DNA from: Desulfobacterales bacterium
Lineage (GTDB): Bacteria; Desulfobacterota; UBA8473
Direction: 5' to 3'
Assembly: GCA_016209225.1 (NCBI GenBank)
Contig: JACQWO010000051.1
Span: 53,122 to 117,121, forward strand
DNA length: 64,000 nt
Shown here: positions 1-64,000 of the stretch, one piece after another
How positions within the stretch are numbered: position 1 is the first letter of the stretch
Layout: each line of letters opens with the position of its first letter
The notes under the pieces: generated by a model
Seen by the model: the letters and a program-made list of their open reading frames with translations, nothing else
Told to the model about the DNA's origin: nothing
Databases searched by the model: none
Translations under genes and position numbers: made by a program

Positions 1-323
1 CCAACAAAATGCGTATCAACGACGCTTCGCCCCCCCTTTAAATAGGGCGAGTGATCAATATAACCACCCGCATTGAAGACATATTCAAAAGAGTGGTTAG
101 CTAATGCTTTTTGCAAGGCAGTTGGATTACGGAGGTCGGCTACAATGGTAGTCATACCTGGAAGAGATTCCCTGTCTTTTTTTTCATTTTGTACCAAACT
201 TACAACGTTTGCTTCCAGCAAAATCAGTTTTTCAACCAATGCCTGGCCAATGAACCCTCCTCCTCCGGCTACCAAAACTCTCTTTTTATATAATAAGTTG
301 GAAATTACCTTGTCATATTCCAT
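1..323 (-). CDS. NAD-dependent epimerase/dehydratase (SDR), truncated by window edge
   Basis: Manual minus-strand translation from ATG at 323: MEYDKVISNLLYKKRVLVAGGGGFIGQALVEKL...; GxxGxxG nucleotide-binding motif; no stop before base 1. Confidence 0.85.
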   Translation of the reverse strand, partial: MEYDKVISNLLYKKRVLVAGGGGFIGQALVEKLILLEANVVSLVQNEKKDRESLPGMTTIVADLRNPTALQKALANHSFEYVFNAGGYIDHSPYLKGGRSVVDTHFV

Positions 324-325
324 AT

Positions 326-2038
326 CTATCCTTCAAGCTCCAGAAACCTCCTCACCCCTTCACGAGTTACTGGCTCAAAATATTCTTTTCTGATTCTTCT
401 ACCTACCTCCTCATGTTCCATAACCTTTTTGAGACTCCGATTTTGATAAAATTGAATTGCTTTCGCTACTTCATCTTGGGTGTAACACAACTGCCAGATA
501 TCCTCTATGATGGCTTCTGGAATTGGATTGTGAGTTAAACCGGTTCTATTACCTACAACCACAACCGGAATACCTTTTGCAATAGTTTCTAGACAAGTAC
601 TTGAAGTGCTACTTATGAGTAGGTCTGATTCCTCAATGCAATCATTAAAATCTCCACTGATAACTTCAAACCGTTCCGGCCATTTTAAACTTAATGCCCT
701 TTTTATCTGAGATAGAGGAGTGGTTGGATGAGGTTTTATCCAGAGGCGAACATCTTGATTCAGTTCGCGGGTCACATATTCAAGTAAAGTCAGTATACGG
801 ATCGATTCATTCATTAAAATAGGCAATGCCACGAGAATGGTATAAAAATTGGAATTTGGCAAGGATTTCCTTTTTTGCCATAACCGCTGGAAGCGGAAGG
901 CAGGGGCAACAGTTACATCAATGTTAGCACAAAATTTACGGGCCGATTGTACTAGGCCTTTTCCAATAACCACCACCTCTTTGGGAATAACCTCGTTTTC
1001 CATCTCCTCTTCTGTTGGATACATACACAAGTAATGGGGGGTTGGGGCAAACCCTTGGTACCCTTTTATAACAGTTTTAGGGAAAAAACGCCGGAATCCG
1101 GCATTCCAGCCTCTATCAACGATTTGATTTTCAAACCAGTCAATAACAAGCTTCAACTGTATACCGTTATTCTTCAATCTTTTGGCAAAACAATAATTTA
1201 GCAAAGACTGAAATGAAGAGTCGAATCCGCGGCAACTGTTCATTTCCTCTCGTACCAAAGACGAAATATCTATCCCCTGAAAAACGCAAGTTCCTACTTT
1301 TAATACACGAATACGGAAAAAATGACCCCACGCATATAAGTAATCTCTAAGTCTTAAATAATCCTCTTTTAAAACAAAGTTTCTAGATGACCTGCGTAGT
1401 TGCTTGACAACCGACAAATATTGCCTCGGTCGATAACCAGCTATCAAAGGGACAAAATAAACGCGCTGTCTCTCTTTTTCTGAAAGGGCACTAAGGATTC
1501 CTTGGTAATAAATATCCCTCTCAATATTACCAGGCAAGACAAAAGTATCAATCAATGTCAATGGTTCAGGGACAAACGGCTTCTGAAGCGCCCGCGTTTT
1601 TTTTGCAATGATGGATAAAAGGAACTGTCGAAAGGGAGCAGCAAAAAAAGAGTACACTGGCCTAATGATTTTCTTTAATCGTTGTCTTATGGGTAACCTT
1701 GGTAATGTGACTCTGACATTTAACCCCCGGCTAGTCACATAGTTTTCAACGATCTTCTTAAATGCCTTCGAATCGCTTATGATTTCAGTAATAGGTTCGT
1801 TTTTCAGGACTAGCTCTTGGAGCAAAGCAAGACAGCAACAATAATGGAAAAGAGGGCTTGCAAACGTATTCCGGCTTACAGGGCTCGAGACTATCAAGTC
1901 CATATTGACCGGGCAATTTCTAAAGAAGGCTCCGATGAGATCGTTGAAATCCTTACGTATATCAAAAGCGATCCTGTTGTATAACAGTACATAGCTAAAA
2001 GGGATTTTTCCGTTTAAGGTTAGATATAACGTCGTCAT
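326..2038 (-). CDS. Putative surface-polysaccharide glycosyltransferase (GT-B-like C-terminus)
   Basis: 570 aa; C-terminal WIKPHPTTP...DLLISSTSSTCLETIAKGIPVVVVG resembles capsule GT / CDP-glycerol-transferase-like domains. Confidence 0.6.
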   Translation of the reverse strand: MTTLYLTLNGKIPFSYVLLYNRIAFDIRKDFNDLIGAFFRNCPVNMDLIVSSPVSRNTFASPLFHYCCCLALLQELVLKNEPITEIISDSKAFKKIVENYVTSRGLNVRVTLPRLPIRQRLKKIIRPVYSFFAAPFRQFLLSIIAKKTRALQKPFVPEPLTLIDTFVLPGNIERDIYYQGILSALSEKERQRVYFVPLIAGYRPRQYLSVVKQLRRSSRNFVLKEDYLRLRDYLYAWGHFFRIRVLKVGTCVFQGIDISSLVREEMNSCRGFDSSFQSLLNYCFAKRLKNNGIQLKLVIDWFENQIVDRGWNAGFRRFFPKTVIKGYQGFAPTPHYLCMYPTEEEMENEVIPKEVVVIGKGLVQSARKFCANIDVTVAPAFRFQRLWQKRKSLPNSNFYTILVALPILMNESIRILTLLEYVTRELNQDVRLWIKPHPTTPLSQIKRALSLKWPERFEVISGDFNDCIEESDLLISSTSSTCLETIAKGIPVVVVGNRTGLTHNPIPEAIIEDIWQLCYTQDEVAKAIQFYQNRSLKKVMEHEEVGRRIRKEYFEPVTREGVRRFLELEG

Positions 2039-2053
2039 ACAATTGGCTGAACA

Positions 2054-2971
2054 TTATTTGTATATATACAAGAAGATGGTGTCACAAATCCAGTTGGCTT
2101 TAAGGTCATTTTTGTATTTTTCGATAAGATCGGTGCTGAAAATATGGCCGTACCTGCCTTGGCCCCCTGGTTTTCCTTCAGTCATCCACACAATATGATT
2201 CGAAAGATCATAGCGTTGCTCGGGGGACAACTCATAATTCAGTCCAAGCTTATCCAGAACATAAGAAAGCGACTTAGGGCTATAGTAGTAATGGTGGGCT
2301 ATGGACCAGTAGAATTCTTCAAAAGCAGGTATGCGATATAGACTTGTCAATGCGTCGTTCACGCAGGGTACCTCAGCAATGATTTTTCCCCGTTTCTTTA
2401 GTAAGTCGAAGGATTGATTGAAAAAAGAATACGGGTCGCGGACATGTTCAAGGACAAAGAAATGAACGATAAGGTCAAATTGTTTTGTCGATTTTTCCTG
2501 GAGCTCTTCTAGGCTGTGGTACACTTCATAGCCATTGGCCATCAAAAAGTCGGAGAAGACTCCTGAGGGTTCGACTCCAACGCAATTCAGTCCGTAGTCT
2601 GAAAAGGCGTTCAGCATAAAGCCTGAAGAGCAGCCGATCTCAAGAATATCCTGTCCATGGCGAAAATGCGGCTCAAGAAACGCCCATCTCCTTTTGACAT
2701 TGTGCTGATTGGCATGGACATGGGCCAAAGGCTCAGTCCATACTTGGTCTCCGCTTCGCTTGGCCATATACTTCTCGAATTCTTGTACATAAAAATAGTG
2801 CTCCTCATCCTCCGAAGGGATTGGGAACAGATAAACTCCGTCGCATTCACCGCATTGCCAAAAGTTATGCTCCTTTCTCCCGCCAAAAACCTTGCTAGCC
2901 CGAACTCGCTGGCATTTCGGGTCAGCGTCACAAATCCGGCACCGGGGAATTTCGTAATTCCTGTCTTTCAT
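2054..2971 (-). CDS. Class I SAM methyltransferase with N-terminal Cys cluster
   Basis: DILEIGCSSGFMLNAF motif; N-terminal CRIC...CGEC Zn-ribbon-like cysteines. Confidence 0.85.
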   Translation of the reverse strand: MKDRNYEIPRCRICDADPKCQRVRASKVFGGRKEHNFWQCGECDGVYLFPIPSEDEEHYFYVQEFEKYMAKRSGDQVWTEPLAHVHANQHNVKRRWAFLEPHFRHGQDILEIGCSSGFMLNAFSDYGLNCVGVEPSGVFSDFLMANGYEVYHSLEELQEKSTKQFDLIVHFFVLEHVRDPYSFFNQSFDLLKKRGKIIAEVPCVNDALTSLYRIPAFEEFYWSIAHHYYYSPKSLSYVLDKLGLNYELSPEQRYDLSNHIVWMTEGKPGGQGRYGHIFSTDLIEKYKNDLKANWICDTIFLYIYK

Positions 2972-3091
2972 AGCTTTTCCCTTAACTCATTTCAGGGAAT
3001 GACTATATCCTACAATTAGGAGTGACTCACACAGTAGCGTTTTCAAGACTTATATCAACAGCCCTCTGAGTCTTGGTCATTCGTTCATTAT

Positions 3092-4039
3092 TCATCCGAT
3101 GGAAGAGTAAAATCTCACCATTTCTGTCATACCTTGTTCCAATGATACCCTTGCCTCCCAGTTTAGCACTTCTTTGATATACGACACATCGGCTAAGGAA
3201 CCAAACGTGTCACCGGGCGTGCTTTGTCCCACCTCTACGGGAAAGTTAGGCTTCCCGATGGTTTTCAGTATCAGGGCAATGAGATCCTTGATGAGGGTCT
3301 TTTTCCCGGTACCTACATTGAAGACATCATTAAACGTCCGTTTATCATCTATGCTGTTCACCATAAGATTGACAACGTCGGAGACATAGACTAAATCCCT
3401 GTACCTTTCCAACGATCCTTTGACCAATAACGACTCACGAAACAATACGTAAGACAGATAGATACTTACCATGCCTTGCTTCATGTTTTGCATATTCTGA
3501 CCCGGTCCATAAACATTGAATAAGCGAAAAGACGTGGTATTTATACCATAGGACTGATTGAAGGTGTGCAGATAATATTCCGAGGCGAGTTTCGAACACC
3601 CGTAAAACGATTGGGGAGACGGCCTGTCCTTTTCAGACATGGGTTTGCCTGGAGACAAACCATCACCATATACCGAAACGCTGCTGGTAAAAAGCATCCT
3701 GTTGCAGTTCTGCCTGCGTGCCCAGTTGCCGAGAAGAATGGTTGCCTTGGTATTGATGTCTAGGTCGTTGATAGGTGACTCATGCGAGATTTCTGCCGAT
3801 GACTGTCCCGCAATATGCAGTATGGCTTTGGGTTTAAACCAGTCCAGTTTATAATAGTGGTTTTCGTTAGCCAGATCAATGTATATAAACTTGGCTTTTT
3901 TGGGAACGTTGTCCATACTGCCGGTCAGCAAGTTATCCGCAATTACTACTTCATGTCCTTGATCCAAAAGCCTCTTGGCTACGTGTGAACCGATGAATCC
4001 TGCTCCGCCGGTTACCAGAAACTTTTCAGCTATTTTCAT
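3092..4039 (-). CDS. NAD-dependent epimerase/dehydratase (UDP-glucose 4-epimerase-like SDR)
   Basis: FLVTGGAGFIGSHVAKRLL; YGCSKLASEYY active-site motif. Confidence 0.9.
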   Translation of the reverse strand: MKIAEKFLVTGGAGFIGSHVAKRLLDQGHEVVIADNLLTGSMDNVPKKAKFIYIDLANENHYYKLDWFKPKAILHIAGQSSAEISHESPINDLDINTKATILLGNWARRQNCNRMLFTSSVSVYGDGLSPGKPMSEKDRPSPQSFYGCSKLASEYYLHTFNQSYGINTTSFRLFNVYGPGQNMQNMKQGMVSIYLSYVLFRESLLVKGSLERYRDLVYVSDVVNLMVNSIDDKRTFNDVFNVGTGKKTLIKDLIALILKTIGKPNFPVEVGQSTPGDTFGSLADVSYIKEVLNWEARVSLEQGMTEMVRFYSSIG

Positions 4040-5067
4040 TACCTCTCTATCTGACCGCTTCCAAGGGTTTGTAAAGCTTTATTAACATCTTCCTCTGAAA
4101 AGCAGGAAAAATCACCAAATATGCTATGCTTTAGTGCCGAGAGCATAATAGCGAAATCAAGCGTTCGCTTGTAATCGTCCGCAAAGGATGTCAGACCATG
4201 TAGAATTCCTGCTGTGAAGCTATCACCCGTACCTAATCGGTCTATGATTGTGTCTATTTCAATGACTTGGCTAATGAATTTTTTATAAGAGCTTCCGTCA
4301 CGAACAAAGAGCATACCAGACCATGAGTTTCTTGTTGCAGAGTGTGATGTCCGCAAATTGACGGCCAAAAAACGTAATCCATGATATCTTGAAAATACTA
4401 CATTTGCTATGGAGGAGTAGATATCCTCCATAGTTTTTCCAGCGGGTTTCAACCCAAAACAGGTCTGAAAGTCGCTCTCGTTTCCAGAAAGCAATACTGC
4501 TCTATGACTCAGTTTATCGTATATTGCCCTCATTTTTTTTTCTTCCGCCCATTGCCAAAGTTTGCTCCTGAAATTGAGATCAAGAGAAAAAGGGACATTT
4601 GGAGGCAAAAACTCAATACAGCGAAAAAGTGCCTTACATGTTCGTTCGGAAATAGCCGGAGTGATACCTGATGAATGGAACCAATCGCACTCGAGGTGCT
4701 CAGAAAGGATTGTTTCAGGGTCTATCATGTCGAAAGCTGAATTATCGCGATCATAATAGACATTTGATGATCGTGGCCCCTTTCCTATGTCCAGCCAGTA
4801 AAGCCCTATCCTTTTAGATTGGGAAGGTAGAGGAATGACGTTAACTCCGAAAGCCTTTAATGCCCTTAAACACTTTTCACCAAGTGGGTTATCGGGAAAG
4901 GCTGAAAGAAAGGTAACTTTATGATCTCCCAAAGCTTTAATAGCTACTGCTGAATTTGCCTCGCTGCCCCCAGGCGTTATACGCAAAATATCAGCGAAAG
5001 CAAGACGTTCGCCCTCACGAGCCGAAGTGAGTCTGAGCATCAGTTCACCAAAAAAGAGAAAGTTCAT
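4039..5067 (-). CDS. PfkB-family sugar kinase (2-dehydro-3-deoxygluconokinase-like)
   Basis: N-terminal FFGELMLRLT; DRLGTGDSFTAGILHGL PfkB signature. Confidence 0.85.
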   Translation of the reverse strand: MNFLFFGELMLRLTSAREGERLAFADILRITPGGSEANSAVAIKALGDHKVTFLSAFPDNPLGEKCLRALKAFGVNVIPLPSQSKRIGLYWLDIGKGPRSSNVYYDRDNSAFDMIDPETILSEHLECDWFHSSGITPAISERTCKALFRCIEFLPPNVPFSLDLNFRSKLWQWAEEKKMRAIYDKLSHRAVLLSGNESDFQTCFGLKPAGKTMEDIYSSIANVVFSRYHGLRFLAVNLRTSHSATRNSWSGMLFVRDGSSYKKFISQVIEIDTIIDRLGTGDSFTAGILHGLTSFADDYKRTLDFAIMLSALKHSIFGDFSCFSEEDVNKALQTLGSGQIER

Positions 5068-5792
5068 ATATTTCCCCTGATGAGGTTTCTGACCAGTTTT
5101 AGGTCGGACGGAGTATCCACAGCTATCGTATCCTTTTCGACTTCAACCATTTTAACTGGAATCCCATTCTCTATAAATCGTAAAAGTTCAATGTCCTCTG
5201 CGCGCTCGGCCGGTCCTTTTGACAGATTGGAGAAAGCTTCCAAAGACTGTGGGGTAAATCCGTAAACACAAACCTGCTTGTAATACTTCAAACCCTCGGT
5301 TTCCTTTGGATACGGGACTGGTAAGCGTGAGAGATAAATAGCTTCATTTCTTATATTGACCACGACTTTAGGAACAGTTGAGTCTATGAGATCGGACTGC
5401 CGTTTTATCTCTGTCATCAGATTTGTAACCGTGATTCTTTTGTCCTCGTAGAATGGCTCTATAGCTCGTTTTATAGCGTCCGGTGTGATGAGCGGCTCAT
5501 CACCCTGTACATTGACATACAGATCCGCTTCTATTTTCTTAGCCACCTCACCTACTCTGTCCGTGCCTGTCGGGTGGTTGTTTGAAGTCATTATGAACTT
5601 CATGCCGAGCCTTTTGCATTCGGAAGCAATCCTATCGTCATCTGTGGCCACATACACCGCTTGAAAATTCTTCACCTTTGAGGCTTGTCTGTAAACCCAC
5701 CAGATCATAGGTTTTCCCTCGATATCAGCTAACGGTTTTCCTGGAAACCTTGAAGAAGCATAACGAGCCGGTAATACACAGATAATTTTCAT
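5064..5792 (-). CDS. kdsB: 3-deoxy-manno-octulosonate cytidylyltransferase
   Basis: MKIICVLPARYASSRFPGKPLADIEGKPMIWWVY...NVQGDEPLI; start trimmed from the 5819 ORF to the internal ATG at 5792. Confidence 0.9.
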   Translation of the reverse strand: MKIICVLPARYASSRFPGKPLADIEGKPMIWWVYRQASKVKNFQAVYVATDDDRIASECKRLGMKFIMTSNNHPTGTDRVGEVAKKIEADLYVNVQGDEPLITPDAIKRAIEPFYEDKRITVTNLMTEIKRQSDLIDSTVPKVVVNIRNEAIYLSRLPVPYPKETEGLKYYKQVCVYGFTPQSLEAFSNLSKGPAERAEDIELLRFIENGIPVKMVEVEKDTIAVDTPSDLKLVRNLIRGNI

Positions 5793-5815
5793 AACGGAAC
5801 CACCCTTACTTTTTT

Positions 5816-7396
5816 TCAAGTAACGGAAATGTTAGATTTACATATAAAACGTCTTACCAAGCACTTTAAAATTTTTCTCATACCCATTATTGTTTTTATA
5901 AAAAATGATAGCCCAAAAAAATTTAACTGAAACCGAAGCATTGCTAAATTTACTGATAAATGTCTTAAAAATCCCTTTTTCTCATGATATGGCCATATAA
6001 AAGTGTTATAATAAAATTGCATCAAATCAAATCTTTTGGGATTTTTTATATATTTTCTATCCCCAACAGGGAACCCCCATCCTTTTTCCAGGTTGCTGCC
6101 GTCTACCATTACCAATTCTTTCAATTGATGAATGCTTTTATACCCATAATCTGATGTAGCCTTATTGTATAACAACGAGCCAGGGTATAAGCGAAAAGAC
6201 AGCACTTGAATTTCTCCTTTTGATTTCGCTTTTAGTATTATTTTTTTCAATTTTATTGCAAGTCTATAGGTTTCAAGAATTTCATCCTCTGTTTCACCAG
6301 GAATACCAACCATAAACGAAATTTTTGGAACTATTTTTGTTTTTGATAATGCTTCTATTGCATTAATAGTTTGTTTAGGTGTTATCTGCTTTTTTATATA
6401 ATTTAAAATCCTTTGACTACCACTCTCGGCACCCATAACAGCGCTAAGAAAACCAATTTTTTCTAGTCTGTGAAGTAGCTCATCATTCAGATAATCGTCT
6501 CTAAAATTAGTAACTCTTAATGAAGTACGCCAAAAAAATTTAAGTTTTTTCTCCTCCACCAACTGAACAAATCTCAACAGTCTTTTTTTGTTTATAAAGA
6601 ACTCTTCATCACAAAACGCAATGAAGTTGGCTTTATACTCTTTTATTAAGAACTCAATCCTATCTACAATCTCTTCTGCCGAACGCATCCTGTACCTTCT
6701 TCTATACATAGAATTAATACAAAATGCACATTTAAATGCACACCCAAAGGATGTCTGTATTGGATAAACCCTATATTCTTTTTTAGGGAAATATGGGAAT
6801 GATGATAAACAGTTATCCTTTGCATATTCTTCATGTTGTATTAAAGAAAAATTTATGAAAGGCACATATGAAAAACTATCTAACTCTAGATTCGGCGTAT
6901 TCTTTATAATCTTTCCATTTCTTTTAAAATAAATACCAGGAATTTTTTCTAAATCATTTCCTTTTAAGAGCGTATCTGTCAATAAAGCTATGGTACTTGT
7001 GGCTTCATTAATTACTACAATATCAACAAGGTCATCTTCTATCATTTCATCAGGAAATAAAGTTGGATGGATTCCGCCAACGACAATAGTAGTTTCGCCT
7101 TTTTCTCTTTTTATATTTTTAATTACATCGTAAGCCCATGAAACATTCATTGTCATCAAACTGAATCCAACAAATACTACATTGTCATTAAGTTCCGAGA
7201 TCAATTTTTCAATAAACTCATCAACGCTATATAAATTTGCGTCAATCAATTTTACTAAATAACCTTCACGGTCAAGAATAGAAGCGATTATCATCAAACC
7301 AGGATAAGGATAGGCGGATGAATCCTTTTTATGACTATTTTTATCATAACTCAATATAGGATTAACCAGTATAATTTTTGCTTTAGTGTTCGTCAT
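5816..7396 (-). CDS. B12-binding-domain radical SAM protein
   Basis: N-terminal cobalamin-binding-like domain; CAFKCAFC (CxxxCxxC) motif. Confidence 0.85.
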   Translation of the reverse strand: MTNTKAKIILVNPILSYDKNSHKKDSSAYPYPGLMIIASILDREGYLVKLIDANLYSVDEFIEKLISELNDNVVFVGFSLMTMNVSWAYDVIKNIKREKGETTIVVGGIHPTLFPDEMIEDDLVDIVVINEATSTIALLTDTLLKGNDLEKIPGIYFKRNGKIIKNTPNLELDSFSYVPFINFSLIQHEEYAKDNCLSSFPYFPKKEYRVYPIQTSFGCAFKCAFCINSMYRRRYRMRSAEEIVDRIEFLIKEYKANFIAFCDEEFFINKKRLLRFVQLVEEKKLKFFWRTSLRVTNFRDDYLNDELLHRLEKIGFLSAVMGAESGSQRILNYIKKQITPKQTINAIEALSKTKIVPKISFMVGIPGETEDEILETYRLAIKLKKIILKAKSKGEIQVLSFRLYPGSLLYNKATSDYGYKSIHQLKELVMVDGSNLEKGWGFPVGDRKYIKNPKRFDLMQFYYNTFIWPYHEKKGFLRHLSVNLAMLRFQLNFFGLSFFIKTIMGMRKILKCLVRRFICKSNISVT

Positions 7397-7521
7397 CCTC
7401 TTCCCCTCTGTTACTTAAATCCCCTGCTCTTAACGCCAAGAAGTGGGTATGTGGTTAAGCCTCTTTCGAGCCTCGTAACGTGACCTTATTTATTAATTTT
7501 CCACCGTGGGGCTTAATCATC

Positions 7522-8247
7522 TTATAGCTTCAATCTGTATCTAATTGCCCGGATAACCGCTTGTGGCAATTCCTTCAAAATCTCGCTTACCAATAACGGA
7601 CTTTCTAAAATAGCAAGATCAACCATTTCAAATTCATCAGGAATAAATTTAAGGGAATCCGAAGGTATGCACAATCGATTAACGGTGTCTTTATGAACAT
7701 AAAGATAAAGGTTCTGGCGAAGATAATTAGGAATACTGCTGTCAAAAAGAATTCGCGGCCTGATAACATCGGTTATTAAAAATTCCCTCTCCTCAAATAA
7801 CTTCTTCCAATACCTTACCCGTTGCTCATTGATATGCCCGACCCCGCCCTGACGGGGCACTGCCGCGGAAAATAAAACAACTGTTGAACTATTGGTAAGA
7901 AACTCAATCACAGCCTCACTTCTGGTTTTATCTACATGTTCCACAAATTCAATACTAACAGCTAAATCGCATTTTTTTACAGGAGGCAGGCTTCTATCTA
8001 AGTCGCAGGGTTCAAATTCTTTTTCAGATATCAATAGATCCTCTTTTTTAAGAGAAGGGTGATCAATGCACCGTAATAACTGTGAACCGTTTTCCTTAAA
8101 AGCCAGGCACCATCCACCACAGCCTCCACCCAGATCAACTACAGATTTTGGTACGCCAATTATCTCATTTATGACAGGGACAATCTTCTTCGCTGCTTGG
8201 TAGGAAATCTGGGCGATATTCTGGAATTTATAGGCCTCTTGCTTCAT
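7522..8247 (-). CDS. Class I SAM methyltransferase
   Basis: SVVDLGGGCGGWCLAFKENG motif I. Confidence 0.75.
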   Translation of the reverse strand: MKQEAYKFQNIAQISYQAAKKIVPVINEIIGVPKSVVDLGGGCGGWCLAFKENGSQLLRCIDHPSLKKEDLLISEKEFEPCDLDRSLPPVKKCDLAVSIEFVEHVDKTRSEAVIEFLTNSSTVVLFSAAVPRQGGVGHINEQRVRYWKKLFEEREFLITDVIRPRILFDSSIPNYLRQNLYLYVHKDTVNRLCIPSDSLKFIPDEFEMVDLAILESPLLVSEILKELPQAVIRAIRYRLKL

Positions 8248-8305
8248 CCCTAGCCCCTAAGTTACTCTTTCCTTGATAATCTGATTATTGAGATATTTGA
8301 ATTTT

Positions 8306-10066
8306 TCATAAATCCTTCATGTTTTTGACCTTTTTCTCCGATTTGATATAATTATCAATTCCCTTGTAGAATGCTGAGTGGCTGGTAGGTGTTAAAATAT
8401 GAATGCCCTCGCCTCCATTTTTCCTTATATAATCATCAATTTGTTGCAAGAATCTTTGATTCCACCTATGTTTCTCTACATTAAGTTCGTATTCTTTAGT
8501 TTCCAACTTTTCTTCGTAATAAAGAGCGCCCTTTATTTTTTTCTTGTCCATATATCCATCCATGCCTGCAATAAAAATACGGTTGGCGCCCATAACAATG
8601 GCTACACCTAAGAGTAATACCGAAATAGTGCGGCAATTTGATTTAATAACACCATCTTTAATATCAAAATCAGCATCCAGAATATCCCTAAAAAATAGAG
8701 TTTCATATTCACGACTGATGTATTCCGAAATCATTTCGTGGGGAATATTTTCCCCTATCAACAATTTAGAACTGGGGCTGACCGTATCAGCATACATTAC
8801 AAACCGTTTCTTGTTGTTGAAAGCATGATAATCAGGTTCGAATAGGCCGGACAAGTAATTGGCTCCAAGAATCAAAGGGTTATATTTTTCTATGAAAGTA
8901 TAGATATTGCTCTGATATTTTTTGAGACTTGGACCGTTAGCCAATATTAGAAAATCACGCCCGGCATGCCTTTTTACATAAGGAACAATTTTGTTGTTTC
9001 CTAATAAATTATCTTCAGGTGGCTTTTTTTTATCAGCTAAGGCTTTCTTGCCCAAACTGCCAACTACCCCCCTTTTTATCAAATTATCAATAATGCTGCG
9101 ATCAAAACCTATGGGTTTCATCTCTTCGATAACTTCCATAGCCTTCCAGATGTCCTCGATTGAGTACTCGCGTCGTTTAACCAATTCGGCAGCGTAATAG
9201 GGGTGGCACTTAAAGATGCCTGAAATCATATATGGCAACTGATATCCCCAGGGCATTTCTTTCTTAATATCTACAAAATACCTGTCTACGCAATTCAGGA
9301 CAGGGATTACATTGTACTTGCTGTTTCCTTGGACTTCCAGGTAGGCAATAAGAGCTTCTGTTGTTAGATTTCCTGATCCTCGACCCATCCCATAAATGGA
9401 ACTATCAATAATGTTGATTCCGACTTTTATTGCTTCAAGGGTGTTGGCAAAAGCCATCTGAAGACTATCATGAGGATGAAAGCCAACCTTAACTGTTCCC
9501 AAGTCTAGAAATGGTTCAAATAATGCTTTTATTTCGTTAGGGAAAATAGAACCATAGCTATCGGCAATATAGAAGTAGTCCATCCCTGAATTTTTTATCG
9601 CATATGTCAAATCAACTTTCTCATACCCAGTGTAACTGGTAAAACCCATAGCCTGAAGAGACGTGACGTATCCTTTGGCTTTTATCTTTTCTAATAAACC
9701 TATTGCATCAAACACTTTGTCCTTGTGTGTGGCTATCCGTATCATTGTCACCACACTATATTTTTTTTCATCTAAATCTTCCAAATCGATTTTCCCATAA
9801 TCGCCCATTAGAACTACCTTTGCGCCTTCTATTCCCCTGGTTACTTCTTGCAAATTTTCTTCACTTGTGAATCTCCATGGTCCATAAACCGCTGGATCAA
9901 AATTCTTTTCAGTTCCCCTAAAGCCGAGTTCTACGTAGTCAACCCCGCTTTTAGAGAGGGTGCGGTAAACTTCTCGAACCATCCTCTTTTCAAACCACCA
10001 GTTATTGACATATCCACCGTCGCGGATGGTGCAATCTAATATTTCTATTTTGTTCTTTTGATCCAT
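8306..10066 (-). CDS. Fusion: HMGL-like aldolase domain + C-terminal DUF115/MptE-like domain
   Basis: N-term EILDCTIRDGGYVNNWWF (DRE-TIM aldolase); C-term DFLILANGPSLKKY...IFIAGMDGYMDKKK typical of DUF115/MptE-like proteins. Confidence 0.75.
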   Translation of the reverse strand: MDQKNKIEILDCTIRDGGYVNNWWFEKRMVREVYRTLSKSGVDYVELGFRGTEKNFDPAVYGPWRFTSEENLQEVTRGIEGAKVVLMGDYGKIDLEDLDEKKYSVVTMIRIATHKDKVFDAIGLLEKIKAKGYVTSLQAMGFTSYTGYEKVDLTYAIKNSGMDYFYIADSYGSIFPNEIKALFEPFLDLGTVKVGFHPHDSLQMAFANTLEAIKVGINIIDSSIYGMGRGSGNLTTEALIAYLEVQGNSKYNVIPVLNCVDRYFVDIKKEMPWGYQLPYMISGIFKCHPYYAAELVKRREYSIEDIWKAMEVIEEMKPIGFDRSIIDNLIKRGVVGSLGKKALADKKKPPEDNLLGNNKIVPYVKRHAGRDFLILANGPSLKKYQSNIYTFIEKYNPLILGANYLSGLFEPDYHAFNNKKRFVMYADTVSPSSKLLIGENIPHEMISEYISREYETLFFRDILDADFDIKDGVIKSNCRTISVLLLGVAIVMGANRIFIAGMDGYMDKKKIKGALYYEEKLETKEYELNVEKHRWNQRFLQQIDDYIRKNGGEGIHILTPTSHSAFYKGIDNYIKSEKKVKNMKDL

Positions 10067-10257
10067 AGATTGTGTTGCCTCAATTGAAGGTAATCCTGAT
10101 GGTAAGCACCATCAGTTATGCTAACATCATGTCCGTTCTTTTCCGGTAAAGTCCCGAGTAGCAACGTAGCTGTGCTTGGATAAGCTGATCCCTTACGAAG
10201 GTAATTAAAATCTATCTCAGGAGGAAAATTCATCAATACTATTCTTCCATTAACCAT
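10045..10257 (-). pseudogene. Truncated B12-binding domain of a radical SAM protein
   Basis: 70 aa: RIVLMNFPPEIDFNYLRKGSAYPSTATLLLGTLPEKNGHDVSITDGAYHQDYL, then stop; no radical SAM core; overlaps the downstream aldolase start. Confidence 0.6.
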
Positions 10258-10274
10258 TTTTCTCTATCAATTAC

Positions 10275-12206
10275 CTACTTTATAATTGATTGTATTGATT
10301 CAAGGATGTTTTCTGCGGGGTTGCCTTTGTATATGCAGTATCTTTCTAAATATTCGCTGTTCTCTAAATCTACTGAGGGGAGACTATCATTCATACAATC
10401 GATTATCCGACCAATAAACTCCTCTCTTGTATTACAAACTACGGCTCTCTTAGACAGTACATTAGCTGCCTCTGCCGTCAAGCTGAGAAATATCCTATCA
10501 GTATAGGCAATAATGTTGTTGCCTGTAACAACTGCTTCACTTTGTGCCGTGGTTCCTGCTACATCCAGGAGAATCGTGTCCACATTATATTTCTTCAAAC
10601 AGTCAGTAAAAGACAGATTGTCAATAATTTGAAACCTGTCAGGGTATAAACTTTCAATGTAAGGTCTAAGGTAATGTTGTGCATAAGTGCCGGGAGGAAA
10701 TTTTATAATTTTATGTTCATTGCATAATGCCAATGTGTCAATAATCTGCTTCTGAAAATGAAACAGCTTAGGATCTATATAGGCAAAAGCAGAAAAGAAA
10801 TTGTCATTTACAATCATAGGAAGGTACATTATTTTTACTTGAGATTTTGGGGGGTTCGTTGATTTATGTTCCTTGGCAAAGTCGGATATCATTGTTGAAC
10901 CAACTGGAATAATGTCTGGTAGCTTCTTGTCGGGATAAGTTTTGCTGATTGTGTCCTTGTCAAAACCGTATGAGAGATAGTAATTACAGTGAGTAAAGTC
11001 ATGATCAAATATTGCTGAGCCCATATGGTTGGAGCCATACATTCCACCATGCTGCATGCCGACTATCGGTACTTCTTTAAGTCGAAAGAACTCCTTCACG
11101 ATATTCATGGGATATATGAGGGGGGGGACGCCCCAAAGAAGTGCCTCTATCTTAATCGTATCGTGCAGGTTTTCAGCCGCTTTCCAATACCGATAGATAT
11201 CAGGTAATTTATCTTCCAAGAATTGCTTGACGAGTGGCCTCGCAAACGAAGCAAATTGAAAATAGCTTACTGTGTCGCAATCCTTACATCTGCCAACATG
11301 AAGATCGAAATGTTCCAGAATCTCATCCCAAAGAAAAGGTTCCACTCGATTGCTGTTCTTACTCAGGTCAAATTGACATTCCAGTCGCCTTCCTATAAAT
11401 CTTCCTGGAAACTCCGGAGTCAATCTGCTACGCGTATCCCAGGTTATTATGTTGTATTCTCTATTTGCGTTTGCCGAAGATATGAGGATAGAAAGATCGC
11501 CAGGCGGCAACATAAGCAGCAGATTTTTATTTTGCGCCGAATAGCCATATAAATACCTCGGCAGGTACCTAATGAAGTTCTTGACTTTTCTCAAAGGTGA
11601 CTTAATCCTTTGAATATATCCCCTATAGCCTTGCGGTACAGTTTCCACCTCTCTCCGTGGAGCTTTTATAAATGAAAGCCGAGGCTTCTTATCATAATGC
11701 CAGTGCTGCATGATTCTCCAGGCAATATCATCGGGGAAGAAAAACGCACTTTGGTCTCTATAGGGGCAGATAAGTACAGTGGACCCATCATGCAAGTAAT
11801 CTAAATCAGTGATGTTCCTATTTTCAATAATGGCTTCCAAACCCTTTAAGAATCTGAAAGTGGCTATTGCAAATCTCTTGAAGAGATAATTCATAGAAGC
11901 ATATACAAGATTAATGTCCCCCATGCCAAATATCTGTGCATACAAATCTCTATTGTTTTCATCAATGCCGGAGACAAAGGTATCCGTTAAAGAAGAGGCT
12001 TCTGAAGTCACCGCATCTATCTCCACGCCAGAGAGATAATCTAATATTCCAACAGTTTCAATGCCTCTTGATTCAAGAAAGGCCTCTACATAAGTATCAA
12101 TAGTAATTGGGATGTATTCATCTTTTAGTTCAGAGATAAAATACTCTAAATAATGGGAATCGTTAATCATTATGTAGCCTTTTTTACCCATTGGCTCTCT
12201 CATCAT
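10275..12206 (-). CDS. Putative surface carbohydrate biosynthesis protein
   Basis: 643 aa ORF in operon context; C-terminal GT-B-like region (TILLDVAGTTAQSEAVVTGNNIIAY). Confidence 0.5.
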   Translation of the reverse strand: MMREPMGKKGYIMINDSHYLEYFISELKDEYIPITIDTYVEAFLESRGIETVGILDYLSGVEIDAVTSEASSLTDTFVSGIDENNRDLYAQIFGMGDINLVYASMNYLFKRFAIATFRFLKGLEAIIENRNITDLDYLHDGSTVLICPYRDQSAFFFPDDIAWRIMQHWHYDKKPRLSFIKAPRREVETVPQGYRGYIQRIKSPLRKVKNFIRYLPRYLYGYSAQNKNLLLMLPPGDLSILISSANANREYNIITWDTRSRLTPEFPGRFIGRRLECQFDLSKNSNRVEPFLWDEILEHFDLHVGRCKDCDTVSYFQFASFARPLVKQFLEDKLPDIYRYWKAAENLHDTIKIEALLWGVPPLIYPMNIVKEFFRLKEVPIVGMQHGGMYGSNHMGSAIFDHDFTHCNYYLSYGFDKDTISKTYPDKKLPDIIPVGSTMISDFAKEHKSTNPPKSQVKIMYLPMIVNDNFFSAFAYIDPKLFHFQKQIIDTLALCNEHKIIKFPPGTYAQHYLRPYIESLYPDRFQIIDNLSFTDCLKKYNVDTILLDVAGTTAQSEAVVTGNNIIAYTDRIFLSLTAEAANVLSKRAVVCNTREEFIGRIIDCMNDSLPSVDLENSEYLERYCIYKGNPAENILESIQSIIK

Positions 12207-12316
12207 AGGATTCAGTGGTTGTGAATCTCAAGCTTTGCGGTTCCATGGCATACTTGGCGGTGCTTTTAAATGTTTCTTATCTAATTTAATTTATGCGTGG
12301 TAGGCTTTGGTTAAAA

Positions 12317-13327
12317 TTAAGTGGATTTATGGGAATCATAGCCAAAAATTTGATCTGCCAATCCTGTATACTCTGCCGCCTCATGCACGGTCACCAGAGG
12401 AATTGTCTTTTCCATCTCTGGATAAAGCATAATGGCTACTTCCTCTGCAATCCCCTGTTTTACATCTGGAAAAGCAGATGTTGTTTCAACCAGTTCCCAC
12501 TCAAAAGAACTTTTGGGGCAGCAAAAGAGCTTCTCCAAAGGAACAAGGCGGTACGCATTTTGGGGGGTCATGATTTCGATTCCCCATCTGCCCGCAGAAT
12601 CCCAGTCGGCGAGATAAGAAAAAAGTATGTCTTTTTCGGTTAGACCTGCACCGACAAATCTTGAGGCGATCGGGTGCCATGAAAGCCCGCCTATGAGATA
12701 TCGAGACAGTTCATTAGGCATACCGATTAGAAAATGGGCCGTGCTGATCACATGCAGGGAATTGGTGATACCCCAGCGCTCGTAGGCATCGGGGTGATTG
12801 TTATCGAAAATAATGGTACGGAGGATCTCAGTGAAGGTATAGCGGCACGAAGTAATACCGCCATCAATCTTTGCCAGCTCTTTGAGTTTCCACAGGTTGG
12901 GGTAGGTTCGCCGATTGTAGCCGACCCGCACCCGGACACCGCTGTCCTCGAGTTCGCTCGCCAGAGCCCTCAGTTCACTTGAGTAAACCGAGCAGGGTTT
13001 CTCGACTAGGATGTTAGTGTTACCGCAGGAAATGACGTGGCGGACAGCCGGGATCAGTTCGTGGACAGGAGTGGCAATGATAACCAAGTCGTACACATCG
13101 CCTTTCAGCACATTGGCTTGATAGCCACCGTTCATAATCCTGCATTCGAATGCACTTCGGCATTCCATGGCCGTTCTCCCATTGGCAGTAATAATGGTGA
13201 AGTTGTGGATATTCATTGCCAGAAGCGCATTGGAGAACTCTTTGCCCATTTTGCCACCGCCAAGGATAAGGACGGATTTTCCCGTAAAATCATGCTCGTA
13301 AATCCGGGTAATCAGGTCGTAAGACAT
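12317..13327 (-). CDS. Gfo/Idh/MocA-family oxidoreductase
   Basis: SVLILGGGKMGKEF; NILVEKPCS. Confidence 0.8.
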   Translation of the reverse strand: MSYDLITRIYEHDFTGKSVLILGGGKMGKEFSNALLAMNIHNFTIITANGRTAMECRSAFECRIMNGGYQANVLKGDVYDLVIIATPVHELIPAVRHVISCGNTNILVEKPCSVYSSELRALASELEDSGVRVRVGYNRRTYPNLWKLKELAKIDGGITSCRYTFTEILRTIIFDNNHPDAYERWGITNSLHVISTAHFLIGMPNELSRYLIGGLSWHPIASRFVGAGLTEKDILFSYLADWDSAGRWGIEIMTPQNAYRLVPLEKLFCCPKSSFEWELVETTSAFPDVKQGIAEEVAIMLYPEMEKTIPLVTVHEAAEYTGLADQIFGYDSHKST

Positions 13328-13355
13328 ATAACTTCACTCCTCGTTGTATGGATTA

Positions 13356-14324
13356 TCAGGTAATGGGACATGTCGGGCAAACCTTTCCGGTCAGCCTTTC
13401 CACATGCCTGGAGAACACTTTAAATAGGACGCTATGGGGAACGTAAGAATCCTCCAAAGAGGTCAAGCCGCAATCATCTGTTTCCAACACATCTTGGGCT
13501 ATTCGGGGCGTGAGAACACTGGAGAAGAGGTTTTTAAAATTCCATTCCTGCCATGCCCAGTTCTCAGCCTCAAATGCTACTTGGGCCTTTTCTAACCCCT
13601 CATCCGCAAATGCTCGCACGTTAACACCCAAGACCTCGACTGTATAACTAGCGGAGGACATTTCATTGAAGGTGAAGGAAAAGGTGCTACCATCGGCAAC
13701 ACTCCCAAAAAGCGTACCTGAGAATTCCACGAGCTCCTTAGATCGCTTATTCGGCAAAAGGCAGTCTTTGAAAAAACTGCCTTGAATTTCCACTTCTGTG
13801 CCACTACACAAAAAGGTAAAGAGGTCCAGGAAATGGATAGCATTACAACCTAGTCCACGGTTGCCGCCTAGCACCTGTAAATGAATCGGGCCACTCACAA
13901 GAACCTGTTTAAGTTCCTTGTAGAAATCCATATATCGGTGGTAGAAATTAATCCAGCCTTTAGCTCGATACTTTGCAAATGCCTCAAGCAATCTCTGGTA
14001 TTCTTCGTCGGACTGGCAAACCACTTTTTCAACAAGAAAACGGCTATGTCCCCTTTCAAGCAACTTGATAAGTAAATCAGCGCGGTTTACCGCTGTGGTA
14101 GCTACTACAGTTAAATCTGTTGGCCTGAGATCGTCAATGGATTTCAACCATTCGATTTGTATGTTTTCCTTGGGTATGATTTCATCGGCACGCTTCCGGC
14201 CAAGGCACCGTGCTGCCGGGTTTGGGTCAACCACTTGGATGCTCAAAGGACCGGGAACCTTCATCAATCCCTGAAGATGTCTGCTACCGATCTGTCCGCA
14301 TCCCACCAATGCGAAGTTTTTCAT
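13356..14324 (-). CDS. Gfo/Idh/MocA-family oxidoreductase
   Basis: FALVGCGQIGSRHLQGL; FLVEKVVC. Confidence 0.8.
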   Translation of the reverse strand: MKNFALVGCGQIGSRHLQGLMKVPGPLSIQVVDPNPAARCLGRKRADEIIPKENIQIEWLKSIDDLRPTDLTVVATTAVNRADLLIKLLERGHSRFLVEKVVCQSDEEYQRLLEAFAKYRAKGWINFYHRYMDFYKELKQVLVSGPIHLQVLGGNRGLGCNAIHFLDLFTFLCSGTEVEIQGSFFKDCLLPNKRSKELVEFSGTLFGSVADGSTFSFTFNEMSSASYTVEVLGVNVRAFADEGLEKAQVAFEAENWAWQEWNFKNLFSSVLTPRIAQDVLETDDCGLTSLEDSYVPHSVLFKVFSRHVERLTGKVCPTCPIT

Positions 14325-14403
14325 AATTGACTCCTTGAAGCGGCCCTGCTAAGACTCGAATTCACAAACTCCCCGCCTCTTGAGGGTTAAACTCCCCGCT
14401 TCC

Positions 14404-15206
14404 TCACAGGCCTGTCGGCACTCCCCAGAAATCGCAATAACTGCACAATGGCACTCTGTCTCGTCTACCTTGAATGTGATAATGTAACCACTCTTTTCTC
14501 TGCGAGCCGTTCCAAATATCTACTAATGGTTCTGAATTAACGTCCCCAATAACCCCTAATCCTCTCGGGTCAAATCTAACACAAATGGAGACCTTGCCGA
14601 GTCTACTAATAGCCATATGATTTAATATCTCCAAGCATATCCCGATTTCCGGCACGGTCGGCGGCTTTTTATATTTAAAGCTTCCCAAAGGATTATGCAA
14701 TATCCTGGTGGCTATTATTCCATTTAATTTCTCCCACCTTTCCATATCCACATCTCCCAGACATCTATAAATCACCAGTGGTTTCCTCTCACCCTTAATC
14801 TCCAAAAACTTCTTAACCAGCTCAAACTGTTCATCCACTTCTGGGTCATTTTCTATGACAGATATGGTTATGGTATCCAGGTTGTCTATGATTTCGTCGG
14901 CCCTCTCTACTATCAACTTTTAGCATTTGTATCCACACATTTTATCTGATCCTTGAACAATCTGATTGCTTCTCCAAATCTGGGATAAAGCAAGGGTTCT
15001 CCATTGTTATGAAATTGAACTACTATTCCTTCCGGTAGTTGTTTGGCTATTTTCTTAACCAGTTCAAGATCCATATCGCCATAATTCATTGCTATTTCCG
15101 GATATTCTCTGTCTATCTTTCTTCTGCCGCACATCCAGCAGTTCTTATTGCATCTGCTGGTTAATTCCAGATTAATGCAATATAATCCGTTAAAGCATGA
15201 ACTCAT
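14404..15206 (-). pseudogene. Radical SAM/SPASM protein split by an apparent 1-nt frameshift
   Basis: 14913-15206 encodes LELTSRCNKNCWMCGRR; 14404-14916 continues in another frame (IVERADEIIDNL...) and ends with SPASM-like Cys residues; restoring AAAAA at the AAAA run gives TNAKKLIVERADEII. Confidence 0.7.
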
Positions 15207-16150
15207 TTTATCCTCTGTCCCTGGAATATCAAGCAGTCCCCCAACATATTGGCATTAATCAAAGTTTCATACTCATTTTCTACTTTTTCATAAAACTCAT
15301 TTATTGCTTTTTCAACCAAAGTATTTTCATCTGCTGGTGCAGGAGTTGATAAGGCTGTAGTGGCAGAAGATTGAGGCTTATTATTTTGGTACCACCAAAC
15401 ATGATTGAAAAAAGGATACATTAAAAAACTGATAACACTTCCCTCAAAACCACACTCACGACATAGCGAGAGGAGAGAATCTTTAGTAAAGTAGTGAATA
15501 TGTACCTTACGGTAATAAAACTTCTCGTATGCTGCATTTTTATAGGCATTTAATAACGCATCATTATGATTAGGTACTTCTATATGTATTAATCCACCTC
15601 GTCGCAATACAGTATAGCATTTCTGCAAAAAGCTCCTAGGTGAAACAATGTGCTCTAACACCTCAATACTAACGATAATATCATAATAATCATCAGGCAG
15701 ATTTGCATTTTCAAATGTTGAGTTGAATATCTTTGCTTTTTTATTATTATACTGCACAAATTCAGCGTCCTGTTTATTAGGTTCAACACCATGAGATATG
15801 GCAACTCCAAAGTTTGCGACCCTATTTAAAATTCCACCGAAAGAACATCCAATTTCTAATAATCTTGTTTCTTTTGTAAGATGTTTCAAAAAGGTCTGAA
15901 ATTGTCTTTCATTCAAGTCATCGTATATCTGCAAGTTGTCAGAAGGAAGAACCTTTTTTCCAATCTCTGCACCAAACTCATTTCGATAATCTTCACCATA
16001 ATACCCCTGCTCCTCCCAGTATGCCGAATCAAGAATCCCATGGCCAGTTATTCTGTGCACGAATATAAAAGCTTCCCTGCCATCTCTCAGCACCACGGTT
16101 TTCCGGACATAATCTTCTGGAAATGTATTTCCAAACCCTACAGTCTCCAA
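15203..16150 (-). CDS. Class I SAM methyltransferase
   Basis: RLLEIGCSFGGILNRVANFG; VSIEVLEHI. Confidence 0.85.
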   Translation of the reverse strand: METVGFGNTFPEDYVRKTVVLRDGREAFIFVHRITGHGILDSAYWEEQGYYGEDYRNEFGAEIGKKVLPSDNLQIYDDLNERQFQTFLKHLTKETRLLEIGCSFGGILNRVANFGVAISHGVEPNKQDAEFVQYNNKKAKIFNSTFENANLPDDYYDIIVSIEVLEHIVSPRSFLQKCYTVLRRGGLIHIEVPNHNDALLNAYKNAAYEKFYYRKVHIHYFTKDSLLSLCRECGFEGSVISFLMYPFFNHVWWYQNNKPQSSATTALSTPAPADENTLVEKAINEFYEKVENEYETLINANMLGDCLIFQGQRIK

Positions 16151-16441
16151 GAAATCTTTATCTATACTTTTAATTCCAGCATCTCCCTATGACGATTTTG
16201 TGTTACGAAAATGCTATTCATTGATACCGGGATGGAAGACTTTAATCTGATAAGAATCGCAATTCTGGGGCAGTCCGGGGGAACGGTGAGATGATTTTGT
16301 GGTTCATGAGCTCTCAGATAATTGGCTGTGAGTGTATTTTCAGAGCCCGCTGTAAACTGGTTGGTAAAAGACCGAATTCTTGCTTTTTGATACCCAAGAC
16401 TGGTCATCGTACACAGGAAGACGAGTATTGTCCATTTAAAA

Positions 16442-17341
16442 TCAAGCCCGCAATCGCTCTCTTATCTCCATTTCTGATTCATATACTACCTTTTCCCCGT
16501 CTCCAAGAGCGATTTCAACTGAACGAATATCTTTGACAAGTCGTGCCAATCCCGCAATCTCTACCGACGATGCTTGATCGCTTCCCCAGCTAGCTCGGTC
16601 CAGGGTAAAATGACGTTCCACAAAACATGCACCTAAACTCACGGCCACAACACTTGTAGCAAGCCCCACTTCATGCCCTGAATAGCCAATTGGACAATCG
16701 TACATTTTCCGAAGCGTTAGAATCATTCGGAGGTTCAATTCTTCTAATTTTGCGGGATAACTACTGGTGCAATGAGCGAGGGCTAATGTATCTGTCCCTA
16801 CTAACTCCACCGCTTGACGAATTTCACTCATCGTAGACATGCCTGTTGACAGAATTAGCGGACGCCGCGTTTTCTTTAAATACAACAAAAGCTCTTTATT
16901 CGTGATATGCGCTGATGGTATTTTATAACATATCGGGTCGAACCTCTCCATAAAGTCAACAGATGTCTTGTCCCAGCACGATACAAACCATTCAATACCC
17001 AGGTTCTTACATAAATTGTCAATATCCCTGTACTCTTTCTCACCAAATTCTACTTTGTATCTATAATCCATATAAGAAATATAACCCCAAGGCGTTTCTC
17101 GCATCCTGTCACGCTGTTCAAGAGGAACACATTCTTCAGGATTCCGCTTTTGGAATTTAACTGCATTAACGCCAACTTTGTGAGCAGATCTAATCATTTC
17201 TTTCGCTAGGTCTATGCTACCGTTATGATTAATACCTATTTCAGCAATGATATACACTGGATTCCCCGGCCCTATAATACTCCTATTGCCCAGCTTAAGA
17301 TTTTTTTGAACTTTATCCACTTCTTTTCTCCTTTGATTCAT
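16442..17341 (-). CDS. neuB: N-acetylneuraminate synthase family protein (nonulosonate synthase)
   Basis: PVYIIAEIGINHNGSIDLAKEMI...NAVKFQKR; STGMSTMSEI. Confidence 0.85.
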   Translation of the reverse strand: MNQRRKEVDKVQKNLKLGNRSIIGPGNPVYIIAEIGINHNGSIDLAKEMIRSAHKVGVNAVKFQKRNPEECVPLEQRDRMRETPWGYISYMDYRYKVEFGEKEYRDIDNLCKNLGIEWFVSCWDKTSVDFMERFDPICYKIPSAHITNKELLLYLKKTRRPLILSTGMSTMSEIRQAVELVGTDTLALAHCTSSYPAKLEELNLRMILTLRKMYDCPIGYSGHEVGLATSVVAVSLGACFVERHFTLDRASWGSDQASSVEIAGLARLVKDIRSVEIALGDGEKVVYESEMEIRERLRA

Positions 17342-18632
17342 CTATCTTGCACCTACTCAAAAGGAGATCAGCGAGCTCTCTTACTGCCCCATCACCACCC
17401 TTAGTATGTAGAACAATCTTGGAAATCCTCTTTACCTCTTCTGTAGCATCAGCAACTGCCACTGGGCAGCCAACCATTCTCATGCATTCAAGGTCATTAA
17501 TATCATTACCAACATAAATACAGTTGTCTAAAGAAATATTTAAATTCTTGACAGTTTTCTCTAATCGTTCCGCCTTGTTAACTTCTCCCGAATAGCAGTT
17601 TAAACCTAATTTCAAACAACGTTTTTCAACAACTGAATTTATTTCTTGGCTTAAAACTATGACATTAAAGTTTGCTCTGCAAAGCATATTAATAGCCAAT
17701 CCATCAGATCGATTACAAACTACTCCTTCGGATCCGTCCTCCAAGACAATAACCTTATTATCCGTCATCACACCATCGAAATCCAATATAATCAACTCAA
17801 TTTTTTTCGGTAAAACCTCTTTATAATCGCTGCTACTCGTAGTAGGCAAGTCTTCACTGCGTGGCCAATGAATGTCTAGTTTCCACGAGGAAAGTAACCT
17901 TTCTGCTACAGAAATATGGTCTAATGTGTCTATATCTATACAATATTTTCTATCTATAAAGATGGGCAATATCTTGGTTCCGGTTAAAGACTTTTTGTCC
18001 TTTATTGTTTCAATCCCAATCACATCGACATGACCTGTTTGCCAAAATGTTTCCGGAAGTTTCTGGCGAGGCATATTATAAGGTTCGTCAAACCACCCTT
18101 CCATTAGAGGCTTCATCAAACCGGTCTGATCAATAAGCCACATCTTGAAAGGGTTTTCCTCTGCCCTCACTACCCCTCTTACGCAATCAACACCTGGATT
18201 TTGTATAAAAAATCCAACCGCCTCATCTATCAGCTCCTTAGACCTTAAAGGACTTGTTGGCCGCAATTGAACAACAATATCAGGACAGTAATTCTCCTCC
18301 GACTCAAGCCATTCAATTGCATGCTGAAAAACTGGGAAATCTGGAGTATCATCTTTTGCCAACTCACCTGGCCGTAAAAAAGGCACTTCCGCACCGAATT
18401 GTCTAGCAATTTTGGCAATTTCCGGATCGTCAGTTGAAACGATAACTCTGTTTATCCTCCGTGCAGCCAACCCACTCGCTATACTATACGCTATTAAAGG
18501 ATACCCTGCCAGGTTTACGATGTTTTTTTGGGGGATTGCCTTTGACCCACCCCTGGCTGGGATCAGAGCCATAATTTCCATTCGCTTATTTACCTCTCTT
18601 TTATCTACTTTGTGCCTTTGCCAACGAGCCAA
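17313..18632 (-). CDS. neuA: Acylneuraminate cytidylyltransferase fused to KdsC-like HAD phosphatase
   Basis: N-term ALIPARGGSKAIPQKNIVNLAGYPLIAYSI; C-term IILDFDGVMTDNKV...YVGNDINDLECM HAD motifs. Confidence 0.88.
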   Translation of the reverse strand: MARWQRHKVDKREVNKRMEIMALIPARGGSKAIPQKNIVNLAGYPLIAYSIASGLAARRINRVIVSTDDPEIAKIARQFGAEVPFLRPGELAKDDTPDFPVFQHAIEWLESEENYCPDIVVQLRPTSPLRSKELIDEAVGFFIQNPGVDCVRGVVRAEENPFKMWLIDQTGLMKPLMEGWFDEPYNMPRQKLPETFWQTGHVDVIGIETIKDKKSLTGTKILPIFIDRKYCIDIDTLDHISVAERLLSSWKLDIHWPRSEDLPTTSSSDYKEVLPKKIELIILDFDGVMTDNKVIVLEDGSEGVVCNRSDGLAINMLCRANFNVIVLSQEINSVVEKRCLKLGLNCYSGEVNKAERLEKTVKNLNISLDNCIYVGNDINDLECMRMVGCPVAVADATEEVKRISKIVLHTKGGDGAVRELADLLLSRCKIDESKEKRSG

Positions 18633-19671
18633 TCAGATTCATGTCGCATCGGGCTGTGCATTTTATCCCTAGAGTCAGATCAAAATGATCCTGTCGGAGT
18701 TTCCTATATTTCTCGCCATTCCAAATGTCATAAAGGGGTTCTTTTTTAGCATCTCCCAAAATTATTTCATTATTAAAATCTTCGACACACATGGCTGATT
18801 CCCCATTTGATTTTATTGTCATTGATGACCATGGAAATTGACAGAATTCAAGCCAATGTATGGATTTTGTCCCTTCATTTTTATTTTGATACCATTGCTG
18901 ATCCTGACTTTTTAGGTAGATATACACATCTAAGTCTTTGAACGCATCCCGTAATCTTTCAAACTCATCCTCTTGCCACGGCTTATTTAAGTTTAACATC
19001 GTTATAACAATGATGGTCTTGTATGCCCTTTTCTCTTTTATATCGAGCAATTTAAGGATTTTCCTATAGCTGTCAGTATAGTTGGATGCATTTCCTCTTA
19101 TTTGTTTGTGACGAATATCGTCAACACTTTCTATTGAATACTTTATGTAATTTAATCCGTTTTGAAACATTTCTATAGTCTTGTCAAGATTAATATTTGC
19201 TGGATTACAACTGAAGTAAGTTGGTATGTTTCTTTCAGATAGGAGTCTAATTTTTTCTGGCATCTTTTTATCTAATAGGGGATCACCATATCCATGCAAT
19301 ACTATAACCCGTGGGATAATAAAAAGGAAAAAATGATTTTCGCTCATATCATTTCTCGAAATATGATAGTATTTTTCAACAAAATTTTCCCATCTTTGCC
19401 ATTCAGTATCTAAAAATGGTCTGATCTGAGCTATTATCTTCCTATATGTTTTCATATCCAACGTTTCTATCGGACGGGTCATTATGGTAGTGCGTGGACA
19501 CATTTCGCATCTCATATTGCAGGCATTTGTTGTTTCAATATTATATACAAATGGTTCTTTACTGCGAAACTCTTCAAGTTTGGTCATTAAATATTGCTTG
19601 TCTTTCAATTCCTGCCCCATTAACTGATTCTTTAACTCAGCAGATTTCATGTAAAAATGAATGTCAAGCAT
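18601..19671 (-). CDS. Radical SAM/SPASM protein
   Basis: ETTNACNMRCEMCPR; C-terminal SPASM-like C...C. Confidence 0.85.
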   Translation of the reverse strand: MLDIHFYMKSAELKNQLMGQELKDKQYLMTKLEEFRSKEPFVYNIETTNACNMRCEMCPRTTIMTRPIETLDMKTYRKIIAQIRPFLDTEWQRWENFVEKYYHISRNDMSENHFFLFIIPRVIVLHGYGDPLLDKKMPEKIRLLSERNIPTYFSCNPANINLDKTIEMFQNGLNYIKYSIESVDDIRHKQIRGNASNYTDSYRKILKLLDIKEKRAYKTIIVITMLNLNKPWQEDEFERLRDAFKDLDVYIYLKSQDQQWYQNKNEGTKSIHWLEFCQFPWSSMTIKSNGESAMCVEDFNNEIILGDAKKEPLYDIWNGEKYRKLRQDHFDLTLGIKCTARCDMNLIGSLAKAQSR

Positions 19672-19679
19672 CTTTTTCC

Positions 19680-20663
19680 TTATACATTTATCGTTCTTTG
19701 TTCTCGTATAGATTGCTTTATTGCCATTACAACTTTTAAGGATTTTATCCCATCATCCAAGGTAATTGATGTCCCTTTGCTACCCTGGATACAATCAATG
19801 AAATGTTGTATTTCGTCAATAAACATGTTGTTTCGCTCGAATTCCTTTAGCACTGAGAAAGTTTCCCAACTGCTATTATTAGTTCGATAGAGATGTACAT
19901 TTCCATCGCTGTTATCCCATTTAATCACCCCATTGCACCCCGTTATTTGAAGCCAATGGGACGGTGGCCTCTGAATATAGTCTAGGTGAACATGGCCAAT
20001 CAAGCCAGAATTGAATTGCAATAGGACATCAACTGTATCTTCGACAGGTAAGGTTAAATCACCTAAAGATCCCCCTAACGATGCTACATACGAAATTTCT
20101 CCAATGAGCCATCTTAGATAATCAAACGGATGACAAAGGGTCAAAATAACCCCTCCTCCCAAATCTTCTCGTGCACTATAGCCCTTACGATAGTCTTCCC
20201 ATGGATGCCAGTCCGGTAAATATTCGCCCCAATGAGCAGCCACATGAACGACTCGTCCTATCGCTTGTTCATCCAGAAGCTCTTTAATCTTCTTTAATCC
20301 AGGGTGAAACCTGAATTGGAAACCTATACACACAATTAATTTTTTTGCAATGACAATTTTTTGCAATTCATCAATTCCATCCAAATTATGTGAAAGTGGC
20401 TTTTCTATAAAAAGATGACACCCTAGCTTTGCACATCTCAGTGCTACAGGTATGTGCAGATTTGTTGGATTTGTAATAAAAGCTGCATTTGGTCTTTCTG
20501 ACAAAGCATCATCTAGAGAAGAGAAGGATAAAAATGACTGTTCTGTCGTTCTTAAAGGCAAAAACCGTGTCCGATATAAAATGATATTATCGTGCTCCAA
20601 TGAGAGTAGATTCCGAATATGTCTTTCACCAACAGATCCAACACCACAAATAAGAAATTTCAT
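19680..20663 (-). CDS. Gfo/Idh/MocA-family oxidoreductase
   Basis: FLICGVGSVGERHIRNLL; LFIEKPLSH. Confidence 0.88.
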   Translation of the reverse strand: MKFLICGVGSVGERHIRNLLSLEHDNIILYRTRFLPLRTTEQSFLSFSSLDDALSERPNAAFITNPTNLHIPVALRCAKLGCHLFIEKPLSHNLDGIDELQKIVIAKKLIVCIGFQFRFHPGLKKIKELLDEQAIGRVVHVAAHWGEYLPDWHPWEDYRKGYSAREDLGGGVILTLCHPFDYLRWLIGEISYVASLGGSLGDLTLPVEDTVDVLLQFNSGLIGHVHLDYIQRPPSHWLQITGCNGVIKWDNSDGNVHLYRTNNSSWETFSVLKEFERNNMFIDEIQHFIDCIQGSKGTSITLDDGIKSLKVVMAIKQSIREQRTINV

Positions 20664-20772
20664 CTCAGGGTACCGTCTTACTATTTTGACTAAATAAATT
20701 TATAATAGAGAACATCTTGGCGATTCACCACTAGTACACGGTGAGCCCGGTGAACCACTTTTTCTTGTCCTT

Positions 20773-22581
20773 TTATACCTCAAGTTTGCCTGACTCTGCC
20801 ATCCGTTTAAAGTCAGGATTTTTCAAGACAAGCTCATCGAATGTCCCTGAATCAATAATAGAACCTTTTTTCATAAAATAAATATTATCGCATTGCCTGA
20901 TAGTACTAAGCCGATGGGCAATAATGATTAGCGTTTTTTGTCCGGACAACTCTTCGATAGCACGGCTTAATTCCTTTTCTGTTTCGTTATCCAATGCTGA
21001 AGTTGCCTCATCCAGGATCAATATTTCCGGTTGGTGATAGATGGCCCTTGCAATACCAAGTCTCTGACGCTGTCCACCAGATATCCTAACACCGTTTTCC
21101 CCGACAAACGTATTCAAACCATCCGGCAATTGCTTTACAAACAGATCCAGTTGAGCAATTTTCAGGGCTTCACAGACCTTGGAATTATCGATCTCATCAT
21201 ATTCCAACCCAAAGGCAACATTGCTCAGGATATCGGTATCCAGAAGGTAAATGGATTGAGGTACATAACCGATATTTTGCTGCCATGCAGCAAGATGTTG
21301 AAATACATCCTGCTCATCAGCGCAAATCTTCCCTTCTGAAGGCACAAGCAACCCTAAAATTAGATTGACCAGCGTTGTTTTACCGGCACCTGAAGGTCCG
21401 GCAAACCCCACAGTCTGTCCCTTCACGATTTTAAGGGAAATCCCATGCAGAGCTTTTTCATCAGAGTTTGGATAAGCATAGCCGAGGTTCTGTAAACTTA
21501 TATCTCTTTTAAATGAAAGTGGGTTCTTTATAGATTGGCCGACCTGAAGAATAATTGGATTGATCATGTTGAAGTTATGAACGTCCTCATAAATAACGTC
21601 GACAGCGGGGCTATTGAAACGGATCTGCTGTAAATTAGACGTTATCCAGGATATTGAAGGCATTAGCCTGATTGTTGCCATAGCAAATAGAGACAGTGTC
21701 GGCAAAAATATTTCGATGTCCTTGCCTTGTACCACCAGCAGCATGATAATCAAAACCACGCTTCCAGCGCCACACACCTCTAAAAGCAGACGGGGTATAC
21801 TATTAAGTGTTAATGCCTTCCAGTAAGCACGAGCATGTTCAATCATGTTGGCGTAATACCGATTGGAAAAAAAACTTTCACTGCCTGAAATCTTTACCTC
21901 TTTTATTGCTCCAAATCCCTCTAAAATTGATTGACCTGCATATTTTTGTGAAGACTGTAGTTTTTCCCCCCAAATTCGGGAGTAGCCCATGTCCACTTTA
22001 TGAAAAACTCCGCCGACCAATCCCAATGTAACAATACTGAAAATGACAATAACCGGATTGATCAGTAGTAACATGATCATGACACAGGTTACTACACAGA
22101 GTTCAGTACATATCTTCAAAAGGCTTTGCACAACGACATAAACCTTACTGACTTCAAACCGAATATTTCTATCCAGTTCAGCCGTATTGCGCTCCAGATG
22201 GAAGGTATAAGGGCTGTTTAAATATAATCTAAACAATATTTTCCCTAGTGAAGCCCGTTTGGAATTAACAAAGCGAAACTGCAGATAGTTCATCACGCCG
22301 ATAAAGATGTTTTTTATCACATAAAACGCCACCAACCCGATGCTCATATAGATCATAAAATCTGTTGGATTTGGTGTGCCAACGGCCTCATTTAACCTGT
22401 GCAGCCATTTATTACTTTCAATAATCCCGGGATCTGCAACGATAGTGATAAATGGCACAATCAGACCAACCCCACCGGCTTCAAGGATTGAACCTATAAG
22501 CATTAATCCAAACAGCAACAAAAACTGCAGGCGGGTACGGCGATCGAAAAGATAGAAAAGCTTTTTAATGATTGAGAACAT
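20773..22581 (-). CDS. ABC transporter permease/ATPase (MsbA/PglK-like exporter or flippase)
   Basis: TM region; Walker A GPSGAGKTT; signature ISGGQRQRLGIARA; Walker B ILILDEAT. Confidence 0.92.
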   Translation of the reverse strand: MFSIIKKLFYLFDRRTRLQFLLLFGLMLIGSILEAGGVGLIVPFITIVADPGIIESNKWLHRLNEAVGTPNPTDFMIYMSIGLVAFYVIKNIFIGVMNYLQFRFVNSKRASLGKILFRLYLNSPYTFHLERNTAELDRNIRFEVSKVYVVVQSLLKICTELCVVTCVMIMLLLINPVIVIFSIVTLGLVGGVFHKVDMGYSRIWGEKLQSSQKYAGQSILEGFGAIKEVKISGSESFFSNRYYANMIEHARAYWKALTLNSIPRLLLEVCGAGSVVLIIMLLVVQGKDIEIFLPTLSLFAMATIRLMPSISWITSNLQQIRFNSPAVDVIYEDVHNFNMINPIILQVGQSIKNPLSFKRDISLQNLGYAYPNSDEKALHGISLKIVKGQTVGFAGPSGAGKTTLVNLILGLLVPSEGKICADEQDVFQHLAAWQQNIGYVPQSIYLLDTDILSNVAFGLEYDEIDNSKVCEALKIAQLDLFVKQLPDGLNTFVGENGVRISGGQRQRLGIARAIYHQPEILILDEATSALDNETEKELSRAIEELSGQKTLIIIAHRLSTIRQCDNIYFMKKGSIIDSGTFDELVLKNPDFKRMAESGKLEV

Positions 22582-22615
22582 ATTTGCAATTCAAGCAGGG
22601 ATTATTTTCTCTGCT

Positions 22616-23764
22616 TTATTCCTTGGTAAAGGTATGGACACCATTGGGATAGCGCATCATGTGCTCATAGATTGGCTGGAGGTCAGCATAAAAAGGAGAA
22701 CCGGTTAGCTCACGTTTAAGTCTTAGTTTGTTGTAAGCCTCGCGAGGTGACCGGCCCATAACAACAAGTCTACGTTCTATGATAGCAGAGCGGGCTGCAG
22801 CAGGCAATATCTGGATCACTCGCCAAATCCGCCGTACAGCCCGTTTCCACACATCCTGCCCCTCCCAGGTACATGGGCCAATGTTACTTGCGTATAGCAT
22901 TAGTGCCAGAAAAGCAAGGAAAGCATGATTGACTTCATTCTTTGCTTCCGTTACTGGCAAATCCATAACATTTTCAAGTTCTTCCACCAAACAGTTACGG
23001 AATTGTGTGTACCTCTGCGAGAAATCATCCGATATGAGCAAATCCAGCCAGCTTAACCTCTTTCCCTTCCCCGCTGACGAGTCAGGGATAACCTGGCGCA
23101 CCATATACAGGATGTCCAGACGTTTTGCCTTACCTTGAATCAGGCTTAAGCAAGATGGCAACAACTCGCCGAATCGGATATCAGCAGTCTTATCGTGGCA
23201 GACCTGCATATTGTGTATAAGATCTGAGCGACGGTGAACCGAGTAAAATGTTGCTGTGTAGCCCTTGAGATGCTTTTGAAGACGAAGTCGTGGATCATTG
23301 AAGTCGAGAATACACTGTGGATAGGTTTCAATACGGAGACTGTGATGTGCATCGCGATTTGCACTAGTATAGGAGAAGAACCTGAGTGCATGCCCGTGGG
23401 CTATGGAGTAATCCGGGTTGGCTTCAAGGAAACACACGCATAGTTCGATTGCTTGAGGAAGAATGAAGTCATCATCTGCGCATATTACAGCGTATTTTGA
23501 ATTAACTGTATCGAGTGCCTGGGCTATCTTCAATGGCACACTTATATCCGTGCGGTACATTTGGTAGTGTACATTCAGGGTATTACATAAGGAGGCTACA
23601 ACATTCCGGTTTTCCTCGCATGAAGGTGCAAAGCTCGAATCAGCCACAACGATGGCATATGGGAATTTCTGCTCTTGATAATACAGTAATAACCTCTTAA
23701 GGAAATGTGGACGGTTATAGGTAGGGACCACAATAGAATATTCGTGACTCATTGTATTAAACAC
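22616..23764 (-). CDS. Family 2-type glycosyltransferase
   Basis: YSIVVPTYNRPHFLKRLLLYY; CADDDFI. Confidence 0.8.
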   Translation of the reverse strand: MFNTMSHEYSIVVPTYNRPHFLKRLLLYYQEQKFPYAIVVADSSFAPSCEENRNVVASLCNTLNVHYQMYRTDISVPLKIAQALDTVNSKYAVICADDDFILPQAIELCVCFLEANPDYSIAHGHALRFFSYTSANRDAHHSLRIETYPQCILDFNDPRLRLQKHLKGYTATFYSVHRRSDLIHNMQVCHDKTADIRFGELLPSCLSLIQGKAKRLDILYMVRQVIPDSSAGKGKRLSWLDLLISDDFSQRYTQFRNCLVEELENVMDLPVTEAKNEVNHAFLAFLALMLYASNIGPCTWEGQDVWKRAVRRIWRVIQILPAAARSAIIERRLVVMGRSPREAYNKLRLKRELTGSPFYADLQPIYEHMMRYPNGVHTFTKE

Positions 23765-23819
23765 TTTAGCGTATTTTCTGGTTTGTGTTATTAGCGTTGC
23801 GGCCGGTTATTAACGATAA

Positions 23820-24848
23820 TTACCGTGTTGGAGTGCACATCCACCATTCATACATATTGGCTGCGAATGGGTGCATTTCGCGATTTAGTATTCTTTTCAA
23901 AGTACTTTTTATGTTTGATTTCACGCTCTGTAGCATACTCACTTTCGAAGAAGAATCAATCTCTGAGATCAAAAAATCTTTGGACAGTAATTCCTTTAAA
24001 TCTTTTAACTCATCGTTTTGTGGATTTGCATATCGTCGGTTATGGCTTATCAAGCCACCTTTGGTTACCCTAGCAATGTTGCTACTATAATAGTGCACTT
24101 GTTCTTCTGTCATTTCACCCAATGAAGCTTGATTCAGAGCAATATCAAACGTTTTGCTTGGAATGTCAGCTAGACTCCACGGAGGCAAAAAAGAAAAATC
24201 GTAGTCGGATAGGTTATCTATTTTGTCAGATCTTGAGTAGACATAAAACTTTAATTCCGGATATAAGTTATATAAATAATATACGGAAAAGTATAGTGTA
24301 TATGGAATGTCTATAATTACATATTTTATCTTTGGATAGGTTTTCTTTAAGTGAAATGCTACCCCCCCCCATCCACCACCCACTTCAAGAAATTTGTATT
24401 CTTCTTCTGGAGATGAAGAGAATACTTTACTAATCATTTTCAATACAGTCATATATCTTAAAACATCAGAATTAATTAACTTGTTTTCAAATTCGAACCC
24501 GAACCCCCCCATTGCAGATGGTTCTGACAAAGGTTCAATATCTGGCACCTCACTCGAGAGTTCCTTGTAATCATTGATCATCTTTTTTTTCTTTATTTTG
24601 TTACAGGCCACATCCAGGTACTGGAATGGATGAGTACCGGTAACCATATCCGTATGGTAGCGTAAATATTCAACAACTTCTGGTTGCCACGAAAATACAT
24701 AGCTAAAATAGGAGATAGAGTCCTGCCAATAGTTACTTGGCCTGTGAAGATGAAGATTATAGTTTTCATAATTGTCCAATTCTATTCTCATCTCATCTAA
24801 ACGTCTTTTAAATTCATCTAACATATATCTTTCCTCATTGTTGAACAA
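23820..24848 (-). CDS. Putative sugar O-methyltransferase
   Basis: FLEVGGGWGGVAFHLKK motif I; glycan-cluster context. Confidence 0.75.
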   Translation of the reverse strand: MFNNEERYMLDEFKRRLDEMRIELDNYENYNLHLHRPSNYWQDSISYFSYVFSWQPEVVEYLRYHTDMVTGTHPFQYLDVACNKIKKKKMINDYKELSSEVPDIEPLSEPSAMGGFGFEFENKLINSDVLRYMTVLKMISKVFSSSPEEEYKFLEVGGGWGGVAFHLKKTYPKIKYVIIDIPYTLYFSVYYLYNLYPELKFYVYSRSDKIDNLSDYDFSFLPPWSLADIPSKTFDIALNQASLGEMTEEQVHYYSSNIARVTKGGLISHNRRYANPQNDELKDLKELLSKDFLISEIDSSSKVSMLQSVKSNIKSTLKRILNREMHPFAANMYEWWMCTPTR

Positions 24849-24900
24849 CTTCAGTAGGCTTTCTTAAAAAATACCTATGTCTTTATGATAATCATGTTCT

Positions 24901-25665
24901 TTATGTACGCTTTAACCAAGCACTCGGCCAATATGTAACATTTAGTTTTAGTTCACTTTCGTTGAAGGGCCACTTGGGTTGTTCCAATACAAATTCGGGA
25001 TGTTTTTCAGCAAACTCCACAGCAGCATCTGCTGGATTATCCCAAATCCATTCAGGTTTGCCTCGAGGCACGTCATTCAGGTCTTTAGTTATTCCATCTG
25101 TTACGACAATGTATGAGCCTGTTGAAACAAGATCGTGATAAGCTTCCAATTCATCCAAAACATGTTGTTTTGTGTGATTGGAATCCAGTATTATCATTAC
25201 GGTTTCGTCAGGTTTTACAAAATTTTTAACCTGTTTCACTGTTTCTTCCGCAATAGAATTCCCTTCAACAAGCGTTATATAATTAGACAGATCATGAGAT
25301 TCAATTGCTTTCCTGTTATGTGGACGGATTTCCATGTCAACACCGATAACTTTCCCTTTTCCCATCACTTTGCAAATTGATGCATACAGCACCAGGGAAC
25401 CGCCATGGGCGATGCCTGTCTCAATGATAACATCCGGCTTAACTTGATAAATAACCTCCTGAATACGAAACATGTCATCTGGAAGTTGAATTATTGGACG
25501 ACCCATCCAAGTAAATGTGTAAGAATACTTCTCGTTCCATCCGACCTTAAGCCATTGATGAGATATTATTTCAAATGCCTCCCTTGAATAGAGATTAATT
25601 CTCTCGCATTCTCCATCAATTTCCTGAATCAGTATTTTAGCATTCGTATCAATTGTTAATTTCAT
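24901..25665 (-). CDS. CmcI-family (cephalosporin hydroxylase-like) methyltransferase
   Basis: DVIIETGIAHGGSLVLYAS; VIGVDMEIRPHNRKAIE; MIILDSNHTKQHVLDELEAY. Confidence 0.85.
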   Translation of the reverse strand: MKLTIDTNAKILIQEIDGECERINLYSREAFEIISHQWLKVGWNEKYSYTFTWMGRPIIQLPDDMFRIQEVIYQVKPDVIIETGIAHGGSLVLYASICKVMGKGKVIGVDMEIRPHNRKAIESHDLSNYITLVEGNSIAEETVKQVKNFVKPDETVMIILDSNHTKQHVLDELEAYHDLVSTGSYIVVTDGITKDLNDVPRGKPEWIWDNPADAAVEFAEKHPEFVLEQPKWPFNESELKLNVTYWPSAWLKRT

Positions 25666-25668
25666 CTA

Positions 25669-26583
25669 TTATTCCTTAAAATGCTTGCGCCACCAATCAA
25701 TAGTTTTTTGCAACCCATCTTCCAGTGTATATTTAGATTCCCACCCAACTTCTTCAGTTAAACGAGTTGTATTAGCTACCAGCAGAGGAGGTTCATTTTT
25801 ATGTCCGGTCAATGCCCCAAACTTCACGACTTCAGGACATCCCAGTAGTTGTGAAATAAGTTGAATAATTGATTTCAAGGTAATTGGTTTGCCAGAAGCA
25901 ATATTAACTACACCTTCAACCTTACTATTGAGAAGTGTTACAAAAGCGGATGCCACATCATTAACAAAGAGAAAATCCCTTATTTGGTTTCCATGGGAAC
26001 AAAGAGCAGGCTCACCCTTTAGCAGAGAAAGGATCACAGATGGCACAAGGCGGGTTGGGCTTTCATGGGGACCGTACAGGAAGAAAATTCTACCCCAGGC
26101 GCTGCTAAGTCCTGTTTGTTGGGAAAAATGCCTCAATATTTCTTGCAAGCTGCGCTTGCACGTGCCGTAAAGAGTAGATACTTGCGTCGGTGTTACTTCT
26201 TCAGAACAGTATCCATAATTCCAATCGTATTCGGCGCAGGTGCCTGCCAATACAGCTCGCTTACCCCCTTGATTTACAAAGTTTGTTAGAAGATCTAAAC
26301 TGGCCTGTATCCATTTTATATTCTCCAAAGAGTTCCAGTACGTTCCAGGAGTTGTGTCCCAAGCAAAATGTAATAAATGAGTGGGCTTAATTTTTTCTAT
26401 TAAACTTCTTTGTTGATCAGTATTTAAGAGATTGCACTGATGCCAAAAAAGACGAGGTTCTTGTGTAATAAATGGTTGGCCGGTATTAAAGACAGCATGC
26501 ACTTCGTAACCATCTTCTATCATCAATGGGATTGTATGTTTACCTATAAAACCTGTGGCACCGGTTAAAAGAACTTTCTTCAT
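25669..26583 (-). CDS. NAD-dependent epimerase/dehydratase
   Basis: VLLTGATGFIGKHTIPLMI; YGTCK active-site motif. Confidence 0.88.
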   Translation of the reverse strand: MKKVLLTGATGFIGKHTIPLMIEDGYEVHAVFNTGQPFITQEPRLFWHQCNLLNTDQQRSLIEKIKPTHLLHFAWDTTPGTYWNSLENIKWIQASLDLLTNFVNQGGKRAVLAGTCAEYDWNYGYCSEEVTPTQVSTLYGTCKRSLQEILRHFSQQTGLSSAWGRIFFLYGPHESPTRLVPSVILSLLKGEPALCSHGNQIRDFLFVNDVASAFVTLLNSKVEGVVNIASGKPITLKSIIQLISQLLGCPEVVKFGALTGHKNEPPLLVANTTRLTEEVGWESKYTLEDGLQKTIDWWRKHFKE

Positions 26584-27128
26584 CTTTCGAAATTTGGATA
26601 GCTAATATCTTTTTTTGAAATTGATTGAATAGGTAGCGGCCAATTTATCCCAAATGCCGGGTCGTCCCACCTTATACCTTTTCCACATTCAGGATGATAG
26701 AATTCGGACATTTGATAAAAAACTACTGAATTACTCTCTAATGTCTGAAAGCCATGTGCAAAACCTTTCGGAACATAGAGCATTTTGTAGGGAGCAGTGA
26801 GCGGTGAGCGGTGAGCGGTCAGTTCCACAGCAAACCATTGACAGTAAGTCGGAGAATCTGGCCGCAAGTCTACAATTACATCATATATTGCTCCTCTTAT
26901 ACAACTGGCCAGTTTTGCTTCTTCATAAGGTGCTACCTGATAATGCATGCCACGAAGTGCACCTTTGGTTTTATTATAAGAGATATTGCACTGGACAATA
27001 CATGGATTTAAACCGTGTTTTTCAAATTCCTTCTGGCAGAAACTCCGGGCAAAAAAACCCCTTTCGTCTTCAATCGGTTCTAATTCAATAATATATGCGC
27101 CTTTGAGTTTGGTTTCGGTGAAAATCAT
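26580..27128 (-). CDS. rfbC: dTDP-4-dehydrorhamnose 3,5-epimerase family, with a heptamer-encoded insertion
   Basis: DERGFFARSFCQKEFEKHGL; LRGMHYQ; ELTAHRSPLTAPYKMLYVPKGFAHGFQTL. Confidence 0.9.
   Translation of the reverse strand: MIFTETKLKGAYIIELEPIEDERGFFARSFCQKEFEKHGLNPCIVQCNISYNKTKGALRGMHYQVAPYEEAKLASCIRGAIYDVIVDLRPDSPTYCQWFAVELTAHRSPLTAPYKMLYVPKGFAHGFQTLESNSVVFYQMSEFYHPECGKGIRWDDPAFGINWPLPIQSISKKDISYPNFER
26792..26819. repeat. Heptamer tandem array inside rfbC (gagcagt + 3x gagcggt)
   Basis: Direct read: gagcagt gagcggt gagcggt gagcggt. Confidence 0.9.
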
Positions 27129-27137
27129 ATCCGCAGA

Positions 27138-27533
27138 TTACGCAGATGACACAGATTTTTTAGAGGAAAAAATAAAGCGTCTGTATTGTAAACTTTTTGT
27201 ACCAAAATTTATTAACAATCCAATGTCCAATCCTGTAGCCTTGAGGTAATTTATGACTTGAGCTTCTTCCGTGCCTGACAGTTGTGTTATTGCCTTCACC
27301 TCTACTATCACGGCATCATAACACAAAAAGTCAACGCGGTATGATGTGCCTAATTGTTTCCCTTTGTAAATAACAGGCAAACTCATCTCCCGTTGGAATG
27401 GGATATGTCGAAACTCAAATTCAAGAGCTAATGCTTCTTGATATACAGCTTCCAAGAATCCACACCCCAGAATTTGATGCACTTCCATGGCTGCTCCTAT
27501 GATAGCAAATGTTTTGGGATCTCTCTTATCCAT
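27138..27533 (-). CDS. GxxExxY protein
   Basis: GAAMEVHQILGCGFLEAVYQEALALEF; YRVDFLCYDAVIVEVKA. Confidence 0.9.
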   Translation of the reverse strand: MDKRDPKTFAIIGAAMEVHQILGCGFLEAVYQEALALEFEFRHIPFQREMSLPVIYKGKQLGTSYRVDFLCYDAVIVEVKAITQLSGTEEAQVINYLKATGLDIGLLINFGTKSLQYRRFIFSSKKSVSSA

Positions 27534-27558
27534 CTGCGAACTCTGTGTAATCTGCGGA

Positions 27559-28782
27559 TTAATATATTCTCACCTCCGGTATGGGTACCACAAACTTCCC
27601 ACCCCATTCCCTTATAAAAGCCATCTGCTCCATGATCTCATCTTTAAGATTCCAGGGTAAAATAAATATATAGTCTGGTTTTGTTTCCTTTATCTTGTCT
27701 GGCGCTTTAATAGGTATATGACTCCCGGGAAGATAATGCCTTTGTTTATATGGATTCTTATCCACAGTATAATCAATGAAATCCGTTCTAATTCCGCAGT
27801 AGTTAAGTAATGTATTTCCCTTTGCAGGTGCACCATAACCTACAATGGTTTTGCCTTCTTCTTTTGCTTGGATCAGAAAATTAAGAATATTGCGCTTAAT
27901 CCCTTTAACTTTATCGCCGAAAGTAAGATAATGATATATATTTGTGTACCCAGCATCAATTTCATGCTGCTTAAGTTCATACACTCGCTCAGAAATAGGT
28001 TTTGTATTGTCTTCCTGGTGGCTGGCATATATCCTCAAAGAACCTCCATGGGTAGGCAACTCTTTCACATCAAATATAGTAAGTCTATGTGCAGCGAAAA
28101 CCTTTTCTACCGTAAGAAAAGAAAAATAAGAGAAGTGTTCATGATATATAGTATCAAATTGCGTTTCTTCCATTAGTCGCAATAGGTGAGGAAATTCCAT
28201 TGTAATAATACCCTGTGGTTTTAGAAGAGTTTTTAAACCTTCAATAAAATCATTGAGATTTGGCACATGAGCAAGTACATTGTTCCCCAATAAGAGGTCA
28301 GCATATTTGTCTTTTTTTGCCAATTGCTTTGCAGTTTCTTTTCCAAAATACATCACTTCAGTAGGAACGCCTTTTTGTATAGCCACCTCTGCCACATTAG
28401 CGGCAGGTTCAATTCCCAAGACAGGAATCCTTTTTTCTATAAAATATTGAAGTAAGTATCCATCATTACTTGCAATTTCAATAACATAAGATTGGTTATC
28501 AATTCTAAAGTTATTTATCATTTCATTGACATAAGCCTTAGCATGTTTCAGCCAAGTATCGGAATAGGAGGAAAAATAGGCATAATCGTTGAAAATATTT
28601 TCGGGATTTTCAACTTCTTCCAATTGAACTAAGAAGCAGCCATCACATACATAGACATCTAAAGGATAAAATGGTTCCATCTTGTACAGTTGTTTCCTGG
28701 TTAGAAATAAATTAGATAATGGAGATGAGCCAAGGGTCACAAAGAGATGTTTAAGTTGGGTATTGCAAAATCTACAGTACAT
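27559..28782 (-). CDS. Sugar C-methyltransferase-like SAM enzyme (methyltransferase 13/14 type)
   Basis: N-term CRFC...CDGC; VIEIASNDGYLLQYF; IVGYGAPAKGNTLLNYCG. Confidence 0.85.
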   Translation of the reverse strand: MYCRFCNTQLKHLFVTLGSSPLSNLFLTRKQLYKMEPFYPLDVYVCDGCFLVQLEEVENPENIFNDYAYFSSYSDTWLKHAKAYVNEMINNFRIDNQSYVIEIASNDGYLLQYFIEKRIPVLGIEPAANVAEVAIQKGVPTEVMYFGKETAKQLAKKDKYADLLLGNNVLAHVPNLNDFIEGLKTLLKPQGIITMEFPHLLRLMEETQFDTIYHEHFSYFSFLTVEKVFAAHRLTIFDVKELPTHGGSLRIYASHQEDNTKPISERVYELKQHEIDAGYTNIYHYLTFGDKVKGIKRNILNFLIQAKEEGKTIVGYGAPAKGNTLLNYCGIRTDFIDYTVDKNPYKQRHYLPGSHIPIKAPDKIKETKPDYIFILPWNLKDEIMEQMAFIREWGGKFVVPIPEVRIY

Positions 28783-28893
28783 CTTTGATTATCTTACTTT
28801 CTGAATACATTGGGCATTTGAATTTCTCATAAAATACACAAAGTGTGCTTTTCGAGGAAAAGCCCTGAAAAATCCTACTTAATTTTTTCGTTT

Positions 28894-29958
28894 CTATATC
28901 CGATCTATATCACAATCGCCTGACGTAATATGCCAATTACCCAGATTGTGATGTTCATTCAAACCAACTATATCTTTACTGATCAAAAAACGCATATCAG
29001 ACTTGCGCCTAATCATACCGCAACTCAAGAGGGCTTTCTGAATACCTTTGTGACTTGCGTAACAACGAACTAGAGAACAGCCCTCCTTCTTAAAATACTC
29101 AAGCGATGCAAGGACTAGTGACTTTATTGAGGTTCTGTCATCCGGTGGTGCAATAATATCGACAATTAACCCCTCGGGTTTACCTACGTCGCATTTGATG
29201 CATCTTATAACAGAATATCCGCAAGGCTTTTTTCCATCTACGGCCTTGAGCTTCACATAATTCATATCCGGCTGCCTATCGTATTTCCAGTTAAGATATG
29301 ATTTATTCCTTGTAACTAGTATTTGATAATTCATGGTTGTTTCGTTAAAGAATTCTGCCGGTTCCTTATCAAAACTATCTATTCTGCGAACCTCTACAAC
29401 ATCTATTTTCAAAGTCAGCTTCTTGGAAGCATTAAAAACTTTAAGTAAAAGGTTTACGGGAATTGATACAAGGTTTAGAATAAAGATATCATCAATTTTT
29501 TTCTTAAGTAAACCTCTACAATCCCAAACCATAATGTAATATGGAATATTCCCCAAATGTCTCCATCCCATTTTCATAAATAACCTGAAAGACATTTCTG
29601 TTATGCCTATTGCCATGAGTATATCAAAATGTTCACTAATCTTATTGACCAACGCCCTGCCTATGCCTTTCCTTCTATATTGCGATAGAGTCATAAAGTC
29701 CACTGCCCAGGCGGCGTTAATCTTTTTTGACCCAGCATGAAGTTGAACCGGGATGGTTCCAATATGCCCGACAGCCTCACCATTTGTTTTATACAGCCAT
29801 GCAGAGATATCGCAAGATGGCCAAAACGGGTTTTCAATATACTGCCAATGCCATCTTTTATATCCTGAAGTCGAATAGCCTATAAGACCTCTTTTTTGGA
29901 GTGCAGTAAAACATTCCACATGCCGGCCTTCCTTTGATACTATTGTTATATTCTTCAT
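28894..29958 (-). CDS. GNAT-family N-acetyltransferase
   Basis: WAVDFMTLSQYRRKGIGRALVNKI acetyl-CoA binding motif. Confidence 0.75.
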   Translation of the reverse strand: MKNITIVSKEGRHVECFTALQKRGLIGYSTSGYKRWHWQYIENPFWPSCDISAWLYKTNGEAVGHIGTIPVQLHAGSKKINAAWAVDFMTLSQYRRKGIGRALVNKISEHFDILMAIGITEMSFRLFMKMGWRHLGNIPYYIMVWDCRGLLKKKIDDIFILNLVSIPVNLLLKVFNASKKLTLKIDVVEVRRIDSFDKEPAEFFNETTMNYQILVTRNKSYLNWKYDRQPDMNYVKLKAVDGKKPCGYSVIRCIKCDVGKPEGLIVDIIAPPDDRTSIKSLVLASLEYFKKEGCSLVRCYASHKGIQKALLSCGMIRRKSDMRFLISKDIVGLNEHHNLGNWHITSGDCDIDRI

Positions 29959-29962
29959 TACC

Positions 29963-30916
29963 TTATCGCCGATTGGAATTAATAGTCATTTTGCGGAAAT
30001 TATAAAATTCTTGCAGAGTTAGGGGTTCTAAATTCCTAACCCTCAGTAAATAGTCTAATAATTTCTCCAACCTTTCAAAAAATCTCTTTGTACTTTCCTC
30101 TGTCATGGTATAAGGACTTCCGCCGGCGATGATAACCGAAGAATGAAATGCTATGTTTAAATGTTCAACCCCCTCGGCTATTAAGGTGTCACAGGCCCAC
30201 TTCATATCTTCATAACTGTTGAAAGATGGATCAAGTGTTATAATGTTAAAGTTGGAAATTCGCCTTAATATTCCCTCTGCATGTGTCCAGTTTGGAGTGT
30301 TTAGGTAAAAATGTTTTGCTATTCTAGGAATCCGGGTCTTTATTTTTATCGAAGCTGGAACTTCTAAGATATCTTTATGTATAAAATAGTTTTCGTTAGA
30401 ACACTTTTTAAAGTTTGGCCCGCCGTACTTTTTCCAAGATATTCCGGGTGTTACCGAAGTATCTACTAAGTATCCATGTTCAGCAAGGAGTGAGACTGCA
30501 TTATTATCAAACGACCAGCGTCCTCCTCTGTACGAAACAGGTTTGCATCCAAAAGTCTCTGTAAGCAAGGCATCCAGATTCTTCATTTTTTCTCTCTGGA
30601 TATGATAAGGATACTGATGTAAGTAAGAACCGTCTCCTTTTATATGAGGCTCAAACGGAGGAGTCTCCAATGCGTGCAGATGCGCGCCAATTTCACACTC
30701 TGACATTTTTACAATATCCTTTAGCACGGACACTTCATTACTCCTGGCAACGGAATATGTCGTAAGATACGTTGGCCTTGCGCAAAAACTATCAAATACT
30801 CTTTGAAGTCTGGGTAGTTCTGATATATTTTTGAATTGCGGGGGGTTTTCTCTTAATTTCAAAGCCCACATATTATCAGGTTCTGTGTCTATTGTTATAA
30901 CGATTTTTGCATTCAT
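29963..30916 (-). CDS. Polysaccharide deacetylase-like protein
   Basis: VITIDTEPDN; EIGAHLHALETPPF; SYRGGRWSF. Confidence 0.8.
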   Translation of the reverse strand: MNAKIVITIDTEPDNMWALKLRENPPQFKNISELPRLQRVFDSFCARPTYLTTYSVARSNEVSVLKDIVKMSECEIGAHLHALETPPFEPHIKGDGSYLHQYPYHIQREKMKNLDALLTETFGCKPVSYRGGRWSFDNNAVSLLAEHGYLVDTSVTPGISWKKYGGPNFKKCSNENYFIHKDILEVPASIKIKTRIPRIAKHFYLNTPNWTHAEGILRRISNFNIITLDPSFNSYEDMKWACDTLIAEGVEHLNIAFHSSVIIAGGSPYTMTEESTKRFFERLEKLLDYLLRVRNLEPLTLQEFYNFRKMTINSNRR

Positions 30917-31028
30917 AAGAATTAGAATTCCACTGACTTCTTGAAACCTTTGAGTTTTTCATAAAATGCACGGCGTGTTCTTGAGAGGACAATTTTCGGC
31001 AGGCTGTGCAAAGCTCTCGATTTCTCTT

Positions 31029-31421
31029 TTATCCAATTTTGTCCCCAAACTGTTCTAACAGGTTTTTCATCAAGGTATAATATCCCTTTATCTTACTGTA
31101 AATAAGATGGGCTACTTCCTCTTTATGCGTATGAGAAGTATCGTTTCTCCTATCTGTCATTTCCATGCATCTAACAGTATCTCCCTCAGTTAAAAATCCT
31201 GATGAAAAGATCTCTTTGAAGCAGGCCTTGGGGGAATTTGAGATGATACCTTCCTTTTCTTTGAGATATTCTTTCAGGAATTTCCATAGTGCTTCAAAAG
31301 TATATTCAAACCGCTGTATAGCGGCATCCCTTACAATAATTGAAAATGGCTCTCTCAGGATTTCTTCCAGTGTCATTAATGATTTTAAGGCATCACTATA
31401 TCTTAGTTTCAATCTTTCCAT
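31029..31421 (-). CDS. HEPN/HI0074-type nucleotidyltransferase substrate-binding protein (HepT-like)
   Basis: 130 aa helical protein ending upstream of MNT partner; RNDTSHTH (RxxxxH-like). Confidence 0.8.
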   Translation of the reverse strand: MERLKLRYSDALKSLMTLEEILREPFSIIVRDAAIQRFEYTFEALWKFLKEYLKEKEGIISNSPKACFKEIFSSGFLTEGDTVRCMEMTDRRNDTSHTHKEEVAHLIYSKIKGYYTLMKNLLEQFGDKIG

Positions 31422-31705
31422 ATCGTTACATTTTTTAGAGCTTCTTGTTTAAATTCCTTTGAAACCTCCGTAAAATTTACTATTTCAACTTTGTAGGGAA
31501 TATTTAAATCTTCTATTTTTTCTTTAAGAAGAGTAATTTTTTCTTCCTCAAATTCTCCATAAGGTATAATGCCAATATCTACATCAGATGAGATGTAATT
31601 CTCCCCTCTTGCCCGAGAACCAAAGAGAACTATCTTTACCCTGTCATATTTAAAAAAGTCTATTACCATCTTTTTTAGTTTCAAGATATATTTGTTTTCT
31701 GACAC
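31409..31705 (-). CDS. Minimal nucleotidyltransferase (MntA-like)
   Basis: IVLFGSRARGENYISSDVDIGI; start trimmed to GTG at 31705 because upstream residues are repeat-encoded. Confidence 0.85.
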   Translation of the reverse strand: MSENKYILKLKKMVIDFFKYDRVKIVLFGSRARGENYISSDVDIGIIPYGEFEEEKITLLKEKIEDLNIPYKVEIVNFTEVSKEFKQEALKNVTIWKD

Positions 31706-31731
31706 TTCCTTTGTTCTCACTGGGCAATTTT

Positions 31732-31884
31732 GATGGCTTCGTAAAAAGTCCATCTGCGGCGTTGCGCTGCATCCTTCGTCGTTGCAGCGTACCCCTAAGT
31801 ACGCTTCACTCCTCAGGATTTGCGCGCCTTGCATCTGGAGCTTTTTACCTTGCCATCCTAATTTTGACTTTTTACGAGACCATC
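31732..31884. repeat. MITE-like element with 19-bp imperfect terminal inverted repeats
   Basis: gatggcttcgtaaaaagtc (31732-31750) vs gactttttacgagaccatc (31866-31884); flanked by AATTTT on both sides. Confidence 0.8.
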
Positions 31885-33372
31885 AATTTTATAGGATAAA
31901 ATTTTTCTTATACGGTATAGGGAAGAAGAAATAGGCGGAGTGATTACAATTGCCTTTACCTGGTCCGTAATCTTCTCTAAACTCTCCTTGTGAATATCCA
32001 ATTCTTTTGTGAACGTGGTGCCTATTTTGACTACAGGGAAAGTAATATCTCCCCACTCCACTAGATCAAAGATAAGAGGGGACATTATGCCAGATGGAGC
32101 ATCGACCAGTATATAATCATATCCGGGAAAATTTTCTGAATCTAGTAATTGATCTCTTTCAGATGCCTCTTTTATATCAAAGGTGGAAGAATATTTGGCA
32201 GTCAATTTTTGGGATATCTCTTTATAAATTTCCCGATTATGAGAATTGGTATTATAGTTAATAACTAAAACCTTCCCCCCTGTTTCAGACAATGCCTGTC
32301 CGATTTTACAGATTAAGACTGTTTTCTCAGGGATTTCCTCGACGCTGCTGAAGAGTATCTTTCGAGGATGAGTGCTATTGCCCGCAAAGAAACTCTCTAT
32401 ATTTTTTCTTATTATCTTATCTTGTCCTGAGATGTTCACCGCCTCAACAAGGTTTTTCTTCCCTCTCCATTTCAGGTTTAAAATACCTAAGATGGGCATA
32501 TCAATCTTATCTTCTATAACTTCCATTTCATAGATTCTTTTATCCAAAGATTCCAGAGCGAAAGCCAATAATATACCGATTGCGAGACCAATCAGTGCCC
32601 CTGTTAAAACTATTTTTCTTCTCTGCGGCCCTACAGGTACTTCAGGTATCAGGGCGCTATCCAGTACCGTGAAATTGGAATAGGTATCTTCTTCAAGCCT
32701 GGCTAAGTCATACTGCTGGACGGTGGACTGATGCAGTGTATCTAGTGCCTTGACATCAGAGAATTGCCTTTTATAATTTTCAAACATTGTTTTATAGTCA
32801 TGGGACAATGCCTCGGTCTTTTTGATCTTATCTCTTAAACTGTCCCTGTACGTTTTGAAATTTTTATCCAGATAATTCCTTAAAGCCACCGGATAATAAT
32901 TGGCTATGTCAGCTGACTGCTTGGGGTTGGTTGACTCGTATGATATGACGATCGTTCCCTCAGAATCTGCAGCTTTGATATTTCCCTTTATGGTCAGAGC
33001 AGCCTTCTCAACCGATGTTCCTTTGTCCAGATTAAAGTGTCTGACCATGTCTTCAGCCACTACCCTGCTTTTTAGTATAGTAATAAGGTTCTTGCCGGGT
33101 CCCCCAGCCGACCCGAGTCCTAAAGCAGGCATCTGAGATCCTGCAAGATTACCCAGTGCTTGCGAAAGTCCAGTAATTTGGGGGACTGAGCCACTGGGCA
33201 GTATTATAGTTGTAGATGCCCTGTAGATATTAGGAAGTTTCTTGGCATGAAATACAGCTCCAAGAGAAAAAGCCAGTACACAAATGATAATATAGATTTT
33301 TCTTCTATTAAGGATTCTCAAATATCTTAAGAGAAGGCCAAAATAATCGTCTTCATTTTTAGCCATAGTCAT
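31858..33372 (-). CDS. Wzz/Wzc-like chain-length determinant with degenerate BY-kinase-like C-terminus
   Basis: Two TM regions (IYIIICVLAFSLGAVF; KIVLTGALIGLAIGILLAFAL); C-terminal YDYILVDAPSG but no Walker A. Confidence 0.85.
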   Translation of the reverse strand: MTMAKNEDDYFGLLLRYLRILNRRKIYIIICVLAFSLGAVFHAKKLPNIYRASTTIILPSGSVPQITGLSQALGNLAGSQMPALGLGSAGGPGKNLITILKSRVVAEDMVRHFNLDKGTSVEKAALTIKGNIKAADSEGTIVISYESTNPKQSADIANYYPVALRNYLDKNFKTYRDSLRDKIKKTEALSHDYKTMFENYKRQFSDVKALDTLHQSTVQQYDLARLEEDTYSNFTVLDSALIPEVPVGPQRRKIVLTGALIGLAIGILLAFALESLDKRIYEMEVIEDKIDMPILGILNLKWRGKKNLVEAVNISGQDKIIRKNIESFFAGNSTHPRKILFSSVEEIPEKTVLICKIGQALSETGGKVLVINYNTNSHNREIYKEISQKLTAKYSSTFDIKEASERDQLLDSENFPGYDYILVDAPSGIMSPLIFDLVEWGDITFPVVKIGTTFTKELDIHKESLEKITDQVKAIVITPPISSSLYRIRKILSYKIDGLVKSQN

Positions 33373-33400
33373 ACCTCTTTCTTGTTTTCTTCAAGACAAT

Positions 33401-34675
33401 CTATCCAAGACTCTCCAGAATCCCAAACACATCAAAGACGCTTGGATTTTCTGGGGCATAACAACCCTCAGAGCCTTTGACAACTAAGAAGGCATCATTC
33501 TGTGTATGCTTCCCAGTAAAGATAGTATTTTCTGTAAGCATTTCAGCCTGTAGTCGGGCCTTTAGATCAAACCCTTTATTAGAGATCAAAACCAGGTCCG
33601 GGGCTCGGTCGAGAAGGGGGCCTGTGTATATCTCCTCTTTTCTATAAACTTGCTTTATCACCTTCTCACCTTCAACCTCCAGGGCATTAAAGGCATCGGT
33701 CAAATCACCAATGATAACATCTTTGTCCTTTTCTTTTACACTGCCCCTTGGATACTTCGTAGCCGTGTTTACATAAATCCTATTTGGCTCAAGGGCAAAT
33801 GCCCGAGTTTCTTCATCTATATCATCGTAACTTGTATCAGGGGTCTTTTTTAGCTTCAGAAAACCGGTTTTTCTTAAATAGTAGTTTATATAGATGGTTT
33901 TCTTCATCCGTTCAAAACCATGATCAGAAAGGATAATCAATGAGTCCTCAGGGTGTGTTTTCCATGCAATCTCTCCAATCGCTTCATCGATAGTATTAAA
34001 ATATTTTAGAAAAGTATTATGGTATGGATGGGTATTGTCTTCATAAGCTTTCCATAAAAAGTGTTCAAGTCTATCCGTACCCGTAAAAACCAGCATGAAA
34101 AGACCCCAATCCTCCTTGTCCCATAGATAACGATAGGTCTCAATTCTAGCCTCGAGTGTTCTGTTTAAATCATCAATAAACAATTCCATTGATTGATGGC
34201 CTTTTTCAGAATCCACGTCTATATGGTAATTAAGCCTTTTAAGCTCATTGACCAATGAGGGAGGATACACAGCTTTTTCTAAATCAGGGGCTACAAAACC
34301 AGAAATTAAAATCCCATTAAGTTGGCCGGCTGGGTAGGTCGAAGGCACATTGATGATAATAGATTTTCTACCATTCCTGTAATTCCAGAAGGGTATTCCA
34401 TGCAAATTTGTAAAATTAGGGAAATAGAGACTGTAAGTCCCGGGCACCAGGTCCATGAAACCATATATTCCGTGTTCTCCCGGGTTATTACCGGTTATTA
34501 TGGAACTCCATGCCACAGGGGAGATATCAGGTATAGAGGACTCCATCTGTCGGAAAATCCCATCTTTAATTAACCTCGACATATTTGGCATGATGCCCCT
34601 GGCTGATAAGTCCTTTACCAGAGAATAAGGAACCCCGTCGAGGCCAATAATGATTGTACGCTTATTTGCAAACAT
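33401..34675 (-). CDS. Alkaline phosphatase-superfamily (type I phosphodiesterase/nucleotide pyrophosphatase-like) protein
   Basis: IIIGLDGVPYSLVKDL; SLIILSDHGFERM. Confidence 0.88.
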   Translation of the reverse strand: MFANKRTIIIGLDGVPYSLVKDLSARGIMPNMSRLIKDGIFRQMESSIPDISPVAWSSIITGNNPGEHGIYGFMDLVPGTYSLYFPNFTNLHGIPFWNYRNGRKSIIINVPSTYPAGQLNGILISGFVAPDLEKAVYPPSLVNELKRLNYHIDVDSEKGHQSMELFIDDLNRTLEARIETYRYLWDKEDWGLFMLVFTGTDRLEHFLWKAYEDNTHPYHNTFLKYFNTIDEAIGEIAWKTHPEDSLIILSDHGFERMKKTIYINYYLRKTGFLKLKKTPDTSYDDIDEETRAFALEPNRIYVNTATKYPRGSVKEKDKDVIIGDLTDAFNALEVEGEKVIKQVYRKEEIYTGPLLDRAPDLVLISNKGFDLKARLQAEMLTENTIFTGKHTQNDAFLVVKGSEGCYAPENPSVFDVFGILESLG

Positions 34676-34721
34676 AAAAGTTACTTCTTGAAGAATTTTG
34701 GGGAAACTATCCTGATTTTTC

Positions 34722-34867
34722 TTGCCGGCTGTTTGTTTCTTCTTGCCTGTTGTGCGTAAAAGCCGGTTTAAATCACATGCAACCTATTGAAACTCCTGGC
34801 AAATCGGTGCTAACACGTGGTGGAAAAGTGTAGATCATAACGGGCAATAATAAACAAACAGCCGGCA
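34722..34867. repeat. Intergenic MITE-like inverted repeat
   Basis: ttgccggctgtttgttt (34722-34738) and its perfect reverse complement aaacaaacagccggcaa (34851-34867); homology continues inward imperfectly. Confidence 0.8.
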
Positions 34868-34897
34868 ACGACAACGAAAAAGGTTACACTCAAATTA

Positions 34898-36151
34898 TTA
34901 GAGAGAAATCGGGCTGTTGATGATTCCTCCGGCACAGATCTCCCCAGAACGGGTTAGAACGAATCTGCCCAATTCCTCGGTCTCATTAAAATCTTCAAAG
35001 ACCATGGGACTGTCAATGGAGATTGTAACCTTGCCAACCTCAGTTTCCCTAAGGATATTACTGTCGTTTTCTATTATCTCCAGGGTTGAGGAATCGATCC
35101 TCTCTTCAATCCTCTCTATATGGCAGCACTCTTCAGCAGTAGCACACCTTATAGTTAATTGACTCTCGGCTTGAAGCGGTTTAGGTAACATCCAGAAGAT
35201 GTTGGCGTTTATTTTGGTCTCTATTTCAGAGGGATGTTGTAAATCACAAATTACCTCCCCTCTTTTTAGGGTAAGCTCGTCTTTAAGGACTATCCCGATG
35301 CTCTCCCCTGCTTCGGCTACATCCTTTGTATCTTGATATACTTCGATCGATTCTATCCTTGTTTTTGCCTTACTGGGTAGGATTAAAACCTCATTTCCCC
35401 TTTGTGCCTTACCCGATACAACCCTTCCTACCAGAATCTTTTTTTGATCTAAAATATAGGTGTCCTGAATGGGGAACCTCAGAGGTTTGAGAACAGAATC
35501 TTCTTTGGTTTTTAACTTGTCCAGCGCTTCAAAGATTGTAGGGCCATTGTACCATCTCATATTTCCTCCCGCCTTGGCGATATTGTCTCCCACCCTTGCT
35601 GAAATTGGGATGGCATGATTAGGTTTTATCTCCAAAGAATGAAGAAAACTTGATACCTTACATTTTAATTCTTCAAAACGGTCATGACTGTAATTGACCA
35701 GATCCATCTTATTAATTGCTAAGATGACCTGTTTTAGGCCTAACATTCCCAGAATATAGGCATGCCTCTTGGTTTGTTCCTCCATCCCCTCTAGGGCGGA
35801 CACAATAAGGATTGCCGCTTCTGCCTGGGATGTTCCTGTAATCATGTTCTTGATAAACTCCACGTGGCCTGGGGTATCGATAATTGCATAGTGTCTTTTA
35901 TCTGTTTTGAAGAAAGACTGGGCGGTATCAATGGTCATCTTCTCCATCCTCTCTTCCTCCAGATGATCCATTATGTAAGCGAATTCTGCCGGTTTGCCTG
36001 ATTCTTTCATGCCTTGCTTGATCTCTTCCATAAGGCATGAGGGTAGCGAGTCGGCATCATAGAGTAATCTTCCAATAAGGGTTGACTTGCCATGATCAAT
36101 ATGACCAACGATGGCTATTGGAAGAGTGGCTTCAACTCCTATACTCCTCAA
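34898..36151 (-). CDS. cysN: Sulfate adenylyltransferase subunit 1-like GTPase
   Basis: GHIDHGKSTLIGRLLYDAD; DTPGHVEF; NKMD. Confidence 0.85.
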   Translation of the reverse strand: MRSIGVEATLPIAIVGHIDHGKSTLIGRLLYDADSLPSCLMEEIKQGMKESGKPAEFAYIMDHLEEERMEKMTIDTAQSFFKTDKRHYAIIDTPGHVEFIKNMITGTSQAEAAILIVSALEGMEEQTKRHAYILGMLGLKQVILAINKMDLVNYSHDRFEELKCKVSSFLHSLEIKPNHAIPISARVGDNIAKAGGNMRWYNGPTIFEALDKLKTKEDSVLKPLRFPIQDTYILDQKKILVGRVVSGKAQRGNEVLILPSKAKTRIESIEVYQDTKDVAEAGESIGIVLKDELTLKRGEVICDLQHPSEIETKINANIFWMLPKPLQAESQLTIRCATAEECCHIERIEERIDSSTLEIIENDSNILRETEVGKVTISIDSPMVFEDFNETEELGRFVLTRSGEICAGGIINSPISL

Positions 36152-36155
36152 CTCC

Positions 36156-36959
36156 TCACATATATCCCAGGGCTCTTAGCTTCTGCATCATGTAAGCATC
36201 TTCTTTATCCTGGGACCTCCCTGTTCTTTCTTGTGTTTTTGTAGCCTGCAACTCAGCAACAATAGAATCTATATCCTTTGCATTAGAATCTATTGCTTCA
36301 CAGCAGGTATAACAGCCAATGCTTCTGTGTCTTTTACCGTCAACCGCTCTGTAAAGCTCAATAAAAGGGATGTCTTCCCTCTTGATATAATTCCATATAT
36401 CCAATTCAGTCCAATGTAAGAGAGGGTGGACCCTAACATGTGTACCATCCTCCGATTCAGATTTATATTGATCCCATAATTCTGGAGGTTGATTCTTGTA
36501 ATCCCATGCGAATTGAAGATCTCTAGGAGAGAAATACCTCTCTTTTGCCCTGATTCCGTGTTCATCCCTTCTGATGCCAAGGAGAATTGCCTTGTAACCT
36601 CCTTCTGTGACCAATTTCTTCAGAGCATTGGTCTTAAGCTCGCCGCAGCATTTCAATTTGTCGTTATTGTGAGGACCTATGCCTTTGCGGATAGCCTCCT
36701 CATTTCTCACTATTCTCAGGTTTAATTCCCATTCATTGGAGTACTTATCTCTGAAGGAATAAATCTGGGAGAATTTATAGCCTGTATCGATATGTATGAT
36801 AGGGAAGGGGATCCTGCCGAAAAATGCCTTCCGACAGAGCCAGAGTAGAGCAGTTGAGTCTTTCCCGATGGACCAGAGCGCTCCTATATCTTTAAAATAG
36901 TAGTAAGCTTCCCTGATGATATAGATACTTTTGCTCTCCAACTCATCTAGACGTTCCAT
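36156..36959 (-). CDS. cysD: Sulfate adenylyltransferase subunit 2
   Basis: SIGKDSTALLWL PP-motif; adjacent to cysN; VHPLLHWTELDIWNYI. Confidence 0.9.
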   Translation of the reverse strand: MERLDELESKSIYIIREAYYYFKDIGALWSIGKDSTALLWLCRKAFFGRIPFPIIHIDTGYKFSQIYSFRDKYSNEWELNLRIVRNEEAIRKGIGPHNNDKLKCCGELKTNALKKLVTEGGYKAILLGIRRDEHGIRAKERYFSPRDLQFAWDYKNQPPELWDQYKSESEDGTHVRVHPLLHWTELDIWNYIKREDIPFIELYRAVDGKRHRSIGCYTCCEAIDSNAKDIDSIVAELQATKTQERTGRSQDKEDAYMMQKLRALGYM

Positions 36960-37056
36960 TAATCTCTGCCCCTATTTTTATACAGCTCCGCCCTCTGAGT
37001 TACATGGAATAAAACCCTAAAAGTTAAATATTTACAATAATTTACGTTAATTTATT

Positions 37057-37593
37057 TCAAGAGCCGATCTTTTGAACAGCCCATTCATTCATCTCTACGG
37101 CAATTGAACGTTGGAGTAGGGGAATGGAAACAACTAACTTATCTCTCTTTGACTTAGGCCTCAAAATGGTGCCTACTACTCCTTCCAATGGGCCATCAAT
37201 TACCGTAACCTTATCCCCGGTCTTTATATAGTCGTGAGGAAATACAGGCTGTCCACTATTTACCATGAGTTTGAGAGAGACAATCTCTTCCTCCGGGATT
37301 GGCCTGGGGCGGCCTTTTATGCCTATTATCCTTACTACTCCGATTGTTTTCAGAATATCGTGATGGGTATAATTGTCAAGCTGGCTTTGCACAAAAATGT
37401 ATCCCGGGAATAGTGGTATCCATATCTTCTTTCGCCGGTCTTTTCTGCGGCTCCAGGTTTCTGCCTTTGGTAGAAATACCTCGAAATCTTTGTTTTTCAG
37501 CCTGGTGTAGACCTTTTCTTCATGGCGGCTTCGAGTATAAACAGCATACCACTCTGTAAGGTCTGCGGGGTATATCGAGTTCATTGTAGCCAT
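37057..37593 (-). CDS. UpxY/RfaH-like NusG paralogue (transcription antiterminator)
   Basis: WYAVYTRSRHEEKVYTRLKNKDFEVFLPK; C-terminal KOW-like GDKVTVIDGPLEGVVG. Confidence 0.9.
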   Translation of the reverse strand: MATMNSIYPADLTEWYAVYTRSRHEEKVYTRLKNKDFEVFLPKAETWSRRKDRRKKIWIPLFPGYIFVQSQLDNYTHHDILKTIGVVRIIGIKGRPRPIPEEEIVSLKLMVNSGQPVFPHDYIKTGDKVTVIDGPLEGVVGTILRPKSKRDKLVVSIPLLQRSIAVEMNEWAVQKIGS

Positions 37594-37602
37594 TGAGAAT
37601 GC

Positions 37603-38184
37603 CTATTTTATTTTTATAATCCTGTTTTTACTGATTCCATTCTTTAATATTTCATCTACCGCTTTATCGTGTCCATCCACGGTTGTCAGTAAAATGTGAT
37701 CAATATTAGATTCAGACAGACTTTCAGTTTTCAAGATATCAAAGCCGAAAAATTTTTTACCTTCTTGATTATTATCTATAACAGCAGCCAGTTCAATATT
37801 TGTCTGTTGCAAAAAGAGATATGCCAGCTCAGCAACCTCTCCGACACCATAAAAGACTATACTTTTAACCTGGAAGCTCTCAAGTTCCTTGTAGATATTA
37901 AGCAATAGAGTCTTTATCTCGTTATAAAATCCTAAAGAATACTGCAAGTACTCAAATGCGAGTCTCGACTTTTCAGCTATTCCCTTTGGAGTTAACAGGT
38001 ATTTTACTCGGTTTGGCGGGATAGTTGTGACCTTAAAATATCCTTTTTGTACAAGTCGTTTTATAAACATATTAACAAGTCCAAGAGAAATGTTTAATTT
38101 TTTTGACAGGTCTCTTTGGGTTAAGGTGTTATCATTTTCAATCTCTTGGAGTATCTTTAACGTATTTCTTTCTTTCTTCTCCAT
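37603..38184 (-). CDS. Winged-helix transcriptional regulator
   Basis: LTQRDLSKKLNISLGLVNMFIKRLVQKGYFKV wHTH; Rossmann-like C-terminus. Confidence 0.85.
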   Translation of the reverse strand: MEKKERNTLKILQEIENDNTLTQRDLSKKLNISLGLVNMFIKRLVQKGYFKVTTIPPNRVKYLLTPKGIAEKSRLAFEYLQYSLGFYNEIKTLLLNIYKELESFQVKSIVFYGVGEVAELAYLFLQQTNIELAAVIDNNQEGKKFFGFDILKTESLSESNIDHILLTTVDGHDKAVDEILKNGISKNRIIKIK

Positions 38185-38200
38185 ACAGCTTTTCCCAACC

Positions 38201-38243
38201 GTTCAAATTTTGAACATTATAGAGCAAACTCCCACTCTGTCAA
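38201..38243 (-). promoter_or_regulatory. Sigma70-type promoter TTGACA-N16-TATAAT with overlapping operator-like palindrome GTTCAAA-N-TTTGAAC
   Basis: -35 at 38238-38243, -10 at 38216-38221, palindrome 38201-38215, 17 bp upstream of regulator ATG. Confidence 0.8.
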
Positions 38244-38386
38244 GAAGAAAATATAAGACCTCTGAAAAAGTGAAAACCATAATTTAGAGAAATGTCTTTT
38301 CAGAGGACTCAATGTGCTTTATATACAGCTGACCACTGACACTATCTAATGTTTTCGGATCATCTCCAAATTAGTTGATCGATGAT

Positions 38387-38485
38387 AAGGATTCAAGGGG
38401 TCTAGGATTCAAGGATTCGAGTGAAATGCTTAAAAATTACAAAAGAAAACAAACACTTGAATCCTTGAACCCTCGAATCCTGGAC
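38387..38485. repeat. Inverted intergenic repeat built from AAGGATTC-type octamers
   Basis: aaggattcaaggggtctaggattcaaggattcgagtg ... cacttgaatccttgaaccctcgaatcctgga. Confidence 0.75.
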
Positions 38486-38527
38486 CACTTTCTCCCAACT
38501 AATTGGGAGAAGAATCATGTTTTCTTG

Positions 38528-40138
38528 TTATGAAATTTTCAGAAGATTCAACCCCTTTTTTCTATATTGTTTATTACAGCTTGAACATGCCGCCACAGAG
38601 TTAATGAAATTAAGCCTTACCCCACACTCACATGCCCACCCTTTGACCTTGGCAGGGTTCCCTGTGACTATTGCGTAATCCGGAACATTCTTGGTAACTA
38701 CAGCCCCTGCTCCAATAAGTGCATACCTGCCTATGGTATTGCCACAGATGATAGTGGCATTAGCACCAACAGTAGCACCTTTCTTGGCCAATGTGGGGAG
38801 AAAATGCTCTTTTGTATTCCTTGGCACCTCTGAACGGGGTGTAAGTATATTGGTAAAGACCATGGATGGTCCACAAAAGACATCATCTTCCAGGGTAACC
38901 CCTTCGTAAATAGAGACGTTATTCTGTATCTTTACGTTGTTTCCCATGGTTACCCCTCCCGAGATCACTACATTCTGTCCGATATTGCAGTTTTCCCCGA
39001 TCTTTGCGTCTTTCATAATATGGGAAAAATGCCATATCTTTGTTCCTTCGCCTATCTCAGATGGTTCATCGATACAGGCTGTCTCGTGGGCAAAGAACCG
39101 TGAACCGTGAACCGTGAATCGTGAATCGTGAATCGTGAGTTGTTTTCCGTCCTGTTCCAGGGACTTTTGACAGCGCTCAAGTACTTTAAGTACTCGCAGA
39201 CCGTTTTCCCCATCGGTCTTGGGTTTTTGACGGGATGCCAGGCAGTCAAGGAAATGTTGACATTCTATTCGGAGCGGTTCGGCTATCTCAAATTCTACTA
39301 CCTCCGCATGCTCTTTACGAGGGATAGGGACCCTGCCAATCCAGTCAATCTTATGACTGTAAAGCAAGAGCTTGTCTTTTTCTGACACGTCATCAAACAG
39401 AGCCATTTTTCTATCACCAACTACGATCAGCTTCTGTTCTTTATAAGGGTGTAACCAACTGACGAAGATATGGGATCGTACGCCGCTTGCAAAGGACATG
39501 GTGGTGATGGTAACATCCGCGATATCTTGATGGAGATAATTCCCGCCATGGGCAGATATTGCCTGGGGTGTTTCACCAAGGAGTAATAGAATGACAGAAA
39601 TATCATGGGGTGCAAAGCTCCAGAGGATGTTTTCTTCTGTTCGAAATTTCCCCAGGTTAAGCCTGTTTGAGTATATATAATTGATTTTCCCCAATTCTCC
39701 GGTATCTATCAGTTCTTTGAGTTTTATGATACCAGGATGATACTCCAGGAGGTGTCCAACCATCAGGATGCGGTCTTTTTCTTCCGCTAATTTAACAAGC
39801 TCTCTTCCTTCAGCAGTATTTAAAGCAAGAGGTTTTTCTACAAAGACATCTTTCCCTGCTAAAAGAGCCTTTTTTGTCATTAAGTAATGAGATTCCGCTG
39901 GAGTGGATAGTACTACACCCTTTATGTGATTATTCAGCAGTACCTTTTCGAAATCTGTCTCCATGTTTACCCCTGCTAGAAACTGGGAGGGGGTTAATGC
40001 AGTAGCCAGTGGTTTAAGTTGCTCAAGCCTCTTAATATCTGTATCACAGATGGTATGGAGAGCATCCAGTTCTCCAAAGTTCCTCACCAGGTTTTTGCCC
40101 CAATAACCACACCCTATAACAGCTATATTCCTATTCAT
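38528..40138 (-). CDS. Fusion: Gfo/Idh oxidoreductase (WbpB-like) + hexapeptide acyltransferase (WbpD-like)
   Basis: N-term IAVIGCGYWGKNLVRNF, VFVEKPLAL; C-term IGEGTKIWHFSHIMKDAKIGENCNIGQNVVI hexapeptide repeats; junction at heptamer array. Confidence 0.9.
   Translation of the reverse strand: MNRNIAVIGCGYWGKNLVRNFGELDALHTICDTDIKRLEQLKPLATALTPSQFLAGVNMETDFEKVLLNNHIKGVVLSTPAESHYLMTKKALLAGKDVFVEKPLALNTAEGRELVKLAEEKDRILMVGHLLEYHPGIIKLKELIDTGELGKINYIYSNRLNLGKFRTEENILWSFAPHDISVILLLLGETPQAISAHGGNYLHQDIADVTITTMSFASGVRSHIFVSWLHPYKEQKLIVVGDRKMALFDDVSEKDKLLLYSHKIDWIGRVPIPRKEHAEVVEFEIAEPLRIECQHFLDCLASRQKPKTDGENGLRVLKVLERCQKSLEQDGKQLTIHDSRFTVHGSRFFAHETACIDEPSEIGEGTKIWHFSHIMKDAKIGENCNIGQNVVISGGVTMGNNVKIQNNVSIYEGVTLEDDVFCGPSMVFTNILTPRSEVPRNTKEHFLPTLAKKGATVGANATIICGNTIGRYALIGAGAVVTKNVPDYAIVTGNPAKVKGWACECGVRLNFINSVAACSSCNKQYRKKGLNLLKIS
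39095..39136. repeat. Heptamer tandem array (3x gaaccgt + 3x gaatcgt) forming the fusion linker
   Basis: Direct read of six contiguous 7-mers; encodes TIHDSRFTVHGSRF. Confidence 0.93.
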
Positions 40139-40143
40139 TTAAA

Positions 40144-40186
40144 CCCCGTTAGAGATTCCCCGTCAGAGATTCCTTCTCTAACGGGG
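40144..40186. repeat. Palindromic intergenic repeat, 12-bp perfect arms
   Basis: ccccgttagaga (40144-40155) / tctctaacgggg (40175-40186); second hairpin ccgggaa-ccga-ttcccgg at 40204-40221. Confidence 0.85.
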
Positions 40187-40270
40187 GGAAACCCCATATT
40201 TTGCCGGGAACCGATTCCCGGGGTAGCGGTATTTACGACATCGATTCTAGTATTTGCCTTTCCTAGACCC

Positions 40271-43200
40271 TTACTTGAATATGGCAAGCAGGGCAGCTAT
40301 AGATAACAGGGTCCCGGAAAGAATCTGGGTGATGTCCCTCGTATATAAGAGGGGGCTTATCTTTGCTTCAACCGCAGCCGGGATAATGATTGTATCCCCT
40401 GGCATTATCTTGGCGGACAAAAAATCTCCGCCTCCAAATGCCCATCTATTCTCATTGCTGTTCCACAGAAGTCCCCCTTTTTTAGCTTCTGATTGACTTA
40501 CCACTGTACCGTTATATCTAACTATGTAAATGCTTTCCTTATCGGCATCTTTGGTTATCCCACCCACTTTTGACAGATAGTATTTGACATTGGTATCTTC
40601 TCTAAAGCTTATGGATGTCTGGTTATAAACCCTCCCTATAACATTAACGATAGTAGGTCTACCAGGGATTTTGATAATATCTCCAGCCTCCAGCATAGCA
40701 TCATCCTGCGACCCTTCTAACTCTTCGAGGGGTTTCAGATTTATAGTCACTTTGCCTTCAACCTTTACTTCCTTAAGCTTCTCGATGAACATACGTCTCA
40801 TTTCTAAAGACTGTTGCTGGATGGAGGCTGTCTCACCAGAGGTTGCTGACTGGGCTGCTTTTGAACTCTCTATGGCTATTTTCAACTCCAGATCCTTCAC
40901 AAACTCATCGAACCTCATCTGCTGTTCTTTTCTTGCCGACTCTTTTATGAGATATGCCCCTTCAATAAAGGCATCTTTTGCATAACCCCCTGCCCTTCGA
41001 ATGAGGTCGCTCAATCTATCACCTTCTTGTAGATTATAATCTCCAGGGAACATCACCTTTCCTGTGATTGCTGCAATCTTTTTTATATCCCAATCTGGGA
41101 TCCTTCTTACAAAAAGTGTATCATCTTCCTGAAGCAGTATATTGTGGTCAGGATTGCCCTTCAGTGCCTCTTCAAGATTGATATATATCTGTTTTGGTCT
41201 AACACCATCTTTGTCCTTTATGATACGGGTGATCTCTGCCTTGGGCAGATACGCCTTCCTCTTCAGATTGCCAGCAGTATAAACAATATCTGTCACTTTC
41301 ATGTTCTTAAATAATCGGTATTCACCAGCATACCCTACCTCTCCACTGATAGAGACCTTTGGCATCTCTTTCATCTGTTCTTCAGAGAAGATGACTATCC
41401 TGTCCTGTTCTTTGAGTTCGATATCCTCTTTTGGATTTCCATTCAGAAGCTCTCTAAGATTGAAGGATATGACCTCGGAATGGTAATCCGGGGGGATAAG
41501 TCTTGTTATCTCTCCATAACCGAGGAATGGTTCCGGGAGTAATATATCAAAAGATGGGACCATATCCCTGAGCTTCATGCCGGGCTTTAGCTCGTATCTG
41601 CCAGGCCTCTTTACATGGCCTTCCAGGTGCACGACATTCTTAACCTCCATGAAGATTGATAATACCTTCACCATATCCCTGTCCTTAAGGATTGTACGGA
41701 TAGCCTTACCTTCAGGATCAGATATGTCCAGTTCTATGGCTACAGGTTCTTGGTGAGGGATAACCCTCTCAATCTGGACCCTATTTAGATAAGTGGCCCC
41801 TGATATACCCCCTGCAAGTTCAAGAAGCTTTTTTAATGAGAACACATCTTCTTTGATCTCATATATGGCAGGTTCCTTAACCTCGCCGGTTATCCCAATT
41901 ACAGACCCTATCTTGGGTACGAATATGGTATCCCCGGGCTGCAATTCCAGATCTTTGCCTTTCTTGCCTTTTAAAAGGAACTCATACAGATCAATAGAAG
42001 AGACTACCCTGCCATTCCTTATCAACTGGATATTCCTCAAACTCCCCTTCTTAGTTGGCCCTCCGGAGGCAAAGAGTGCGTTGTAAAGAGTGGACAGGGA
42101 ACTTACCTGATAACTGCCTGGAAATTGGACATCTCCAGTAATGAAGATCTGGATGCTCTTTAGTTGATCCATGGTTACATTGACCGAGATGAGGCTATCA
42201 TATCTGGAGAATTGCTTTAAAAGGAAGTCCTTCAGTTCTGAAAACCTGAGTCCAGACACGCTGAGGGTGCCGACGAAAGGCAGATTGATCTTTCCGGTAC
42301 GGTCGACTACTACAGGGATCTCCTCATTTATCCCGCCCCAGAGATAGATAGTGAAGTTATCCCCCGATCCTATGATGTAATCAGGCGGGGGAGGGAACCC
42401 CTGAAAAGGGATAAAACTGGAGACGATTGAGGAGAATGTATCATATCCGAATTGCTTGATGACCCTTCCTTCTAATTCTTTTTCGATCCTTTCCTCCGTC
42501 TTCTTTTTGTTCTTTTCCGTTATTTCTTTTGTTATCTTATCTTCAAGCTCCTTTATATCCTCTTTTGTTATATCTCTTGGAGTCTTCTTTTCTAACTTTC
42601 TAATTTCCGCATCCAGTTTTTCTCTGATCCCCCTTCTGGTTTCCTCATTTAGCCCCCGTTCTATCTTTGTTGTCAATTCCCTCTTGAGTTTTTCCTGGAA
42701 CTCTTTTTCTATAGGGGATAGGGTATCTTTCAACGGACGGGCTGCCACTTCGGTGGTCATGACCCCCCCGGCTTCAGCATCTTCCTTAGCAGCCCCTTTT
42801 TTTGAACCTACAACTACAATATAATATGTCTTATCTGGATCCAGGCCGGTAATAGTGTAAGAGTTGAGATTCCCTGCGTCTTTTTGATCTGTATAGTTGC
42901 CATACTGAAGCCCCCACATTACGCTGTAGGTTACATCTTGGCCTTCAAGAGGAATCCAGTTGAGATGGAGGCTTTTGACTCCGGGTTTAACCATAAGACT
43001 ATTAATAAAATTGTAGTTTACAGGTATCTCCCTCCTTGACGGGACTTCCCCCTTCTCCTTGCCTTCTTTAATGTCCTTAAGCCCCCCCCTCGCTCTCTCC
43101 TCAGGAGATATTGCTCCGCGGTCTAATTGTCCGCCGATACGAGTTCCTAGATAATACCTCAAAGCCTGATCCTTATCCCCTTCCTGTCCTGTTGAGATTC

Positions 43201-43285
43201 CATAGCCAACCAGTAAACTGCCGGCAAAAAGGAGGGAAGTAAGCAGTCCTACCCTTTTTATAAGTACGCATTTCATGTTATTCAC
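40271..43285 (-). CDS. Polysaccharide export protein: FN3-like domain, charged coiled-coil, Poly_export and multiple SLBB domains
   Basis: 1004 aa; DYIIGSGDNFTIYLWGGINEEIPVVVDRTGKINLPFVGTLSVSGL; repeated SLBB-like segments. Confidence 0.9.
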   Translation of the reverse strand: MNNMKCVLIKRVGLLTSLLFAGSLLVGYGISTGQEGDKDQALRYYLGTRIGGQLDRGAISPEERARGGLKDIKEGKEKGEVPSRREIPVNYNFINSLMVKPGVKSLHLNWIPLEGQDVTYSVMWGLQYGNYTDQKDAGNLNSYTITGLDPDKTYYIVVVGSKKGAAKEDAEAGGVMTTEVAARPLKDTLSPIEKEFQEKLKRELTTKIERGLNEETRRGIREKLDAEIRKLEKKTPRDITKEDIKELEDKITKEITEKNKKKTEERIEKELEGRVIKQFGYDTFSSIVSSFIPFQGFPPPPDYIIGSGDNFTIYLWGGINEEIPVVVDRTGKINLPFVGTLSVSGLRFSELKDFLLKQFSRYDSLISVNVTMDQLKSIQIFITGDVQFPGSYQVSSLSTLYNALFASGGPTKKGSLRNIQLIRNGRVVSSIDLYEFLLKGKKGKDLELQPGDTIFVPKIGSVIGITGEVKEPAIYEIKEDVFSLKKLLELAGGISGATYLNRVQIERVIPHQEPVAIELDISDPEGKAIRTILKDRDMVKVLSIFMEVKNVVHLEGHVKRPGRYELKPGMKLRDMVPSFDILLPEPFLGYGEITRLIPPDYHSEVISFNLRELLNGNPKEDIELKEQDRIVIFSEEQMKEMPKVSISGEVGYAGEYRLFKNMKVTDIVYTAGNLKRKAYLPKAEITRIIKDKDGVRPKQIYINLEEALKGNPDHNILLQEDDTLFVRRIPDWDIKKIAAITGKVMFPGDYNLQEGDRLSDLIRRAGGYAKDAFIEGAYLIKESARKEQQMRFDEFVKDLELKIAIESSKAAQSATSGETASIQQQSLEMRRMFIEKLKEVKVEGKVTINLKPLEELEGSQDDAMLEAGDIIKIPGRPTIVNVIGRVYNQTSISFREDTNVKYYLSKVGGITKDADKESIYIVRYNGTVVSQSEAKKGGLLWNSNENRWAFGGGDFLSAKIMPGDTIIIPAAVEAKISPLLYTRDITQILSGTLLSIAALLAIFK

Positions 43286-43347
43286 TCCATAAGTTTACCC
43301 CTGACAGTATCATTCAGGGATTTAATTTTTTGGCTTCTAAATTAATT

Positions 43348-43380
43348 ATTTCACTCGAATCCTTGCCCCCTTGAATCCTT
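43348..43380. repeat. Second dispersed copy of the AAGGATTC/GATTCGAGTGAAAT repeat
   Basis: tttcactcgaatccttgcccccttgaatcctt is the reverse complement of a unit closely matching 38387-38426. Confidence 0.75.
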
Positions 43381-43391
43381 ATAATCTTAAT

Positions 43392-44984
43392 TTAAAACCG
43401 AAATAGAAACTCAATGCCTACCAGATGATGGTTTTTTGTTTCATCTTTTACAAATCCAAGATTCTCTATCCTCTCAAACCCGTACCTTCCCTTAATTTCA
43501 ATCATATCAGTAACGTTATAGGAGAGATCGATCCCAGCCTGGTAATGCTTCTCTGGAGAAGCGTAGCTATTTCCTCTCTTTTCTATATCAAGATCGATTC
43601 CTATTAATAAATTGTTGTCCAAATAACTGGCACCCCTGATAAAGGTATCCTGTGCGTCACTTCCCATATGATGGCCTATTACTGAGTTTTTATAAGTATA
43701 GCCTGTCCGGTAGATATGATGATTATACCATAGGTTAGGGTTGTTGCCAACGTGGTTGTTTGCATATTCAATCCGGAGGGTTGTCCCTTCTTTCAAGAAG
43801 ATATCCTCCAGTAAAATTCCTGCGACATAACCAGTGCCGCTAAAAAGCCCCCCGGCTTCATCTTCTCCTCCAAGCTCTCCATAGATGCTAATAGACCTGG
43901 AGATGGGTACAAGCCTGTCAACATGGGGAATCCTTATAGAGAAATCCAGGGATGCGATTTGGTTGTTATTCTTACTTGGATCGGATTTATTTTCCTGGTT
44001 AGCAAGGAACATCGTTATATAATCGGAAAATCCGGGCATATCTCTCCCTTTTCCACCAAACATAACCACCCTTGAAATACCCATTTCAAACATAGGGAGT
44101 GGCTTAATATTTAATCTAAGCCCTGTAAGATAAGGCTCAGGAATTGTCCTGTTTTCTTCCAGTCTTGTAAGAAACCAGGTTGCCTTGAAGGGGCCCAGGT
44201 ATCTAAAAAACCATGGTAATATAGTTGGCTGAGAATTAGAAATTTTAAGCATGTCAAAGGGCTTGGCATTATTGGTCATAAGCAGAGAACCGTGGTATCC
44301 GGGTCCCCACCAGAGAGAATCTCGTCCTAGCTCAAACTCTATGTTGTCTTTTGTAAGTTTTATGTAGCCTTTTTTCAGATCAAACTCGGTTCTTTTCTCA
44401 TTGTCTAAGTTTTGGTTGTATTCAAATATAGGTTGGTAGTACAGAGATAAACTGTCAGAGAATTTGCTATATCCTGAGAAATCTAAGGAGAGGTTATGGT
44501 TGTCACCATATCGAATCCCATCATTGTTATAAAGAGTGTAGTTTCCATCAAGTAAATTGTATTTTACTCTTAGTTCCTCTAGAGGTTTTATAAATGTATC
44601 AACCATAACACCCTCAATTATACCAAGGCTGATTAACTCGTCCTTTAGTTCCCTTTTAAGCCTTTCTAAAAAATAGAGGGTTAACCTATCCGTTTCATCC
44701 CTAAGCTTTTTTTCTGCCATTAAACGCATTGCCTCACCGGTTAATCTGGCCACTTCTACTCGGGTAAGGGGTTTGGTGTTCATTAAATCACTTTCTATCA
44801 ACCCAACCAAGGTCAGCCTTTCCAATGCGGGGTATATCCAACTGTCCAGATTGACATTTACCGATGTTTCAGAAAGGGACAGAGAGGGGAAGGCAAAGAT
44901 TAAGAAAACAATCAGAGCGGTTTGTAATTTTGATTTAAATAATTTTCTTTTCATAAAAATTAGCCTCTCTTTAACTGAATACAA
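43392..44984 (-). CDS. Capsule assembly Wzi-like outer-membrane protein
   Basis: Signal peptide; FELGRDSLWWGPGYHGSLLMTNNAKPFDMLKIS; C-terminal aromatic FRF. Confidence 0.85.
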   Translation of the reverse strand: MYSVKERLIFMKRKLFKSKLQTALIVFLIFAFPSLSLSETSVNVNLDSWIYPALERLTLVGLIESDLMNTKPLTRVEVARLTGEAMRLMAEKKLRDETDRLTLYFLERLKRELKDELISLGIIEGVMVDTFIKPLEELRVKYNLLDGNYTLYNNDGIRYGDNHNLSLDFSGYSKFSDSLSLYYQPIFEYNQNLDNEKRTEFDLKKGYIKLTKDNIEFELGRDSLWWGPGYHGSLLMTNNAKPFDMLKISNSQPTILPWFFRYLGPFKATWFLTRLEENRTIPEPYLTGLRLNIKPLPMFEMGISRVVMFGGKGRDMPGFSDYITMFLANQENKSDPSKNNNQIASLDFSIRIPHVDRLVPISRSISIYGELGGEDEAGGLFSGTGYVAGILLEDIFLKEGTTLRIEYANNHVGNNPNLWYNHHIYRTGYTYKNSVIGHHMGSDAQDTFIRGASYLDNNLLIGIDLDIEKRGNSYASPEKHYQAGIDLSYNVTDMIEIKGRYGFERIENLGFVKDETKNHHLVGIEFLFRF

Positions 44985-45007
44985 ACGGAATAACGTCTAA
45001 GACCGTT

Positions 45008-45589
45008 CTATTCAACCTTGCAAAGAATTTGTCTCCATATTTCTTCTTTTCCTTCTTTGGTAACAGCTGAAAATAGGATAGGATTGTTGTCCTTTAACGG
45101 GAGAGACTTTTTAATGAGTTCAATCTGTTTCTTCAATTTTGCCCTGGACAACTTGTCTATTTTATTTAATACTATTACTCTCGGGACTTGATAAAAATCA
45201 AACCACCCTATAAGTTCAATATCTTCTTGGCATGGTATCCTTCTTACATCAAGGATAAGCAACACCAACTTTATAGTCTTTCCAGTCTTTAAATAGCCTT
45301 CCACTAAAGGTTTCCATCTCTTTCTTAATTTCAATGGAGCCTTGGCATAACCATAACCTGGCAGGTCAACAAATGTGATCCCATTGTTGATATTGAAAAA
45401 ATTGATAGATTGGGTCTTGCCCGGGGTGGAACTGGTCTTGACCAGGTTTTTTCTGTTTATTAAGGCATTTATTAGTGATGACTTTCCGACATTTGATTTG
45501 CCGGCAAAGACCACTTCTGGTAAGGAGTCTTTGGGATAATCAGAGGGCATCCATGCACTCTTCACAAACTCTGCAGAGGTTATTTTCAT
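45008..45589 (-). CDS. engB: Ribosome biogenesis GTP-binding protein EngB/YsxC
   Basis: VVFAGKSNVGKSSLINALINRKNLVKTSSTPGKTQSINFF; VDLPGYGYAK; start trimmed to ATG at 45589. Confidence 0.92.
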   Translation of the reverse strand: MKITSAEFVKSAWMPSDYPKDSLPEVVFAGKSNVGKSSLINALINRKNLVKTSSTPGKTQSINFFNINNGITFVDLPGYGYAKAPLKLRKRWKPLVEGYLKTGKTIKLVLLILDVRRIPCQEDIELIGWFDFYQVPRVIVLNKIDKLSRAKLKKQIELIKKSLPLKDNNPILFSAVTKEGKEEIWRQILCKVE

Positions 45590-45594
45590 AATGC

Positions 45595-45854
45595 TCAGAC
45601 CTTCAAATAATCTGTTATCCTGTCCATAGCTTCGCTTATGTTTTCTAATGAATTGGCATAGGAGAAGCGGCTTTAATGGCTGCCTCCTTAACACATGCAG
45701 GGGTATCAAAATCTGGCTCCCCTACTTCAAGATGGATGATGTTTTCTCCTTTTCTCTCCATCTCTACTCCCTTCTCCATTACATCCATCACTATAAAAGG
45801 GGGTATATGTATTGCTTTTTTTGATATCATTGCGTATAGATTGAAACCTTTCAA
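45595..45854 (-). pseudogene. PLP-dependent aminotransferase remnant with large internal deletion
   Basis: N-term IPPFIVMDVMEKGVEMERKGENIIHLEVGEPDFDTPACVKEAAIKAA, then in another frame RFSYANSLENISEAMDRITDYLKV* (aminotransferase C-terminus). Confidence 0.8.
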
Positions 45855-45969
45855 AAACTGAGAGCCTTGAAAAGGTACCCCTGAGAACGAATTGAAAATT
45901 AACTTCTTATCGAAGAGATGTCAAGGTATTTTTGTTTACCACCTGTTTCATTTATGGTATATATCAGGA

Positions 45970-46039
45970 GTCAGAAGTCAGTAGTCAGTAGTGAGTAGTC
46001 AGAATGTAAATGATTTTCTTCTGACTTCTGACTTCTGAC
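45970..46039. repeat. Palindromic heptamer array (5 GTCAGWA-type units; 3 inverted TTCTGAC units)
   Basis: gtcagaa gtcagta gtcagta gtgagta gtcagaa (45970-46004) and 3x ttctgac (46019-46039). Confidence 0.93.
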
Positions 46040-46059
46040 CCCTATTTTATTGAGCCTGT

Positions 46060-47961
46060 TTGAGAATTCTGTCGGAGATTATATTGCCAACCTACCCAAA
46101 GGAATATGACGTTATTGTAATTGGTGGGGGACACGCTGGTTGTGAAGCTGCCCTGGCTGCTTCCCGAATGGGGTGTAAAACCCTGATTACGACTATCAAT
46201 CTCGATACTATTGCTCTGATGTCCTGCAACCCGGCCATCGGTGGACTGGCAAAAGGACAATTGGTTAAGGAAACCGATGCTCTGGGTGGAGAGATGGCGA
46301 AGAATATAGATGCGACTGGCATACAATTCCGAGTTTTAAATACAAGGAAAGGCCCTGCCGTACAGTCATCTCGAGCCCAGGCTGATAGGCAGGCCTATCG
46401 TTTACGCATGAAGGCGGTTTTAGAGAATCAGGACAATCTGGATATCAAGCAGACACTTGTAGATAGAGTATTGGTAAAGGACAATACTGCTTATGGCGTT
46501 AAGACGAATATTGACGAATATTTTATTGGGAAAACAGTTGTTATTACTACAGGTACATTCCTGAACGGACTAATTCACATAGGTCTTGAAAGCTTCCCAT
46601 CTGGAAGGATGGGTGACCCGCCTTCCATAAGCCTCTCTCACAGTTTGAGAGAGTTAGGATTTCAAATGGGAAGGTTAAAGACCGGGACTACCCCTCGACT
46701 CAATGGGAAGACAATTGATTTTAGAAGACTAAAACAACAGGAAGGAGATAATCCCCCCCTCCCTTTTTCCTTTTCAACAAAAGAGATAAAACAGCCCCAG
46801 GTTCCGTGTTACATTACCTATACTAATCCAAGAACCCATGAGATAATAAAAAGCGGTTTAGATCGTTCTCCTCTGTATATGGGGCTTATAAAAGGTGTTG
46901 GTGTAAGGTACTGTCCCTCTATTGAAGATAAGATTATTCGGTTTTCTGAAAAGCCCAGGCATCAGATATTCTTAGAGCCGGATGGACTTCATACGGTGGA
47001 AATATATCCTAATGGTCTCTCTACAAGCCTGCCTTTAGACATACAATTGAAGATTTTGAGGAGCATAGATGGGTTGGAACGGGTAGAGATAATGAGGCCG
47101 GGATATGCTATTGAATATGACTATTTAAATCCTACCCAATTGAAGCCAACCCTGGAGACGAAACTGATTGGTAATCTTTACTGTGCCGGTCAGATCAATG
47201 GCACTACCGGTTATGAAGAGGCTGCTGCCCAGGGTATTGTTGCCGGGATCAATGCCGCCCTGAAGGTACAAGATAAAGAGTCTTTTGTCCTGGATAGGTC
47301 TGAGGCCTATATCGGGGTTCTGATAGACGACCTGGTTACCAAAGGAACCGATGAGCCCTATCGAATGTTTACATCAAGAGCAGAGTATCGGTTATTGCTG
47401 AGGGAAGACAATGCAGATCTGAGGTTACGAGAGAGGGGATACCTTCTTGGGTTAATAAGCAATGAGGAGTATAGCAGGTTTAAGGCAAAGGTTAAGGCTA
47501 TTGAAGATGAGATAGCCCGACTCAAGGCTAAAAAGATCAAACCAAATAAGACTACAAATGAGAAACTCCTCGGGCTGGGAAGTAGTCCTTTGGACAATGT
47601 GGTTACACTAGAAGAGCTTCTGAGGAGACCGGAGATATCGTATAACGATCTGAAATTATTTGATGATTCAACCAATCGTGAGTTATCCCCTGACGAAGCC
47701 CTTCAGGTTGAGATTCAGATCAAATACAGGGGTTATATAGATAGACAGGGTGAAGAGATACAGAGATTCAGGAAGATGGAAAGGCTGAAGATACACCATG
47801 ACCTTGACTTTCGTGATATTCCAGGGTTGTCCAACGAAGTCAGAGAAAAATTGCTTAACATAAGACCCCTTTCCTTGGGACAGGCGTCCCGCATCTCTGG
47901 GGTTACCCCTGCTGCTATTTCTATACTTACAGTATACATGAAGAAGTTGGGGTATATATGA
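46060..47961 (+). CDS. mnmG: tRNA uridine-5-carboxymethylaminomethyl modification enzyme MnmG/GidA
   Basis: [41 protein letters not shown]; start codon uncertain (TTG). Confidence 0.95.
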
Positions 47962-48069
47962 AATACGGCTTGGTTCCCTGGAATTGTTATTTAAAAGTAT
48001 TACAAGGATAAATAATAATTGCAAATATGAACGAGATAGACAAAGCAGCAGTGTTATGGAGGTGAGGAA

Positions 48070-48276
48070 ATGAGACAGATAATCATTTATCTTGGCGAGG
48101 ATGGTTACTGGGTAGCTGAATGTCCGAGCCTTCCTGGCTGTGTTAGTCAAGGAAAGACAAAGGAAGAGGCTATAATCAACATCAAGGAGGCAATTCAAGG
48201 GTATATCAAGGCATTAGAAGAAGATGGTCTTCCTGTTCCTGAAGAACATTTTGATGCTTTGCTGGTGGCTGTATGA
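48070..48276 (+). CDS. hicB: HicB-family antitoxin
   Basis: IYLGEDGYWVAECPSLPGCVSQGKTKEEAIINIKEAI. Confidence 0.88.
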   Translation: MRQIIIYLGEDGYWVAECPSLPGCVSQGKTKEEAIINIKEAIQGYIKALEEDGLPVPEEHFDALLVAV

Positions 48277-48494
48277 GTAAATTGCCACGAATATCCGGAC
48301 GGGAGTGTGTTAGGACATTGGGAAAAACCGGTTTTTATTTCAAACGACAGGAAGAAAGCCACATAGTTTTGCGGAGAAATAATCCCTTTGCACAGGTAAT
48401 TGTCCCTGACCACAAAGAATTGGACAGAGGCACTTTGAGAGCAATCATCAGACAGTCAGGACTTAGTGTAGATGGGTTTATAAAATTATTGTAA
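48273..48494 (+). CDS. hicA: HicA-family toxin
   Basis: RECVRTLGKTGFYFKRQEESHIVLRR...VPDHKELDRGTLRAIIRQSGLS; 4-nt overlap with hicB. Confidence 0.9.
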   Translation: MSKLPRISGRECVRTLGKTGFYFKRQEESHIVLRRNNPFAQVIVPDHKELDRGTLRAIIRQSGLSVDGFIKLL

Positions 48495-48570
48495 CATCAT
48501 AGAGATATAAATTAGAATGGGTATTTATTAAAGTATGAGAAAAAATTCGCCCGTTTGAGCATCCGCACAT

Positions 48571-48589
48571 TCCCGTATCAGGTACGGGA
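48571..48589. repeat. Short hairpin tcccgta-tcagg-tacggga
   Basis: 7-bp perfect stem, 5-nt loop. Confidence 0.6.
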
Positions 48590-48621
48590 CTGGCGTGTGT
48601 GGATAAAAGGAAAGCAGGAAA

Positions 48622-50499
48622 ATGGATGGAAAATCTTTGGATATAACCGAAGAAAAGCTAAACAAACTTAAAGAAATTATCCCCGAAGCTTTCACAGAAA
48701 ATAAAATCGACTGGGAAAAACTGAAAGCCGCTCTGGGCGATGATATTGAATTCAAAAATGAACGGTATGTGTTGAACTGGGCAGGAAAATCCGACGCATT
48801 CAGGTCACTGCAATCCCCTTCCACAGCCACCCTTATTCCGTGCAGAGAAGAATCCGTCAATTTCGATAAAACGGAAAACATCTTTATTGAAGGCGAAAAC
48901 CTTGAAGTCTTAAAGGTGTTACAGAAGTCCTACTTTGGAAAAATCAAGATGATCTACATCGACCCGCCGTATAATACCGGCAATGACAATTTTATCTACC
49001 CCGATAAATTTGCCGAATCCAGGGAAGAGTATTTAAACAGAATCGGCGACAAGGACGAAACCGGGTTCATGACCCGTGAGGGTCTCTTCAGAAAGAACAG
49101 CAAAGACAGCGGCCATTATCACAGCAACTGGCTTTCCATGATGTATCCACGGTTGTTTCTGGCAAGGAATCTATTGCGGGATGACGGGGTGATTTTTGTA
49201 AGCATTGATGATAACGAGGTGCATAATTTAAGGCTTTTGATGAATGAGGTGTTTGGGGAGGAGAATTTTGTAGACACAATTTGTTGGAAGAAAAAATACG
49301 GTGGTGGAGCAAAAGAAAAATATTTAGTTTCTGTTCATGAATACATAGTAGTATATGCTAAAACCAAGATTGACTTACCAGAAATAATGATTGAATTTGA
49401 AGAGGAAAAAGCAAGACGTTTTTATAAATATAAAGATGAAAAGTTTGAAACACTTGGTTATTACAGGACACACCCTTTAGAAGCAGTAAAGAGCTTTGAT
49501 ATAAGAGAAAATTTGAGATTCCCTGTAGTCGCTCCAGATGGTACAGAAGTATATCCTAAGAGACAATGGAGGTGGAGTAAACAGAGATTTGAAGAAGCTT
49601 TGCTGAAAGATGAAGTAATTTTTAGTAAAAATAAAGATGGTGAATGGGTACTTTCTTCGAAACAATATCTTAATGAGGAAAATGGGGAGCAACGCAAGAC
49701 TAAAGCTCAATCATTAATAGATGATATTTTTACTCAAGAAGGAACAAAAGAAGTAGTCGATACTTTTGGAGATGCTAAAATATTTCCTTTTCCTAAACCG
49801 AATAGGCTTGTTAAAAAACTTATTGAAATTGGTGGACTTTATAATAACGACATCATCCTCGACTTCTTCGCAGGCTCCTCAACCGCCGCCCACGCTGTCT
49901 TAGCCCTTAATAAAGAAGATAACGGCAACCGCAAATTCATCTGCGTCCAACTCCCTGAAAAATGCGATGAAAACTCGGAGGCTTATAAAGCGGGTTATAA
50001 AACCATTGCGGAAATTGGAAAAGAGCGTATCCGCCGGGTAATCAAGAAAATCAAAGAAGAACAGGAAAGTCAGCTTGATTTGTACGGCAACGCGGAAAAA
50101 CAGGACTTGGGCTTTAAGGTCTTTAAGCTTCGGGAGTCCAACTTCAAAATCTGGCGCTCAAAAATAGATACCGAAGAAGAGCTTGTCGAGCAGTTGCAGC
50201 AACATCTTGAGCCTCTGGATGAGCACGCAAAAACAGAAGATGTTCTCTATGAATTCCTTCTGAAATCCGGTGTCCCCCTTACTGCAAGGATTGAAAAAAA
50301 GAACGGCTATCTACTCGTGAATGATAACGAAATAGCTTTGATGCTGGAAAAGGCGGACGATAAAATTGTCAAAAAAGTTATTGCAGAGAAACCCAATAAA
50401 GTAATAACCCTCGACAGGCTTTTTAAAAACAACGACCAATTAAAAACCAATACCGCATTGCAGATGAAGGATGCGGGGATTGAATTTAAGGCGGTGTGA
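48622..50499 (+). CDS. mod: Type III restriction-modification DNA methyltransferase (Mod)
   Basis: MIYIDPPYNTGNDNFIYPDKF; DIILDFFAGSSTAAHAVLALN. Confidence 0.93.
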   Translation: MDGKSLDITEEKLNKLKEIIPEAFTENKIDWEKLKAALGDDIEFKNERYVLNWAGKSDAFRSLQSPSTATLIPCREESVNFDKTENIFIEGENLEVLKVLQKSYFGKIKMIYIDPPYNTGNDNFIYPDKFAESREEYLNRIGDKDETGFMTREGLFRKNSKDSGHYHSNWLSMMYPRLFLARNLLRDDGVIFVSIDDNEVHNLRLLMNEVFGEENFVDTICWKKKYGGGAKEKYLVSVHEYIVVYAKTKIDLPEIMIEFEEEKARRFYKYKDEKFETLGYYRTHPLEAVKSFDIRENLRFPVVAPDGTEVYPKRQWRWSKQRFEEALLKDEVIFSKNKDGEWVLSSKQYLNEENGEQRKTKAQSLIDDIFTQEGTKEVVDTFGDAKIFPFPKPNRLVKKLIEIGGLYNNDIILDFFAGSSTAAHAVLALNKEDNGNRKFICVQLPEKCDENSEAYKAGYKTIAEIGKERIRRVIKKIKEEQESQLDLYGNAEKQDLGFKVFKLRESNFKIWRSKIDTEEELVEQLQQHLEPLDEHAKTEDVLYEFLLKSGVPLTARIEKKNGYLLVNDNEIALMLEKADDKIVKKVIAEKPNKVITLDRLFKNNDQLKTNTALQMKDAGIEFKAV

Positions 50500-50599
50500 G
50501 CTGTGAGTACTCTCATACCATTTTGCCGGTGTCGGCAAAATGGTTGATATGGGAAAAGGTGGGAGTAGGGAAGTACCTGACTGTTATAAGGCGGTGTGA
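50487..50599. repeat. 13-bp direct repeat TAAGGCGGTGTGA, 100 bp apart, enclosing a 12-bp-stem hairpin
   Basis: 50487-50499 and 50587-50599 identical; hairpin accattttgccg-gtgt-cggcaaaatggt at 50517-50544. Confidence 0.85.
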
Positions 50600-50602
50600 A
50601 TT

Positions 50603-53200
50603 ATGGATAATGAAAATAGCATTTTTAAAAATGGCTCTGTCTGGCTTAAGGCTGATTTTCACCTTCATACAAAGGCGGATAAAGAATTCAAGTATGATGG
50701 TGATGAGAATTATTTTGTAAGGGATTACGTTGAACAACTAAAAAAAGTTGACATAGGAACTGGCATAATCACAAATCACAACAAGTTTGATAAAGATGAA
50801 TTTGTTGAATTGAAGAGAAATGCCTTGAAGCATAATATTTGGCTGGTTCCAGGAGTAGAATTCTCATTAAAGGAAGGGTTTCATATATTGATAGCTTTTG
50901 AAGAGAAATGGTATCAAGGCCATGAAAGCAATATTCAAAGCTTCATATCAAAAGCTTTTTATGGAATAAGTAATTACGATTCCCCGCCATATCCGAACTC
51001 AAATTCTACATTGAAGGACACTGTTGAAGCCTTAGACAAGATTGGATACGATTACTTTATCGCCTTGGCACATCCCGATGCGGATAATGGACTTTTTAAG
51101 GTATTAACCGGGCGCACGCTTGAAGCTTTTATAAAAGAAGATTCTTTCAAAAAGATAATAGCAATTCAAAAAAGCGGAAACAAAGATAATTATGAACACA
51201 TTTGTAACTTAACAAATAGGCGAATTGCGTGTGTCGAGGGTACAGACAATGCTGAAGAGGGAATTAATTCGATTGGCAAAGGAAGGATTACTTATATAAA
51301 ATTAGGTGATTTTAATTTTGAAGCTCTGAAATATGCCCTCATTGATAATGATAACCGTATTAGACCAAAAGAAAAACCTGAAATAAGCAATGCCTTTATT
51401 AAGTCTATCTCGTTTGAAGGCGGTCTGCTTAACGGGAAAGAAATTCATTTTTCACCGGAACTTAATAATTTTATAGGCATCAGGGGAAGCGGGAAATCTT
51501 CAATTATTGAAATACTGCGCTATACACTTGGAATAACACTAGGTCGGCAAGCAAGTGACAGGGAGTATAAAAACGACCTTATAGAATATGTCCTTAAAAG
51601 CGGAGGCAAAGTCATCACTACTGTTGTAAATGAGCATAAAAAAGAATGTCGGATTGAAAAAATATACGGACAGAAAGAAGATATTTTTGAAAACGGCGCG
51701 CGAATTGACGCGCCAAATATAGATACAGTATTTAAAATCCCCGTTTACTTTGGGCAGAAAGATTTATCAAATAAACACATTGATTTTGAAGCAGACCTTG
51801 TTAAGAAACTTATTGGGAACAAACTTGAAAACATCAAATCAAAAATATCACGGAAGATTGTGGAAATTGAAGACATAATAAGCGTTTCAAAAAAATTGGA
51901 CAATCTCGATGAATTAAAAAAAGAGATAGCAGAGAATGTTAACAAAGCGACATACCAACTTAAATTATACAAAGACAAAGGCGTGGAAGACAAGCTGCGA
52001 CAACAGAGTAGATTTGATTCCGATGTAAGACGCTTTAACGAGTCATTAAATGAAGTATCAAAACTTAAAGACGAGCTTGAAGCCATTATAAACAATTTTC
52101 TGCCTTTTTTTAACCAGACAACATTTAAATCCGAAGAAAATGAAGACGTTTTTCTGGAAGCTGAAAACATATTCAAACAACTCGCAATAGAATTTAATAA
52201 ATTAAGCGATATAAAAACCGAAACAGAAAAACATGAAGCCGCGTTTAAAGAACTTTATAAAAAATTACAGGAAAAAAAGGAAAGTCTTAAAGAGGAATTC
52301 GCGAAAATAAAAAGGGAAATTGCCCTTCCTAATCTTAACCCCGATGAATTCCTTAAACTGAATCGGCAGATTGAAACCTCCAAATTGAAGCTGGTTGAAA
52401 TCGAAAAATTAGAAAAGAAGAAAATTGAATATCAAACGTCATTAAACAATAAAGTTTCAGAGCTAAATAACGTATGGCATGAAGAGTATAAAATTCTTGA
52501 AAAAGAGGTAGACAGGATAAATAAATATGAAAATTCTCTTTCAATTTCCGTTGAATATAAAGGCCGAAAAGATAATTTCGATGCAAAACTCAGGGAAATA
52601 TTTAAGGGTACGGGAATAAGGGGGGCGACTTACGATAGTATTACATCACAATATAAAGATTTTATTGAAATATACAGGGATATTGAAAATTTAAATTCCA
52701 CATTGAATATCAGCGAAAACCTGTTAGCCGAGTTTAAAAAACGATTTTACGAAAATCTTTTCAATTTATTGACATTCCGTGTTGAAGACAAATTTACTAT
52801 AAAATATAATGACAAACCTCTGAAAGACCATTCTCTCGGGCAGCGGGCTACAGCCTTGATACTATTTCTTCTTGCGCAAAAAGAGACTGATGTTTTAATT
52901 ATAGATCAGCCTGAAGATGACCTTGATAACCAGACGATTTACGAAGATGTAATTAAAGCGATTAAAGATTTAAAAGGCAGAATGCAGTTTATATTTGCCA
53001 CACATAATGCCAATATTCCGGTACTGGGTGACAGTGAAAAAATAATTACCTGTAGATATTCGGAATCAAAAATAGAGATTCATGGAGGCACAATAGACAG
53101 CCATGACACACAGAAACAGATGGTAACTATCATGGAGGGTGGGGAAGAAGCCTTTAATAGAAGAAAAAATATTTACGAATTATGGAGTCTAAAAAAATGA
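50603..53200 (+). CDS. PHP-domain + SMC-like AAA ATPase (TrlF-like)
   Basis: PHP: KADFHLHTKADKEF...TNHNKFD; Walker A IGIRGSGKSSIIEIL; coiled-coil; C-term SLGQRATALILFLLAQKETDVLIIDQPEDDLDNQTI. Confidence 0.88.
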   Translation: MDNENSIFKNGSVWLKADFHLHTKADKEFKYDGDENYFVRDYVEQLKKVDIGTGIITNHNKFDKDEFVELKRNALKHNIWLVPGVEFSLKEGFHILIAFEEKWYQGHESNIQSFISKAFYGISNYDSPPYPNSNSTLKDTVEALDKIGYDYFIALAHPDADNGLFKVLTGRTLEAFIKEDSFKKIIAIQKSGNKDNYEHICNLTNRRIACVEGTDNAEEGINSIGKGRITYIKLGDFNFEALKYALIDNDNRIRPKEKPEISNAFIKSISFEGGLLNGKEIHFSPELNNFIGIRGSGKSSIIEILRYTLGITLGRQASDREYKNDLIEYVLKSGGKVITTVVNEHKKECRIEKIYGQKEDIFENGARIDAPNIDTVFKIPVYFGQKDLSNKHIDFEADLVKKLIGNKLENIKSKISRKIVEIEDIISVSKKLDNLDELKKEIAENVNKATYQLKLYKDKGVEDKLRQQSRFDSDVRRFNESLNEVSKLKDELEAIINNFLPFFNQTTFKSEENEDVFLEAENIFKQLAIEFNKLSDIKTETEKHEAAFKELYKKLQEKKESLKEEFAKIKREIALPNLNPDEFLKLNRQIETSKLKLVEIEKLEKKKIEYQTSLNNKVSELNNVWHEEYKILEKEVDRINKYENSLSISVEYKGRKDNFDAKLREIFKGTGIRGATYDSITSQYKDFIEIYRDIENLNSTLNISENLLAEFKKRFYENLFNLLTFRVEDKFTIKYNDKPLKDHSLGQRATALILFLLAQKETDVLIIDQPEDDLDNQTIYEDVIKAIKDLKGRMQFIFATHNANIPVLGDSEKIITCRYSESKIEIHGGTIDSHDTQKQMVTIMEGGEEAFNRRKNIYELWSLKK

Positions 53201-54372
53201 ATGCTATTGAACTGCTCGATATAATAAACACGGGTGAGACAAGCCGGGTGCAGTTTAAGGAGAAAATGCCGCACCGGGATTCAATCGCGGCTGAAATGGT
53301 GGCTTTTTCCAATACAATGGGTGGAATAATTCTGTTTGGCGTCAAAGATAAAACCGGTGAAATAGCAGGGCTTTCTTATGAAGAAATCCATAGTTACAGC
53401 CAGAACATAGGTAATTATGCTACCGGAAATATTGTTCCCGGTATCTATATAAAGACAGAAGTTGTAACTGTCGATTATAGTGGAGAGAAAAAGATACTTG
53501 TCGTTTATGTTGATGAGGGGATAAACAAACCATACAAGGATAAAAACGGAGATATTTGGGTTAAGCAGGGTTCTGATAAACGGAGAGTTACCGATAATTC
53601 GGAGATACTTCGCCTTTACCAGCAAGGCAGCCATTTACTGGCTGATGAAATGGAAGTATATGATACTTCAGTTGATGATATCAATGAAAAATTATTCCGG
53701 GAATATTTTAAAAAGGAATTTCATTCTTCCATTGAAGAAAAAGGGCTTACTTTTGAAAAAGCGTTGAAAGCTAAAAAAGTATTGCGTAATGAAAAATTGA
53801 CGTTGGCTGGATTATTGTTTTTTGGAAATAATCCGCAAAATATAAAACCGGCTTTTTGTGTTAAAGCCGTTTCATTTTTTGGAAATTCCATTTCGGGAAA
53901 AGATTATAGAAACAAACCGCAGGATTTGGAAGGAACAATACCTGATTTATTTGACAAAGGGATTAAATTTATTGAATCAAATTTACGGCATATCCAAAAA
54001 AAACAGAATTTCAATTCTATCGGGATTCTGGAAATATCAAGAGACGCTCTTGTCGAGCTTTTCGTAAATGCTTTAGTGCACAGGGATTATTTTAAAAATG
54101 CTCCTATCCGTATATTGATATTTGATAGCAGAGTAGAAATTATAAGTCCAGGAAAATTACCAAATGGCCTCACTGTTGAAGAAGCAATATTTGGTAATCC
54201 GGTAATTAGAAACCCTCAACTTGTGAAATTTAGTTTTCATACACTTCCTTTCAGTGGTATTGGGACTGGTTTAACTCGGGCATTGGAGGAGCAGCCCGAC
54301 ATTGAGTTCATTAATGACACAGAAGGTGAACAATTTATAGTTACAATACCAAGGCCGGAGACAAATAATTGA
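53182..54372 (+). CDS. AlbA_2 (Schlafen-like) domain protein with C-terminal HATPase-like domain
   Basis: ETSRVQFKEKMPHRDSIAAEMVAFSNTMGGIILFGVKD; NALVHRDYFKNAPIRILIFDSRVEIISPGKLPNGLT. Confidence 0.88.
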   Translation: MESKKMNAIELLDIINTGETSRVQFKEKMPHRDSIAAEMVAFSNTMGGIILFGVKDKTGEIAGLSYEEIHSYSQNIGNYATGNIVPGIYIKTEVVTVDYSGEKKILVVYVDEGINKPYKDKNGDIWVKQGSDKRRVTDNSEILRLYQQGSHLLADEMEVYDTSVDDINEKLFREYFKKEFHSSIEEKGLTFEKALKAKKVLRNEKLTLAGLLFFGNNPQNIKPAFCVKAVSFFGNSISGKDYRNKPQDLEGTIPDLFDKGIKFIESNLRHIQKKQNFNSIGILEISRDALVELFVNALVHRDYFKNAPIRILIFDSRVEIISPGKLPNGLTVEEAIFGNPVIRNPQLVKFSFHTLPFSGIGTGLTRALEEQPDIEFINDTEGEQFIVTIPRPETNN

Positions 54373-56993
54373 AGCTCCACTTCGACCCGAACCAGCAATT
54401 CCAGCTCGACGCAATTAATTCAATAATCGGAATATTCGAAGGCCAGCCGTTAAACCGCGGTGATTTTGATTTTTCCATCACCCATGCAAGCTATCTCTTT
54501 CAGGAAGGCGGCATCGGCAACCGCTTGACGCTCGGCGAAGAACAGATTCTTGAAAATGTAAAAGCGATTCAAGAAAGAAACGAACTTGTTGTTTCGACAA
54601 AACTGGACGGCATGAATTTTTCCGTTGAGATGGAAACAGGCACGGGCAAGACTTATGTGTATCTACGCACCATCCACGAATTGAATAAAAAATGCGGGTT
54701 TAAAAAATTTGTCATAGTCGTTCCCTCCATTGCCATCCGTGAGGGCGTGTTAAAGAATCTTGAAATCACCTTTGAGCATTTCCAGAACCTTTATGACAGA
54801 ACCCCTGTTAATTTTGCAGTGTACGACTCCAGACGGGTTTCCAATTTAAGGAATTTTGCCGTCAGCAACACCATTCAGATTCTTGTCATCAATATCGATT
54901 CCTTTGCCAAGGATGAGAACATCATCAACAAGCCCAATGACAAACTGACCGGCAAAAGGCCGGTTGAATTTATTCAGGCGACGTGTCCGATCGTGATCGT
55001 GGATGAACCGCAGAACATGGAAACCGAGATAAGAAGAAACGCGATTGCAAATCTGAACTCGCTTTGCACCCTGCGCTATTCGGCCACTCATACCAGCCGC
55101 TATAATATGGTTTACAGTCTTGACCCTGTAAAAGCCTACGATCTGGGTCTGGTCAAACAGATTGAAGTGGATTCAATCGTTACGGAAAATGATTTTAATG
55201 AGGCGTTTGTCCGCCTTGAAAAGCTAATCGCCGCGAAAACAAAAACATCCGCGAAAATAAAAATCGATGTAAATACAAAGGACAGTGTCAAGCGAAAGAC
55301 CGTTACCGCGAAAATTGGCGATGATTTATACGATTTGTCCAACAAACGGGAAATATACAAAAACGGTTATATAATAAATGGCATTGATGTGGCTGACGGT
55401 TTTATTGAGCTTTCAAACGGCGAAACCGTGTTTGCCGGGGATACATTGGGCGGTCTTTCGGATGAGGTTATGAAAGTCCAGATAAAAAAGACCGTAGAGG
55501 AACATTTCTCAAAGGAAAGAAGATTTAAAGATAAAGGGATAAAGGTACTTTCACTTTTCTTTATCGACAGGGTGGCAAACTATCGCGCTTATGACGCGGA
55601 CGGTAATCCGGTTAAAGGTAAGTTTGCTCTCTGGTTTGAGGATATTTATAGAGAAGTTTCCGGCAAAGACTCTTATAAAGGCCTGATTCCTTTTGAAACG
55701 CATGAAATTCATAACGGCTATTTTTCACAGGATAAAAAAGGCAAATGGAGTGATACAAAGGGTAATACACTGGCGGATGACGATACGTTTAGACTGATTA
55801 TGAAGGATAAAGAACGGCTTCTGGACGTCAATGAGCCCTTACGTTTTATTTTCAGTCATTCAGCTTTGCGGGAAGGCTGGGACAACCCCAATGTTTTTCA
55901 GATTTGCACCTTGAACGAGACGCACTCAGAGCTGAAAAAACGGCAGGAAATCGGGAGGGGATTGCGGCTTTCCGTAAATCAGGAAGGCTTTCGCATACAG
56001 GATAACAATATTAACCGTCTGACAGTTATCGCGAATGAGGCCTATGAAGATTTTGCCAGACAACTTCAAACGGAAATTGAAGAGGATTGCGGAGTATCCT
56101 TTAAAGGCAGAATCAAAAACAAGCAGGAACGAGCGACTGTCAAATATCGCAAAGGATTTGAACTGGATGAGAAATTCAAGGAGATTTGGGACAAGATAAA
56201 ACATCAGACAACCTATAAAGTTGATTATGATACGTCCGATCTCATTAGAAAGGCATCAAAAGCGCTCAACCAAATGCCTGAAATAAAAAAAGCCGTGATT
56301 AAAGCGACAAAAACGGCCATCAAGTTTGACGATGCCGGTATTGTGGCCGATATAAAAACATCATATGTCACAGCGTTTGACGGGGTTTTCGGAATACCCG
56401 ATGTGCTTTTTTACATTCAGGAAAGAACGGGACTCACCCGTTCAACAATTCTTGAAATTCTATTAAAATCAGGCAGAACCGGCGACGTAATGATCAATCC
56501 TCAGCTATTCCTCGATAATGCCGTTTCGGCTGTTAACGATGTATTAATCGATCTGATGATTGACGGGATTAAATACGAGAAAATAGGCGCAAAAGAATAT
56601 GAGATGCGGTTATTTGAAGAATATGATATTCATGTGAACGACTTGACTTTTACTATATCAAAACAAGATAAGACCATTTACAGTAATCTTGTGCCACTTG
56701 ATTCTAACGTGGAATATGATTTTGCCGGAGAATGCGAAACCCGCGATGATATAGAATATTATTTCAAGCTACCTTCCTGGTTTAAAATCCAAACGCCCAT
56801 CGGGACTTATAATCCCGACTGGGCTTTGACAAAAAAGAATGAAAGAACCGTTTACTTTGTTGCCGAGACAAAATCGGCAGGGCAGGAATTAAAAACAAGC
56901 GAGAGAAGAAAAATAAAGTGCGGTCATGCGCATTTTAACGAGTTTGAAGATGTAGAATACAGACAGGTTTCAACAGTGGGAGAATTGAATTAA
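54369..56993 (+). CDS. res: Type III restriction endonuclease subunit Res
   Basis: VEMETGTGKTYVYLRTIHEL; IVIVDEPQNME; C-term YNPDWALTKK..VYFVAETKS PD-(D/E)XK-like. Confidence 0.93.
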   Translation: MKLHFDPNQQFQLDAINSIIGIFEGQPLNRGDFDFSITHASYLFQEGGIGNRLTLGEEQILENVKAIQERNELVVSTKLDGMNFSVEMETGTGKTYVYLRTIHELNKKCGFKKFVIVVPSIAIREGVLKNLEITFEHFQNLYDRTPVNFAVYDSRRVSNLRNFAVSNTIQILVINIDSFAKDENIINKPNDKLTGKRPVEFIQATCPIVIVDEPQNMETEIRRNAIANLNSLCTLRYSATHTSRYNMVYSLDPVKAYDLGLVKQIEVDSIVTENDFNEAFVRLEKLIAAKTKTSAKIKIDVNTKDSVKRKTVTAKIGDDLYDLSNKREIYKNGYIINGIDVADGFIELSNGETVFAGDTLGGLSDEVMKVQIKKTVEEHFSKERRFKDKGIKVLSLFFIDRVANYRAYDADGNPVKGKFALWFEDIYREVSGKDSYKGLIPFETHEIHNGYFSQDKKGKWSDTKGNTLADDDTFRLIMKDKERLLDVNEPLRFIFSHSALREGWDNPNVFQICTLNETHSELKKRQEIGRGLRLSVNQEGFRIQDNNINRLTVIANEAYEDFARQLQTEIEEDCGVSFKGRIKNKQERATVKYRKGFELDEKFKEIWDKIKHQTTYKVDYDTSDLIRKASKALNQMPEIKKAVIKATKTAIKFDDAGIVADIKTSYVTAFDGVFGIPDVLFYIQERTGLTRSTILEILLKSGRTGDVMINPQLFLDNAVSAVNDVLIDLMIDGIKYEKIGAKEYEMRLFEEYDIHVNDLTFTISKQDKTIYSNLVPLDSNVEYDFAGECETRDDIEYYFKLPSWFKIQTPIGTYNPDWALTKKNERTVYFVAETKSAGQELKTSERRKIKCGHAHFNEFEDVEYRQVSTVGELN

Positions 56994-57045
56994 AACCGAT
57001 TTCGCACTTCGTGTGCCCCTGTGGGAAAGCAGGTAAGTTGATGTC

Positions 57046-57735
57046 TTGGTGAATGAAATGGTAAATGAGAAGGAAAACTATTCTGCATTAAATAAGCTGG
57101 TTATGGATTTAGGGGGATCGCTGTTTGGGGTTGCCGACATCAGAGACTTAAAAAACAGTTTCGTTGACCTCCCCCGCCAACAGGTTGAAGGGTTGGATTA
57201 TGGTATCTCTGTGGGGGTAAGATTGTCAGAGAGAGTCATAGAGGGGATAGAAGATAGACCTACCCATCTCTACTTTCATCACTACAGGCAGTTGAATAAT
57301 CTCCTGGATCAGATAGCCGTTAAGCTAACCGGACATATACAAAAGGATGGATGGGATGTTATGCCCATAGCAGCTTCCCAAATTATCGATTGGGAGAATC
57401 AAAGGGCTCACCTTTCTCACAAGAGGATTGCAGTCCAGGCAGGTCTGGGCTTCCTGGGCAGGAATAATCTGTTGGTTAATCCAAAATTTGGCTCCCGGGT
57501 CAGGCTGGTCACCTTACTCACCAACATCCCTCTATTGGTTGACGTTCCCTTGAACCGAGATTGCGGTAATTGCCGGGAATGCATCCCCGTCTGTCCTGTT
57601 GGGGCCATCAAGGAGAGACAGGAAGATTTTGATCATCTGGGTTGTTTTGAGAAGCTGAGGGGTTTTAGGAAGGAGTGTAATATAGGCCAGTATATCTGTG
57701 GGGTGTGTATTAATGCCTGTTCAGGGATGGAATAA
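57046..57735 (+). CDS. QueG-like (epoxyqueuosine reductase-related) 4Fe-4S protein
   Basis: AGLGFLGRNNLLVNPKFGSRVRLVTLLTN; CGNCRECIPVCPVGAI. Confidence 0.85.
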   Translation: MVNEMVNEKENYSALNKLVMDLGGSLFGVADIRDLKNSFVDLPRQQVEGLDYGISVGVRLSERVIEGIEDRPTHLYFHHYRQLNNLLDQIAVKLTGHIQKDGWDVMPIAASQIIDWENQRAHLSHKRIAVQAGLGFLGRNNLLVNPKFGSRVRLVTLLTNIPLLVDVPLNRDCGNCRECIPVCPVGAIKERQEDFDHLGCFEKLRGFRKECNIGQYICGVCINACSGME

Positions 57736-57870
57736 GAAGGAGGGAGCATAACCCGGTATTTGAGATCGAGGGTGACTATACTGATTTTGGGGTTTGCGAG
57801 ACCTATCGCTTACCGAAGCCCCAAGATATCATAAGAATGGTATTAGATCAATTGAGGCATTTTAAAAACG

Positions 57871-57919
57871 GTTCATAGTTCAATGTTCACGGTTTAACGG
57901 TGAATGGCGAACGGTGAAC
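57871..57919. repeat. Palindromic heptamer array (seven contiguous 7-mers)
   Basis: gttcata gttcaat gttcacg gtttaac ggtgaat ggcgaac ggtgaac. Confidence 0.9.
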
Positions 57920-57963
57920 GATTTAATGATCCTGCTCATGTTCGCTCCAAAGGAAATTTTTCC

Positions 57964-57983
57964 TGTCTGCCTGCAGGCAGACA
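57964..57983. repeat. Perfect 20-bp palindrome TGTCTGCCTGCAGGCAGACA
   Basis: Direct read; self-reverse-complementary. Confidence 0.9.
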
Positions 57984-58018
57984 TTTTTAAGGACAACCCA
58001 TTAAGGAGAGATGATAAG

Positions 58019-58462
58019 ATGCATTCCAACAGTTTGTTAGATCAGATAAGAAAAATCAATTTGGAGATGGAACACCATTTCTATCGCTTGTTCAGCCCTA
58101 ACCATCCCCTCCAATCCTTGCCTGAAGAGAGGTGGAGGCCATACACAGATGTCTATGAGACAAAGGATGCGGTGGTGATTAAAATGGAGCTGGCAGGGGT
58201 TAAGAAAGAAGACCTCTCAGTTAAGCTCTATGATAATCGGCTGACAATTAGAGGGGACAGAAAGGATTCTGCTCATGTTGAGAAGAGGATATATCACCAG
58301 GTGGAGATCAATTATAGTGAATTTGAAAGGGCTATAATACTGCCTGAAACAGTGAGGGAACAGGCTATAAAGGCCGAGTATAAGGACGGCTTTTTGAGCA
58401 TAACTATCTTAAAAGAGCCTGCTCATGCTGTAGATAAGACACTGGAAATAAAAGTGGAATAA
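58019..58462 (+). CDS. Hsp20/alpha-crystallin family small heat-shock protein
   Basis: WRPYTDVYETKDAVVIKMELAGVKKEDLSVKLYDNRLTIRGDRK; start trimmed to ATG after aaggagag RBS. Confidence 0.92.
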   Translation: MHSNSLLDQIRKINLEMEHHFYRLFSPNHPLQSLPEERWRPYTDVYETKDAVVIKMELAGVKKEDLSVKLYDNRLTIRGDRKDSAHVEKRIYHQVEINYSEFERAIILPETVREQAIKAEYKDGFLSITILKEPAHAVDKTLEIKVE

Positions 58463-58472
58463 GGGGGAGAAT

Positions 58473-60878
58473 ATGGATTCAGAATTGAAAGATACTGCTT
58501 CAGAAGAAGCAAAGATCACGGATAAATTAGAAGGCTACGATATACCCAAAGAGTTGTCCATTATCCCTATTAATGATATGGTTATTTATCCCCACACCCT
58601 GGTCCCCCTTGCCATAACGGATAAGAAGGGATATGATGCTGTGGATTATGCCATGTCACAGAATAGAATGGTAGGCGCCATTGCCATAAAGTCTAAAGGA
58701 AAAGCAGAGGTATCTGAAGAAGACCTCTATGAGATAGGGTCGATTATGGTTATTCACAAGATGTTAAAGATGCCCGATGGCAGTATGAGACTTATAATAC
58801 AAGGTTTAGCCAAGATACGGGTAACTGAATACATTCAGAAAGACCCATTCTATAAGGCTAAAATAGAGGTTATGCCGGAAAAGGAAGAAATTACCGAAAG
58901 GACAGAGGCATTGATGAGGACCATATCCGGGCAATACCATAAGATGGTCGAGCTGGTTCCTTACATGCCGGACGAGCTTCAGGCAGCCGTCATGAACATT
59001 GAAGAACCTATAAAACTTGCTTATTTCATAGCAACTATGGTCAGGATGAAATTAGAGGAGAGGCAGGAGATACTGGAAGCAGAGAAGATAGAGGATAAAC
59101 TCAGCAAGGTTTTATCCGTATTAAACCGGGAGCTTGAGCTCTTAGAGTTAGGGGGCAAGATACAGTCTCAGGTGCAAAGCGAGATGAGTAAGACACAGAG
59201 AGAATACTATCTCAGAGAGCAGTTGAAGGCTATTCAGCAGGAATTAGGGGAGACTGACGAGAGACAGGAAGAGATAAAAGAGCTTCGAGCTAAAATAGAG
59301 GCAGCCAACCTGCCGGATTACGTATTGAAAGAGGTAGATAAGGAATTAAAGCGGTTTGAGAGATTGCCTCCTGCATCAGCGGAATACACTGTTATCAGGA
59401 CATATCTTGACTGGCTTATCGAAATTCCATGGAACAGAGGAACAGAGGACAACCTCGATCTGGTAAAGGCTAAAAAAGTTTTAGAGGCAGACCACTATGA
59501 TCTCAAGGAAGTCAAGGAAAGGATTGTAGAATACCTTGCTGTAAGGAAATTAAAGGATGACATGAAGGGTCCTATCCTTTGCTTTGTAGGACCTCCAGGC
59601 GTAGGTAAGACTTCCTTGGGACAATCCATAGCCAGAGCATTGGGGAGAAAATTTATCCGCATGTCATTAGGAGGAATACGGGACGAAGCTGAGATTAGAG
59701 GCCACCGACGAACCTATGTGGGCGCTATGCCAGGGCGCATAATCCAGAGCATAAGACGGGTTGAATCAAACAATCCTGTATTTATGCTGGATGAGATAGA
59801 TAAGGTGGGTACCGATTTTCGAGGGGATCCTTCCTCTGCCCTTTTGGAGGTTTTAGATCCGGAACAGAACAGCTCATTTAGTGACCATTATATTGACCTG
59901 CCCTTTGATTTATCGAAGACCATGTTTATAACCACGGCCAATGTATTGGAGACTATTCAACCGGCGCTCAGGGATCGTATGGAGGTTCTCAGGTTGTCAG
60001 GATACACTGAAGAGGAAAAGATCGGTATCGCAGAAAAGTACCTCATACCCAAACAGTTAGAAGAACATGGTTTAAACACTGAGAATATTGAGTTTACCGA
60101 AGAGGCTGTACGAAAGGTTATTGCAAGCTATACAAGGGAGGCGGGGGTTAGAAATCTGGAGAGGCAGGTTGCCAGGATTTGTCGAAAGGTGGCCCATCAA
60201 GTGGCTATAGGAAAGAAGGAACTCACGACTGTCTTGCCGGAAAATCTATATGATTTCTTGGGCAACGAAAAGGTTTTTCCGGAGACGGCCATGAGAACAT
60301 CCTGTCCTGGAGTGGCTACTGGGTTGGCGTGGACAGAGGCAGGGGGAGACGTGCTCTTTGTGGAGGCCACGAAGATGCCTGGAAAGAAGGGCCTGTCTCT
60401 TACCGGGAATATGGGTGAGGTTATGCAGGAATCGGCAAAGGCTGCCCTGAGCTACATCCGTTCTCAGCCCCAAAAACTCAATATTGACCCTGAGTTCTTC
60501 GAAAAGTACGATCTTCATCTCCATGTGCCGGCTGGTGCAATCCCTAAAGACGGCCCTTCTGCCGGGATAACTATGGCTACGGCAATAGCTTCCATACTTA
60601 CTGAAAGGCCGGTCAGGAGTGATATAGCAATGACAGGGGAGATAACCTTAAGTGGTACAGTCTTGCCAATAGGGGGTGTCAAAGAAAAGGTATTGGCAGC
60701 TAAGCGAGCTGGAATAAAGACGGTAATACTGCCCCAGAGAAATAAGAATGATATAGGGGAAATCGATAAACGACTCAAGAAAGGCATGAAATTTGTCTTT
60801 GTGGAGAATATTGACAGAGTTCTAAAATTGGCTCTTACTGATAAATCGAAGAAGAAAACGAAAAAGTTAACGGTTTGA
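58473..60878 (+). CDS. lon: ATP-dependent protease Lon
   Basis: [22 protein letters not shown]; catalytic [15 protein letters not shown]. Confidence 0.97.
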
Positions 60879-61561
60879 TGCGAGGCTTGGCTAGAAAAAC
60901 AAAGAAGAGGCACTCTGTGGATTTCAATACTGAACGTCAACGGATGGTTGAGAACCAGCTAAAAACAAGGGGTATAACCAATCTCAGAGTTTTGGAAGCA
61001 ATGCTAAAAGTTCCGAGACACAGTTTTGTGCCTCCGGAGTTGATATCATCTGCCTACCACGATGGTCCTCTGTCCATTGGAGAGGGGCAGACCATATCGC
61101 AACCGTATATGGTAGCCTTGATGACAGAGTGTTTGGAGTTAAAAGGAGAGGAAAAGGTTTTAGAGATAGGGACAGGGTCTGGATACCAGACAGCCATACT
61201 GGCCGAACTGGCAAAAGAAGTATATACCATAGAGATTCACAAATCTCTTTCGGGCAAAGCGAGGCAGCTTCTTACGGATTTGGGTTATAACAATATAGAA
61301 TTCGGGATTGGCGACGGGAGCAAAGGGTGGGAAGAAAAATCCCCCTTTGCTGGTATTATTGTAACGGCCGGATCGCCTGATATCCCCAGTAGTTTGCAAA
61401 ACCAATTAACGGATGGGGGGAGATTGGTGATACCTGTTGGTTCAAGGTTTCTCCAGACGCTCTACAGGATAACCAGAGTTGGGGATAGTTTTCATAAGGA
61501 AGAGTTTACCAGTTGTGTGTTTGTTCCTTTAGTTGGGGAACATGGGTGGAAAGGGGAGTAG
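60875..61561 (+). CDS. pcm: Protein-L-isoaspartate O-methyltransferase
   Basis: [48 protein letters not shown]. Confidence 0.95.
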
Positions 61562-61625
61562 GGGGAAAAGGTTTCTTTAGATATCGTACAGTAATGATAC
61601 TACACCCAATTCTCATAAGGATCGA

Positions 61626-61910
61626 ATGAAACTAATATTTGAATGGGATGAACTCAAAGCAATAGCAAGTCTCAAGAAACACAAAGTGAGCTTCGATGAA
61701 GGGAAAACAATTTTCAGTGACCCTTTTCTGCTTACATTTCCAGACAGTGACAATTCTGAAAACGAGGAACGCTATGTTAATATTGGTCTTTCTGCAAAAG
61801 GTGGTGTTCTGATTTTGATTCATACTGAGAGACGAGGTAAAATACGTATCATCAGTTGCAGGAAAGCTACGACACATGAAAGGAAATATTATGAAGAAGG
61901 CGGACTCTAA
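61626..61910 (+). CDS. brnT: BrnT-family toxin
   Basis: FEWDELKAIASLKKHKVSFDEGKTIFSDP...RIISCRKATTHERKYYEEG. Confidence 0.9.
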   Translation: MKLIFEWDELKAIASLKKHKVSFDEGKTIFSDPFLLTFPDSDNSENEERYVNIGLSAKGGVLILIHTERRGKIRIISCRKATTHERKYYEEGGL

Positions 61911-62196
61911 AAACCTATCAAAGATAGAGGATATGAGATCGGAATACGATTTCTCCAGCATGAAAGGGGCGGTGCGTGGAAAGTATTATAAGGCATACCG
62001 TGCAGGACATAAAGTTGAGATTCATAAAGCAGACGGTACTACTTCTGTTCAGTATTTCAGGCTGGAAGATGGGGCAGTTATGCTGGAGCCGGATGTAAGA
62101 CAATATTTCCCGAATTCTGAGTCAGTCAACAAAGCTCTCAGGTCGTTGATTGAAATTATTCCATCAAAGAAACGTGCGTCACATCATACAAAATGA
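61876..62196 (+). CDS. Cognate antitoxin (BrnA position) with atypical internal insert
   Basis: MRSEYDFSSMKGAVRGKYYKAYRAG...VMLEPDVRQYFPNSESVNKALRSLIEI. Confidence 0.8.
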   Translation: MKGNIMKKADSKNLSKIEDMRSEYDFSSMKGAVRGKYYKAYRAGHKVEIHKADGTTSVQYFRLEDGAVMLEPDVRQYFPNSESVNKALRSLIEIIPSKKRASHHTK

Positions 62197-62267
62197 CAAC
62201 TGTCCTGCATTCCGATCGTATTCCTGCAACTTTGTGCCTATGTGCCTTTCTTTGTTTGTGCCGAATA

Positions 62268-63011
62268 GTTACCTAATATCTTATATCAAGGCAAATTTGC
62301 TTGTTAATAAATGGTTAGCCGAAAAATATCACGACGTGGTGTTGTCTACAGAAAAGGATTTGTCGACCATGCTAAAAAAAGAACCATATGAATTTAGGAA
62401 CGATCAAGAGATAATCAAAGCTCTCCAAAATCAGCGGGCTTCATTGGAACATTGGTTCACCAGGAGTATCAGTGACCTGAGTCAGGTTGTTTGGGAATCT
62501 GTCAGTGGAAATACGTTCCGCGCCTTTGCTCACATGCCCCATAAACCATCAGTAATATTTCGTAACTGGGTCGAAGCCGAATTTTGCGACACAAATGATC
62601 TCATTAGTGTACTGAAAGACAACTCTCAGGAAAAATACGATGAATGGACAAATGAACTCGTGAATAGATTGGCATGTCACTGGAACCATATGATGGGACG
62701 CGCCATATTGTATGGAGCAAGCCGCAAATTGACTAACCTTGTGATTAAACATCTGATCTTGTGGCAAGATCTTTCTAAGAATGATAGACAAACAGCAACT
62801 GGCACATGTACCATTCGATAAGTATGCACTGGTAAGTATTAGGAAATGCTTAAATTGGGTATCGATACCCAAAAAGCCGTCAATGAGTTTCGTAAACTCA
62901 TTTGAACGTTACAAGAATCTACAGCAATATATTAGAGGGGTGACGGCAGAAGCGAAGATGCCACCAATTTATTTTGATATTCTCTCTTGGAACTTAACGC
63001 ATCCTAAGTAG
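62268..63011 (+). pseudogene. Uncharacterised protein gene, apparently frameshifted near 62785
   Basis: Frame 62150-62821 (YIKANLLVNKWLAEKYHDVV...LILWQDLSKND) appears to continue in another frame (KQQLAHVPFDKYALVSIRKCLNW...NLTHPK). Confidence 0.45.
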
Positions 63012-63972
63012 TTCGTCCTGAAAAATAGGGTTTTTAATGATACTCCATATATGAAAGGATCAGGCCATCATCATTCTTGGAGAGGGCAACGATGGAACCA
63101 AACTCACAGTCGGGGTGACTCTTGCCCTTCTTGATGACAGCGACACCCGGTTCATGCAGAGAATAGATTCGCTTCCTGGGAGATTCACCGGTCGTTTGAT
63201 CGATGACTCTCTTCCCGAGAGAGACCAGGCGATTGAGTTCTCGTCCCGCTTCCTTGAACCCTCGGCTGTACAGGCTGTTCGCTACCCCAGCAGCCTGCTT
63301 AACTACATGACTGGTTACCTCCTCGCGAACCCTCTTGATCTGCTTAACAATCTTCTCTCGAATCCGGTGCAGAAGATCGGCGTCCGTAGGATAGGCGATG
63401 TTCTTGGGCTGGGCAGTGGTATCCACCGCTACTCGTCTGGTCTTTACCAAACCCATCTCAGACCACGCCTTGAGCAATACCGCCTCAATCTGCTTCATCC
63501 CTTCAGTTCCGATGCGGTTCCGAAACTTCACCAGAGAAGAGGCATCCAGAATCTGACCTCCCTGAAAAGAGTTGAATCCGCAAAAACACTGCCAATAAGC
63601 ATTTTCATGGAGCATCTCCACCGCCCGCTCATCAGAACAATTGTACCGGTGCTTTAGAATATGGATGCCGACCATCAGCCGAATGGGTTTCCCCTGACGG
63701 CCCAGGGGACTGTAGTAACCGGACAGAACTTCATGAATACCGTCCCAGTCAATTATCCCGGCAGCACGAAGCAATTCATGCTCCGGATTCAGAACATCCG
63801 AAAAAAGGGTCTCATACATAAGAAGTTGCCTCTCTGGAATTTGTACTTTCATATCAATAGCTTATAGGATAAATCCCAGATAAAAACAACTAAAATCCAC
63901 AACTTTCTTCAGTTTTCAAAGAACAGTATCAATGTTTACGCGGGTTTCATGCCGCATTTTTCAGGGGGAACT
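63011..63972 (-). mobile_element. IS5-like element, internally deleted, with imperfect terminal inverted repeats
   Basis: agttcgtcctgaaaaata (63011-63028) vs catttttcagggggaact (63955-63972); encodes truncated transposase. Confidence 0.75.
63034..63852 (-). pseudogene. Truncated IS5-type transposase (N-terminal part only)
   Basis: LFSDVLNPEHELLRAAGIIDWDGIHEVLSGYYSPLGRQGKPIRLMVGIHILKHRYNCSDERAVEMLHEN; AVDTTAQPKNI; stops after SYMEYH next to the terminal IR. Confidence 0.85.
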
Positions 63973-64000
63973 AATTAGTATCTTATGCATGCAGTTAATT

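Follow-up and report, generated by a model that had tools for sequence, protein, structure and literature searches.

Accessory genes embedded in type I restriction-modification (R-M) and BREX operons are known, including genes for Schlafen-HATPase-wHTH proteins in BREX (PMC4619093, PMC11411939, PMC12707154, PMC12839542). PrrC, RloF, other R-linked ORFs, TgvAB and BrxU lie between specificity or modification genes and restriction genes, and TgvAB is a two-gene, separately active module (PMC11411939, PMC4619093); their proteins differ from those analysed here, and most descriptions concern type I R-M and BREX. The Schlafen-HATPase-wHTH proteins combine an AlbA_2 domain with a minimal histidine-kinase ATPase domain inside BREX operons and were treated as RNases, with PHP domains unmentioned (PMC12839542). 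Ppl, described as a single-gene system, joins an N-terminal PHP domain to an NTPase domain and is reported to be a ssDNA 3'-5' exonuclease that is set free when nucleotides are depleted and supplied with substrate by 3'-OH ends, with NTP inhibition of this activity stated for E. coli Ppl (2026 review, PMC12904381). The TrlF family (NCBIfam NF045780) has a PHP + ABC layout and many annotated plasmid copies; its family model mentions neither a partner nor a host operon, and no paper concerning the family was found in the literature searched. The same search, outside which lay most subscription papers and all of bioRxiv, returned no account of TrlF as a partner of embedded Schlafen proteins, no record of such a pair occupying a type III slot and no mention of cargo fossils.

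The stretch of Desulfobacterales DNA analysed here (64,000 nt, hereafter the window) carries a type III R-M operon on the forward strand with two genes inserted between its subunits. The left border of this cargo slot is mod (48622–50499, 625 aa), a type III DNA methyltransferase gene (PADLOC MTase_III, 660 bits; Pfam N6_N4_Mtase) with intact motifs DPPY at residue 114 and FAGSS at 416. The right border is res (54369–56993, 874 aa, TTG start), which encodes the type III restriction subunit (PADLOC REase_III, 1010 bits; PF19778, E 2e-32) with helicase motifs GTGKT at 91 and DEPQ at 212 and a PD-(D/E)XK nuclease motif, PD..AETK, from 816. N6-methylase motifs in Mod and helicase and PD-(D/E)XK motifs in Res thus occur in one operon, and the host R-M system looks functional because the catalytic motifs of both subunits are present. 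Just upstream of mod (48070–48495, forward strand) we also observed a small gene pair that resembles HicB/HicA, judged by eye, reading MRQIIIYLGEDGYWVAECPSLPGC... and then MSKLPRISGRECVRTLGKTGF....

Between mod and res lie a 103-nt spacer (50500–50602), trlF (50603–53200, 865 aa, PHP + ABC/SMC-like ATPase) and albA2 (53182–54372, 396 aa, Schlafen AlbA_2 domain + GHKL-type ATPase domain), all on the forward strand. The initial annotation, made from the sequence alone, had described an 865-aa protein with a PHP motif, a Walker A motif and an ABC-type C-terminus at this position, and we found the ORF to be intact and the motifs to be in place. The ORF coordinates also bear out overlaps of 19 nt between trlF and albA2 and of 4 nt between albA2 and res, so that the proposed translational coupling holds for trlF-albA2-res; it does not hold for mod and trlF, because 103 nt separate them. 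The trlF gene is present in a single copy in its own genome, and a second species of the genus (G075) has a 93%-identical copy with unchanged gene order. This copy, together with the recurrence of the order in other phyla, argues that the four-gene arrangement is not due to chance.

The ATPase matched the TrlF family model along its length (510.9 bits against a cut-off of 350, residues 10–858) and scored 185 bits against the Ppl equivalog model NF042955 (also PADLOC Ppl), for which the cut-off is 1000, and is therefore a relative of Ppl rather than Ppl itself. Judged from sequence, the TrlF family is a diverged, distant relative of the Ppl defence nuclease, with which it shares an N-terminal PHP domain joined to an NTPase; its activity may differ from that of Ppl, as it scores far below the equivalog cut-off. 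In contrast to the single-gene Ppl system, the window TrlF has a conserved partner gene. The protein comprises an N-terminal PHP domain (residues about 13–255), an ABC/SMC-like head split between residues about 265–385 and 720–830, and one coiled-coil arm (about 395–642), with the motifs DFHLH at 18, Walker A GIRGSGKS at 292, LGQ, and DQPEDDLDN at 768. An AlphaFold model (mean pLDDT 86.5) placed an alpha/beta domain at the N-terminal PHP motifs, followed by the split ABC head and the coiled coil, so that motifs, invariant columns and model agree on a PHP domain fused to an ABC ATPase. H20, H22, H59, E86, H94, H157 and D215 were invariant in 76 aligned TrlF sequences and resemble PHP metal ligands, each assignment being inferred from known PHP enzymes. 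The family profile, compared with solved structures, recovered TM0559 (E 3e-4), which we take to be a PHP protein; the window PHP domain alone, searched as a single sequence, gave only chance matches to solved structures. Foldseek matched the model to the heads of MukB, Smc, JetC, RecF and Rad50, and the predicted head and coiled coil thus resemble those of Wadjet JetC and Rad50. Unlike Wadjet, Lamassu and Rad50, TrlF has a coiled coil of only about 250 residues, an N-terminal nuclease fusion and no adjoining Jet partner genes; no kleisin-type or nuclease partner subunits were found, and AlbA2 was the only conserved neighbour. TrlF relatives also occur in phage records (H41–H44), with whole-length matches in Listeria phage records and a partial match in a Yersinia phage record.

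The partner protein matched PF04326 (SLFN_AlbA_2, E 4e-20) and PF13749 (HATPase_c_4, E 7e-10), and its predicted model (pLDDT 90) was related by Foldseek to SLFN14, SLFN11 and SLFN13. It has a GHKL-type ATP site (E292-N296-HRD, GIGTG) and, in contrast to the Schlafen-HATPase-wHTH proteins of BREX, no C-terminal wHTH, as TrlF partners end after the ATPase domain. A further difference lies at the Schlafen catalytic site. The catalytic acidic triad of human SLFN14 is, as we assume here, E206, E211 and D249; in the window AlbA2 the profile alignment showed that E19 and D56 are kept and that the E211 equivalent is Gln24. An E211A mutation of SLFN14 features in PDB entry titles. Gln at this position was near-invariant in 68 AlbA2 partners. 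Counted over loci, AlbA2 proteins paired with a PHP-intact TrlF had Gln in 73 cases and Glu in 2, as against Gln in 2 and Glu or Asp in about 17 of the unpaired AlbA2 proteins with a readable motif (Fisher p about 1e-14, a value that ignores shared ancestry). Such a Glu-to-Gln change need not abolish the nuclease activity of AlbA2.

A TrlF-like subfamily in which QxN replaces the PHP HxH motif and the other conserved residues are kept (L046, L048, L049, L050, L052) was also observed. The AlbA2 partner of this PHP-degenerate subfamily keeps Glu in all four readable loci, which belong to one clade, and AlbA2 may have taken over as the nuclease in these loci. Reciprocal loss of the two active sites, PHP and Schlafen, is not put forward as an established rule, as the PHP-degenerate group is a single clade and locus L045 keeps both sites.

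To place the pair in its wider context, 84,980 species genomes were scanned with a TrlF profile, and the best-scoring 80 loci, from many bacterial phyla and from archaea, were combined with loci from genomes of the phylum and from plasmids into a set of 98 non-redundant TrlF loci. AlbA2 was the next gene in 84 of the 98, and the two genes overlapped in 70 of these 84, most often by 13, 22, 19 or 4 nt; as the genome loci are the 80 best-scoring ones and several contexts come from metagenome-assembled contigs, such fractions are not frequencies in nature. The linkage of TrlF to AlbA2 is stronger than its linkage to any host system. AlbA2 may nevertheless not be essential, because about one-seventh of the TrlF loci are without an adjoining AlbA2 gene. 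TrlF without AlbA2 was observed on conjugative plasmids of Listeria and Enterobacteriaceae (L034, L035, L036). The two halves of the pair also differ in divergence. Between the window and G075, trlF is mostly 91–98% identical, falling to about 80% within the coiled coil, and res is about 85–95% identical, whereas albA2 (window 53222–54372 against L038 12057–13256) is only about 65–76% identical throughout; conversely, a Neomarinimicrobiota operon matches the window at 83% identity in AlbA2 and at only 64% in TrlF. The albA2 gene has been exchanged independently of its neighbours.

Mod and/or Res homologues flanked the pair in 13 loci besides the window, so that the ATPase is far from being next to mod and res only here. 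The full order Mod-TrlF-AlbA2-Res was found in seven of these (L054, L055, L058, L077, L084, L086 and L121), some of which contain an extra small ORF and one of which, L121, has a broken AlbA2; the remaining type III loci stop at a contig border or contain a broken gene. By record title, the type III hosts belong to Deltaproteobacteria, Neomarinimicrobiota, Planctomycetota, Bacteroidota, Armatimonadota, Nitrospirota and an Acholeplasmataceae genome, and the 4-nt AlbA2/Res overlap is repeated in other type III loci. Of the initial annotation, the analysis supports a PHP/SMC-like ATPase affiliated with defence, its recurrence with Mod, AlbA2 and Res, and the tightly overlapping genes. The pair was also found in type I R-M operons, in the orders HsdM-HsdS-TrlF-AlbA2-HsdR (L107) and HsdS-TrlF-AlbA2-HsdR (L126), after HsdS (L118), after HsdM (L103) or before HsdR (L097, L119). 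In BREX it was placed as PglX-TrlF-AlbA2-PglZ (L101) or PglXI-TrlF-AlbA2-BrxHI-PglZ (L113, L123). Further copies precede PglZ (L044), follow a type IIG enzyme (L039) or adjoin GajA or GajB of Gabija (L045, L048). The Pfam families of 48 close upstream neighbours included N6_N4_Mtase (15), Methylase_S (5), N6_Mtase (4) and Eco57I (3), and those of 40 downstream neighbours included ResIII (14) and HSDR_N (4). The pair is embedded between modification or specificity genes and restriction or effector genes, and the cargo varies among related operons. On the TrlF tree the type III label needed at least three changes, and close relatives came from different phyla, so that the pair must move horizontally and has been gained or lost by type III operons repeatedly.

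Searching the phylum with the window Res returned about 20 loci with most of Res, a subset of which was read. Within the window's own genus (G039, G075 and G137), the Mod-Res slot is occupied by the TrlF-AlbA2 pair in the window and G075, by a HATPase with a Dcm-type methylase and Vsr in G137, and by a Bro-N/DinD gene in G039. A Bro-N gene also fills the slot of G173. Elsewhere it holds Fic (G133), YhcG (G356) or a DUF1016 fragment (G140), and in G249, G221, G208, G210 and G361, including a more distant genome, it is empty. When the window is compared with G137, the DNA stays alike up to the stop codon of mod and becomes so again from the first bases of res onward, the pattern of a clean cargo swap. 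We also observed that G137 and G039 (L164 3564–4439 and L180 7600–8386) share the same internal mod deletion, with the equivalent of window 48660–49812 missing, and that res is interrupted or cut short in both, with an in-frame TAG in G137, where the new cargo is open. The shared mod deletion and the TAG codon indicate that cargo is kept in decaying R-M operons. The window genome has, in addition, a second, distant type III R-M system (L176, G000 contig C51, 8000–22000; Res 40–43% identical), in whose Mod-Res gap lies the gene for an unpaired AlbA2/HATPase protein of 669 aa that retains the Schlafen Glu (ESVDLECK). In G075 a 120-aa ORF (L038 9114–9476) between mod and trlF forms a further layer of insertion in the gap.

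The 103-nt spacer before trlF reads SYHFAGVGKMVDMGKGGSREVPD in one frame. Compared with the Bro-N protein in the G173 slot, it gave a protein-level score of 89, which none of 300 shuffles equalled (best 44), and 31 bp matched the G173 Bro-N DNA at 93.5% (E 2.5e-10). The spacer represents the remains of an earlier Bro-N/DinD-like cargo gene, a fossil that records cargo turnover at the window slot. Directly before trlF, the spacer ends by repeating the final 12 nt of mod (AAGGCGGTGTGA). G137 likewise keeps two pieces of the same Bro-N gene, including its last 60 bp (83%, E 6.5e-15), after which the 3' end of mod is repeated directly before the new cargo. The most economical account is that the Bro-N/DinD cargo was lost and that the new cargo arrived attached to the tail of a donor mod; the replacement would have proceeded by recombination of one type III operon with another, a step that we infer. 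A palindrome in the spacer, TTTGCCGGTGTCGGCAAA, was considered as a recombination hairpin or REP element and rejected, as it is not repeated in the genome; it is explained by the FAGxGK codons of the Bro-N fossil. The G075 spacer was also rejected as a Bro-N fossil (at least 22 of 300 shuffles scored equally well), and the 120-aa ORF is found there instead.

Taken together, sequence comparison shows that the pair is conserved with overlapping genes in its own right, that it occupies the equivalent position in several modification-based systems, and that the slot exchanges cargo and, in the window, formerly housed a Bro-N/DinD gene. TrlF-AlbA2 is probably a portable anti-phage cassette of two genes that has settled in a slot for accessory genes between Mod and Res of a type III operon. 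A more tentative suggestion, which we put at slightly under even, is that the cassette works largely by itself as an exonuclease of the Ppl kind, regulated by a Schlafen/GHKL protein with an altered nuclease site. TrlF would dimerise via its ABC head and load on or thread DNA ends, and its PHP domain would degrade phage DNA from 3' ends, as reported for its distant relative Ppl; by the same analogy, it would be held off by NTPs and released once a phage depletes nucleotides and makes ends. AlbA2/GHKL, with its catalytic Glu changed to Gln, would not be an RNase but a regulator that binds nucleic acid and senses ATP. A place in the operon of a modification-based system would provide co-expression and cover against phages that evade or block Mod-Res. 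It would add a layer against phages that have protected DNA or anti-restriction proteins, an argument made previously for TgvAB and BrxU (PMC11411939), and such cooperation would be complementary, not obligate. A stronger proposal appears doubtful: that the pair is a plug-in module specialised for modification-based operons, with the nuclease task swapped between partners and the Mod-Res gap as a true exchange site. Under that proposal an active PHP domain would go with a Schlafen site converted from Glu to Gln as a sensor, a degenerate PHP domain would go with a Schlafen site that stays catalytic, and recombination between operons would replace cargo, leaving cargo fossils and tandem mod-tail copies.

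The initial annotation had suggested a composite defence system of the four genes, in which the ATPase-nuclease would back up restriction. As one machine, Mod would recognise the site and TrlF-AlbA2 and Res would be joint effectors. The recurrence of the four-gene order in several phyla and the conserved overlaps, including the 4 nt between albA2 and res, agree with this view, but most loci have the pair without Mod-Res, some of them in type I R-M or BREX; Mod-Res systems with a 78–91% identical Res carry other, unrelated cargo or none; the divergence of Mod, TrlF and Res is out of step (in L084, Res is 82% and TrlF 45% identical); and G137 has open cargo ORFs in an operon whose R-M genes are broken. 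Any composite role of the four genes is a less simple reading, and one four-part machine seems quite improbable. The G137 operon also weighs against a guard or back-up role, in which the pair would sense failure of host restriction, for example when a phage anti-restriction protein binds Mod-Res, HsdMS or PglX/PglZ, and would then fire. Such a role has precedents in PrrC in EcoprrI (PMC12707154) and in PARIS for Ocr (PMC12839542), and would fit a pair that adjoins modification or specificity genes in many different restriction systems. However, these hosts (type I, III, IIG and BREX) are unrelated and no common protein partner is evident, many loci have the pair away from R-M, and TrlF occurs alone on Listeria and E. 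coli plasmids, so that we regard a guard as unlikely.

The slot could also be no more than a site in a defence operon at which genes can land safely, harmless to the host genes and without any functional link to them. The very mixed cargo, including Fic and YhcG, and the frequently empty slot would be expected in that case; flush, overlapping junctions on both sides and repeated use of modification-based operons suggest instead selection for co-expression, and make the absence of any link distinctly unlikely. A last possibility assigns the effector role to AlbA2, as a Schlafen-type RNase causing abortive infection, with TrlF as a sensor of DNA ends. Schlafen-HATPase proteins have been reported as back-up RNases in BREX loci (PMC12839542), and the Glu-keeping partners of the TrlF-like subfamily lacking the PHP HxH motif agree with this assignment, but in the window type the PHP domain is intact and more than 90% of partners have Gln at the Schlafen site, the reverse of what an AlbA2 effector predicts, and we consider it very improbable here.

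One two-gene module thus recurs at corresponding places in operons of four kinds, namely type III, type I, BREX and type IIG. The sequence record of cargo replacement in the type III slot provides a testable case of module exchange, and reading the Mod-Res gap offers a way to find new defence genes. TrlF, a large ATPase family, gains a proposed partner whose Schlafen active site appears to have been converted.
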